Notes under the pieces: model-generated
What the model saw: only the letters and a program-made list of their open reading frames with translations
Told to the model about the DNA's origin: nothing
Database searches by the model: none
Program-made: the position numbers and the translations under genes
NCBI RefSeq assembly: GCF_019966575.1
Contig: NZ_JAINFK010000010.1
Coordinates: 1-49,468, forward strand
DNA: 49,468 nt
Source of the DNA: Oricola cellulosilytica
GTDB taxonomy: Bacteria; Pseudomonadota; Alphaproteobacteria; Rhizobiales; Rhizobiaceae
Reading direction: 5' to 3'
Shown: piece after piece, positions 1 through 49,468 of the stretch
Position numbering within the stretch: the stretch's first letter is position 1
Layout: each line of letters begins with the position of its first letter

Positions 1-1
1 C

Positions 2-73
2 GACATCGCCCACCTCGCATCCGCCCTGTGCGACCTCTGGTCCCAGTGCGCCCTCGCAAGAGCCGTCGCGTAA
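2..73 (+). CDS. C-terminal fragment of an upstream protein (cut by window edge)
   Basis: An open frame entering from the left edge encodes 23 residues ending ...LWSQCALARAVA, followed by two consecutive TAA codons (71-76). The composition is a normal helical C-terminus and the frame closes 77 bases before the cytochrome c start, so it is likely the tail of a real co-directional gene. The ending vaguely resembles the C-terminus of alpha-oxoamine synthases such as 5-aminolevulinate synthase, which would suit a haem-protein neighbour, but 23 residues are too few to identify it. Confidence 0.45.
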   Translation, partial: DIAHLASALCDLWSQCALARAVA

Positions 74-150
74 TAACGTTTCGCCCTTGCAAATCGCTGG
101 GCCGCGGGTTCAGATTGCTTCCTTCCGACAGTGAAGAGGAGCAATCTGCC

Positions 151-540
151 TTGAAACCGGTCATTATATCAGCACTGGCCATGAGCATGGTCGCAACCGT
201 TGCGGGTGCCCAGGAAATCTCCGGCGATCCGGCCGCCGGCGAGAAGGTCTTCAACAAGTGCAAGGCTTGCCACGTTGCCGACGAGGCGAAGAACAAAGTG
301 GGCCCGCATCTCGTGGGCGTAATCGGCCGCACCGCGGGAACCGTCGAGGATTTTAGATATTCCAGCGCGATGGTCGAGGCTGGGGAGGGAGGACTCGTCT
401 GGGACGTGCCGAGCCTGTCGGAGTACCTGGCCAAGCCGCGCGACAAGGTGAAAGGCACCAAGATGGCCTTTGCCGGTCTCAAGAAGGAAGACGAGATCGC
501 CGACGTGATCGCCTATCTGAACGAGCATCCTGCCGAGTAA
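151..540 (+). CDS. Periplasmic class I cytochrome c (c2/c550-like)
   Basis: Soluble electron carrier of the periplasm, about 129 residues. A TTG start at 151 is chosen because an AGGAG Shine-Dalgarno lies at 136-140 and it gives a clean signal peptide (residues 1-20, hydrophobic core, cleavage before QEISGD); the longer frame reaching back to 28 would add an Arg-rich, implausible N-terminus. The mature protein has one haem attachment motif CKACH (37-41; His41 is the proximal axial ligand), the GPHLVGVIGR segment typical of class I cytochromes, and the distal methionine Met105 in GTKMAF. The C-terminal helix DEIADVIAYLNEH is also typical. It probably shuttles electrons between the bc1 complex and an oxidase or dehydrogenase; the partner is not visible here. 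Confidence 0.9.
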   Translation: MKPVIISALAMSMVATVAGAQEISGDPAAGEKVFNKCKACHVADEAKNKVGPHLVGVIGRTAGTVEDFRYSSAMVEAGEGGLVWDVPSLSEYLAKPRDKVKGTKMAFAGLKKEDEIADVIAYLNEHPAE

Positions 541-558
541 GAGCACGCCGGACGGATA

Positions 559-575
559 GGGCGGCATCTCCGCCC
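559..575. terminator. Short GC hairpin between convergent genes
   Basis: A perfect 6-bp inverted repeat GGGCGG / CCGCCC with a 5-base loop (CATCT) lies between the convergent stops of the cytochrome c and CoA-transferase genes. There is no T-tract on either side, so it is only a weak bidirectional terminator candidate. Confidence 0.35.
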
Positions 576-608
576 GGGCACGAGATTCGGATATCTCCGC
601 GTGGCCGC

Positions 609-1835
609 TTAGGCGGGGTCTTTCCTCGTGTGGCCGGCCGCCTCATCACGAATTTCGGCACCATGCTCGTCGAGACGCGGGCTGGGCTGATCGCTCACCA
701 TGCGTCTGCCGTCAATGACCATCGGGCTGGCGACGCCCGGCACGGTGTTTCCATCGCGGTCGCGAAGGTCGAGGGAAAGTTCCCGGGCGATGATTTGCGG
801 GTCGGCGAACATGTCGGCGATGGAGTTGATAGGACCCGCCGGGATACCAAGTTTCCCGCAATCCCCGAGCACCTGATCGCGTGAGCGCGCGGCAAGAAGC
901 GGATCCAGTTCGCCCCGCAATGCCGGCCGGTTTTCGACGCGGGCGCGATTGGTGGAAAACCGGACGTCCTGCGAAAGTTCCGGCCGGCCGAGCATCCCGC
1001 AGAGGCGAGCGAACTGGCCGTCGTTCCCCACTGCGAGGATCAGGTGCCCGTCGCAGACAGCAAAGACCTCATAGGGCGCGATGTTGGGGTGCGCGTTGCC
1101 GAGCCGCTGCGGGGGTGTCCCGGTGGCAAGGAAGTTCAGGTTCTGGTTTGCCAGCACACCCGCCAGCGAGTCGAGCAGCGCCATGTCGATATGCGCCCCC
1201 TTGCCGGTCTCGCGCGCTTGCATCAGCGCGCCCTGTATGGCGATCACCGCGTACAACCCTGTAAAGATGTCTGCGAATGCAACGCCGACCTTCTGGGGCA
1301 TGCCGTTCGGCTCACCGGTCACCGACATCAGCCCCGACATGCCCTGGATGATGAAGTCGTAGCCCGCCAGATCGGATTTCGGCCCGCTAAGGCCGAACCC
1401 CGTGATCGAGCAATAGACAAGCCTCGGGTTCCGCTTCTTGAGACTGACGTAGTCGAGCCCGTACCGCGCCAGCGTGCCGGCCTTGAAATTCTCGATCACC
1501 ACGTCCGCGCCGGTGATCAGCCCGATCAGCAGGTCTCGATCCTCGTCCTTCTTGAAATCGAGTGCGATCGAACGCTTGCCGCGATTGCAAGCATGGAAGT
1601 ACGCGGCCGACAGATCCTCGCCGTCAGCCCCCATAATGAAGGGTGGTCCCCAGCGGCGCGTGTCGTCGCCGGCCTTGGGCTCCTCAACCTTGATAACATC
1701 AGCGCCGAGATCGGCAAGCGTCTGGCCGGCCCAGGGCCCGGCCAGGATGCGCGCAAGTTCAATGATCCTGACACCTGCCAGCGGGCGGCCGGCACCCGCC
1801 GCCCGGTCCTTGGCAAGTGCAGGAATGAAGCTCAT
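609..1835 (-). CDS. CaiB/BaiF family (class III) CoA-transferase
   Basis: Transfers a CoA moiety between carboxylic acids via an aspartyl-CoA intermediate; cytoplasmic, about 408 residues, normal for the family. The start MSFIPALAK is preferred because GAGG lies 9 bases upstream; an in-frame ATG three codons earlier has the GAGG immediately against it. Family hallmarks in order are GVRIIELARILAGPWAGQ near the N-terminus, LADLGADVIKVE, NRGKRSIALDFK, and DVVIENFKAGTLARYGLDY; the aspartate of the ADVVIENF region is in the position of the catalytic Asp. A second conserved segment, LDSLAGVLANQN, and NIAPYEVFAVCDGHL follow. The acyl substrate cannot be told from sequence. It stands alone, convergent with the cytochrome and divergent from the DUF808 gene. 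Confidence 0.9.
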   Translation of the reverse strand: MSFIPALAKDRAAGAGRPLAGVRIIELARILAGPWAGQTLADLGADVIKVEEPKAGDDTRRWGPPFIMGADGEDLSAAYFHACNRGKRSIALDFKKDEDRDLLIGLITGADVVIENFKAGTLARYGLDYVSLKKRNPRLVYCSITGFGLSGPKSDLAGYDFIIQGMSGLMSVTGEPNGMPQKVGVAFADIFTGLYAVIAIQGALMQARETGKGAHIDMALLDSLAGVLANQNLNFLATGTPPQRLGNAHPNIAPYEVFAVCDGHLILAVGNDGQFARLCGMLGRPELSQDVRFSTNRARVENRPALRGELDPLLAARSRDQVLGDCGKLGIPAGPINSIADMFADPQIIARELSLDLRDRDGNTVPGVASPMVIDGRRMVSDQPSPRLDEHGAEIRDEAAGHTRKDPA

Positions 1836-2100
1836 CTGGTGCATCCTCAGGATTTGGGCAAACGCCCTGTTGGCGAAAAGTGGACTATCAAACGGAACCG
1901 TGTGCGTCACCCTGCATTCTGGTTACAGGCAAAAGGCGGGCCCGGCGCGGCAAGTATCTTGCCGAGCGTGTGGAATTGCGGTGCGCCGCCGACACAGATT
2001 GGGGTGGACCGCACGGAGTGATCTGTGGGAGTTTCAGTGTTCCGGGCGCTGTGGAACTTTCCAGGGCGTCTCATTCCGACTGAAATGGAGAGAACCGGAC

Positions 2101-3087
2101 ATGAGCGGTCTTCTGGCCCTTCTCGATGATGTTGCAGCGATTGCAAAGGTGGCGGCGACATCTGTCGACGACGTAATGACTCAGGCCGTGAAGGCGAGCG
2201 CAAAGGCGTCGGGTGCGGTAATCGACGATGCGGCAGTGACGCCGAAATTTATTCACGGATTCGAACCCGCTCGCGAATTGCCGATCGTTTGGAAGATCGC
2301 CAAGGGCTCATTTCGCAACAAGCTGCTCATTCTCTTGCCGGCGGCGCTTTTACTCTCCGCGTTCGCCCCTTGGGCGATCATGCCGCTTCTCATGCTCGGC
2401 GGCGCATACCTGTGTTTCGAGGGTGCTGAGAAGGTCGTACACGTGTTTCAACCGGAGCAAAGTCCGGATGCGAAAGCCGCTGCGGCGACACCAGAAAATC
2501 CCTTGCACCTCGAGCAGGAAAAAGTGGCCGGCGCCATCAAAACGGATTTCATCCTCTCTGCCGAGATCATGACTATCATTCTGGCGGCCATTCCCGAAAC
2601 CGGTTTCTGGATGGAGGCGGCTACGCTTGCCGCTGCAGCTGTCGGAATCACGATTGCGATATATGGCAGTGTCGCGCTGATCGTGAAGGCGGACGACGGC
2701 GGCTTGCATATGGCGGAGGAGGGCCGTTTCGCTGCCACTCGCGCGCTCGGTCGAGGTATCGTCAAGGCGATGCCGAGCTTTCTCAAACTGCTGACGACGG
2801 TCGGCACGGCCGCGATGCTTTGGGTGGGCGGTTCGATTGTGATCCATGGCATGGAATCGCTCGGTTTCGATTGGCTCGGACACCAGATAGAGGAAATCGC
2901 CGTCGCCGCCGGTCATGTAATTCCGGCCGCCCAGGGAGCGGTCGAATGGCTCGTGAAAGCGACCCTGGACGGCATATTCGGACTCGCGCTCGGCCTCCTT
3001 CTTATGCCCCTGGCCAACTCGGTCTTAGCGCCGATGTGGTCGGCCGTGTCCGGTGGAAGAGGGGTGGAAGAAACCGGCCACGGCTAG
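2101..3087 (+). CDS. DUF808 (YedI-type) inner-membrane protein
   Basis: Polytopic membrane protein of about 328 residues starting MSGLLALLDDVAAIAKVAATSVDD, the characteristic N-terminus of the DUF808/YedI family, whose function is unknown. The start has a GGAGAG Shine-Dalgarno (about 2087-2092). Hydrophobic segments are seen around residues 75-105 (LLILLPAALLLSAFAPWAIMPLLML), 150-190, 225-250 and 275-310. Family-typical features are ELPIVWKIAKGSFRNK before the first membrane span, GGAYLCFEGAEKV after it, and an internal charged loop EKVAGAIKTDFILSAEIM. The frame remains open 627 bases upstream, but that stretch is antisense to the CoA-transferase gene and is not credible coding. Convergent with the MFS gene, only 22 bases apart. 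Confidence 0.88.
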   Translation: MSGLLALLDDVAAIAKVAATSVDDVMTQAVKASAKASGAVIDDAAVTPKFIHGFEPARELPIVWKIAKGSFRNKLLILLPAALLLSAFAPWAIMPLLMLGGAYLCFEGAEKVVHVFQPEQSPDAKAAAATPENPLHLEQEKVAGAIKTDFILSAEIMTIILAAIPETGFWMEAATLAAAAVGITIAIYGSVALIVKADDGGLHMAEEGRFAATRALGRGIVKAMPSFLKLLTTVGTAAMLWVGGSIVIHGMESLGFDWLGHQIEEIAVAAGHVIPAAQGAVEWLVKATLDGIFGLALGLLLMPLANSVLAPMWSAVSGGRGVEETGHG

Positions 3088-3109
3088 ACTCGGAAAGTGT
3101 TCCGAAGCG

Positions 3110-4303
3110 CTACCTGGTGTCGGGAGCCTGCTGCCCGGATCGGACACGAGGTCCCAGCGCAAGGTAAAACACGGCGCTAACGGTCGCCATCGCCGCTGCG
3201 AATGCGTAAATTGCGCTCAGACCGCCGATTGGCTCCAGATAGGCTGCAATCGGTGCCGACAGAAACTGCGCCGTGAACACCGACATTGTCATATACCCGG
3301 CAGCCCGCCCTCGCATCTGCGGCGGAATTCGGCTGTAGAGCCATGTCGTGGCGTTCGGGAGAATCGTGCCGGACGCGATCCCCACAAAGATCATGAGGCC
3401 AAACACCACGGGCAGGGGTGGGATGACGGCCATCACAGTGAAGCAGACGGCAAGGACGGCAAAGGCACCGGCGGCGATGATGCCGGGCGCGATTCCGCCA
3501 CGCAGCCGTCCATAAGAGAGGGAGGTCAGGCCCGAGGCCAGTGTCAGCAATGCGATCGCCATGCCCGCGACCGATGCCTGCTCGATTCCGAGGACACGAA
3601 ACAGGAAGGGGAGCTTGAGCGGCAGCGTGTAAAACACCAGAAAGTTTGCGAATGCGCCGAAATAGACGATTCCGGCGAAACGCCACGGAAATCTGATTGC
3701 CGGATGTCCATCGTCCATCGGGTCCCGTACGCGCTCGCCCCGCGGAACTTTCAGGAAGATCAGAGGGATCAGCACCATCGGCGCGAGATAGACGGCGAAC
3801 GGCCCGCGCCAGTGAAGGTCGGCCAGAAATCCACCCGCGAGTATGAACACGACTCCTCCGAAACTCATCGCGGCAGCCTGGAAGCCGAGAATGCGCGCGC
3901 GCTCGGCATCAGTGTACAGGCTGGCAATCAGCGCCATAGACGACGTCATGACGCCGGCGACCGCGACGCCAAGAAATGCACGGCCAACGAGAATGTGGCC
4001 AATCAAATCGAGATAGAGTCCCGAGGAGCCGGCGATCACGTAGAGCACGATTCCCGCGGCGAGCAGTCGGCGCTTCGGCAGGTGGTCCGCCAGAAACCCG
4101 GCGATCGGCGACATCAGCGCGATCGCGAGGCCGGGAACCGTCAAAACCAGAGGTACGAGCGTTCCGGCCTCCGGCAACGAAGCGAAGTGGTCCTGCAGGC
4201 CCGGCAGCGACGGAGCGATGGTCGCGCCCGCCATGACCGTGAGTGTCGCGCACATCAGCAAGATGATGAGTGCGGGGTTGCGCGCATCGCGGCGACGGGT
4301 CAT
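3110..4303 (-). CDS. Major facilitator superfamily (MFS) transporter
   Basis: A 12-helix transporter of about 397 residues. It starts MTRRRDARNPALIILLMCATLTV. The loop 2-3 signature of the MFS is present as GFLADHLPKRRLL, and a second half-repeat occurs as SYGRLRGG. MSPIAGFLAD and LGFQAAAMSFGGVVFILAGGFLAD resemble drug or metabolite:H+ antiporters of the DHA1 type, but the substrate cannot be assigned. Its ATG overlaps the TGA stop of the upstream hydrolase in an ATGA arrangement (4300-4303), implying translational coupling, so the transporter probably serves the same pathway as the hydrolase. Confidence 0.88.
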   Translation of the reverse strand: MTRRRDARNPALIILLMCATLTVMAGATIAPSLPGLQDHFASLPEAGTLVPLVLTVPGLAIALMSPIAGFLADHLPKRRLLAAGIVLYVIAGSSGLYLDLIGHILVGRAFLGVAVAGVMTSSMALIASLYTDAERARILGFQAAAMSFGGVVFILAGGFLADLHWRGPFAVYLAPMVLIPLIFLKVPRGERVRDPMDDGHPAIRFPWRFAGIVYFGAFANFLVFYTLPLKLPFLFRVLGIEQASVAGMAIALLTLASGLTSLSYGRLRGGIAPGIIAAGAFAVLAVCFTVMAVIPPLPVVFGLMIFVGIASGTILPNATTWLYSRIPPQMRGRAAGYMTMSVFTAQFLSAPIAAYLEPIGGLSAIYAFAAAMATVSAVFYLALGPRVRSGQQAPDTR

Positions 4304-5235
4304 GCGGACGCCTTCTGGCGGATCCACCCGATCAGATCGTCCACGGCTTTTTCGCCGCCGATCTCGTTGAGCGTTTCGTGACGGAAGTCCGGGTAGATCT
4401 TCAAGGTGACATCGGCAAAGCCGGCTGCCCGCAACCGCCCGGCCTGCTCGCTGACAGCCTTGGCCCGGTTCGTCGCCGGATCTTCCCCGCCGCCGGCCAG
4501 ATGGAGAGGTAACGCCTTGACCGCTGACGACGCATCACGCACCTCGGCCCCGCCATAGATCAGGGCGAACACGTCCTGCCACATTCCGACGCTTGCGGGC
4601 CAACCGCAATGCGGGTCGGCGATATAGGCGTCGACGATCTTTTCGTCATGCGAAAGCCAGTCGAAATCGGTGCGCCGGTCCTTGACCGACTTGGCCCACG
4701 TTCCGAACGTCAGCGCCGGCAGAATTCGCGACGGCACGTCCGAACCGAGCCGCAGCCGTTCCCAACGCAGCAACCCTTGCGCGATGCGGCCGGCAATCCC
4801 GCCGGAGAAGTTGGCATTCCAGACCGCCGCGCCCGCAAGGCCGGACGGGTTCCGCAAGACGTAGTTCATGGTGATGAGTCCACCCATCGAATGGCCGAAA
4901 ATGAACACGGGCAGGCCGGCGTGCTGGTCCGCGATATGCGCGTGGACCGAAGCAACGTCGTCAAGGACCTTCGTTCCTCCGTCGCCCTCGTTGGAAAATA
5001 CGCCGAGCCGCGCACCGGGGGCTTTTGTTTTACCATGGCCGCGATGATCTTGCGCATAGACGTGGAAACTTGCGGCCGCCAAACGCTTCGCGAATTTCGC
5101 GTAGCGCCCGGCATGTTCGGCGAGGCCATGATTGATCTGGATGACGCCGAGTGCCGTCCCGGGGGTCGGCTCGTGATAGAGATTGAGCGACGCGCCCGTG
5201 GCGCTGTCGAGTGTGCTGTTCCGGGAAAATCGCAT
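4300..5235 (-). CDS. Alpha/beta hydrolase, monoacylglycerol lipase/lysophospholipase-like (Hydrolase_4)
   Basis: Serine hydrolase of about 311 residues. The chosen start MRFSRNSTLDSATGASL gives normal family length; the frame extends about 105 codons further upstream but there overlaps the divergent membrane-protein gene region and looks non-coding. Features in order: GVIQINHGLAEHAGRYAKFAKRL (oxyanion-hole HG), AQDHRGHGKTKA, the nucleophile elbow GHSMGG (FIFGHSMGGLITMNY), an acid in the GGGEDPAT segment, and the catalytic His in YPDFRHETLNE. These are diagnostic for the PldB/monoacylglycerol lipase branch. First gene of a two-gene operon with the MFS transporter (4-base ATGA overlap). The substrate is unknown. 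Confidence 0.88.
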   Translation of the reverse strand: MRFSRNSTLDSATGASLNLYHEPTPGTALGVIQINHGLAEHAGRYAKFAKRLAAASFHVYAQDHRGHGKTKAPGARLGVFSNEGDGGTKVLDDVASVHAHIADQHAGLPVFIFGHSMGGLITMNYVLRNPSGLAGAAVWNANFSGGIAGRIAQGLLRWERLRLGSDVPSRILPALTFGTWAKSVKDRRTDFDWLSHDEKIVDAYIADPHCGWPASVGMWQDVFALIYGGAEVRDASSAVKALPLHLAGGGEDPATNRAKAVSEQAGRLRAAGFADVTLKIYPDFRHETLNEIGGEKAVDDLIGWIRQKASA

Positions 5236-5407
5236 GAACAAACCGAACCGGTTGAGCGATCCAACTGCCCGTCCACGCGGCCTCCTGTCAAGCGTCCATG
5301 CCCAGGCATCAGGTCCTGGGCTGAAGCGGGCGCGATTTAACGGCTTTGAAATGCTTTGCGGAGCATCCTTCGGGCGATCCGAAGCAACACCGACCGGCTC
5401 TGCGAAA

Positions 5408-7213
5408 ATGCGGCAAATGAATAACTCCCGCAAAAACCGGGCAGTGGCGCGGCTGTGGCCGCTGTTCGGGTTTCTGGCGGCAGGGTTCCTGGTCATGGGG
5501 CTAGATATTGCCGATGGCGTCGGGTTCCTGATCGACGTGGACGACCGCATGCGTGCCCTTCAGATCCGCGATCTCGTCGCGGACGGTCAATGGTTCGACC
5601 GGCGGATGCCCTTCATCGCCATGCCGCAGGATTACGTCTCGCCTTGGTCGCGGCTGGTCGACCTACCCTACTATCTGACGACACTTGCCCTGAGGCCCTT
5701 TCTGGGAGACGACGCGGCCCTTTCGCTCGCCCGGATGATCTGGCCACCCTTGTTGTTCGTCATGCTCGGCATGTTCGCTGTCCGCACGATGCGGTTCATC
5801 ACCGACGGCGGCATTACCCCTGTGCAGTCCGTCCTTGCCGCATGCCTGATGAGCTTCGCCCTTTGGAACTTCGTTCCCGGGCGGATCGACCATCACGGCC
5901 TCCAGTTGGTGCTGATGATGGCGCTGCTTTCCGGCATTGCCGACCCGCGTCCCGTCCGCGGCGGTCTTCTGGCGGGCGTCGCCGCGACGCTCTCCATCTC
6001 CATTGGGCTGGAAACCCTCCCATTCATCGCTGTTGCGTTGGGGGCCTTGGCGCTGGTTGCAGCGCTGCAATTCGATGATGCCCGTCTGCGTCTGCAAGCG
6101 CTCGGCTGGGCATTCGGCCTGTCGGCACTTCCGGTTGCCTTTGCGCTCGCCGGTCCGTCCGTGGTTGCCGATAATGCCTGCGATGCGCTTTCCGCATTCT
6201 GGGTGAGCGCCATTCTCCTCGGCGGCGCCGTGGCGGCGCTGACGCCACTTTCCTGGAGAATAGGCGTCCTTTCACGCGACCACGCGGTTGTCTGGCGCCT
6301 CGCCTCGCTTGCCGTGCCTGCCACCGCTGCCGGTATCGCGCTGGCCGTTGCATTCCCCGCTTGTCTTGATGGACCCTATCAGATGATCGATCCGGTCAGC
6401 CGCGCCTTCTGGCTCGATCGGGTACAACAGGAAGGCGGTGTCGCCTATCTCCTCGAGACGGGGGTGTTGAACCTGACCTCGATGCTCGGCATCTTCGCCC
6501 TGTTGAACGTCCTTGCTGTTCCGGTGGTTTGGCGCGGCATGCGCTCCGGCCGCTACGGCTTGGCTATCGTCTGGCTCGTCTCCGCCGTCGCCACCCTGGC
6601 GGGTTTCGTGCAGATTCGTTTCATAACCTTCCCGGCGGCTTTCGTGCCGCTGTTGATTCCGCTTCTGATCGGCACGGCGGCGGGCGGCGGTATGAACTGG
6701 CGCTTGCTTGGGGCATTCGCCCTACCTCCGATACTGGTGATGTTCTGGCTGACGGCGTTTCCGCCGGCGCCATTCACGCTCGACGCCTTCGACCTGATGG
6801 CCGATGACCGTTGCAAGGGCGAGGACATGTCGGTCCTGGCTGAAGCGCCGGCCGGCCGCATAATGACGCCCTTGGGTCTTGCCTTTGCCATCGCCGAGGA
6901 GCCCTACGGCCACACCGTGGCGGCGTTACCCTTCCACCGCGCTTCGCCTGGGATCCGCCGCGTCGCGCTGGCGTTTGCCGGCGAGAATTCGGCAGAGCGC
7001 CGCGAAGGACTGGAGCCGTTCGACTATCTGGCCGTGTGCCGGCGCGACGGCGGCCATGACCTTTCCGGTGCGCGGCTCTATCGGGCACTGGTTCAGGGCC
7101 AGGATGTCCCGGGTCTGGTTCCGGTAAACCCCGACAATGCATCGCGCTTTCGCCTATATCGGATCGACGTGACCGCCCCGGACGCCTTCGCCTTGCCTCC
7201 GGGCGGCATGTGA
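5408..7213 (+). CDS. Polytopic GT-C / STT3-like membrane protein
   Basis: About 601 residues with roughly a dozen hydrophobic segments. The N-terminal region VDDRMRALQIRDLVADGQWFD (residues 44-64) follows the first membrane span and has the acidic pair Asp45-Asp46 where GT-C glycosyltransferases place catalytic or metal-binding aspartates in their first external loop. A second motif, GRIDHHGLQ (158-166), occurs in STT3/AglB-like and related alphaproteobacterial membrane proteins. A C-terminal globular part follows the last span. A role in transferring a sugar from a polyprenyl carrier is inferred from these motifs only. Start uncertain: ATGs at 5408 and 5417, neither with a good Shine-Dalgarno. 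Divergent from the hydrolase gene. Confidence 0.72.
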   Translation: MRQMNNSRKNRAVARLWPLFGFLAAGFLVMGLDIADGVGFLIDVDDRMRALQIRDLVADGQWFDRRMPFIAMPQDYVSPWSRLVDLPYYLTTLALRPFLGDDAALSLARMIWPPLLFVMLGMFAVRTMRFITDGGITPVQSVLAACLMSFALWNFVPGRIDHHGLQLVLMMALLSGIADPRPVRGGLLAGVAATLSISIGLETLPFIAVALGALALVAALQFDDARLRLQALGWAFGLSALPVAFALAGPSVVADNACDALSAFWVSAILLGGAVAALTPLSWRIGVLSRDHAVVWRLASLAVPATAAGIALAVAFPACLDGPYQMIDPVSRAFWLDRVQQEGGVAYLLETGVLNLTSMLGIFALLNVLAVPVVWRGMRSGRYGLAIVWLVSAVATLAGFVQIRFITFPAAFVPLLIPLLIGTAAGGGMNWRLLGAFALPPILVMFWLTAFPPAPFTLDAFDLMADDRCKGEDMSVLAEAPAGRIMTPLGLAFAIAEEPYGHTVAALPFHRASPGIRRVALAFAGENSAERREGLEPFDYLAVCRRDGGHDLSGARLYRALVQGQDVPGLVPVNPDNASRFRLYRIDVTAPDAFALPPGGM

Positions 7214-7295
7214 GACCGGCCCCAGCGCCGGGCGGATTGCGGTCATTCTGTCAGATGGGAAGTGCAGACGGGTTGCGGGCCGAAGACCGCAAGTC

Positions 7296-7325
7296 CCGCG
7301 CCGAAGCCCTATCGCTTCGGCGCGG
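7296..7325. terminator. 12-bp perfect hairpin between convergent genes
   Basis: A perfect 12-bp inverted repeat (7296-7307 with 7314-7325) around a 6-base loop sits between the convergent ends of the GT-C-like gene and the secreted-protein gene. No U-tract follows on either strand. It is most simply a bidirectional transcription-end or mRNA-stabilising hairpin. Confidence 0.55.
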
Positions 7326-7334
7326 ACGATTGGC

Positions 7335-7949
7335 TTAATTCTTGGCCTGCTTCTGGGTGTGGTGTTCGCACGTCACGGCCGGGTTGAACGGAGCCGCAAC
7401 GCCGTTAGGATTGTCCCGGAAAATCCAGACATGCTGGTCATAATGCGGCTCGAAGCCATGCGCTTCGTCGGCTTCCGTAGCGGGGTCGTCCGCCATCAGG
7501 TCCCACTCCCGGTCGCCGAACATCGGCGGCTTGGTGTTGCCGGCGGCTTCCCATGCCTTCACCCAGACGAGGTTTTCAACGGCCACAAGTTCCAGCGAGC
7601 CATCGGCCTGCGGCTCATATATGATGATCGAGGGCTGCAGGAAGTCGGTATGCGTTGAAGCGCCATTCACGCGGGGTTCTGGCGCGGATATCTTGAGCCG
7701 CGCCGGATGCAGATAATGGATTCCCATTGCGCCCCATTCGGCAGGAAGTCCTTCCGCTGCCGCCGACACGCAGTGCCCCTTCGGGTCGGGAATGTATCCG
7801 TCCGCCAGCGCCTGATCCACGTCCTTGTATTTCTCGGTGGCGGCGCGAATGTCATCGAGACTTGCTTCGCCCGCCTGCATCGGCGAGGTGGTCGCAAGCA
7901 TAACGAGCGATGCGAGTGAGATCGCCATTGTTCGGGTTCCGGTTTTCAT
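7335..7949 (-). CDS. Secreted protein of unknown function
   Basis: 204 residues with a Sec signal peptide (MKTGTRTMAISLASLVMLATTSPMQA, cleavage before GEASLDD) and a strong Shine-Dalgarno GGAGGAGAG 5 bases before the ATG. The mature protein is soluble, rich in acidic and aromatic residues, with motifs DQALADGYIPDPKGHCVSAA, WGAMGIHYLHP, PSIIIYEP, and a C-terminal HYDQHVWIFRDNPNG. Two cysteines remain (in GHCVS and VTCEHH), possibly a disulfide. The conserved-looking His residues (GIHYLH, EPHYDQHVWIF, CEHH) could bind a metal, but that is inference. I do not recognise a named domain. Divergent from ettA. Confidence 0.85.
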   Translation of the reverse strand: MKTGTRTMAISLASLVMLATTSPMQAGEASLDDIRAATEKYKDVDQALADGYIPDPKGHCVSAAAEGLPAEWGAMGIHYLHPARLKISAPEPRVNGASTHTDFLQPSIIIYEPQADGSLELVAVENLVWVKAWEAAGNTKPPMFGDREWDLMADDPATEADEAHGFEPHYDQHVWIFRDNPNGVAAPFNPAVTCEHHTQKQAKN

Positions 7950-8262
7950 TGTCTCTCCTCCGGTTTTGCTTCTTGCGCCGGGTTGTCATTGAAACAAGAC
8001 GCCCTCCGAGCGCCTCAAGACCATGCTTGAACATGACCGCAGCCGGTAGATTGCTTGTTGCAGAGCGAATCTTCATCGATGCAGACTGCGCACGCATTTG
8101 CGGGATCGGCGAGCGGTCGCATTTTCGCGTTTTTTCCTGGCCACGCCGGAATATCGCTGGGGGAGCGCAGCGAACCATTGAGTGCACAGGCGCCTTCGCC
8201 TAAACAGCGCCAAAACCCTCCGTGCGGTTTTCGCACGAACAAGCAAGACAGGAAGACACTGC
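7950..8262. other. Intergenic region between divergent genes (secreted protein / ettA)
   Basis: 313 bases without a convincing gene; short open frames here lack Shine-Dalgarno sequences. Promoters for both flanking genes must lie inside. A 6-bp hairpin CGTGCG/CGCACG (8221-8237, loop GTTTT) lies in the ettA leader. No other clear structure seen. Confidence 0.5.
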
Positions 8263-9912
<1,650 letters not shown>

Positions 9913-10515
9913 TCAGCGGTCATCGATATACAACTGCTCGGTCATGGCAAATACGAAAACTGGGCAGCCCCCTGCGCCGCCGCCTAGGATTCGGGGTTCT
10001 AATTTACCAAAATGGGTTGTCGATGCGCCGTAAGTTCCCGATGCCTTGTCGAGCATTTTATGATTGGCACGAAGCCATTGCATAAGCTCAGTGGAGCGCG
10101 TGACCATGACGCCTACATCCACCACACGTAAATCAAAAAGTAGGCGAAAGTTGTTTAAGTCACGGTCGTAAAAAGGGTCCTTGTTGTTCCATTCGAGTTC
10201 CATAGCGACGCGATTGCGATAGCAGTCAATGTCGTGCGTAGGCGATTCTTCAGTGACCCCGTCGACCGATATGGCCGTATGAAACTGCTTCTCTACCCAG
10301 CCCCGTTTATAGAACTCGCTGTCCAAAGCCCCGGCAATTTCGGTTTTGTTTCCGCCTTTCGCGGCCAGTTGGGAGTGAGTAAGTTGGAAGGCAGATAACA
10401 CCTCAATAAGATCATGCCACTCATTGGCAAAAGCATGCTCCAGAAGAGCCCGCGCATTGCGCCAGTTATAGCACCGCCAGCCCGGTATTAGCCCTTCGTC
10501 TGCAATTAGGCTCAT
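9913..10515 (-). CDS. Type II restriction endonuclease, BglII-like
   Basis: 200-residue protein resembling the BglII endonuclease family. The core shows a PD-(D/E)XK-type centre: Asp97, Glu106 and Glu108 in IDCYRNRVAMELEWNNKDPF. The +9/+11 spacing matches what is known of BglII (Asp84, Glu93, Gln95), with Glu instead of Gln at the last position. Following segments DRDLNNFRLLFDLRVVDVGVMVTR and a C-terminal GTYGASTTHFGKLEPRI are also of this family. It would cut unmodified DNA; BglII relatives recognise sequences containing GATC, but the target here is unknown. Its ATG overlaps the methyltransferase stop as ATGA (10512-10515), so the methyltransferase is translated first. Two sampled 60-base lines are 43% GC against 73% in a nearby ettA line. 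Confidence 0.82.
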   Translation of the reverse strand: MSLIADEGLIPGWRCYNWRNARALLEHAFANEWHDLIEVLSAFQLTHSQLAAKGGNKTEIAGALDSEFYKRGWVEKQFHTAISVDGVTEESPTHDIDCYRNRVAMELEWNNKDPFYDRDLNNFRLLFDLRVVDVGVMVTRSTELMQWLRANHKMLDKASGTYGASTTHFGKLEPRILGGGAGGCPVFVFAMTEQLYIDDR

Positions 10516-11147
10516 TCCGCCGCCGAGTTATAGGCATAGGTCTTCCAAGTAGGCTTATAGCTTTCATCCGCCTGATTGCCCCAATAAGTCCATCCGGGTC
10601 GTGTTCCACGAGCGAACAGTTCCAGAAATGGCGCGGGCGAACAATCCTCGATGAGGTCGTATTGCTCGTCTGGTTTGCGAGAGTGCTCCCTTTTGCGCGA
10701 CTGCATCATGTTAACCTGACTCCGAGCTGGAGGAAGCGTGCGCGCGTTTTTTCCACGAACACCGAACAGAAGTAGTTCTGTTACATTCCGAAAATAGAAG
10801 CCGACGCCGCGGCCATCAGAACCGCCGTCCTTCCGGATTTTATGCCATACGATGTTAGATTTGTATTGGAATCCCCAAGCCTCCATCACGCGGAGTCCAT
10901 CAGGCAGGAGGGCATTCGGAACCCAAAGGTAAAGGTGCGCCGGATCGACCGTCAGCGCCTTGACTGGAAGCGCGCAGATGTCGTCGGTTGTCATCGTTTC
11001 GTAGCGGCTTAGCCGCCTATGCTCGGGCGCAACTTTCCCCGTTCTATTTATGAAACGCCAGGGAGGATCAGCGAGCACGGTTTGAAACGCCTTTCCGCCT
11101 GTCGAATTCAGCAAATCCAGCGCAGGACTTGGCAATTCAACATTCAT
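10512..11147 (-). CDS. MT-A70-like adenine-N6 DNA methyltransferase (cognate modification enzyme)
   Basis: 211 residues starting MNVELPSPALDLL, with GGGGAG 6 bases before the ATG. The catalytic motif DPPW is at residues 27-30 (VLADPPWRF), followed by LYLWVPNALLPDGLRVMEAWGFQYKSNIVWHK and GFYFRNVTELLLFGVRG, the standard MT-A70 arrangement. A C-terminal SAM-binding segment HSRKPDEQYDLIE...LELFARGTRPGWTYWGNQ is also present. This family includes M.MunI among DNA enzymes and METTL3-type RNA enzymes; the coupled endonuclease makes a DNA role likely. It precedes the endonuclease in the operon, as expected for a system that must modify before it cuts. Lower GC than its neighbours, suggesting acquisition. 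Confidence 0.87.
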   Translation of the reverse strand: MNVELPSPALDLLNSTGGKAFQTVLADPPWRFINRTGKVAPEHRRLSRYETMTTDDICALPVKALTVDPAHLYLWVPNALLPDGLRVMEAWGFQYKSNIVWHKIRKDGGSDGRGVGFYFRNVTELLLFGVRGKNARTLPPARSQVNMMQSRKREHSRKPDEQYDLIEDCSPAPFLELFARGTRPGWTYWGNQADESYKPTWKTYAYNSAAE

Positions 11148-11186
11148 GGCAATCTCCCCAAAGAAAAAGAACAAAAGCAGAACCAA

Positions 11187-11199
11187 TTGACTCTGTCAA
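11187..11199. promoter_or_regulatory. Inverted repeat upstream of the restriction-modification operon
   Basis: TTGAC-TCT-GTCAA, a 5-bp perfect inverted repeat 40 bases upstream of the methyltransferase start. Read on the minus strand it supplies a TTGACA -35-like hexamer, although no good -10 follows at 16-18 bases. It overlaps a CAATTG hexamer. It could be an operator or promoter element; no controller gene is present. Confidence 0.35.
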
Positions 11200-11411
11200 C
11201 CTAACCGATTCGGAACCTTTAACCCGTTAATTCCCGAAAGCATCGTCGAGATTCACAGATATCCTGACAATTTACAGTCGGGTACGAGCGACTGACGGTC
11301 GAGGCTCTTCCATTCGGCAAGTCCACTGACGCGGTAGAAAATTTCCGCAACCCATTGGAACCAATTCGCTCTTCGCGCTTTTCAATCCAGTTGGGGTGCG
11401 AGGATTTCTGC

Positions 11412-12890
11412 TTGCTGACATCTGGAACAGCCACCGATACGCTTGATTTTCAGGCCGTTTTCGACGCCCTGCCGAGCCCGCATATGCTGCTCGACCGGGA
11501 GCTGTGCTATGTTGCCTTGAATGCCGCCTATGAAGCGGTCACCATGCGGCGCCGTGACGAACTGCTTGGCCGAAACCTTTTCGAAATGTTTCCGAACGAA
11601 GGCGAAGGAGGACGCCGCCTGCGCCAGTCCCTCGAACTCGTTCTCGAGACCGGCGATACCGACACGCTGGCTTACATCCCCTATGATATTCCACGCCCTG
11701 CCGAGCTTGGAGGGGGCATGGACAAGCGTTATTGGACCGCGGTTCACACGCCGATCTTCGGGAGCGACGGCCAGGTTTCGCACATTATGCAGAACACGGT
11801 CGACGTGACCGAAATGGTCAATATTCGGCAGGCGGCCTCTCTTCCCTTTCGTTCCGGTGAAACGCAACTGCTCGAGCGGGCCCGCGAGGCAGAGCAGCAG
11901 CACCGCGCTCTGCTTGCTGAAAGCACCGATTTCCGGCGGCTCTTCCAGCTCGCGCCCGGCTTCATCGCAGTTTTTTCGGGGGAAGACCATTTATGCACCT
12001 TCGCCAACGATGCCTGCCTGCGCCTCCTCGGAGATCGCAACCTCGTCGGACGGACCGTTCTCGAGGTCGTACCGGAAAGCGGCGAGCAGGGTTTTGTCGC
12101 GTTGATGGACAAGGTCTATCGCACTGGCGAACCGTTTCACGGTGAAGAAATGCGCTTTGTGCTCCAGCCGCTGAACGGGGGGGAGCCGAAGGAGATGTTT
12201 CTCGACTTTTCCTACGATGCGATCCGCGATCATGATGGTGCCATTACCGGGGTATTCGTTCAGGGTATGGATCGCACCCAGGCGGTCAAGACACAGAAGC
12301 GTCAGCAATTGCTGCTTGCCGAACTCAACCACCGGGTCAAGAACACGCTCGCAGCGGTCCAGTCTATTGTCTCGCAGACGCTTCGCTCTGCAAAGGGGCA
12401 GGATCAGGCGAGGATGGACATCGAGGCGCGGCTTGCCGCACTCTCCAAGGCTCACAACGTACTGAGCCTGCAAGAGTGGACGAGCGCCGATCTTCGGGAG
12501 GTTATCCGGCAGGAACTGAGCGTGCACGATCGGGGTCGCGTCAGCATTTCGGGTCCTTCACTAGGCCTGACTCCGAAGGCATCCATCGCTGTTGCGATGC
12601 TGATCCATGAACTCGCCACCAATGCGGTAAAATACGGTTCCCTGTCCACGGAGGAGGGCAGGATCGATCTTGAGTGGAGCCGGACAAAGAATGGTCAGCT
12701 GACCTTGAAATGGCGCGAAACCGGCGGTCCAACGGTTCGCGAGCCGGATCGCAAGGGCTTCGGAACACGGCTGATCGAGGGCATCGTCCGGGGTGAATTG
12801 CGTGGGGTCTACGAACCCGATTACGCGGCGGACGGATTTTCGTGCACCGTCGTGCTGGATGAAAACGAACTTACGGATGACAACGAATGA
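11412..12890 (+). CDS. PAS-domain HWE-family sensor histidine kinase
   Basis: Cytoplasmic sensor kinase of about 492 residues without membrane spans. A TTG start at 11412 is chosen for its GAGGA Shine-Dalgarno (11400-11404, spacing 7); an upstream TTG at 11355 lacks one. Domains: PAS-like region about 13-135 (DALPSPHMLLDRELCYVALNAAY...), second PAS about 175-295 (RLFQLAPGFIAVFSGEDHLCTFAND), then an HWE-type dimerisation box LLLAELNHRVKNTLAAVQSI with phospho-accepting His about 307, N-box HELATNAVKYGSLS, the WRETGGP segment of the family, and G-box GFGTRLIEGIVRGEL. HWE kinases typically drive single-domain regulators or the PhyR general stress pathway. It is coupled to the downstream response regulator by an ATGA overlap (12887-12890). 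Confidence 0.9.
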   Translation: MLTSGTATDTLDFQAVFDALPSPHMLLDRELCYVALNAAYEAVTMRRRDELLGRNLFEMFPNEGEGGRRLRQSLELVLETGDTDTLAYIPYDIPRPAELGGGMDKRYWTAVHTPIFGSDGQVSHIMQNTVDVTEMVNIRQAASLPFRSGETQLLERAREAEQQHRALLAESTDFRRLFQLAPGFIAVFSGEDHLCTFANDACLRLLGDRNLVGRTVLEVVPESGEQGFVALMDKVYRTGEPFHGEEMRFVLQPLNGGEPKEMFLDFSYDAIRDHDGAITGVFVQGMDRTQAVKTQKRQQLLLAELNHRVKNTLAAVQSIVSQTLRSAKGQDQARMDIEARLAALSKAHNVLSLQEWTSADLREVIRQELSVHDRGRVSISGPSLGLTPKASIAVAMLIHELATNAVKYGSLSTEEGRIDLEWSRTKNGQLTLKWRETGGPTVREPDRKGFGTRLIEGIVRGELRGVYEPDYAADGFSCTVVLDENELTDDNE

Positions 12891-13297
12891 ACCACGTCTC
12901 ATCGAATCGGGACGGCCCCCACGCAGGCTTGTCGGTGCTCGTCGTCGAGGACGAGACGCTCGTCGCGATCAATCTGGAATCGATCCTCGAGGATCTCGGC
13001 CATACGGTCATAGGTCCCGTCATGCGCCTCGATGAACTCGAGACTATGGTCGACGGCGGTGTCGAGGCCGATTTGGCGATCCTCGACATCAACCTCGCCG
13101 GAGCGGAAGTCTTCCCGCAGGCCGAGCGTCTGTCCGGAGCGGGCATGCCGATTGTGTTCACCACCGGATATGGCGCCAAGGGGTTGACGGGAAACTGGAG
13201 CGAATTTCCCGTTATCCAGAAACCCTACACGGCGGACGACATTGCTGAATACTTGTCGCGACTGAAGGCGAGCGAACCGGTCTCCGTGGGATCCTGA
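12887..13297 (+). CDS. Single-domain response regulator (CheY-like receiver)
   Basis: 136 residues consisting of one receiver domain with no output domain. The acidic pair Glu21-Asp22 (VVEDET), phospho-accepting Asp67 (LAILDINLAG), switch Thr in FTTGYG and Lys112 in IQKPY are all present. It overlaps the kinase stop by four bases and is therefore almost certainly its cognate partner. Lacking a DNA-binding domain, it must act by protein contact or as a phosphate sink or relay, as is common for HWE-kinase partners in alphaproteobacteria. Confidence 0.92.
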   Translation: MNHVSSNRDGPHAGLSVLVVEDETLVAINLESILEDLGHTVIGPVMRLDELETMVDGGVEADLAILDINLAGAEVFPQAERLSGAGMPIVFTTGYGAKGLTGNWSEFPVIQKPYTADDIAEYLSRLKASEPVSVGS

Positions 13298-13404
13298 CAT
13301 CCTCCGCCCCGGCCTTTTGCCCCTGCGCGCAACGTGATGCGGTAGTTTTACAACGACCGGCTTGTCGCGATCGATGCCGGCGATAGAGTGGCGCTCTGTC
13401 AAAC

Positions 13405-13413
13405 GGGAGGAGG
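13405..13413 (+). promoter_or_regulatory. Extended Shine-Dalgarno of the GMC oxidoreductase, complementary to the sRNA loop
   Basis: GGGAGGAGG, six bases before the GTG start at 13420. This nine-base ribosome-binding site decides the start over the ATG at 13432. It is perfectly complementary to the CCUCCUCCC loop carried three times by the minus-strand sRNA encoded just past the 3' end of this gene. Confidence 0.7.
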
Positions 13414-13419
13414 CGCCAG

Positions 13420-15045
13420 GTGGGGGAAGCGATGGAATTCGACTATGCGATCGCCGGTGGGGGGTCGGCCGGATCGGCGCTTGCCGCGCGCCTGAGCGAA
13501 GACCCCAAGGTGACTGTCTGCCTGATCGAGGCGGGCGGTGAAGGCAAGGATCTCTTGATCCGGGCGCCGCTCGGCGTCATCACCATGTTGCCGGGATACG
13601 GCAAGTTCAACAACTGGGCTTATCAGACCGTGCCGCAGCCGGGACTGAACGGACGCAGAGGCTACCAGCCGCGCGGGCGCGCTCTTGGCGGATCAAGCGC
13701 CATCAATGCCATGCTGTATGTCCGCGGCCACCCTTCTGATTACGACGGCTGGGCGGCCGATGGATGCACCGGCTGGGCTTGGGACGATGTGCTGCCCTAC
13801 TTCCGCAATTCGGAGCGGAACGAACGTGGTGGCGACAGATTGCATGGCGCGGATGGTCCCTTGCATGTCTCGGAGCAGAAATCCGTGCGACCGGTCTCGC
13901 AGGCGTTCGTCGACGCCTGTACACAAATGCAGCTTTCCCGCAATGCCGATTTCAACGGTCCTGAGCAGGAAGGGGCTGGGATTTATCAGGTTACGCAATT
14001 CCACGGAGGCAAGCGTGAAGGAGAGCGCTGCTCGGCCGCTGCAGCCTATCTCCATCCGGTCATGAACCGGCCGAACTTGAAGGTCGTCACGAGGGCGTTG
14101 GTCTCCCGGGTTGAGTTCGACGGGCGGCGCGCCACAGGGCTCGCATATCGCAAGGGGACGGACGAAATGACCGTCGCCGCGCGGCGGGAGGTGATCCTCT
14201 GTGGCGGCGCATTCAATTCTCCGCAATTGCTGATGCTGTCAGGGATCGGGCCGGCCGCGGAACTGAGACAACACGGGATAGAGGTCCGGCATGATTTGCC
14301 TGGGGTCGGCAAGAACCTGCAGGATCATGTCGACTTCGTTCTCGGATGGAAAACCCGCGACACAGACGTGCTCGGCCTTGGCCCTATTGGCGCGTGGAAG
14401 ATTGTCCGCGACATCGCGCGCTGGCGCCGTGACGGCAGTGGCATCGTTGCGTCGCCCGGTGCGGAGGCGGGCGCGTTCGTCAGGTCCGACCCCTCACAGA
14501 TCAGGCCTGATCTTCAACTGCATTTCGTGGCGGCACTGGTTGACGATCATTCGCGAAAACTGCATCTCGGTTACGGTTACTCCTGCCATGTTTGCGTTCT
14601 CCGGCCGCATTCACGCGGGGAGGTTTCCTTGGCCAGCGGCGATCCTTCCGCCGCCCCGCTCATCGATCCGAAGTTTCTGTCCGACGAACGCGATGCCGCT
14701 TTGCTGCTCCACGGCGCCAAGATCACCCGCCGCATCCTGGAGGCGCCGGCACTATCACCTTACCGCTTGCGAGAGGTTTATCTAGACGGCGTCAAGACGG
14801 ATGACGAGTTGATGGCCCATATCCGGTCACGTGCTGACACGGTCTATCACCCTTCCGGCACTTGCAAGATGGGTCTCGACGAGAGGTCGGTGGTGGACCC
14901 GCAATTGCGTGTATACGGCGTGAACAGCCTCCGTGTCGTCGACGTATCAATCATGCCGAACTTGATCGGTGGGAACACCAATGCCCCGGCAATGATGATC
15001 GCGGAGAAGGCGGCCGATTTGATAAGGGAGGCTGCGGCCGCGTGA
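13420..15045 (+). CDS. GMC-family FAD-dependent oxidoreductase (choline dehydrogenase-like)
   Basis: 541 residues. The N-terminal Rossmann FAD motif is DYAIAGGGSAGSALAARLSE with the acidic ribose-binding end VCLIEAGGEG. GMC signature 1 is seen as PRGRALGGSSAINAMLYVRGHPSDYDGW and signature 2 as CGGAFNSPQLLMLSGIGP. The C-terminal catalytic region reads YHPSGTCKMG...VYGVNSLRVVDVSIMPNLIGGNTNAPAMMIAEKAADLI; the His of YHPSGTC and the Asn of GNTNAP correspond to active-site positions of the family. It oxidises an alcohol to an aldehyde, but the substrate (choline, polyethylene glycol or other alcohol) cannot be told. No betB or betI is nearby, so betA is not assigned. GTG start with a strong GGGAGGAGG site; ATG 13432 is the alternative. 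Confidence 0.92.
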   Translation: MGEAMEFDYAIAGGGSAGSALAARLSEDPKVTVCLIEAGGEGKDLLIRAPLGVITMLPGYGKFNNWAYQTVPQPGLNGRRGYQPRGRALGGSSAINAMLYVRGHPSDYDGWAADGCTGWAWDDVLPYFRNSERNERGGDRLHGADGPLHVSEQKSVRPVSQAFVDACTQMQLSRNADFNGPEQEGAGIYQVTQFHGGKREGERCSAAAAYLHPVMNRPNLKVVTRALVSRVEFDGRRATGLAYRKGTDEMTVAARREVILCGGAFNSPQLLMLSGIGPAAELRQHGIEVRHDLPGVGKNLQDHVDFVLGWKTRDTDVLGLGPIGAWKIVRDIARWRRDGSGIVASPGAEAGAFVRSDPSQIRPDLQLHFVAALVDDHSRKLHLGYGYSCHVCVLRPHSRGEVSLASGDPSAAPLIDPKFLSDERDAALLLHGAKITRRILEAPALSPYRLREVYLDGVKTDDELMAHIRSRADTVYHPSGTCKMGLDERSVVDPQLRVYGVNSLRVVDVSIMPNLIGGNTNAPAMMIAEKAADLIREAAAA

Positions 15046-15053
15046 CATCGGAT

Positions 15054-15096
15054 AAGAAAAGACCGGGCGCGCTGGGAGGAGGATAGCGGCCCGGTC
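15054..15096 (-). terminator. Intrinsic terminator formed by sRNA hairpin 3
   Basis: GACCGGGC pairs with GCCCGGTC, with four inner pairs (CGCT/AGCG) and one unpaired base; the minus strand continues TTTTCTT (15060-15054). It ends the sRNA and, read the other way, lies 15 bases past the stop of the GMC gene, where it could also slow convergent transcription. Confidence 0.8.
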
Positions 15097-15183
15097 TCGG
15101 TGATGAGAAGGCTGGGAGGAGGATAGCCTTCGCATTCTAAATCTCGAACTGCCGTGGGAGGAGGATACGGCGTGTTCTTGATG
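15054..15183 (-). ncRNA. Three-hairpin CCUCCUCCC-loop sRNA (cuckoo / alpha-r14 type)
   Basis: Read on the minus strand, about 130 nt contain three hairpins, each displaying the same 11-base loop AUCCUCCUCCC on a different stem. Hairpin 1: 15151-15171, 5-bp stem GCCGU/ACGGC, extended outward by GAAC/GUUC. Hairpin 2: 15107-15131, 7-bp stem. Hairpin 3: 15061-15096, 12 pairs with one bulge, followed by TTTTCTT. Stems differ in sequence while base pairing and loops are conserved, so this is selected RNA structure rather than a DNA repeat. Known relatives are the cuckoo RNAs of Rhodobacter (CcsR) and alpha-r14 sRNAs of rhizobia, whose loops mimic the anti-Shine-Dalgarno sequence and are stress-related. 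No DUF1127 gene, the frequent neighbour of cuckoo RNAs, is present. The 5' end is inferred from the promoter. Confidence 0.8.
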
Positions 15184-15188
15184 GATTG

Positions 15189-15217
15189 TATATGCGTCCC
15201 TGCAGTCCGAAATTCAA
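15189..15217 (-). promoter_or_regulatory. Putative promoter of the cuckoo-type sRNA
   Basis: Minus-strand TTGAAT (15217-15212), a 17-base spacer, and CATATA (15194-15189). It resembles rhizobial sRNA promoters and also the RpoH-type pattern TTGAA...CATNTA. The predicted start is about 15182-15183, about 12 bases before the first hairpin. Confidence 0.55.
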
Positions 15218-15225
15218 TCATTTAT

Positions 15226-15238
15226 TGTGCAATGCACA
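15226..15238. promoter_or_regulatory. Palindrome TGTGCA-A-TGCACA upstream of the sRNA promoter
   Basis: A perfect 6-bp inverted repeat around one base, 8 bases upstream of the predicted -35. The position suits an activator or repressor site; LsrB, encoded just upstream, is one candidate, but this is only inferred from proximity. Confidence 0.4.
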
Positions 15239-15303
15239 TATGCAAAAAACGCATAGCTGCTTGAGGAGCGTGCTTGCTCTTTACGCCGGGCCGAAAATCC
15301 CGC

Positions 15304-16200
15304 TCAGTATTCCCAGCCTCGAGCCTTGGTGATCAGGAAATCCCGGAACGCTTGGAGTTTGGCGCTCGATCGCATCGCCTCCGGATAGACGAAATAGGTG
15401 TCAAACGAGGGAAGTTCGACATTTGGCAACAACTGGACGAGGCCCGCATCGGGCTCGACCGCATAATCGGGAAGCATGGCGATGCCAGCGCCTCGTTGCA
15501 CCGCACGCTTGATCGACATCACCGAATTGATCTCGAGTACCGGCACGCGCGGCTCCTCGCCGTCACGGCCCAGTGTGAGGAACTTGCGCATCTCCATGAG
15601 ATATGCCGGAGCGGGCTCGCCGAAACTGACGATACGGTGCTTGTCGAGGTCTGCCAAGGTCTCTGGACGCCCGTGCTTGTTCATGTAGGCGGGTGAGGCA
15701 AAGACGTGAAAATGCACGGTGAACAGCTTGCGCTGGATCAGGTCCGGCTGCTGCGGCTGGCGCAAGCGGATCGCGCAGTCGGCCTGCCGCATGTTCAGAT
15801 CGAGCTCCTCGTTCGACAGCATCAGATGCAACTGAACGTCCGGATAGAGCTCGAGAAAATCCTGGACCCGGTAGGTCAGCCAGCCCGAGCCGAGCCCGAT
15901 CGTTGTCGTGACTCGCAACTGGCCGGACGGCCTTTCCGTGGAATCGGAGAGTTGCGCGCGCACCGTCTCCAGCTTGACGAATACGTCATTCGCCGTCCGG
16001 TAGAGCAGTTCACCCTGCTCGGTCAGGACCAGCCCGCGGGCATGGCGGTTGAACAGCGTGACGCCGACCTCATGCTCCAGCGCGGATACCTGCCGGCTCA
16101 CGGCTGACTGCGACATGTGCAGCTTTTCGCCGGCATGGGTGAACGAGCCGACTTCCGCCGCCGCGTGAAAGACGCGCAACTTGTCCCAGTCCATCGGCAT
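15304..16200 (-). CDS. lsrB: LysR-family transcriptional regulator LsrB
   Basis: 298 residues with an N-terminal winged helix (MDWDKLRVFHAAAEVGSFTHAGEKLHMSQSAVSRQVSALE) and a C-terminal LysR substrate-binding domain. The N-terminus, TTTIGLGSGWLT, NMRQADCAIRLRQPQQPDLIQRKLFTVH and PSFDTYFVYPE closely follow the rhizobial LsrB as I remember it, and the position directly after trxB with lrp divergent matches that locus. Rhizobial LsrB controls oxidative-stress, LPS and symbiosis genes and responds to thiol redox state. Only one cysteine (Cys142) is present here, so its redox sensing may differ. Eighteen bases separate it from trxB, indicating one operon. Start MPMDW, with GGGGGA just upstream; Met3 is an alternative. 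Confidence 0.87.
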   Translation of the reverse strand: MPMDWDKLRVFHAAAEVGSFTHAGEKLHMSQSAVSRQVSALEHEVGVTLFNRHARGLVLTEQGELLYRTANDVFVKLETVRAQLSDSTERPSGQLRVTTTIGLGSGWLTYRVQDFLELYPDVQLHLMLSNEELDLNMRQADCAIRLRQPQQPDLIQRKLFTVHFHVFASPAYMNKHGRPETLADLDKHRIVSFGEPAPAYLMEMRKFLTLGRDGEEPRVPVLEINSVMSIKRAVQRGAGIAMLPDYAVEPDAGLVQLLPNVELPSFDTYFVYPEAMRSSAKLQAFRDFLITKARGWEY

Positions 16201-16218
16201 GGCGTCCCCCGTAAAGCC

Positions 16219-17848
<1,630 letters not shown>

Positions 17849-17914
17849 AGCGGTGGACGGGCGCGGCCGGTCGAAACTCCGCCGATCTCTGCGCCGCCAC
17901 TGGCTACTGTGTAT

Positions 17915-18808
17915 TCACTGCCCGACCTGTCGGTCCGGTGGAACAAACAGGATATCTCGCTGAGACTTCAAGGTAGCGAGATCGCGCGTTCTCACCACGG
18001 TCTGCAACCGCTGCCCAGCGCGTTCGAACATCACGCAGGTCTCATAAAAGTCCCCAAGCATGTCCGCGAAGTCTCGTGTGCCCGCGGGACCGTAGAATTC
18101 CGGGGAGAATTCTACCATCATCGGAACCTGTCTACGCATAAGATTGATCATGCTCCGGCAGATTTGCGGTTCGTACCCTTCGGCATCGATCCATACGAGT
18201 GAAAGGTCCGCTTCGGAGATGCCAGCGCTTTTTAGGATGCCGGAAACTGGCTCCACCTGCACTGCGATGCTGTCGTCTGCCAAGGTCTCATTCAACAGGC
18301 TTGAATTGCCATGGTTTCCATCGATCCTGTTCAGATTCAGGACGCCTTTTTCGGTTCCGGCCGCGCAGGGAACGACCTTTACGATATCCGAAAGCCCGTT
18401 GTCCGAAACGTTTCGTCGAAGTAACTCCAGATTCCGCGGATCGGGCTCCACCGAAATGATGCGCTCAAACTGTTCCGACAAGCCGAAATAGACGGTATGT
18501 GTTCCGATATTTGCACCGATCTCCAAGAGGATGTTGCCTTTGGGAGAAATCAGGTTGCGCCGATTGAGAATATCCAGAAGGCTCGTGAGTTGGCCACGCT
18601 CAAACGCGTTGGTGGCGAAGACATGCCGGCCAATCATTTCATGCGGCGAAACGGTCATCTTGTGATCCCCGCAGTCAACAGTGACGGCCATCACGTTTGT
18701 GGGCATCATGTCGAGCAAAAACTTCCGGCCGCGCTTGCCAGAAGTCAGGGATTTCATTACTTGCTTCCGCGCTTGGCGAAAGCGTGTCTCGATATCGCGC
18801 AGTTTCAT
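17915..18808 (-). CDS. FkbM-family SAM-dependent methyltransferase
   Basis: 297 residues. The SAM-binding motif LLEIGANIGTHTVYFG (about 93-108) is followed by the acidic ISVEPDPRNLELLRRNV, and then VWIDAEGYEPQICRSM, all typical of FkbM O-methyltransferases. GGAGG lies 5 bases before the ATG. In LPS and polysaccharide loci such enzymes usually methylate sugar hydroxyls, so modification of LPS or another surface glycan is inferred from the flanking glycosyltransferases. It is convergent with lrp and divergent from the GT2 gene. Confidence 0.87.
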   Translation of the reverse strand: MKLRDIETRFRQARKQVMKSLTSGKRGRKFLLDMMPTNVMAVTVDCGDHKMTVSPHEMIGRHVFATNAFERGQLTSLLDILNRRNLISPKGNILLEIGANIGTHTVYFGLSEQFERIISVEPDPRNLELLRRNVSDNGLSDIVKVVPCAAGTEKGVLNLNRIDGNHGNSSLLNETLADDSIAVQVEPVSGILKSAGISEADLSLVWIDAEGYEPQICRSMINLMRRQVPMMVEFSPEFYGPAGTRDFADMLGDFYETCVMFERAGQRLQTVVRTRDLATLKSQRDILFVPPDRQVGQ

Positions 18809-19014
18809 GGGAACCTCCGGCCAATGGCGATCGCCGCCGCCTCACGCCGTTCATCACGCCTGTTTGCCGCAGGGCGCAATTGAAGTAAAGGGCGACTTCC
18901 TCCCGAAGCAAAGTCCAAGGGGACGCGCAGATTGCAGGCTAGGTTCGCGAACGTTGCAAGTTCCAGCCTTCTGTCATTTCAGCAAATTTTGGTTAGCGCT
19001 ACCGGCGCTGAAGA

Positions 19015-19869
19015 ATGAAAGCGGATGCTCTCACGATGACCGACCCAGTCTTGAATATCTCTGCTTATGTGGTCTGCCGCGACGAAGAGAATATGATTGA
19101 GGCCTGCATACGCAGCCTCGAATTTTGCAACGAGATTGTGATTGTCGATTCTGGATCAACGGACAGGACGCTGAAGATCGTCACCGCGCTAAAGGCGGAA
19201 GGTTTTCCGATCCGGCTCTTCGAGCGGGAATGGCCGGGATACGCGCGTCAGAAGCAATTTGCCCTCGAGCAATGCACGAGTGAATGGTGCTTGTGTCTTG
19301 ATGCCGACGAACGGGCTGACCGGGCTCTCGTAGAGGCGCTTCCAGCCCATCTTGCCCGAACGGATGTTAACGCATGGCGTATCCGATTCGTGCCGTACCT
19401 TTTCGGGTATGGTTACGCCCCGCCGGCGGTGCGGAATGATGCGATTCTTCGGCTCTCACGAAAGGGCAAGGCGGCCTACGACGTTACGCGTCTTGTGCAC
19501 GAGGCCCTCCAAGTGCAAGGAGAGACAGGCACAATCGAACAGGGACGCCTCTTGCATCGGCGTGCGCTCACCGTTGGCGAGCAGATGAGAAAGGCGGTCA
19601 ATTACTCTGAGCTCAAGGCACAACAGCTTTTCAATGCTCGGAAGGGCCCCCGTCGTTCACGCCTCCTACTCAACGGTTGGCTGTATTTTTTACGGCTATA
19701 TTTCGGTAGGCGAATGTTTCTGTGCGGATGGGCTGGCTACATTCAGGCACGTACAGTTGCGGTTTATTCGTTCATGACTGAAGCAGCGCTGCTTCAAATG
19801 TATGCTGCGGAGCAGGATCGGTCAGAGCCGGATCCCGATGACGTGTTTCTGCATCCGGCGCGCAATTAA
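19015..19869 (+). CDS. Glycosyltransferase family 2 (LPS core, WaaE/LgtF-like)
   Basis: 284 residues with a GT-A fold: ISAYVVCRDEENMIEACIRSLEFCNEIVIVDSGSTDRT at the N-terminus, the metal-binding DXD-type motif CLDADERADRAL, and the LVHEALQV segment characteristic of the WaaE/KdtX/LgtF beta-glucosyltransferases that act on the heptose or Kdo region of LPS core. A C-terminal amphipathic part (LNGWLYFLRLYFGRRMFLCGWAGYIQA) probably contacts the inner membrane. A rhizobial counterpart may be lpsC, but I do not assign it. Start at 19015; Met8 (19036) is possible. Its TAA stop overlaps the TAA of the convergent GT25 gene. Confidence 0.85.
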   Translation: MKADALTMTDPVLNISAYVVCRDEENMIEACIRSLEFCNEIVIVDSGSTDRTLKIVTALKAEGFPIRLFEREWPGYARQKQFALEQCTSEWCLCLDADERADRALVEALPAHLARTDVNAWRIRFVPYLFGYGYAPPAVRNDAILRLSRKGKAAYDVTRLVHEALQVQGETGTIEQGRLLHRRALTVGEQMRKAVNYSELKAQQLFNARKGPRRSRLLLNGWLYFLRLYFGRRMFLCGWAGYIQARTVAVYSFMTEAALLQMYAAEQDRSEPDPDDVFLHPARN

Positions 19870-20591
19870 GGTCGCTCCCGCCGCGAACGCCGATTGATTG
19901 CAATTCGATAAAGGGGGCGCACAATTTCACGGCGGAGTTTGGCTGGCTTCCCCCGCCCGTGTTGAACGGTGGTTCCACCGAGCGTTTCAGACACGTCGCG
20001 AACCGGCGACGGATGCACGGTCAACATCCGGACGCCCGTGATCCACGTCATCTGCAGCAGGGTATCGACGGGCCGGTCGAAGACCTCGGTGGCCGCGAGG
20101 AGCTTCCGGGCGGCCTCGCGCGTCACGAGTTGTGCCAGCATGCCAAGGCCCACGGTCTTCGGGACAAACACGTGACAGGCGGTGTCCTGAAGGAGAGGTC
20201 GCCGGACTCGTTCCCTGTTATCTTTCGCGAAGCGAACGAAATCGCCGGGCTGCACCACGGACAAGGCATGTTCGTATATCTCTTTGAATCCCGGCGCGAA
20301 CTCCACATCGTCCTCGATGATCAGGCCGGCATCCAACCCCTTGTCGACGATCGCCTGCCACGCCTTGCGGTGGCTGAGGAAACAGGCGATCTCCGCCTTG
20401 CTGCATTCGAAGGGATAGCGCGGCTTGTGGAGCTGTCGCGTATAGCCACCGAGATGCTCCGCCGGGATCGTTCGCGCATCCATCGCGTCGAGAACTTCGC
20501 CCGGAACCGGAGCCTCCGCGAGAATACGGTCCACCTGCGCGCGTCTGTCGCGCGCACGCTCCAGATGGATGACCAGAGCGCGAATGTTCAT
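19866..20591 (-). CDS. Glycosyltransferase family 25 (LPS biosynthesis)
   Basis: 241 residues. IRALVIHLERARDRRAQVDRILAE at the N-terminus, ECSKAEIACFLSHRKAWQAIVD, and the catalytic-region acidic motif GLIIEDDVEFAPGF are diagnostic of family 25, which adds galactose or related sugars to lipooligosaccharide. It is translationally coupled (ATGA, 20588-20591) to the upstream lpsB-like gene and so probably acts on the same core oligosaccharide. The 3' end overlaps the convergent GT2 gene by four bases without a terminator between them. Confidence 0.88.
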   Translation of the reverse strand: MNIRALVIHLERARDRRAQVDRILAEAPVPGEVLDAMDARTIPAEHLGGYTRQLHKPRYPFECSKAEIACFLSHRKAWQAIVDKGLDAGLIIEDDVEFAPGFKEIYEHALSVVQPGDFVRFAKDNRERVRRPLLQDTACHVFVPKTVGLGMLAQLVTREAARKLLAATEVFDRPVDTLLQMTWITGVRMLTVHPSPVRDVSETLGGTTVQHGRGKPAKLRREIVRPLYRIAINRRSRRERP

Positions 20592-21691
20592 GGCGCATTG
20601 CCGGCGCGCGTTTCGGCCGGCGGGGAGACGGCGTCATAGACTGCCCTCAGTTCTGCCACTTCGCGTGCGACGGAGAAATGCGCCGCAACATGTGCCAGCG
20701 CGGCCGAACTCATGGCCGCGCGCATGCCGTCATCTTTCATCAACCGGCTTGCGGCCTCTTGCATCGTTGACGGTTCTAGGTCCGGCAGCACAATGCCGGT
20801 CTTGCCTTCGATGATCAGTTCCGGGAATGCCCCGACATTGGTTGCGATCACAGGCACGCCTGAGGCCATGGCTTCCAGCGGAGTGAGCCCGAAACCTTCC
20901 CATCGTTGCGGCGCGATGAACAGATCGAGCGCCTGGTACCAGCGCTCGATATCGGTGTGCTCGCCAACGAACAGGATACGGTCAGACAATCCCTCGCCCT
21001 CGATGCGTGCCCGAAGCTCGGCCGCGTAACCGGTGTGCTTTTCGGTGGTGCGGCCTGCAACGATGGCGATCCAGTCCGGGTTGGCGCGCAGCGGCTCCAC
21101 CAAGGCTGAGACGAACAGGTCGGTTCCCTTCTGGCGGCGCACCCGGCCGAAGCAGCCGACGATTTTCCTGTTCGGATCGAGACCGACTGCCCGCTTGGCC
21201 GCGAATTTTTCGCCGGGCGGTCTGAAACGGGCAAGGTCGATACCGTGCAGGATGACCGTGGACGGCCGCTCCAGATATCCGGCGGTTTTCCGCGAAGTGG
21301 AGACGACATAGTCCATCCTGCTGATTAGCCAGCGGCTGAACGGCTGGTGATGGCGCTGCGAAGCCGATGTGAAGACCAGCTTCAAAGGCATGCGCAAAAC
21401 GTCCCGCAGAACGAGACCTCCAACCATTTCAGTGTTGCGGCGGGCGTGCCAGACGCGTTGCGCCCGTGCTTGCGGCGGCCGCCGGAGCCGCCACAGGTCA
21501 CGGTAGCGCAATTTCGGCAGATGGCGGGGAAGCCCCGGTCCCAACGCGGCGATTTCCAGCCCGTCGGCGCGCTGCGCCGGCACGAGCTGCACAATCGTGG
21601 TTGTCACGCCCGAAAGGCGCCTTTTGAAATTCGGTGCTATGACCTCTATTCGCCGCGCGTCAACCGTCTCGTGAGTGCTCTGATGCGCCAT
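20588..21691 (-). CDS. lpsB: Glycosyltransferase family 4, LPS-core mannosyltransferase-like (LpsB/LpcC)
   Basis: 367 residues with a GT-B fold. N-terminal IEVIAPNFKRRLSGVTTTIVQLVPAQ, the central VILHGIDLARFRPPGEK, GCFGRVRRQKGTDLFVSAL, and the EX7E catalytic motif in APQRWEGFGLTPLEAMASGVPVIATNVG. These match the LpsB/LpcC group that adds a mannose to the inner LPS core of rhizobia, and in Sinorhizobium lpsB also lies next to greA. The symbol is assigned from this similarity plus synteny. GAGGTGA lies about 9 bases before the ATG. Operon lpsB-GT25. Confidence 0.83.
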   Translation of the reverse strand: MAHQSTHETVDARRIEVIAPNFKRRLSGVTTTIVQLVPAQRADGLEIAALGPGLPRHLPKLRYRDLWRLRRPPQARAQRVWHARRNTEMVGGLVLRDVLRMPLKLVFTSASQRHHQPFSRWLISRMDYVVSTSRKTAGYLERPSTVILHGIDLARFRPPGEKFAAKRAVGLDPNRKIVGCFGRVRRQKGTDLFVSALVEPLRANPDWIAIVAGRTTEKHTGYAAELRARIEGEGLSDRILFVGEHTDIERWYQALDLFIAPQRWEGFGLTPLEAMASGVPVIATNVGAFPELIIEGKTGIVLPDLEPSTMQEAASRLMKDDGMRAAMSSAALAHVAAHFSVAREVAELRAVYDAVSPPAETRAGNAP

Positions 21692-21726
21692 CGATCCGGT
21701 TCACCTCGAATGGCTATGAACCGCCG

Positions 21727-22200
21727 TCAGATGTATTTGACGCTGACGATCTCGTATCCGTGCGCGCCGCCGGGCGCCTGAACCTCGATCGAATCGCCTT
21801 CCTCCTTGCCGATCAGCGCGCGCGCGATCGGGGAGGAGATTGAGATACGGCCGGCCTTAACGTCGGCCTCCTGGTCGCCTACGATCTGATAGATCTTTTC
21901 CTGATCGGTGTCTTCGTCGGCGAGCGTTACGGTGGCACCGAACTTCACGTTCGTGCCGGACAGTTTGGAGATGTCGATCACCTCCGCGCGGCTGATGAGG
22001 TCTTCCAGCTCGCCGATGCGGCCTTCATTGTGCGACTGCGCCTCCTTTGCGGCGTGATACTCCGCATTTTCCGAAAGGTCGCCATGAGAGCGCGCTTCCG
22101 AGATCGCCTCGATAATGCGCGGACGTTCCTCCTGCTGGCGCCAGCGCAATTCTTCCTTCAGCTGCGCATATCCGTTTGCGGTCATCGGCGCTGTATCCAT
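21727..22200 (-). CDS. greA: Transcription elongation factor GreA
   Basis: Binds RNA polymerase in the secondary channel and stimulates cleavage of backtracked transcripts. 157 residues: N-terminal coiled coil with the tip acidic residues Asp41 and Glu44 ([18 protein letters not shown]) and the C-terminal FKBP-like domain ([61 protein letters not shown]). AGAGG lies about 9 bases before the ATG. Its leader contains a promoter followed by an intrinsic-terminator-like hairpin (separate entry), suggesting premature termination control. Confidence 0.97.
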
Positions 22201-22265
22201 CTGGCCTGTCCTCTTCTTGTTCGGGCCGGTCTCACTTCTTTAATGCGGGGCGACTAGAGGCTGCA

Positions 22266-22304
22266 CAAAAGAAAACGGTCCCCGGAGCGAAAGCTCAGGA
22301 ACCG
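22266..22304 (-). terminator. Terminator-like hairpin in the greA leader (candidate attenuator)
   Basis: On the minus strand, twelve pairs between 22276-22288 and 22293-22304 (two of them G-U, one bulged base) close a UUUC loop and are followed by TTTTCTTTTG (22275-22266). The two wobble pairs form only in minus-strand RNA, fixing its direction. It lies about 12 bases after the predicted greA transcription start and 66 bases before the greA ATG. Confidence 0.7.
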
Positions 22305-22322
22305 CATATTCAGTTCGTGTCG

Positions 22323-22350
22323 ACTATAGGCTGTTTCAAGACCCTTGCAA
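22323..22350 (-). promoter_or_regulatory. Putative greA promoter
   Basis: Minus-strand TTGCAA (22350-22345), a 16-base spacer, and TATAGT (22328-22323): a good sigma-70-type promoter. It lies between the stop of the DUF2235 gene (22393) and the leader hairpin, so the hairpin is transcribed from it. CGACTATAGG (22321) is nearly repeated as CGACTAGAGG at 22251. Confidence 0.6.
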
Positions 22351-22392
22351 AGGGGAGAGCGACCCGCCGCAACCTTTTGACGACCGGACCAG

Positions 22393-23631
22393 TCAACGCG
22401 CGGTCTTTGACTCTTCGTGGCGCGCAGCATTCTGCGGCAGATTTTCCGGCCTGTAGGAGTCGTCCCTTTCCATGCGCTTGAACACCGATTCGTGGATTGT
22501 CGCGTCATCGGCGATCAGACGCAGGTCGAAAAACGGTATATAGATGCCCTTCTTGCCCCTTCTGCGAAACGACGTCGCCGGAATGCGCCGCGGCACGAAC
22601 TCGACCAGTGGCCAGGCGCCGATCATGGACTCGTTGAGGTTCTGATAAACGCCGGGTCTGACATATTTGGGGAATTTCGGATTTTCGCCAAGCACGATCT
22701 TCCTGACCGTCGGCTCATAGAAGTTGAGACCAAGCGCCTCGATCTCGCGAATCATCCATATCAGGGGAAGCTTCGCTTGGGCGCTTTCCTTTTCCGGGTA
22801 TCCGCCGCCGACATCGCCATGCACGCCGGAAAACCAAACTTCCTTGAAATCCTGCGGCTCCGGATCGCGCTTCTTGAAGGGCGGTCCGCTGAAATACCCG
22901 CCGGGCTCCCACAGCACCGGGTTGAACATCGTGCGCCGCTCGTCGATCGCGACCGCGTGCCGCACCACTCTGACGCTCGGATTCTTCTTTGTGAAAGGAT
23001 GGGTCCGCAAATGCGGGAACCAGCGCCCCATCTCGATCACTGACGCAACGGTGTCGAACAAGCCGAGCGCCTCGATGTCGGGCCGGTGCGGGTCAAGCGT
23101 GCGTTCGTAGAGTCGCATCGTACGGAAGGCGGTGCCGGAATCCCTACTATCGTCCTCGTCGCTGTCCGGCGGGATGTCTTGGTCGCTTATTCCCTTGTAG
23201 GTCCGGTATGCGTAATCGAGCAGATTGAGATTTTCCCGTTTCATGACGCCGAAGGCATGGATGAAACCGGCGAGCACGCGTGCGGTGTAGGCGCCGCGGC
23301 TGAAACCGAGAATATATATGGCGTCTGCCGGGACGGCGGGCCGCTTTGCGGTCTTTGCGCGCCCTGGATCGAAATTCTCGACGAGAAAGCGATAGGCTTC
23401 CTTGACGTTCTGATCGAGGCCCCAGCCGGTTGCCAGGCCCCAGATCTCCTTGGCCTTGCGCGTCCAGCTTAGCCAGTCATTCGCACCGCCGAAGGTACCG
23501 ACGCCCGGATCGTAAAATACGAGTTGGTTGGCATTCTTTCGCAGGCATCCGTAGAGGCGCAGTATATTCGTCCGGTCTCTTGCGATTTCGTTCGATGTTC
23601 CATCGCACAGGATCACGATATTCTTCGGCAT
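22393..23631 (-). CDS. DUF2235 alpha/beta-hydrolase-like protein (Tle1-related fold)
   Basis: 412 residues beginning MPKNIVILCDGTSNE, the standard DUF2235 N-terminus, with CAGGAGG 5 bases before the ATG. The nucleophile elbow GFSRG is at 109-113 (Ser111), followed by AYTARVLAGFIHAFG; EALGLFDTVASV carries the likely catalytic Asp, and FSGVHGDVGGGYPE the likely catalytic His. The same domain occurs in Tle1 type VI phospholipase effectors, but no secretion-system gene is nearby and there is no signal peptide, so a cytoplasmic housekeeping or uncharacterised hydrolase role is as likely. Confidence 0.88.
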   Translation of the reverse strand: MPKNIVILCDGTSNEIARDRTNILRLYGCLRKNANQLVFYDPGVGTFGGANDWLSWTRKAKEIWGLATGWGLDQNVKEAYRFLVENFDPGRAKTAKRPAVPADAIYILGFSRGAYTARVLAGFIHAFGVMKRENLNLLDYAYRTYKGISDQDIPPDSDEDDSRDSGTAFRTMRLYERTLDPHRPDIEALGLFDTVASVIEMGRWFPHLRTHPFTKKNPSVRVVRHAVAIDERRTMFNPVLWEPGGYFSGPPFKKRDPEPQDFKEVWFSGVHGDVGGGYPEKESAQAKLPLIWMIREIEALGLNFYEPTVRKIVLGENPKFPKYVRPGVYQNLNESMIGAWPLVEFVPRRIPATSFRRRGKKGIYIPFFDLRLIADDATIHESVFKRMERDDSYRPENLPQNAARHEESKTAR

Positions 23632-23725
23632 GGCTGCCTCCTGCCCTTGCGAAAGGATAGATGAGGGCTCGGCCGATGAAAACAGTGCCGCACTGAAGAA
23701 TTATTCGCGTGAAGCGATTATTTTA

Positions 23726-27229
<3,504 letters not shown>

Positions 27230-27253
27230 GGGAGTTCCGTTTCGCGCGCCTGC

Positions 27254-27282
27254 AAAAAAACCCGACGGCGATGCCGAGCGGG
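27254..27282 (-). terminator. Intrinsic terminator in the carB leader (candidate attenuator)
   Basis: On the minus strand CCCG..CGGC / GCCG..CGGG closes a short loop (27282-27261) with a small internal loop and is followed by seven T (27260-27254), only 24 bases before the carB ATG. The space after the T-run is too small for a separate promoter, so the hairpin must lie in the carB mRNA leader. Confidence 0.72.
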
Positions 27283-27312
27283 CTGATCTGCGGGCTGTTT
27301 CGATTTCGAGCG

Positions 27313-27341
27313 CTTATAGGGGAACGTGCGGGGCGGGAAAA
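27313..27341 (-). promoter_or_regulatory. Putative carB promoter
   Basis: Minus-strand TATAAG (27318-27313) makes a plausible -10; at 17 bases upstream there is only a weak TTTTCC -35 (27341-27336). The predicted transcript starts about 27306 and includes the leader hairpin. A direct repeat CAGCCCGC..CAGCCCGC precedes the hairpin and could compete with its 5' arm. Confidence 0.4.
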
Positions 27342-27373
27342 CCCCGAAAATTCGAAAGTCACAGGCAGGGACG

Positions 27374-27392
27374 CAGCCGCCTAAGACGGCTG
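27374..27392. terminator. 8-bp hairpin after the small membrane-protein gene
   Basis: CAGCCGCC / GACGGCTG with a 3-base loop, just past the stop codon at 27400; one G-U pair on the minus strand and no T-run. Probable 3' end structure for the gene at 27400-27774. Confidence 0.4.
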
Positions 27393-27399
27393 TCATCTC

Positions 27400-27774
27400 T
27401 TAGGCCCGCATGAGCAGGGCCCGGCCGCTTACGACAGCGAGACCCAGGCCGAGAACGATGTCGGTGGTCACGCCGACGAAATGCGCGGGCCGGATTTCCG
27501 GCGCCGGTCCCAGCGCACTGCTGAACACCAGCAAGGGAAATCCGGCGACGGAAACGCCAAGCACCACAGTCCCGAAATAGGCAGTGCGCATATCCCGGCT
27601 GACCAGTAGGAAGAGCATCAACGCCCAACTCATGTTCACGACCGGAAACGGCAGCAGGGTAATCGGGGGCGCCATCGTGACCTGCAGCCCGGTTGCCAGC
27701 ATTAGGCCGATTGACATGCCGACCGTGCCGAGAAGGAGCCCGAGAACTAGGGTTTTCGCATTGTCGTGTGTCAT
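27400..27774 (-). CDS. Small inner-membrane protein of unknown function
   Basis: 124 residues starting MTHDNAKTLVLGLLLG, chosen for its GGGAGGA Shine-Dalgarno 8 bases upstream; the open frame extends 41 codons further without such a site. Four hydrophobic segments are visible (about 8-28, 38-58, 65-85 and 100-118), giving a compact four-helix membrane protein. No catalytic motif seen. It follows the cupin gene on the same strand after 55 bases, so the two may be co-transcribed. I do not recognise the family. Confidence 0.75.
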   Translation of the reverse strand: MTHDNAKTLVLGLLLGTVGMSIGLMLATGLQVTMAPPITLLPFPVVNMSWALMLFLLVSRDMRTAYFGTVVLGVSVAGFPLLVFSSALGPAPEIRPAHFVGVTTDIVLGLGLAVVSGRALLMRA

Positions 27775-27829
27775 TTGCCATTCCTCCCGCGCGGCGCCGT
27801 CGGCCGCGCGGACTGATCTCCACAACCCT

Positions 27830-28309
27830 TTAGTTGGAAGCGCTCGCTGACCGCGGATCGTCCTTCGGATCAAGATATGTGATCCCGAACGGGCCATCCG
27901 CGTGAAGCTGGATCACAGCGCCGTTTTCGGTCCACGCGAAATGCGCGGTTTCGGCGGGAATTTTGACGAACGAACCCGTCACGAGCTCGATGCTTGCGCC
28001 CCGGTCGAGAACGTCGCCGAGACCGTAGTTGAAGTCGCCCTCGAGCACGGTGACGTGCTCAACCTTCGAATGACGGTGAGCGGGAATGGCGTAGCCTTCC
28101 GGAAAGCGTAGGCGCAATACGAACGGCCCTTCCTTTCCCGGATTTCCGGACAGCACAGTCACCTCCGCGCCACCCGGCAGCGTCTTCGGTCCGGTCGACC
28201 AGTTCAGATCGCCCGGAGAGAGCATTAGCGCGTCGCTTGCGCTCACACTGCTTGGGAACGCTGCAAACAGGGCCAACGAGGCGGTTGTCAGAAATGCACG
28301 GATTTTCAT
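27830..28309 (-). CDS. Periplasmic single-domain cupin protein
   Basis: About 159 residues with a signal peptide (MKIRAFLTTASLALFAAFPSSVSA, cleavage before SDALML) and GAGGAGG 8 bases before the ATG. The cupin core shows GYAIPAHRHSKVEHVTVLEGDFNYGLG with metal-binding His residues (AHRHS...E..H) and a second motif ETAHFAWTENGAVIQLHADGPFGITYLDP. Related proteins are often called cupin-domain or DUF4437-like; the ligand is unknown. Divergent from an AraC regulator with its own cupin sensor, which may control it. Confidence 0.87.
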   Translation of the reverse strand: MKIRAFLTTASLALFAAFPSSVSASDALMLSPGDLNWSTGPKTLPGGAEVTVLSGNPGKEGPFVLRLRFPEGYAIPAHRHSKVEHVTVLEGDFNYGLGDVLDRGASIELVTGSFVKIPAETAHFAWTENGAVIQLHADGPFGITYLDPKDDPRSASASN

Positions 28310-28483
28310 CGGTGAGCCTCCTCTTCGCTTGGCGCGAACGATGGTTCGCACTGGCGGGAATCCTAGACACGGTGATTTTGTGGGTCCATGATCGCGCCGC
28401 CGAAGTTCATGACAGAACGTCCGGAACTGGTTGTCGCCGCGCCGAGAGTGCGCTCGGGCGAGAGCAGGAAGGGCGAGCGCGGG

Positions 28484-29491
28484 ATGGAAACAGACGTCTT
28501 ATCCGAGGTTTTGCGCGCGGTCAGGCTAAAGGGGACCGTTTTCTTTGACGTTCGTGCCACCTCCCCTTGGGCAGCCGAGGCACCTGCGGCGAAGGCGATT
28601 GCGCGCGTGGTAATGCCGAACTGTGAGCACGTTATCGGGTACCACATAGTCGCGGCCGGCGCCTGCTGGGCGAAAATTCGGGGATTAGACAGCGATGCCG
28701 TTCGGCTTTCACGTGGCGACCTCATCGCATTTCCGCACGGCAACGGGCACAGATTGGCCAGCACCCTTGAGGAAGGCGCTCCGGATTTCAGCGTGAAGCA
28801 GCTGCCCACGGGAGGGCGTGCGCTCCCACTTGTCGTGGACTCCGGCGGCGGCGGACCGGAGAAAGCCCGCTTGTTCTGCGGATTTTTCGGCTGCGACAAC
28901 CGCCCCTTCAATCCGCTTATCGAGGCCTTGCCGCCGATCATTCATGTCAGGGCCGATGAATGCAGAAATCAGCCGGCGATCCGGGGCCTTATGAATTATG
29001 TGCTGACCGAAGCGGCGTCCCGGGGCCCCGGGAGCGATACCGTGCTGAGCAAGACTAGTGAACTCCTCTTTATAGAAATTGTGCGCGCCTATGTGGCTAG
29101 GTTGCCTCCAGATGGAACCGGCTGGTTTGCCGGATTGCGCGATCCCCATGTCGGACGGACCCTCACTCTGATGCACCGGAAGCCGTCGAAGGCGTGGACG
29201 ATGAACCAATTAGCCAAGGAGGCAGGGCTTTCCCGCACGATGCTGGCAGAGCGGTTCAGGAATTTTGTCGGCGTTTCGCCGATGTCGTATCTGCGGCAAT
29301 GGCGCATGCAGAGTGCTTCCGCGCAATTGCTGGGGGGTGGCTCGACCTTGGGAGCCATTGCCGCGGCGGCCGGTTACAGTTCGGAAGCGGCGTTCAGCCG
29401 GGCTTTCAAGAAGACCGTCGGCGTCGCTCCGGCGCACTGGAAGCGGGTCAAGCAGGACGGACCCTCGGCGCAGCTCGCTGCCGGCGGCTGA
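28484..29491 (+). CDS. AraC-family regulator with N-terminal cupin sensor (cupin_6)
   Basis: About 335 residues starting METDVLSEVLRAVRLKGTVFFDV, which is where this family normally begins; an ATG at 28388 would add 32 residues without a recognisable part. The N-terminal cupin_6-like region (SPWAAEAP...GYHIVAAGACWA...LSRGDLIAFPHGNGHRLAS) is followed by two helix-turn-helix units: WTMNQLAKEAGLSRTMLAERFRNFVGVSPMSYLRQWRM and STLGAIAAAAGYSSEAAFSRAFKKTVGVAPAHWK. It is a ligand-responsive transcription factor, probably acting on the divergent cupin/membrane-protein genes across a 174-base spacer and on itself. Confidence 0.9.
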   Translation: METDVLSEVLRAVRLKGTVFFDVRATSPWAAEAPAAKAIARVVMPNCEHVIGYHIVAAGACWAKIRGLDSDAVRLSRGDLIAFPHGNGHRLASTLEEGAPDFSVKQLPTGGRALPLVVDSGGGGPEKARLFCGFFGCDNRPFNPLIEALPPIIHVRADECRNQPAIRGLMNYVLTEAASRGPGSDTVLSKTSELLFIEIVRAYVARLPPDGTGWFAGLRDPHVGRTLTLMHRKPSKAWTMNQLAKEAGLSRTMLAERFRNFVGVSPMSYLRQWRMQSASAQLLGGGSTLGAIAAAAGYSSEAAFSRAFKKTVGVAPAHWKRVKQDGPSAQLAAGG

Positions 29492-29505
29492 CGGAAACAC
29501 TGAAC

Positions 29506-29958
29506 CTAGCTTCGCCGTCCGAAGGTGGGCTTGCGGCGGGAGGGTGGCGCCGAAGGTGCTTCCGCCGCCCGTTGTCCGCCGTCATCGCGTGGCGCCGGGC
29601 GTGCCCGTTCGCTCTCATCATCCGCGCGCGTCGGAGCGACAATCTGGCGGCGGTGCATATTGGAACGCTCTGGGGCGGAAATGAATTCGACCCCGCAATA
29701 GGGTCCGGCATTTCTGACTCGCCGGCATTTCACCTTGATGCCGTCGAGGGGCACGTGGAGCATGAACTCGTCCGGGACCAGCGACATGTCGTCGAAATGC
29801 AGCATCGCGCCCTTTTCGCTCATGTTGCGGACGCGGCAGGGGACCGCGCTGAACTGCTCGTTGAACGAGGCAAACGCTTCCTTCAGGACCCGCCGGCGCG
29901 GGCTTGTGCGTTTGTCCTCCGGATCCGGGGATGTCGTGTTGTCTTGGCTCGATGTCAT
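29506..29958 (-). CDS. PilZ-domain protein
   Basis: 150 residues. The c-di-GMP-binding RxxxR region is seen as DKRTSPRRRVLKEAF and the second motif (D/N)xSxxG as NMSEKGAMLHF, followed by beta strands and VRNAGPYCGVEFIS. The C-terminal third is an Arg/Pro/Ala-rich, probably disordered tail. PilZ proteins couple cyclic di-GMP to motility, polysaccharide synthesis or transcription; the partner is unknown. Shine-Dalgarno weak. Convergent with the AraC gene after 14 bases. Confidence 0.83.
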   Translation of the reverse strand: MTSSQDNTTSPDPEDKRTSPRRRVLKEAFASFNEQFSAVPCRVRNMSEKGAMLHFDDMSLVPDEFMLHVPLDGIKVKCRRVRNAGPYCGVEFISAPERSNMHRRQIVAPTRADDESERARPAPRDDGGQRAAEAPSAPPSRRKPTFGRRS

Positions 29959-30137
29959 GTTTTTGGTGCCTGATCTTGCGGCAATGGTTGCAAGGTGGGG
30001 TTATCAGCGGATTAATGGCGGCGGTACGATTGGAGCGATCGGCAATTGGCTCCCAAAACAGTCCGTAGACGCTGAACCATTCGTTACGAACTGCGTTCAT
30101 GTCTTAGGTGATCGCACGAACTTTGGAGAGGACGCCA

Positions 30138-31073
30138 ATGCGTTGGAGAGGCAGGCGCCAGAGCGGAAACATCCAGGACATGCGTGGCAGGGGCAGCGGT
30201 CGCTCCATTCCGATCGGCTTTCCCCGTTCGCCCAGGGTTCGTATCCCCTCCACCGGACGGATGATCCGCACCGGGGGCGGCAGTCTGTCCGGGATCGTCA
30301 TGATGGTGGTTCTGTTTTTCGTTCTCAAAGCCTGCGGCATCGACCCGTTGCTGCTTCTTGATCAGGCCGGCGGCGGAGCGTCCTATGATCGGATCGCCCC
30401 GCAAACGCAGCGCGCCCCGGCCGGACCCGTTCGAAACGACGAGACGACCCAGTTCGTTGCAACGGTCCTCGCCGAGACCGAGGATGTCTGGGATGGTGTC
30501 TTTCAGGCCAACGGGAAGAATTACCCCAAGCCGACTCTGGTGCTGTTCGAGGATCAGGTGCGTTCGGCTTGCGGTTTCGCCAGCGCAGCCACCGGGCCGT
30601 TCTACTGTCCCGGGGATCGCAGGGTATACATCGATCTCGGCTTTTTCGACCAGTTGGCGCGCCGGTTCGAGGCTTCGGGCGATTTCGCGCAGGCTTATGT
30701 GCTTGCTCACGAGGTCGGTCATCATGTTCAGAATGTCATCGGCGTCCTGCCCGAGTTCAACCGCATGCGCGGGCGCATGAGCCAGGCGGAGGAAAATGCG
30801 ATGTCGGTGCGCGTCGAGTTGCAAGCGGATTGCTTCGCCGGCGTCTGGGGGCATTTCACGGCGCAAAAGGGCTTGCTGGAAGCCGGCGACCTGCAGGAAG
30901 CGCTCAACGCGGCCACGCAGATCGGCGATGACGCCATCCAGCGCCGGACACAAGGCTATGTCGTCCCCGAGAGTTTCAACCACGGAACGTCGGAACAGCG
31001 TCGAACATGGTTCACCAGGGGTTTCGAGTCCGGGCGGCTCGAGGATTGCGACACGTTCAACAATCCGGTGTGA
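30138..31073 (+). CDS. ypfJ: Neutral zinc metallopeptidase (YpfJ family)
   Basis: About 311 residues. GGAGAGG lies 7 bases before the ATG. It begins MRWRGRRQSGNIQDMRGRG, typical of the YpfJ/KPN_02809 family, then one membrane span (about 52-66, SGIVMMVVLFFVLKACG), so the bulk lies outside the cytoplasm. FVATVLAETEDVW, CGFASAATGPFYCPGDRRVYID and the zinc motif HEVGHH (191-196, LAHEVGHHVQNVIG) follow, with a downstream RVELQADCFAGVWG that supplies the third ligand. The substrate is unknown. Confidence 0.9.
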   Translation: MRWRGRRQSGNIQDMRGRGSGRSIPIGFPRSPRVRIPSTGRMIRTGGGSLSGIVMMVVLFFVLKACGIDPLLLLDQAGGGASYDRIAPQTQRAPAGPVRNDETTQFVATVLAETEDVWDGVFQANGKNYPKPTLVLFEDQVRSACGFASAATGPFYCPGDRRVYIDLGFFDQLARRFEASGDFAQAYVLAHEVGHHVQNVIGVLPEFNRMRGRMSQAEENAMSVRVELQADCFAGVWGHFTAQKGLLEAGDLQEALNAATQIGDDAIQRRTQGYVVPESFNHGTSEQRRTWFTRGFESGRLEDCDTFNNPV

Positions 31074-33325
<2,252 letters not shown>

Positions 33326-33326
<1 letters not shown>

Positions 33327-33796
33327 TGGCTGAGGATCAGGACACTGCACGGGAGCGGTTCATCGAGATCATCTCGTTCCATCTTGGCGATCAGGTCTAC
33401 TGCGTCGACATCATGGCCGTCCGGGAGATCAGGGGATGGGTGCCTTGCACCAGCATGCCGCATTCCCCCCCGCACGTACTCGGCGTGATCAATCTGCGCG
33501 GACTCGTGATCCCGGTCATCGACGTGGCCGTTCGGATTGGCCTTCCACCGGCCAATCCGTCCGAGCGCAGCGCGATCATCGTCATCGATCAGGGCGAGAA
33601 GCTGGTCGGATTGCTGGTGGAGGCGGTGTCGGACATGATCACCATCAAGGGATCGGACCTGCAGCCTGTTCCCGACGTGCTCCCGGAATCGCAGCGGGCG
33701 CTTGCCAAGGCGATCGTCGCGCTTGAGGAACAGATGATCTGTTTCCTCGATCCCGAACCGCTCGTTGGCGCCACGTTGGAAGAGTTAGCCGCATGA
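33326..33796 (+). CDS. cheW: Chemotaxis scaffold protein CheW
   Basis: Couples receptors to the kinase CheA in cytoplasmic receptor arrays. 156 residues from MAEDQDTARERFIEIISFHLGDQVYCVDIMAVREIRGW; the ATG overlaps the receptor stop by one base and has GGGAGG about 9 bases upstream. Conserved CheW features are INLRGLVIPVIDV, SAIIVIDQGEKLVGLLVEAVSDMI and a C-terminal segment ICFLDPEPLV. No cheA, cheR, cheB or cheY is in the window, so it must join an array encoded elsewhere. A strong terminator lies 64 bases after the stop. Confidence 0.94.
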
Positions 33797-33859
33797 CCCG
33801 TCCGGTCGGCTAACACCCCCGCGAGCCACCGGGCCTGCTTCCGGTGCGCTCCTCGGGCA

Positions 33860-33894
33860 CCCGGGCGGATCTCCCGATCCGGCCCGGGTTTTTT
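33860..33894 (+). terminator. Intrinsic terminator after cheW
   Basis: CCCGGGC-GGATC pairs with GATCC-GGCCCGGG around a TCCC loop (one bulged base), followed by six T (33889-33894). It ends the mcp-cheW transcript. Confidence 0.9.
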
Positions 33895-34147
33895 ATGCAG
33901 CCCCGGGGCAGAAATACTACCCCGTTAAAAATAGCCCCCGATTGTGACCTCTGAATTCTGGTCGATTGAGGGGAAATTCAGCATTTATTAATTCCGTCAC
34001 GTAACAACTCGGGACATTACGGGCGGTACGTTACCTGTGGCATGAAGCCCACGTCCGTTTTGTTGGTTGCCCAACATGTCGCATAAAAAAAACCTTCGGC
34101 AGTGACGAACTCGCTCCCGGATCGGTCTGCTTTGGGGAGAAATCAAA
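33895..34147. other. Leader region of the PAS-type chemoreceptor gene
   Basis: With the preceding terminator, the space between cheW and the next gene is 351 bases. It is A/T-richer than its surroundings (for example TTATTAATTCC near 33983 and a run of eight A near 34085), fitting a separate promoter for the second receptor. No known riboswitch pattern was recognised. Confidence 0.4.
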
Positions 34148-35926
34148 GTGCTCAGTGACCTTCTTGCGAAGAGTGGAGACTCTGCATCGGTGCTTGCTGC
34201 GATGAATCGGTCGCTTGCGATCATCGAGTTTGACTTGTCAGGAAACATCTTGAACGCGAATGAAAATTTCTGTGCGGCGATGGGTTACGACCGCAACGAA
34301 ATTGTCGGCAAGCACCATTCGATGTTTGTCGATCCCGAATACGCCAAAAGCAGCGAATACAGGGAATTTTGGGAGGGTTTTCGCCGCGGCGAATTCGACG
34401 CGCGCGAATACAGGCGCTTCGCCAAGGGCGGCAGGGAGATCTGGATCCAGGCCAGCTACAATCCGATCGCCGGTCGCAACGGCAAGCCCTACAAGGTTGT
34501 AAAATTTGCGACCGACATCACCGAAGCCAAGCTGAAAGCTGCGGAAGACGAAGGGAAGATCGCGGCTGTTTCGCGCTCCCAGGCGGTGATCGAATTCGAC
34601 ACGAAAGGCAACATCCTCGACGCCAACGAGAATTTCTGTGCCGCGATGGGTTATGAGCTGTCAGAGATCAAGGGCAAGCACCATTCGATGTTTGTCGCTC
34701 CTTCCTATAGCCGCAGCGAGGAATACAAGGCCTTTTGGGAGAAGCTGCGCAACGGAGAATTCGAAGCGGCCGAGTTCCAGCGTTTCGGAAAGGGAGGCAG
34801 GGAAGTCTGGATCCAGGCAACTTACAACCCGATCTTCGATATGAACGGCAAGATCATGAAGATCGTCAAGTTTGCCACCGATATCACGGGCCGGATTCAC
34901 GCCGTCAAGGAGATCGGTGACGCGCTGCAGCGCCTGGCCAAGGGCAACCTCGAGCGGTCGATCGAAGAGCCCTTCATTGCCTCGCTTGAGCAACTGCGTA
35001 CCGATTTCAACCATTCCATCAAGCAACTGCGCGGTGCCCTCCGGCAGGTCGGTACCAACGCCGCGGCAATTGACAGTGGCGCCGCGGAGATCCGTTCCGC
35101 AACTGATGATCTGTCGCGGCGCACCGAACAGCAGGCGGCTTCCGTTGAGGAGACTGCAGCAGCTGTCGAGGAGGTGACGGCGTCGGTCAAGGAAACGGCC
35201 GCGAGCGCCGACGAAGCCGGTTCGCTGGTTGCCAAAACGCGCACATCCGCCGAGCGCTCGGGGGAGGTCGTCCGGGAAGCCGTCGCTGCAATGGGAGCGA
35301 TTGAGGAATCGTCCAAGAAGATTGGCAATATCATCGGCATGATTGATGAAATCGCCTTCCAGACAAACCTGCTGGCGCTCAATGCCGGCGTTGAGGCAGC
35401 CCGCGCCGGGGAGGCCGGCAAGGGCTTTGCCGTCGTCGCCCAGGAAGTGCGTGAACTGGCCCAGCGCTCGGCTAATGCGGCCAAGGAGATCAAGTCCCTG
35501 ATCGACGCCTCAGCCGAGCAGGTAAAGAACGGCGCTGAACTTGTCGGCGAGACGGGAAGAACTCTGGAAGGGATCGTCGCCGAGGTGCAGCAGGTGAGCA
35601 CCAACGTCACATCAATTGTCGAGGCCGTTAAGGAACAGTCGACCACCTTGCAGGAGGTCAATCAGGCGATTTCCGAGATCGACAAGGGCACGCAGCAGAA
35701 CGCGGCAATGGTGGAGGAATCGACCGCCGCAGGCCACAGCCTGGCTGGCGAGGCGGACGCTCTGAACCGGCTTCTGCGGCGGTTCAAGCTCGGCGCCGCG
35801 GAGGCGGCCCCGGAAGAAAGAACCGCGACCGCCGCCGAAAGCCGCGGCGCGGTTCACCAAGCGGCCAAGCTTCCGCCTGTCAGCGGCAATAACGCGCTGA
35901 AGCCGGACGAGTGGGAAGAGTTCTGA
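34148..35926 (+). CDS. Soluble tandem-PAS chemoreceptor
   Basis: 592 residues with no membrane span. GTG start with GGGGAGA about 8 bases upstream. Two near-identical PAS domains (about 20-135 and 145-257): each has [27 protein letters not shown], a Y..FW segment, KGGRE.WIQA.YNPI and VKFATDIT. A short HAMP-like linker ([14 protein letters not shown]) leads to a full signalling domain with tip [23 protein letters not shown], and the tail ends in pentapeptide EWEEF. Such cytoplasmic receptors usually sense redox or oxygen via bound FAD or haem and are often involved in energy taxis or, like BdlA, in biofilm dispersal; the cofactor cannot be told here. Confidence 0.92.
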
Positions 35927-35957
35927 CCGCGCCCGACACGGTATTCGGCAACGCATG

Positions 35958-35988
35958 GCCGGGGATCCTCTGATCTCCGGCTTTTTTT
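35958..35988 (+). terminator. Intrinsic terminator after the tandem-PAS receptor gene
   Basis: GCCGGGGATC pairs with GATCTCCGGC (one G-U pair) around a CTCT loop, followed by seven T (35982-35988). Confidence 0.9.
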
Positions 35989-36216
35989 GTGCCGGATTGC
36001 TCGGATTTGGCACCCGCGCTCGCCGACCGTGGGTAACGAAACCTTAATGGAAGCGGGCAAATACTGGCCCACCGAACCTTTCGGTTTCCTTTGGGACATG
36101 ACGTCCGCGTAGACAGCGGCGATGACGTGCCGGTCGGGAACATCCAGACATTTTGGGAAATCCGGCGATGAGCGCAAAGAACACGCTCACGCGACAGCGA
36201 GTGAGGAGAAGAATCG

Positions 36217-38187
36217 ATGCGCATATTCCGGGGACTGCTCGAAGCAAGTATTCGGGCGAAACTGATCGCCATCGGCGTGGTTACCGCTGCCGGCTTTATC
36301 GGTCTTGTCGCAATCGGCTGGGTCTCTGGTTCGACTTCCGTCGAAGCCGTTCAGGGAGGGCGGGCGATGAATGTCGAAATCCGAAACATCGAGGAAATGC
36401 GCATCGCCGGTCTGGAAATGGTGCTGGCCGCCATGGACACGATCATCGACCGTGACGAAGGCGTCATGTTGCCCGAACGGGCCGAAACCGTTGCCGCCGC
36501 CCTCAAGACGATCCGCGAGGGAACCCGGTCCGCCAGCCATATTGCGAACATGGTCAATCGTCCGGAGCTTATGGAAACCTTCTCCGCCGATCTTGAGGAA
36601 GTGGCTGAGGCAATACAGGTACAACTTCCTGAACTGATCAAAAACAATGCTTCGCAAGCCGAATTCGCGGCGATTGACGACGCCATCGACGGCGGCGGAG
36701 AGAGGATCCTGGATAATCTGCAGCGATTGGCCGAGCTGGGGATTGAACATGTTCGCATGAAACTCGGCAGTGCCGAGACAGCGGCTGAAAACTCCAAGAT
36801 TTATCAGTCGACGGCGGCGATTGTCTTTCTGGTCCTCGTCTGCGGTATGATGGCGTTGGTCACCCGCGGTATCATCCGGTCTCTCGCCGGCCTAAGGGAT
36901 GACATGAAGGCGGTGGCGGACGGCGACCTGTCGCGTGAGATCAAGGGAGCGGAACGCAGCGACGAAATTGGATTGATGGCGCAGTCGGTGCTGGTGCTCC
37001 AGCAGGCGGCTGTCGATAAGGAACGCATGGAGCGCGAGGCCGAGGAAAACCGCGACCTGACCGATAAGGAACGCGCGGAGCGCGAGGCCGCCAAGGCCGC
37101 CGAGGCGGCCACCCTCAACGAGGCGATCGAGGCGCTGGCCGGTGGACTGCAGCAACTGTCCGCTGGCGATCTGACCGCGCGTATCGACAAGCCGTTCACG
37201 GAAAGCCTGGACCGCCTGCGCGTCGACTTCAACGAATCGGTCGAAAAGCTTTCCGAAACGCTGTCCGAGGTAAAGGTCAACATCGACACCATCCATTCCA
37301 ATGCCGGCGAGATGCGGTCGGCCGTGGAGCAACTGTCTAGCCGTACCGAGCAGCAGGCCGCCTCGCTGGAGGAGACCTCGGCCTCGCTCGAGGAGATCAC
37401 CGCCACGGTCAATTCGTCGTCGGAGCGCGCCGACGAGGCCACCCGCAAGGCCGCCGAGGCCAAGTCAGCGTCCGATTCGTCCGCCAGGGTGGTCTCCGAC
37501 GCCGTCGAGGCGATGGGCCGGATCGAGAACGCTTCCGGAGAGATCGCCAAGATCATCGGCGTGATCGACGAGATCGCCTTCCAGACCAACCTCTTGGCGC
37601 TCAACGCCGGCGTCGAGGCCGCCCGCGCCGGGGAAGCCGGCAAGGGCTTTGCCGTCGTCGCCCAGGAAGTGCGGGAGCTGGCCCAGCGCTCTGCCACCGC
37701 GGCCAAGGAGATCAAGGCGCTGATCGACAAGTCCACCGACGAGGTGGAGGGCGGCGTCGGGCTGGTCAAGGCGACCGGCGAGGCGCTGACGAAGATCGCC
37801 GAGCAGGTCACCGACATCAACGATCATATCGCCTCGATCGCCAAGGCGGCCCGCGAGCAGGCGACAGGCCTCGCGGAAATCAACTCGGCTGTCGGCCAGA
37901 TGGACAAGGTCACCCAGCAGAACGCCGCCATGGTCGAGGAAACCACGGCCGTGACCCATCGTCTTGCAGGCGACGCCGACAGCCTCACCGCTCTGGTCGG
38001 CCGCTTCGCCGTGCCCTCGTCCGGCGGCTTGCGGTCGGAGAGATCGGCTCCGGCGCTTGCGGTGGTTGGGGAGAATGACGGCGAACGCGCGCCATCCAAA
38101 TCCCCGGCCAAGTCGGTGATGAACAAGGTCAAGCAGGCCTTCGGCGGCAACGCCGCTGTGAAACAAGACAATTGGGAGGACTTCTGA
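36217..38187 (+). CDS. Methyl-accepting chemotaxis protein with helical-bundle sensor
   Basis: 656-residue membrane chemoreceptor; GAGGAGAAG precedes the ATG. Membrane spans about 14-36 and 193-214 enclose an all-helical periplasmic domain with no recognised ligand motif (four-helix-bundle type). HAMP ([28 protein letters not shown]) and a second HAMP-like unit ([15 protein letters not shown]) precede the signalling domain, with tip [23 protein letters not shown]. Basic stretch [15 protein letters not shown] and C-terminal pentapeptide NWEDF close it. From about residue 270 onward it is nearly the same protein as the receptor at 31398, while the sensor parts are unrelated, so new input was joined to a shared output module. 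Confidence 0.93.
37029..37990 (+). repeat. Chemoreceptor signalling-domain duplication, copy B
   Basis: Second copy of the near-identical signalling region described at 32190-33150. Sequence identity includes synonymous positions over a 67-base run (37169-37235), which argues for recent duplication or gene conversion. Confidence 0.75.
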
Positions 38188-38221
38188 TCTGGCGCCTTGC
38201 CGGTCGTATCGAAAACGCATT

Positions 38222-38245
38222 GCCGGGGATCGCATGGTCCCCGGC
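38222..38245. terminator. Hairpin between convergent chemoreceptor and channel genes
   Basis: Perfect 8-bp inverted repeat GCCGGGGA / TCCCCGGC with an 8-base loop, between the stops at 38187 and 38285. No T-run; probable bidirectional 3' end structure. Confidence 0.5.
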
Positions 38246-38284
38246 GTTGGCGCGCGCGGGTATGGCGGGCGGGGCTGTCGGATC

Positions 38285-39592
38285 CTATTCCGGCTGGCGG
38301 ATTTCCACCGGCGTGCGCATGATGATCTCGCGGTGCGGGAATGGAATGGCGATGCCAGCTTCCTTGAAGGCATCCCACAGGGCCAGCAGCACCTGGCCGC
38401 GGATATTGGTCAGCCCGCCCTGCGGGTCGGTGATCCAGAAGCGCAGCTTGAAATCGAGCGAAGACGAGCCGAACGCGGTCAGCCAGCAGACCGGCCGTTT
38501 GGCGTCGACGACGCGCTCCACGGTTTGCGCCGCCTCGATGGCGATGCGGGTGACCTCATGCGGATCGCTGTCGTAGGAGACGCCGAAATCGACGTCGAGC
38601 CGGATGAAGTTGTCCGAAAACGACCAGTTCACGACCTGCTGGGTGATGAAGTCCTCGTTCGGGATCAGGTATTCGCGTCCGTCGCGCGTGATCACCGACA
38701 CGAAGCGCGCGCGCAACTCGCGGATCCATCCGAACGTGTCTCCCAGCTCGATCGTGTCGCCGGGCTTGATCGACTTGTCGATCAGGATGATCACGCCGGA
38801 TATGAAGTTCGACACGACCTTTTGCAGGCCGAAGCCGATGCCGACGCCGACGGCGCCGGAAAAGATGGTCAGAGCGGTAAGGTCGATGCCTACCGCATTG
38901 AGCGCGATCACGCCGGCGAGCACCGTCAGCGTGATGCTGACGACCTTGCCGGCCAGAACCTTGAAGGACGGCGACAGTTCCGATGTGGCTTCGATGCGGT
39001 TCTGGAAGAATTTTCCGGCCAGATGCGCGGTCCACAGCAGAACGGCGGTAACGACGATCGTCCGCAATACGAACAGCGCGGAAAGGCGGAAATCGCCGAG
39101 ATCGACGGCAACCGATTCAAGCGCGATCTCGAGCGTGTCGCGGATGCCGAGAATGCCGGCCGCGACATACAGGAAGACGCACAGCGCCACGAAACGCGCC
39201 AGCGCCCTGTTGCGGATGATGCGCGTGAGAACCGATGCGGCGAGCCACGTCAGGGCGAGGATGAGCGCAAGCGACAGCAGGTAGCTGCGGCTCGGCCATG
39301 TCGTCGCCAGCAGCACCTCGCGGATGATCATCAACGCGACGATGAACAGGATCCATTCCGTGCGCCGCATGAATGCGGCGATGACGCGCAGCAGGCCTGG
39401 ATTGCCCTTGATTTGCCGCGCACGGCCTTCGAGCGCCGGTTCGATCTTCAGCGACAGCAGGTAGGAAACCGCGAAGCAGACCGCGATGATCAGCAACTGA
39501 TAAAGCGTCCAGGGCTGGGCGAGATAGCGCTCCAGCGAGCCGGCGAAATCGGCGCCCTGTGCGATCAATTGGCGAATATCGAACGAACCCAT
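38285..39592 (-). CDS. MscS-family mechanosensitive ion channel
   Basis: 435 residues. Several N-terminal membrane spans (about 30-50, 75-95, 103-125, 130-150, 170-190) precede the conserved pore helix and beta domain: LTIFSGAVGVGIGFGLQKVVSNFISGVIILIDKSIKPGDTIEL, then GWIRELRARFVSVITRDGREYLIPNEDFITQQVVNWS. The glycine- and alanine-rich pore helix and PNEDF segment are MscS signatures. Longer than E. coli MscS (286 residues) by extra N-terminal helices. It should release solutes during hypo-osmotic shock. The start codon lies 54 bases after the carA stop on the same strand. Confidence 0.93.
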   Translation of the reverse strand: MGSFDIRQLIAQGADFAGSLERYLAQPWTLYQLLIIAVCFAVSYLLSLKIEPALEGRARQIKGNPGLLRVIAAFMRRTEWILFIVALMIIREVLLATTWPSRSYLLSLALILALTWLAASVLTRIIRNRALARFVALCVFLYVAAGILGIRDTLEIALESVAVDLGDFRLSALFVLRTIVVTAVLLWTAHLAGKFFQNRIEATSELSPSFKVLAGKVVSITLTVLAGVIALNAVGIDLTALTIFSGAVGVGIGFGLQKVVSNFISGVIILIDKSIKPGDTIELGDTFGWIRELRARFVSVITRDGREYLIPNEDFITQQVVNWSFSDNFIRLDVDFGVSYDSDPHEVTRIAIEAAQTVERVVDAKRPVCWLTAFGSSSLDFKLRFWITDPQGGLTNIRGQVLLALWDAFKEAGIAIPFPHREIIMRTPVEIRQPE

Positions 39593-39606
39593 GGGGTTAG
39601 CTTATC

Positions 39607-39637
39607 CGATTGCGCGCAAGAGGGTAGTGCGCAATCG
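39607..39637. terminator. 9-bp hairpin between carA and the mscS-like gene
   Basis: CGATTGCGC (39607-39615) and GCGCAATCG (39629-39637) form a perfect 9-bp stem with a 13-base loop, directly after the carA stop. No T-run, so termination would need a factor, or it protects the 3' end. Confidence 0.5.
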
Positions 39638-39646
39638 AAATCCGGT

Positions 39647-40870
39647 TCAGCGCTCGGCCACCGCCGCTTCGCCGTTTCTCTGCCGGATAAGGTTGAGGAA
39701 CCGGCGGAACAGGTAGTGGCTGTCCTGCGGGCCGGGGGAGGCCTCGGGGTGGTGCTGCACCGAGAAGACCGGCTTTCCGTCGACGGCGAGGCCGCAATTG
39801 GTGCCGTCGAACAGCGAAACATGGGTTTCGGTGATACCTTTGGGAAGAGAAGCGGAATCGACCGCGAAACCGTGGTTCATCGACACGATCTCGACCTTGC
39901 CCGTGGTGTGGTCTTTCACCGGATGGTTGGCCCCGTGGTGGCCCTGGTGCATCTTCACCGTCTTCGCGCCGAGCGCCAGCGCCAGCATCTGGTGACCGAG
40001 ACAGATGCCGAACACGGGAATGCCTGTTTCGATCAGTTCACGGATCACCGGTACGGCATATTCGCCGGTTGCAGCCGGATCGCCCGGCCCGTTCGACAGG
40101 AAGATGCCGTCAGGGTTATGCGCCAGCACCTCTTCGGCGCTCGCCGTTCCGGGGAGCACCGTCACCTTCGCATCCAGACCGGCCATGAGGCGCAGAATGT
40201 TGCGTTTCACGCCATAATCGAGAGCCACGATGTGCACGTCCTCGGCGGTGTTGACGCCGAAACCCTCGTCCCACTTCCACGGCGTCACGCTCCACTGCGA
40301 CGACTGGCCGGAAGCCGCGTCCTTGGCGAGGTCGAGCCCGACGAGGCCGCTCCATTCGGCGGCGCGCTGCTTCATCGCCCCGATGTCGAACTGTCCCTTC
40401 GGATCGTGTGCGATCACCGCGTTGGCCACGCCGTTTTCGCGGATGTGGGCAGTCAGGGCCCGCGTGTCGATGCCCGCCAGGGCGACGATGCCGCGCGCCT
40501 TCAGCCAGGCGTCCAGATGTCCGGCGGAGCGGTAGTTCGAGGGGTCGGTGATGTCGGCCTTGAAGATCGCCCCCACCGCACCGGTGCGCCGCGCCGGCGT
40601 CAGATCCTCGATATCCTCGTCATTGGCTCCGATATTGCCGATATGCGGAAAGGTGAACGTCACGATCTGTCCGGCGTAGGACGGATCGGTGAGGATTTCC
40701 TGGTAGCCGGTGATCGCCGTGTTGAAGCAGACTTCCGCCTCGACGGCGCCCGGCGCGCCGAAACCTTTTCCCTCCAGAACCGTTCCATCCGCCAGAACCA
40801 GTATCGCCGTGGCAGGCTCCGTAGCCCAGGGCGGCGTGACGGGAGAGCTTTGAGCGGTGGAGTCATGCAT
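39647..40870 (-). CDS. carA: Carbamoyl-phosphate synthase small chain CarA (glutamine amidotransferase)
   Basis: Hydrolyses glutamine and channels ammonia to CarB. About 407 residues from [15 protein letters not shown]; an ATG 20 codons upstream has its GGGGA too close to serve. N-terminal [59 protein letters not shown] is typical of the family. The class I amidotransferase domain has GVKRNILR, the nucleophile Cys in FGICLGHQM and the catalytic His-Glu in [15 protein letters not shown]. It lies away from carB and is divergent from the GatB/YqeY gene. Confidence 0.96.
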
Positions 40871-41145
40871 CGTCGTCGATCTCGAAACAGTGAATTGAGG
40901 CACCTTGCCGAGGCGGGGCTCTATCACCATATCCCCGGTCTGAAAACACCGCTCAGATTGATATCCGGGCAGTATTTGGCCTCTGCATGGCGCCCACGCG
41001 GTTTGCGGCGATTCTGTGGCACGGCGCTGCAGAACCTTAGGCCAGGAAATGGAATAGACAGAGATATCAAAAGCTTAGGACCATGTTCTGCGCTTGCTTC
41101 GCCTATCGAACAGCGCTATGTTCCGCGTGCTATCAAGGAGTTGTT

Positions 41146-41601
41146 ATGATGCGCGAAGCGATACAAGCTGCGCTGAAAGATGCTCAAAAATCCCAGGACA
41201 AAACCCGGATTTCGACACTGCGACTGATTTGCGCCGCGGTGAAGGATCGCGACATTGCCAATCGCTCTGCTGGCAAGGACCCGGTCTCCGACGAGGAGAT
41301 CACCGAAATCCTGACGAAGATGATCAAGCAGCGCCGTGAATCGGTGGATGCCTACGAGCAGGCGGGACGCCTCGAACTGGCCGATCAGGAGCGCCGGGAA
41401 TCAACGGTAATTCTGGAATTTCTGCCCAAGCAATTGGGCGAGGATGAGGTCGAGCAGGCGTGCAAGAGCGTCGTCGACGAGACCGGTGCCGAGGGCCTGC
41501 GCGACGTTGGCAAATGCATGTCGACACTCAAGCAGCGCTTTCCGGGCCAGATGGATTTTGGCAAGGCCAGCGGCGTGGTGAAGAACATCCTTCGCCAATA
41601 A
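41146..41601 (+). CDS. GatB/YqeY domain-containing protein
   Basis: About 151 residues, MMREAIQAALKDAQKSQDKTRISTLRLICAAVKDRDIA; AAGGAG precedes a double ATG (41146 or 41149). The protein consists of the helical YqeY domain homologous to the C-terminal tRNA-binding part of GatB (EITEILTKMIKQRRESVDAYEQAGRLELADQERRESTVILEFLPKQL, then GKCMSTLKQRFPGQMDFGKASGVVKNIL). It may act in tRNA amidation or as a tRNA-binding helper; precise role unknown. The order carA / yqeY / dnaG / rpoD is common in Hyphomicrobiales; here lrgAB and two PilZ genes are inserted between yqeY and dnaG. Confidence 0.92.
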   Translation: MMREAIQAALKDAQKSQDKTRISTLRLICAAVKDRDIANRSAGKDPVSDEEITEILTKMIKQRRESVDAYEQAGRLELADQERRESTVILEFLPKQLGEDEVEQACKSVVDETGAEGLRDVGKCMSTLKQRFPGQMDFGKASGVVKNILRQ

Positions 41602-41644
41602 GTCGTTCGATTCGGCGCCCCCAACAGGCAGGGGTGGCTCAATA

Positions 41645-42376
41645 CTAGAAGAAAAGCGCCCATAGAAGCGGCAGAAGTATTGCGGTTGCCAAGGCGTTCA
41701 GCCCCATGGCGAGGCCGGAGAATGCGCCCGCGATCTCGTTCACCTGCAGCGCCCGCGCCGTGCCGATGCCGTGGGCTCCGGTCCCCATGGCGAAACCGCG
41801 CGAGGCCCAGTCCTTCACTCGGACGGCGTCCAGCACCAGCGGGCCAAGGGCGGCCCCGAGGATTCCTGTGGCGATCACCATCACTGCTGTCAGCGACGGC
41901 AATCCGCCGAGATTGTCGGAAATGCCCATGGCAACGGGGGCCGTGACCGATTTCGGCCCGATGGAGATAACAGTGGTGCGTGCCGCGCCGAGCGCCCAGG
42001 CGATCGCCATGGCGCTGATGGCCGCCGTCGCCGCACCGCTTAGCAGGCTGACCGCGATGGCCATGCCGGATTCGCGCACCCGGTGGAATTGGCGGTAGAG
42101 GGGAATCGCAAGCGACACGGTGGCCGGCCCGAGCAGGAAATGCACAAATTGCGCACCTTCAAAGAACGTCTCGTAACTCGTTCCGGTAGCTAACAGAATC
42201 GCGACCAGCACCACCACCGCGAACAGCACCGGATTGAGCAGAGGGTTAAGCTTGCCTCGCGTGTATATCCACATCCCGGCCTGGTATGCGACCAGCGTCA
42301 GTGTGAGATGGAGAAGCGGGCTCGCCGAGAGATAGACCCAGACGTCCTTCAGATCTGCTGGAAGATCACTCGGCAT
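41645..42376 (-). CDS. lrgB: LrgB-family membrane protein (CidB/LrgB)
   Basis: 243 residues with about seven membrane spans. LSPLLHLTLT-like start, KLNPLLNPVLFAVVVLVAILLATGTSYETFFEGAQFVHFLLGPATVSLAIPLY and SIGPKSVTAPVAMGIS...GFAMGTGAHGIGTARALQ are the standard LrgB motifs. LrgB works with LrgA in holin/antiholin-like control of murein hydrolase export in staphylococci, or in pyruvate or glycolate export in other organisms; here the substrate is unknown. Overlaps lrgA by 11 bases. Confidence 0.92.
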   Translation of the reverse strand: MPSDLPADLKDVWVYLSASPLLHLTLTLVAYQAGMWIYTRGKLNPLLNPVLFAVVVLVAILLATGTSYETFFEGAQFVHFLLGPATVSLAIPLYRQFHRVRESGMAIAVSLLSGAATAAISAMAIAWALGAARTTVISIGPKSVTAPVAMGISDNLGGLPSLTAVMVIATGILGAALGPLVLDAVRVKDWASRGFAMGTGAHGIGTARALQVNEIAGAFSGLAMGLNALATAILLPLLWALFF

Positions 42377-42728
42377 CGGATTTCGCGCTCCCTTTGCGGG
42401 CGGTCAGGAATTGCATCAGCAGCCCGGTCACGGCGATGGTCGCGACGGTCGAGACGACCAGCGCGACGGAAACTGCAATTCCGTCTCCCGTGAGCAATGA
42501 GAGATGCACCATGATGCCGGTTCCGGCCGGGACGAACAGCAGCGACAGGTTGGCGAGCAGCGCGCCGCCCACCTTCTGCAGATCCTCCGGTATGCCGCCA
42601 TGGATCATCAGCCCGGCGAACAGAAGCGCCATTCCCATGACGGGGCCGGGCACAGGGAGCCCGACCGCAACCACGAACGCCTCGCCGGCGAGCTGGCAGA
42701 TGAATATGAGGGTCAGGTAATTAAGCAT
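42366..42728 (-). CDS. lrgA: LrgA/CidA-family holin-like membrane protein
   Basis: 120 residues from MLNYLTLIFICQLAGEAFVVAVGLPVPGPVMGMALLF, with AAGGAAA about 8 bases before the ATG; the open frame upstream is not supported. Four membrane spans; the GLPVPGPVMGMALLF and LANLSLLFVPAGTGIMVHL segments are diagnostic. Forms the two-gene lrgAB operon with lrgB. The divergent spacer to the PilZ gene contains an inverted repeat that could be an operator. Confidence 0.9.
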   Translation of the reverse strand: MLNYLTLIFICQLAGEAFVVAVGLPVPGPVMGMALLFAGLMIHGGIPEDLQKVGGALLANLSLLFVPAGTGIMVHLSLLTGDGIAVSVALVVSTVATIAVTGLLMQFLTARKGSAKSDAE

Positions 42729-42883
42729 CTTGGGTTTCCTTGAACGCTTTGTTGTGGGCATGGCGGCGGTCGGGAGGTCGCCTGTCTGTGCAGCGAATGC
42801 CGTTTTGGCACCGCGCGAAGAGTCCGACAAGCTGGCGTGGACCGCTCCGGGCCGCTAGTGGGCGCATTGGCGGATTTACAGTG

Positions 42884-42901
42884 AATTCCGCCGCCGGAAT
42901 T
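42884..42901. promoter_or_regulatory. Inverted repeat AATTCCG-N4-CGGAATT
   Basis: A perfect 7-bp inverted repeat around CCGC in the 235-base spacer between divergent lrgAB and the PilZ gene. The position fits a shared operator; no regulator for it can be named. Confidence 0.4.
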
Positions 42902-42963
42902 AACCGCATATTACTTTAGGGCATGTACAATTTTTCTCATTGTTCCATTGGCAGGAGGGGGAG

Positions 42964-43275
42964 ATGAGCGGTGATGATCAATCCAGTCGACGTCGCCATG
43001 CGCGCCTCGAGACGCGGATGTTCGCGAAAATTTCCAACGGAATGAAGATCGATGGCGCCATGGTCCAGGACCTTTCGATGTCCGGAATAGGACTGGAGAT
43101 GCACAGCACGGCCGATCAAGAGCCCGGAAATCAGGTTGAGATCCATTGCGGGGAACTGGGATGCATTAATGGAGCGGTTCGCTGGGTGAGGCCAGATCGC
43201 GTGGGCATCGAGTTCGCTGCAAGTTCCAACAACGCGGCCAAGATCGCGGCTTTTTTCAAGCATTTTAAAGGGTGA
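42964..43275 (+). CDS. Small PilZ-domain protein (first of a tandem pair)
   Basis: 103 residues from MSGDDQSSRRRHARLETRMFAKISNG with AGGAGGGGG just before the ATG. The PilZ RxxxR-type region is RRRHARLE and the second motif is DLSMSGIGLEMH. It ends with the segment VRWVRPDRVGIEFAASSNNAAKIAAFFKHFKG. One PilZ domain and nothing else. Its neighbour 146 bases downstream is a diverged paralogue. Confidence 0.85.
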   Translation: MSGDDQSSRRRHARLETRMFAKISNGMKIDGAMVQDLSMSGIGLEMHSTADQEPGNQVEIHCGELGCINGAVRWVRPDRVGIEFAASSNNAAKIAAFFKHFKG

Positions 43276-43420
43276 AGTTGCTGATCTGACATAATGCGGG
43301 AAACTGCCGGCCCTGCATTTTCGCCGGAAATACATAGCCGCACTACGAACATTTGCATTGGGCTCTTAAGGCGAATTTATTCTTTTTCGCCAACAATTTC
43401 GCTTGGGACACGGGGTTGGG

Positions 43421-43774
43421 ATGATTGCGAAAGGCACCATCTTGGTCCAAGCGAGAACAGAACAGAAACGTTCTAGTGAGCGGCATCTCGCGCGTTTTGG
43501 CGTCTTGGCCAGTACGTGCCGGAAGCGGTATCGCGCTTCCGTGGTGGATATTTCCACCACCGGAATCTGCATAGCCACCGAAACGCCCAATACGCTTGTG
43601 AACGGAGAAAGTATCCAGATAGCGTGCAAGGCGCTTGGCTATCTCGACGGAACCGTGCGCTGGAGCAAGCTTTATCGTGCCGGCATCGAATTCAACCCGA
43701 GTTCCAATACCGCCGCCAAGATAAACGCATTTCTCAAATATTTTCGCGAGCGTAGCATCGCGGCTAGGCGTTAG
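43421..43774 (+). CDS. Small PilZ-domain protein (second of a tandem pair)
   Basis: 117 residues from MIAKGTILVQARTEQKRSSERHLARFGVLAS; Shine-Dalgarno weak (GGGG about 9 bases upstream). The basic motif is reduced to RHLARF and the second motif is DISTTGICIATE. Its C-terminus, VRWSKLYRAGIEFNPSSNTAAKINAFLKYFRE, parallels that of the previous gene (NNAAKIAAFFKHFKG), showing common origin. The less canonical first motif leaves c-di-GMP binding uncertain. Confidence 0.75.
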   Translation: MIAKGTILVQARTEQKRSSERHLARFGVLASTCRKRYRASVVDISTTGICIATETPNTLVNGESIQIACKALGYLDGTVRWSKLYRAGIEFNPSSNTAAKINAFLKYFRERSIAARR

Positions 43775-43870
43775 AACTGCTGTCTGTGAATTGCGAGGAA
43801 CCTCCGCCAAGGGCGTGGCGTCACGCCGCGTGCCCCTGTATAGGTGGTCGCAGATTCCCTGAGGCCGGCA

Positions 43871-45796
43871 ATGCGTTTTCCGCAATCCTTTCTGGACGAG
43901 ATACGCGATCGCGTTCCGATTTCGGACGTGATCGGCAAGCGCGTGCCTTGGGACAAGCGCAAGACCAATGCGCAGCGCGGTGATTATTGGGCGTGCTGTC
44001 CGTTTCACGGCGAGAAGACGCCGAGCTTCCACTGCGAGGACAAGAAGGGACGCTATTACTGTTTCGGCTGCGGCGTCTCCGGCGATCATTTCCGCTTCTT
44101 GACAGAGCTGGAGGGTACGCCGTTTCCCGAAGCGGTGCGCCAGATCGCCGACCTGGCCGGGGTCCCGATGCCGGAGCGCGATCCGGAGGCGGAACGGCGT
44201 GAGCAGGCGCGCTCGACGCTCTCTGACGTGATGGAGATGGCGGTCGCCTATTTCGAGGCGCAGCTTCAGGCGTCGGCGGGAGCGAAGGCGCGCGCCTATC
44301 TGCGCGACCGGGGACTGTCAGGCACCACGCAGAAGAAGTTCCGCCTCGGTTATGCGCCCGACAGCCGCAATGGGCTGAAGGAGCATCTCGCCTCCAGGGG
44401 GGCGGCAAAGGACCAGATCGAGGCTTGCGGGCTGGTTGTGTTCCGCGATGACATTCCGGTGTCCTACGACCGTTTCCGCGACCGCATCATGTTCCCGATC
44501 GAGGACGCGCGCGGCCGTACCATCGCCTTCGGCGGTCGCGCCCTGTCCCCCGACGTGCCGGCAAAATATCTGAATTCGCCGGAAACGGAGCTCTTTCACA
44601 AGGGCAACGTGCTCTACAATTACCGCCGCGCGCGCGAAGTAGCCCGCGAGGCAGGCACCATCGTCGCGGTCGAGGGCTACATGGACGTGATCGCCCTCGA
44701 TCAGGCCGGCATCGCCAACGCGGTCGCGCCGCTTGGCACGGCCCTGACCGAAAACCAGCTGGAAATGCTCTGGCGGCTGACGCCGGAGCCGGTGCTTTGC
44801 TTCGACGGCGACAAGGCGGGCGTGCGCGCAGCTTGGCGCTCGCTCGATCTGGCGCTCCCCGGCCTGAAGCCCGGGCGTTCGGTCCGCTATGCGCTTCTCC
44901 CGGACGGAAAGGACCCCGACGATCTGGTCAGGCAGGGCGGGTCGCACGCCTTCACCGCGATCCTTGCGGGTGCTAAGCCGCTTGCCGACATGCTGTGGTC
45001 GCGCGAAACCAGCGGCAAGGTGTTCGACACCCCCGAACGGCGCGCCGAACTCGAGCGGCTGCTACGCGACGCCGCGGGCACGATCCGCGATGAAAGCGTG
45101 CGGCGCCATTACGGCCAGGCGATCCGCGAGCGCATCGCGGCCCATTTCGGCCCGGTCTCGCAATCGCGCCACGGCGGCAAGGGGGGCCGGGACGCCTATG
45201 GCCCTCGGAAGGGCCGCGCCGGAATGGCCGGCGGGCGGCTTGCGATCTCCGAAAGCCTGACACGCTCGCGCCTCCTGAGCGCGGCGGTCGACAACATGCC
45301 GCTGCGCGAGGCCGCACTGGTTTCCGCCGTGCTCTGCCATCCGGACTTGCTCGCGGAGCATTTCGATGACTTCACCGGCCTTGATCTGGGCCATGGCGGC
45401 CTCGAGCGGTTGCGCGGCGCCATCCTCGACGTCTGTGCGACGTCGCGCCCGAGGACGCGCGAGGCGCTGCTCGAGCATCCGGCGCTGGCCGGCCAGATGC
45501 AAACGATAGCGACGCTCGACGCGCTGATCCGCCGGGCCCGGCTGTGGACTGCGACGGGGGAGGCGGCCTTCGAGGACGCGCGGGAAGGATTCCGCCAGGC
45601 GCTGCACCTGCATCGCCGCGCCCGCAGCCTGAAGCGCGAGCTCCGCGCTGCCGAGGCGGCGTGCGCGAGCGATGGCGACGAACTCGACTACAACCGCCTC
45701 GCCGACATCCAGAAGGAGATCGACACGGCCAATTCGCTGGAGGCGCTTGTCGACGGATTCGGCGTCTCCTCGGGCCGTCCGATGCGCTCGTTTTGA
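43871..45796 (+). CDS. dnaG: DNA primase DnaG
   Basis: Synthesises RNA primers for replication. About 641 residues from MRFPQSFLDEIRDRVPISDVIG with GAGG 6 bases upstream. N-terminal zinc-binding domain with Cys43, His46, Cys64 and Cys67 (CPFHGEKTPSF...YCFGCGVSGDHF). The catalytic TOPRIM core has VAVEGYMDVIAL (acidic) and LCFDGDKAG (DXD), with IMFPIEDARGRTIAFGGRAL before it. The C-terminal helical region (about 440-641) would contact the DnaB helicase. Precedes rpoD on the same strand, the usual macromolecular-synthesis arrangement, but with a 315-base gap. Confidence 0.96.
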   Translation: MRFPQSFLDEIRDRVPISDVIGKRVPWDKRKTNAQRGDYWACCPFHGEKTPSFHCEDKKGRYYCFGCGVSGDHFRFLTELEGTPFPEAVRQIADLAGVPMPERDPEAERREQARSTLSDVMEMAVAYFEAQLQASAGAKARAYLRDRGLSGTTQKKFRLGYAPDSRNGLKEHLASRGAAKDQIEACGLVVFRDDIPVSYDRFRDRIMFPIEDARGRTIAFGGRALSPDVPAKYLNSPETELFHKGNVLYNYRRAREVAREAGTIVAVEGYMDVIALDQAGIANAVAPLGTALTENQLEMLWRLTPEPVLCFDGDKAGVRAAWRSLDLALPGLKPGRSVRYALLPDGKDPDDLVRQGGSHAFTAILAGAKPLADMLWSRETSGKVFDTPERRAELERLLRDAAGTIRDESVRRHYGQAIRERIAAHFGPVSQSRHGGKGGRDAYGPRKGRAGMAGGRLAISESLTRSRLLSAAVDNMPLREAALVSAVLCHPDLLAEHFDDFTGLDLGHGGLERLRGAILDVCATSRPRTREALLEHPALAGQMQTIATLDALIRRARLWTATGEAAFEDAREGFRQALHLHRRARSLKRELRAAEAACASDGDELDYNRLADIQKEIDTANSLEALVDGFGVSSGRPMRSF

Positions 45797-46111
45797 GGGC
45801 CTTGCCGCCGGCGGCCACGTTGCCGTTGCGCAATTTTTCTGCCGCGGAGGTGTTGACGGCCCGGCGAATCGCGGGAATCAAGGGGTTTCCGGATTGGGGC
45901 CCCTTGTGTCGGACGTTACAAGGCAGTTGCGTGCGAGCAAAGCTTGGATTGGCGGCGAGGGCACCTAGATAGAGTTAATTGGCGATTAAGGTGGTTGGCC
46001 TAAGGCTGACGCTTGAACTCGCAAGGTCGGACAAACGGTTTCATCCCGTCGGATGGACGCGAACAGGCGGAACGGAGGCTGCAGCCCGTGCCCGCCGGAG
46101 ACTGAACTTTT
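45797..46111. other. Intergenic region between dnaG and rpoD
   Basis: 315 bases. No convincing reading frame. It should carry an rpoD promoter; no single match to a consensus stands out, and no clear terminator follows dnaG, so read-through from dnaG into rpoD is possible. Confidence 0.4.
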
Positions 46112-48160
46112 ATGGCAACCAAGACAAAAGAAAAAACCGAAGCCGCAACCGCGCCCGAACAGGCTTCTGACGGCCCGCTTCTGGACCTCAGTGCCGACAG
46201 CGTCAAGAAGATGCTCAAGCTCGCCAAGAAGCGCGGTTACGTGACGATGGATGAGCTCAACGCCGTGCTTCCCTCCGAGGAAGTCACCTCCGAGCAGATC
46301 GAGGATACCATGTCGACGCTGTCGGAGATGGGGATCAACGTCGTCGAGGACGACGAGGTCGACAGCGACAACGATAACGACAACAACAGTGACGGCGACG
46401 GTGACGGCGAGACGTCAACCGAACTGGCGACGTCGTCGGGCAGCGCCGTCGCCACCACCGCCAAGAAGAAAGAGCCGACGGACCGCACCGACGACCCGGT
46501 GCGCATGTATCTGCGCGAGATGGGCACGGTGGAACTGCTGTCGCGCGAGGGCGAGATCGCCATCGCCAAGCGCATCGAGGCCGGGCGCGAAACCATGATC
46601 GCCGGGCTTTGCGAAAGCCCGCTGACCTTCCAGGCGATCATCATCTGGCGCGAGGAACTCAACGAAGGCAACATCCTGCTCCGCGACATCATCGACCTCG
46701 AGGCCACCTATGCCGGCCCCGAGGCCAAACAGGTGCCCAAGGTCCCGACTCCCGAGGAAATCGAGCAGGCCAAGAAGGAGCGCGAGGAGAAGGAACGCGC
46801 GCTGCGCGCCCCGCGCCGCCACGACGACGTCACCGATGTCGGCGGGGAAGGCCAGCCGGAGGAAGACGAAGAGGAGGACGAGGTCAACCTCTCGCTTGCG
46901 GCGATGGAGGCCGAACTGCGCGAAGGCGTGATGGAAACGCTCGACACCATCGCCTCGACCTATTCCAAGCTGCGCAAGCTGCAGGACCAGCACGTCGAAA
47001 GCTCGCTGGCGGACTCGACGACCGACGCGCTGTCGCCGAGCCAGCAAAAGCGTCTCAAGAGCCTCAAGGACGAGTTGATCACCGACGTGAAGTCGTTGTC
47101 GCTCAACAACCAGCGCATCGAATCGCTGGTCGAGCAGCTCTACTCGATCAACAAGCGCCTGGTGCAGAACGAGGGCCGCCTGCTGCGCCTCGCCGAGAGC
47201 TACGGCGTGTCGCGCGAGGAATTCCTGAAGGAATATCACGGCTCCGAACTCGACCCGAACTGGCGTGAGCGTGTCAGCGGCCTGTCGGCACGCGGCTGGC
47301 GTGAATTCGCCAAGGAACTGGCGGCCATCGACGAACTGCGCTCCGAGATCCAGGAACTGTCGACGGAGACCGGCATCTCCGTCGCCGAGTTCCGCAAGAT
47401 CGTCAATCAGGTCCAGAAGGGTGAGCGCGAGGCCCGGATCGCCAAGAAGGAGATGGTCGAGGCCAACCTCCGGCTGGTGATCTCCATTGCCAAGAAATAC
47501 ACCAACCGCGGCCTGCAATTCCTCGATTTGATTCAGGAAGGCAATATCGGCCTGATGAAGGCGGTCGACAAGTTCGAGTACCGCCGCGGCTACAAGTTCT
47601 CCACCTACGCCACCTGGTGGATCAGGCAGGCGATCACCCGCTCGATCGCCGACCAGGCCCGCACCATCCGCATTCCGGTGCACATGATCGAGACGATCAA
47701 CAAGATCGTCCGCACGTCGCGCCAGATGCTGCACGAGATCGGCCGCGAGCCGACGCCGGAGGAACTCTCCGAAAAGCTCGCCATGCCGCTGGAAAAGGTC
47801 CGCAAGGTCCTGAAGATCGCCAAGGAGCCGATCTCGCTGGAGACGCCGGTCGGCGACGAGGAGGATTCGCATCTCGGCGACTTCATCGAGGACAAGAACG
47901 CCGTCCTGCCGATCGACGCCGCCATCCAGGCCAATCTGCGCGAGACGACCACCCGCGTGCTCGCCTCGCTGACCCCGCGCGAGGAGCGCGTGCTTAGAAT
48001 GCGTTTCGGCATCGGTATGAACACCGACCACACGCTCGAGGAGGTCGGCCAGCAGTTCTCGGTGACACGCGAACGCATTCGCCAGATCGAGGCCAAGGCC
48101 CTCAGGAAGCTCAAGCATCCGTCGCGGAGCCGGAAGCTAAGGAGCTTCCTGGATAGCTGA
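46112..48160 (+). CDS. rpoD: Primary RNA polymerase sigma factor RpoD (sigma-70)
   Basis: 682 residues, housekeeping sigma factor. Region 1.1 ([31 protein letters not shown]) is followed by an Asp/Asn-rich linker (79-100). Region 1.2 is [29 protein letters not shown], then a large non-conserved acidic insert (about 200-330) typical of the RpoD group. Regions 2-4 are complete: [74 protein letters not shown] (2), [22 protein letters not shown] (3) and [42 protein letters not shown] (4). GGAG lies about 12 bases before the ATG. A GNRA-loop terminator follows. Confidence 0.97.
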
Positions 48161-48184
48161 TCCGGATTGGCATCGAGTAAGAAT

Positions 48185-48210
48185 AACCCGGCGGAAACGC
48201 CGGGTTTTTT
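48185..48210 (+). terminator. Intrinsic terminator after rpoD
   Basis: A perfect 9-bp stem AACCCGGCG / CGCCGGGTT with a GAAA tetraloop, continuing into six T (48205-48210). The opposite strand also has A/T-rich flanks, so it may serve the convergent gene at 48268 too. Confidence 0.92.
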
Positions 48211-48267
48211 GTTCAAAGGTGCCCAAACAGGCCAATCGCGTTGATCTCAACGTCCTTATTTTTAGGG

Positions 48268-48663
48268 TCAGGCTGCCGCCGACCCGGCAGGCTCCCCACG
48301 AGGGCTCCAGACCGAGAGAAGGGTGGCAAAAATCGCGGCATTGACCATCGGAAACGCGGCGACCGCGATGCCGATCGTTCCGGTTGCCACATAGTATGCG
48401 CCAACCCCGAAATCCAAAGCCTGGATGAGCACCATGTTGCGGATCCAGAACAAGTCCGGCGTCGCCTGACGGGCGAGTGCCGCCATGCCTATTCCATAGG
48501 CGATGAAGCGCGACGACAGCATACCCAGCATGTAGTTGTTGTCGATCGGCGGCACGCTCAGGCCCATCCAGTCGAAGAAGGGACCGGGTACCAGCAGCGT
48601 GAGCGCGCCGAGCACCAGCTGCGAGACGGCAACCACCCAGAGAATAGCTTTCAGTCTTGTCAT
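48268..48663 (-). CDS. Small four-helix membrane protein of unknown function
   Basis: 131 residues from MTRLKAILWVVAVSQLVLGALTLLVPGPFFDWMGLSVP, with GAGGAGCG 8 bases before the ATG. Hydrophobic segments at about 8-26, 45-65, 75-92 and 97-117. The LVPGPFFDWMGL and SSRFIAYGIGMAALAR segments resemble DoxX/DUF4345-like small membrane proteins, but I cannot name the family. It is divergent from an HxlR regulator with an operator-like repeat between them, so it is probably the regulated target. Confidence 0.8.
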   Translation of the reverse strand: MTRLKAILWVVAVSQLVLGALTLLVPGPFFDWMGLSVPPIDNNYMLGMLSSRFIAYGIGMAALARQATPDLFWIRNMVLIQALDFGVGAYYVATGTIGIAVAAFPMVNAAIFATLLSVWSPRGEPAGSAAA

Positions 48664-48708
48664 AAATATCGCTCCTCACGTTTAAACGCTTGCAGCAAGG
48701 TAGATATA

Positions 48709-48732
48709 TAACTATAGAAAGTGAAGTAGTTA
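48709..48732. promoter_or_regulatory. Operator-like inverted repeat TAACTA-N12-TAGTTA
   Basis: A perfect 6-bp inverted repeat in the A/T-rich 89-base spacer between the HxlR gene and its divergent membrane-protein gene. A second half-site pair TAC..GTA overlaps at 48732-48741. Position and symmetry suit a dimeric winged-helix regulator such as HxlR. Confidence 0.5.
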
Positions 48733-48752
48733 CAAAAAGTATAGCTTAACGA

Positions 48753-49082
48753 ATGAAAAAGATCAGCGATTTCAATGGTGTCTGCGACACAGACTGCCCG
48801 GTGGCACGAGCGAATGACATTATCGGTGGCAAATGGACGACGCTGATCATTCGAGATTTGCTGTCAGGCAAGAAGCGTTATTCGGAACTGGCCCGATCGC
48901 TTGCCGGCATCAGCCCGCGTATGCTGGCTGCGAGGCTTGATATGTTGTGCGGAGCCGGGCTGGTTGCCAAGACTGTTTATCCGACCGTACCTCCGAAGAC
49001 GGAATACGAACTGACGGATGCTGGTAAACGCATCGAACCAGTGATCGCGGCGATGGCCGAATTCGGTAGCAAACTGAGGTAA
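48753..49082 (+). CDS. HxlR-family winged-helix transcriptional regulator
   Basis: 109 residues. The family pattern is clear: CPVARANDIIGGKWTTLIIRDLLSGKKRYSELARSLAGISPRMLAARLDMLCGAGLVAKTVYPTVPPKTEYELTDAGKRIEPVIAAMAEFG. The N-terminal cysteines (GVCDTDCPVA) match the position of the redox- or electrophile-sensing cysteine in members such as HypR, YodB and QorR, so a quinone, aldehyde or oxidant signal is possible. Divergent from the small membrane protein gene, likely its target. No clear Shine-Dalgarno. Confidence 0.92.
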   Translation: MKKISDFNGVCDTDCPVARANDIIGGKWTTLIIRDLLSGKKRYSELARSLAGISPRMLAARLDMLCGAGLVAKTVYPTVPPKTEYELTDAGKRIEPVIAAMAEFGSKLR

Positions 49083-49223
49083 GTGGGGCGCTAAGGCGCA
49101 TTCGGTTTTCCTATCCGCCGGGCCGTCCTCCCTCACACTTCGCATTTTCTTCGCGCTTTTTTATCCACACCCCCGAAACCTCCCGGATAATCCGTCCCGT
49201 GTTTGTTGCCGAAGGAGGCAGGG

Positions 49224-49468
49224 ATGGGTTTCGACTGGGAAGGGTCGGTGGAACATTACGGCGATGCGCTCGACGCGCTTGCCGCGCGGCTCGTCACCAT
49301 GGCCGGGATCCTGTGGGGCCGGCCGGTCGAGACCCTGCCGCGCGGGCTCTATCTGGAGATCCTGTCGATCCTTCGCCCCGCCGAATTCGCCTTGCGCCGC
49401 CTGATCGTCATGGCCGCCTGGAAGGTGGTCCCGGAGATCGGCCTGCCGCCAGCGACAGAAGAAGGCGA
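49224..49468 (+). CDS. 5' part of an unidentified gene (cut by window edge)
   Basis: An open frame from ATG 49224, with GAAGGAGG 5 bases upstream, runs uninterrupted to the window end (81 codons). It starts MGFDWEGSVEHYGDALDALAARLVTMAG and contains LPRGLYLEILSILRPAEFALRRLIVMAAWK, a helical pattern without signal peptide. The codon use (GC-rich third positions) and strong ribosome site support a real gene. I do not recognise the family. Confidence 0.7.
   Translation, partial: MGFDWEGSVEHYGDALDALAARLVTMAGILWGRPVETLPRGLYLEILSILRPAEFALRRLIVMAAWKVVPEIGLPPATEEG

Follow-up and report, generated by a model that had tools for sequence, protein, structure and literature searches.

The 49,468-nt stretch of Oricola cellulosilytica DNA analysed here (the window) probably encodes, in the AbcR1 slot beside lsrB, a trans-acting sRNA of alpha-r14 architecture that is activated by LsrB and blocks ribosome-binding sites through three exposed loops. 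The type of RNA is known; its use at the lsrB position is the unexpected part. What is seen in the sequence comprises three predicted-open loops, a promoter, a box, the gene order, conservation in relatives and the lack of an AbcR signature. AbcR1 and NfeR1 are two LsrB-dependent rhizobial sRNAs that have been treated as separate families, and an AbcR promoter slot yielding an NfeR1-shaped RNA raises the direct question of whether the two are interchangeable and share a targetome. The Oricola lineage also lets one ask how an sRNA changes family under a constant regulator. No sRNA work on Oricola was found in the open-licence literature searched, and no alpha-r14-type RNA was seen at the lsrB position in the accessible parts of that literature.

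The RNA Gene and Its Predicted Fold

The RNA gene is located on the lsrB strand, about 120 nt downstream of lsrB. Its 5' end near 15182 was deduced from the −10 box, and its 3' end was placed in the T-run (Table 1).

Table 1. Features of the lsrB locus in the window.
Feature	Position	Strand	Basis or remark
GMC-family (choline dehydrogenase-like) oxidoreductase gene (gmc)	13420..15045	plus	GTG start 13420 or ATG 13432; convergent with the sRNA gene
GGGAGGAGG ribosome-binding site of gmc, proposed target	13405..13413	plus	perfect 9-nt complement to the loops
sRNA gene, ~126 nt	about 15182 to 15057	minus	ar14 covariance match 15056-15184, fold, orthologues
Hairpin 1	15146..15177	minus	CCUCCUCCC loop motif 15156-15164; predicted fold
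Hairpin 2	15103..15135	minus	loop motif 15114-15122; predicted fold
Hairpin 3	15059..15098	minus	loop motif 15074-15082, then TTTT; aSD loop and putative intrinsic terminator combined
Sigma-70 type promoter TTGAAT-N17-CATATA	15189..15217	minus	−35 15217-15212, −10 15194-15189; compared with orthologue and AbcR promoters
Putative LsrB/VtlR box TGCGTTTTTTGCATATGTGCATTGC	15229..15253	minus	GCAT-N3-TG-N3-T core 15243-15231
lsrB/vtlR orthologue, LysR-type regulator, 298 aa	15304..16200	minus	Pfam HTH_1 and LysR_substrate; trxB-lsrB order as in A. tumefaciens
trxB, thioredoxin reductase, start approximate	16219..17196	minus	NCBIfam TIGR01292 above cut-off

The 11-mer GGGAGGAGGAT is present in the window exactly three times (plus strand, from 15074, 15114 and 15156). 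Across 200 dinucleotide shuffles of the window, exact copies averaged 0.005 per shuffle, and three copies within 200 nt on one strand never occurred (0/200). The minus-strand RNA is predicted to fold into three hairpins at −47.8 kcal/mol, compared with −27.5 +/- 3.6 for shuffled sequences (z −5.7; 0/200 as good), each of which exposes AUCCUCCUCCC. All three CCUCCUCCC motifs are unpaired in the predicted fold with a probability of at least 0.99, and the three loops carry an identical TATCCTCCTCCCA.

Since the plus strand also folds stably (z −4.5), the strand was not chosen by folding alone; the choice fell on the minus strand, which fits the covariance model, carries promoter and T-run and agrees with the orthologues. 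A first-pass annotation of the same DNA had proposed three minus-strand hairpins with identical loops over 15054-15183, an own promoter TTGAAT-N17-CATATA and a T-run after the last hairpin. This outline holds: the span is accurate to within a few bases, the promoter was located, and the last stem continues into TTTTC, so that hairpin 3 also looks like a terminator. A generic promoter and terminator scan of the window detected neither element, and it is blind here because it requires a −10 box resembling TATAAT and accepts terminator loops of up to 8 nt, whereas this one has 11 nt.

Family Assignment

The alpha-r14 RNAs, a family founded on NfeR1 of S. meliloti, are described as having three hairpins with CCUCCUCCC unpaired in each and highly variable stems (PMC10746234, PMC7143759). 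Hfq-independent action in trans by blocking ribosome-binding sites is a further trait of the family. By sequence and predicted fold, the window RNA has the three hairpins with unpaired CCUCCUCCC. At the gathering threshold, Rfam gave no match anywhere in the window; at a relaxed threshold, RF02344 (ar14) matched the RNA over its full length with 51.9 bits (E 7.9e-9; cut-off 58.8), and the CcsR1 model RF02791 scored 26.4 bits, below its cut-off of 65.3. The cuckoo/alpha-r14 type suggested in the first pass is supported by the sequence. Across the GTDB family, RF02344 was found at E <= 1e-4 in 146 of the 151 genomes searched, above the cut-off in 137 of them and with up to nine matches per genome. 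The lsrB-linked RNAs of Ahrensia marina (74.2 bits) and of genome G103 (66.2 bits) pass the ar14 cut-off. In Oricola, the window copy and the other seven complete lsrB-linked ones fall below it (48.5-58.1 bits); the Rfam cut-off therefore misses lsrB-linked ar14-type copies in this genus.

The earlier annotation had regarded two loops as usual and three as novel. As described in PMC10746234, three loops are the alpha-r14 norm, and a four-hairpin group has also been published, together with a Rhodobacter form that has two (PMC3927594). The main novelty claim therefore falls, and three loops are ruled out as a new feature.

The RNA combines traits of three described groups. With alpha-r14/NfeR1 RNAs (RF02344) it shares three hairpins, CCUCCUCCC in all loops, a length of about 123 nt, the full-length covariance match and, as predicted from the sequence, an own sigma-70-type promoter with a putative LsrB-type site. 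Unlike them, it is linked to lsrB and remains below the Rfam cut-off in Oricola, and its stems are different from those of the two ar14 copies on contig C8 of the same genome. It resembles the CcsR/cuckoo RNAs (RF02791, CIN1 locus) in its CCUCCUCCC loops and differs from them in having an own promoter, three loops and, as the first pass had correctly pointed out, no DUF1127 partner, the upstream gene being lsrB. With AbcR1/AbcR2 (alpha-r15, RF02345) it has in common the slot downstream of trxB-lsrB on the same strand, a similar promoter layout with an LsrB/VtlR-type box, and anti-Shine-Dalgarno (aSD) motifs as active parts. The differences from AbcR1/AbcR2 are that the window's genome has no ar15 match, that the second motif GTTCCCCTCTGGAGG is missing from the RNA, that one aSD motif lies inside the terminator loop, and that it has three equal loops where AbcR has two aSD motifs.

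Conservation of the Structure

The compensatory stem changes that the first-pass annotation had named as a test are present when G103 and two Ahrensia species are included, but hardly so inside Oricola. Among the eight Oricola copies, which stem from five genomes and include four from a single tandem array in G005, only 1 of 33 pairs is changed on both sides, and 52 of 500 shuffles are as high; the stems vary too little here for the covariation test to be informative. In an alignment of 12 copies (the eight from Oricola, the truncated record L050, two Ahrensia species and G103), which was fitted to the covariance model and hence favours a pairing signal, 20 of 33 pairs show changes in both partners. 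None of 500 shuffles is as high, 97.3% of cells pair, and sliding the partners abolishes the signal. The loop letters of the lsrB-linked copies are kept while the stems change. RNAalifold on a MAFFT alignment recovered the terminator helix together with a different helix, and neither hairpin 1 nor hairpin 2; applied to diverged copies, this combination misplaced the middle helix and rendered the AbcR structure poorly. The covariance-model alignment was therefore used instead.

The lsrB Slot Across the Family

In A. tumefaciens, trxB-vtlR is reported to be followed by abcR1 and abcR2 (PMC7486931). For S. meliloti, AbcR1/2 are placed between lsrB and SMc01226, and AbcR1 requires LsrB (PMC8844928). 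A survey of about 1.4 kb downstream of lsrB covered 140 family genomes and 140 of 150 lsrB places, with four stretches shorter at contig ends; G000 (the window's genome), G002, G005, G080, G093, G095, G097, G114, G153 and the second lsrB place of G057 lie outside it. The motif GTTCCCCTCTGGAGG, invariant in an alignment of 15 AbcR copies, was found with at most two mismatches in 95 of the 140 flanks, and no copy of it was seen in the window's lsrB flank even with three mismatches allowed. Among 182 flank records, which include named loci and duplicates (L014/L022, L015/L036, L017/L023, L066/L024, L199/L033), 24 hold arrays of at least two aSD hairpins and 58 hold neither an array nor the AbcR motif. 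Only L064 has both, the motif with three mismatches and probably by chance.

Across 20 lsrB loci chosen by hand and non-randomly (19 surveyed flanks and the Oricola locus L019), RF02345 scored above its cut-off in 14 and ar14 in two, namely G103 and Ahrensia marina with the scores given above; neither did so in four. The 20 genomes of one further comparison were likewise hand-picked rather than random. At E <= 0.001, RF02345 had no match in any of the six Oricola-genus genomes, in a search in which AbcR-bearing controls were silent as well. At E <= 0.01, it exceeded the cut-off in all four AbcR-bearing control genomes (G014, G022, G129, G133) and gave no match in G000, G103, G113 and G091; one weak sub-cut-off match each appeared in G002 and G005 (27.6 and 27.7 bits, E about 0.002). 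RF00519 was tried as an AbcR proxy and rejected in favour of RF02345 and the signature motif, because many of the matches listed were distant from lsrB.

No AbcR signature was found in the Oricola and Ahrensia lsrB loci examined, and three-loop RNAs are found there instead. A complete lsrB-linked RNA is present in five of the six genus genomes (G000, G001, G002, G003 and G005); the ar14 search reported none in G004, and in the related record L050 the RNA ends at the contig end after two loops. G005 carries four tandem lsrB-linked copies with a period of about 256 bp (L242, G005:C1:2128000-2132400, 1501-2460), and every copy has a separate LsrB-type box and promoter; the array holds 12 aSD loops in about 900 bp. 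Other lineages have lsrB-slot RNAs that combine two aSD-like motifs with a plain terminator (L033, L034, L035, L181, L196, L172 and L169). These are possible undescribed AbcR variants, and L033-L035 score below both the ar14 and the ar15 cut-offs. G119 has an AbcR-like RNA whose second motif is altered to GTTCCCTCCGAAGG.

Origin of the Three-Loop RNA

A tree of LsrB and TrxB was built from 45 selected rows. Of these, 34 were classed by RNA type (G091 and G057 as two-motif by eye from folds) and 11 were left unclassed, including L030 and L050, which are ended by contig ends, and L028 and L038, whose second motif was recognized by eye and not by script. The eight classed three-loop loci, from Oricola, the two Ahrensia species and G103, form one clade (100/99), to which G091, bearing two aSD motifs, is sister (98/96). 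G091 and Oricola have a GACCGGG...CCCGGTC terminator stem in common. AbcR bearers surround the three-loop clade and are found in Stappiaceae as well, and two-motif RNAs recur in two further lineages (e.g., L033-L035; G057/G083/G092). Four changes suffice to explain the three RNA states on this tree, in which several deeper forks are weak (e.g., 80/57).

A model of the Oricola lsrB-linked RNA scored G103 at 53.1 bits and Ahrensia at 47.0 and 44.6 bits. On the same model, the other Oricola ar14 copies reached 51.4 and 45.6 bits for the best DUF1127-type copies and 38.0 to 18.1 bits for the rest. When 66 further loci were searched, G091 came out on top with 37.5 bits; two-motif RNAs came next (15-23 bits), interspersed with some unrelated loci.

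Two histories may account for this pattern. An ordinary NfeR1/alpha-r14 copy may have entered the lsrB locus by recombination and taken the place of AbcR, which is a serious possibility, if somewhat short of an even one. It would leave the function unchanged and is compatible with the explanation preferred here. As the slot RNAs of G103 and Ahrensia score no higher than the best DUF1127-type Oricola copies, RNA similarity alone marks no separate line, and replacement is about as likely as remodelling in place. The identical loops of the window RNA and the multicopy nature of ar14 in the family also favour it, and a joint exchange of promoter and RNA is conceivable because NfeR1 promoters are likewise described with an LsrB site (PMC10746234). 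Against replacement, both C8 copies sit behind DUF1127 genes, have different stems and show by eye no such box just upstream, and G091, with its two motifs, Oricola-like terminator stem and top model score, fits a stepwise change.

That G091 carries two motifs on a similar terminator stem means that AbcR may instead have been remodelled in place. More tentatively, the LsrB-controlled AbcR1 gene of the Oricola/Ahrensia lineage may have been converted where it stood, one loop after another, into an alpha-r14-like RNA with three equal aSD loops, the last of them in the terminator; this single RNA would then span the roles of both AbcR1 and NfeR1. G091 would then be a surviving intermediate and the four-gene array of G005 an amplification, the wiring having been kept and the RNA family changed.

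Promoter, Putative LsrB-Type Box and Regulator

The core of the box, GCATATGTGCATT, fits the VtlR/LsrB consensus GCAT-N3-TG-N3-T; with transcription from 15182 it would lie at −61 to −49. Consensus and box position were taken from PMC8844928 and PMC7486931, the former of which places the S. meliloti AbcR1 box likewise. Binding of LsrB/VtlR to AbcR1 and NfeR1 promoters is reported as demonstrated (PMC8844928, PMC10746234, PMC7486931). The arrangement TGC-N6/7-GCAT-N3-TG-N3-TGC ... CATAT is common to the AbcR promoters downstream of lsrB and the window promoter. A regular expression for it, written after inspection of these same promoters, matches 80 of the 182 flank records, AbcR bearers among them. 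The promoters of Oricola and G103 fit the pattern; those of the two Ahrensia species (L024, L025, L066) do not match it and have GCAT-N3-AG as core.

The longer box pattern has an exact match in the window at 15229-15253, and with one mismatch allowed it is reached in 30 of 100 shuffles. Taken by itself, the 13-nt core is not significant, being expected 5.5 times in the window by chance and observed 7 times, so the argument for the box rests on its position and conservation. By sequence, the window copy keeps an AbcR1-style promoter with a putative LsrB/VtlR-type box.

The promoter also bears on whether the RNA might be cut from the 3' UTR of lsrB, as CcsR RNAs are from a DUF1127 transcript, rather than transcribed on its own. 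Such processing would suit an RNA located so close behind lsrB on the same strand, and maturation of CcsR RNAs by RNase E, together with the DUF1127 protein, is described (PMC10253847). It is nonetheless unlikely, given that the Oricola loci examined have a promoter with an LsrB-type box in the stretch that separates lsrB from the RNA and that the array in G005 repeats promoter and box with every one of its four copies.

The upstream gene had been called a redox regulator in the first pass. A LysR-type regulator gene does adjoin, and it can be named LsrB/VtlR, an identity that the first pass had overlooked together with that of the AbcR1 slot; the redox role is uncertain here, because a cysteine matching A. 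tumefaciens C273 is absent. Mutation of C273 in A. tumefaciens LsrB is reported to raise H2O2 sensitivity (PMC11975290). The LsrB proteins of Oricola and the two Ahrensia species keep Cys142 (taken as A. tumefaciens C144) and have no cysteine at 271, the residue that corresponds to C273 as judged by equal spacing. A cysteine at 271 is found in 15 of the 45 LsrB rows, which are 10 of the 15 AbcR bearers, three two-motif rows and two unclassed ones. With the single cysteine of the window LsrB, the signal sensed in Oricola may differ.

Candidate Targets and Proposed Mechanism

Transcription of the RNA, its activation by LsrB, the blocking of ribosome-binding sites and the named targets are what we infer from these features. 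LsrB (VtlR), made from the gene directly upstream, would most likely bind the box and activate the RNA. Any of the three exposed CCUCCUCCC loops could then pair with GGGAGGAGG-like ribosome-binding sites, and this pairing would block translation and lower the mRNA. The three loops may be redundant or may serve several mRNAs simultaneously. NfeR1 is reported to have been shown to pair at ntrB and to silence through three aSD motifs that act redundantly (PMC10746234).

The GMC oxidoreductase gene, convergent with the sRNA gene, ranks first among the candidate targets. Its GGGAGGAGG stands 6 nt before the GTG start and has the lowest loop duplex energy (−20.1 kcal/mol) among the starts of 92 mechanical ORFs of at least 150 aa in the window; eight of its nine bases are kept in L022 and L023, the two relatives examined. 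Outside clear ar14 RNA loci, G000 contains 38 exact GGGAGGAGG sites. Seven of these, gmc included and two of them doubtful, are followed after 5-11 nt by a potential start codon of an ORF that is at least 60 aa long, a count that may include chance matches. Counted over both strands, the genome has 44 copies of GGGAGGAGG and 48 of its reversed form, so the motif shows no excess. Further candidate targets would be a glpK-like gene and two acyl-CoA ligase-like genes: by Pfam, L220 encodes an FGGY kinase and reads as glpK, and L206 has an AMP-binding domain; L225 reads by eye as a second acyl-CoA ligase.

The loops could alternatively act as a decoy that mimics the 16S aSD and titrates mRNAs globally, with no specific targets. 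Their motif is a plain aSD, and purine-rich Shine-Dalgarno sequences are widespread. This alternative is improbable, however, as the exact 9-nt partner is found at only those 44 genome places and NfeR1 is described as acting on defined mRNAs such as ntrB (PMC10746234). That the locus holds no sRNA gene and is mere terminator between lsrB and gmc is hardly credible, for although it lies between two converging genes and folds stably on both strands, the T-run, promoter and ar14 match are found on the minus strand only, the loop letters are kept while the stems change, and O. indica has the RNA with no gmc homologue detected beside it.

Other Related RNAs in the Genome

The window's genome (3.70 Mb) has four ar14 matches. 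The two stronger copies (75.4 and 60.6 bits) are in tandem on contig C8, each immediately preceded by a DUF1127 gene (Pfam PF06568, E 2e-15 and 2.6e-13), which is the cuckoo/CIN1 arrangement; in L240 (1406-2150) they appear as two tandem DUF1127-plus-ar14 units with stems unlike those of the window copy. The fourth match, at C7:41552, is weak (36.6 bits). It is a CT-rich two-hairpin match (L005, C7:41552-41635) directly upstream of a frame that reads MPTSINPATGETIKEIA by eye. A distant AbcR relative persists elsewhere in the genome, a suhB-type RNA of the AbcR clan (RF00519) with a TTTCCTCCC motif on the minus strand of contig C11 (L006, C11:74405-74481). A TTGACT...CATATC sequence is found upstream of it.
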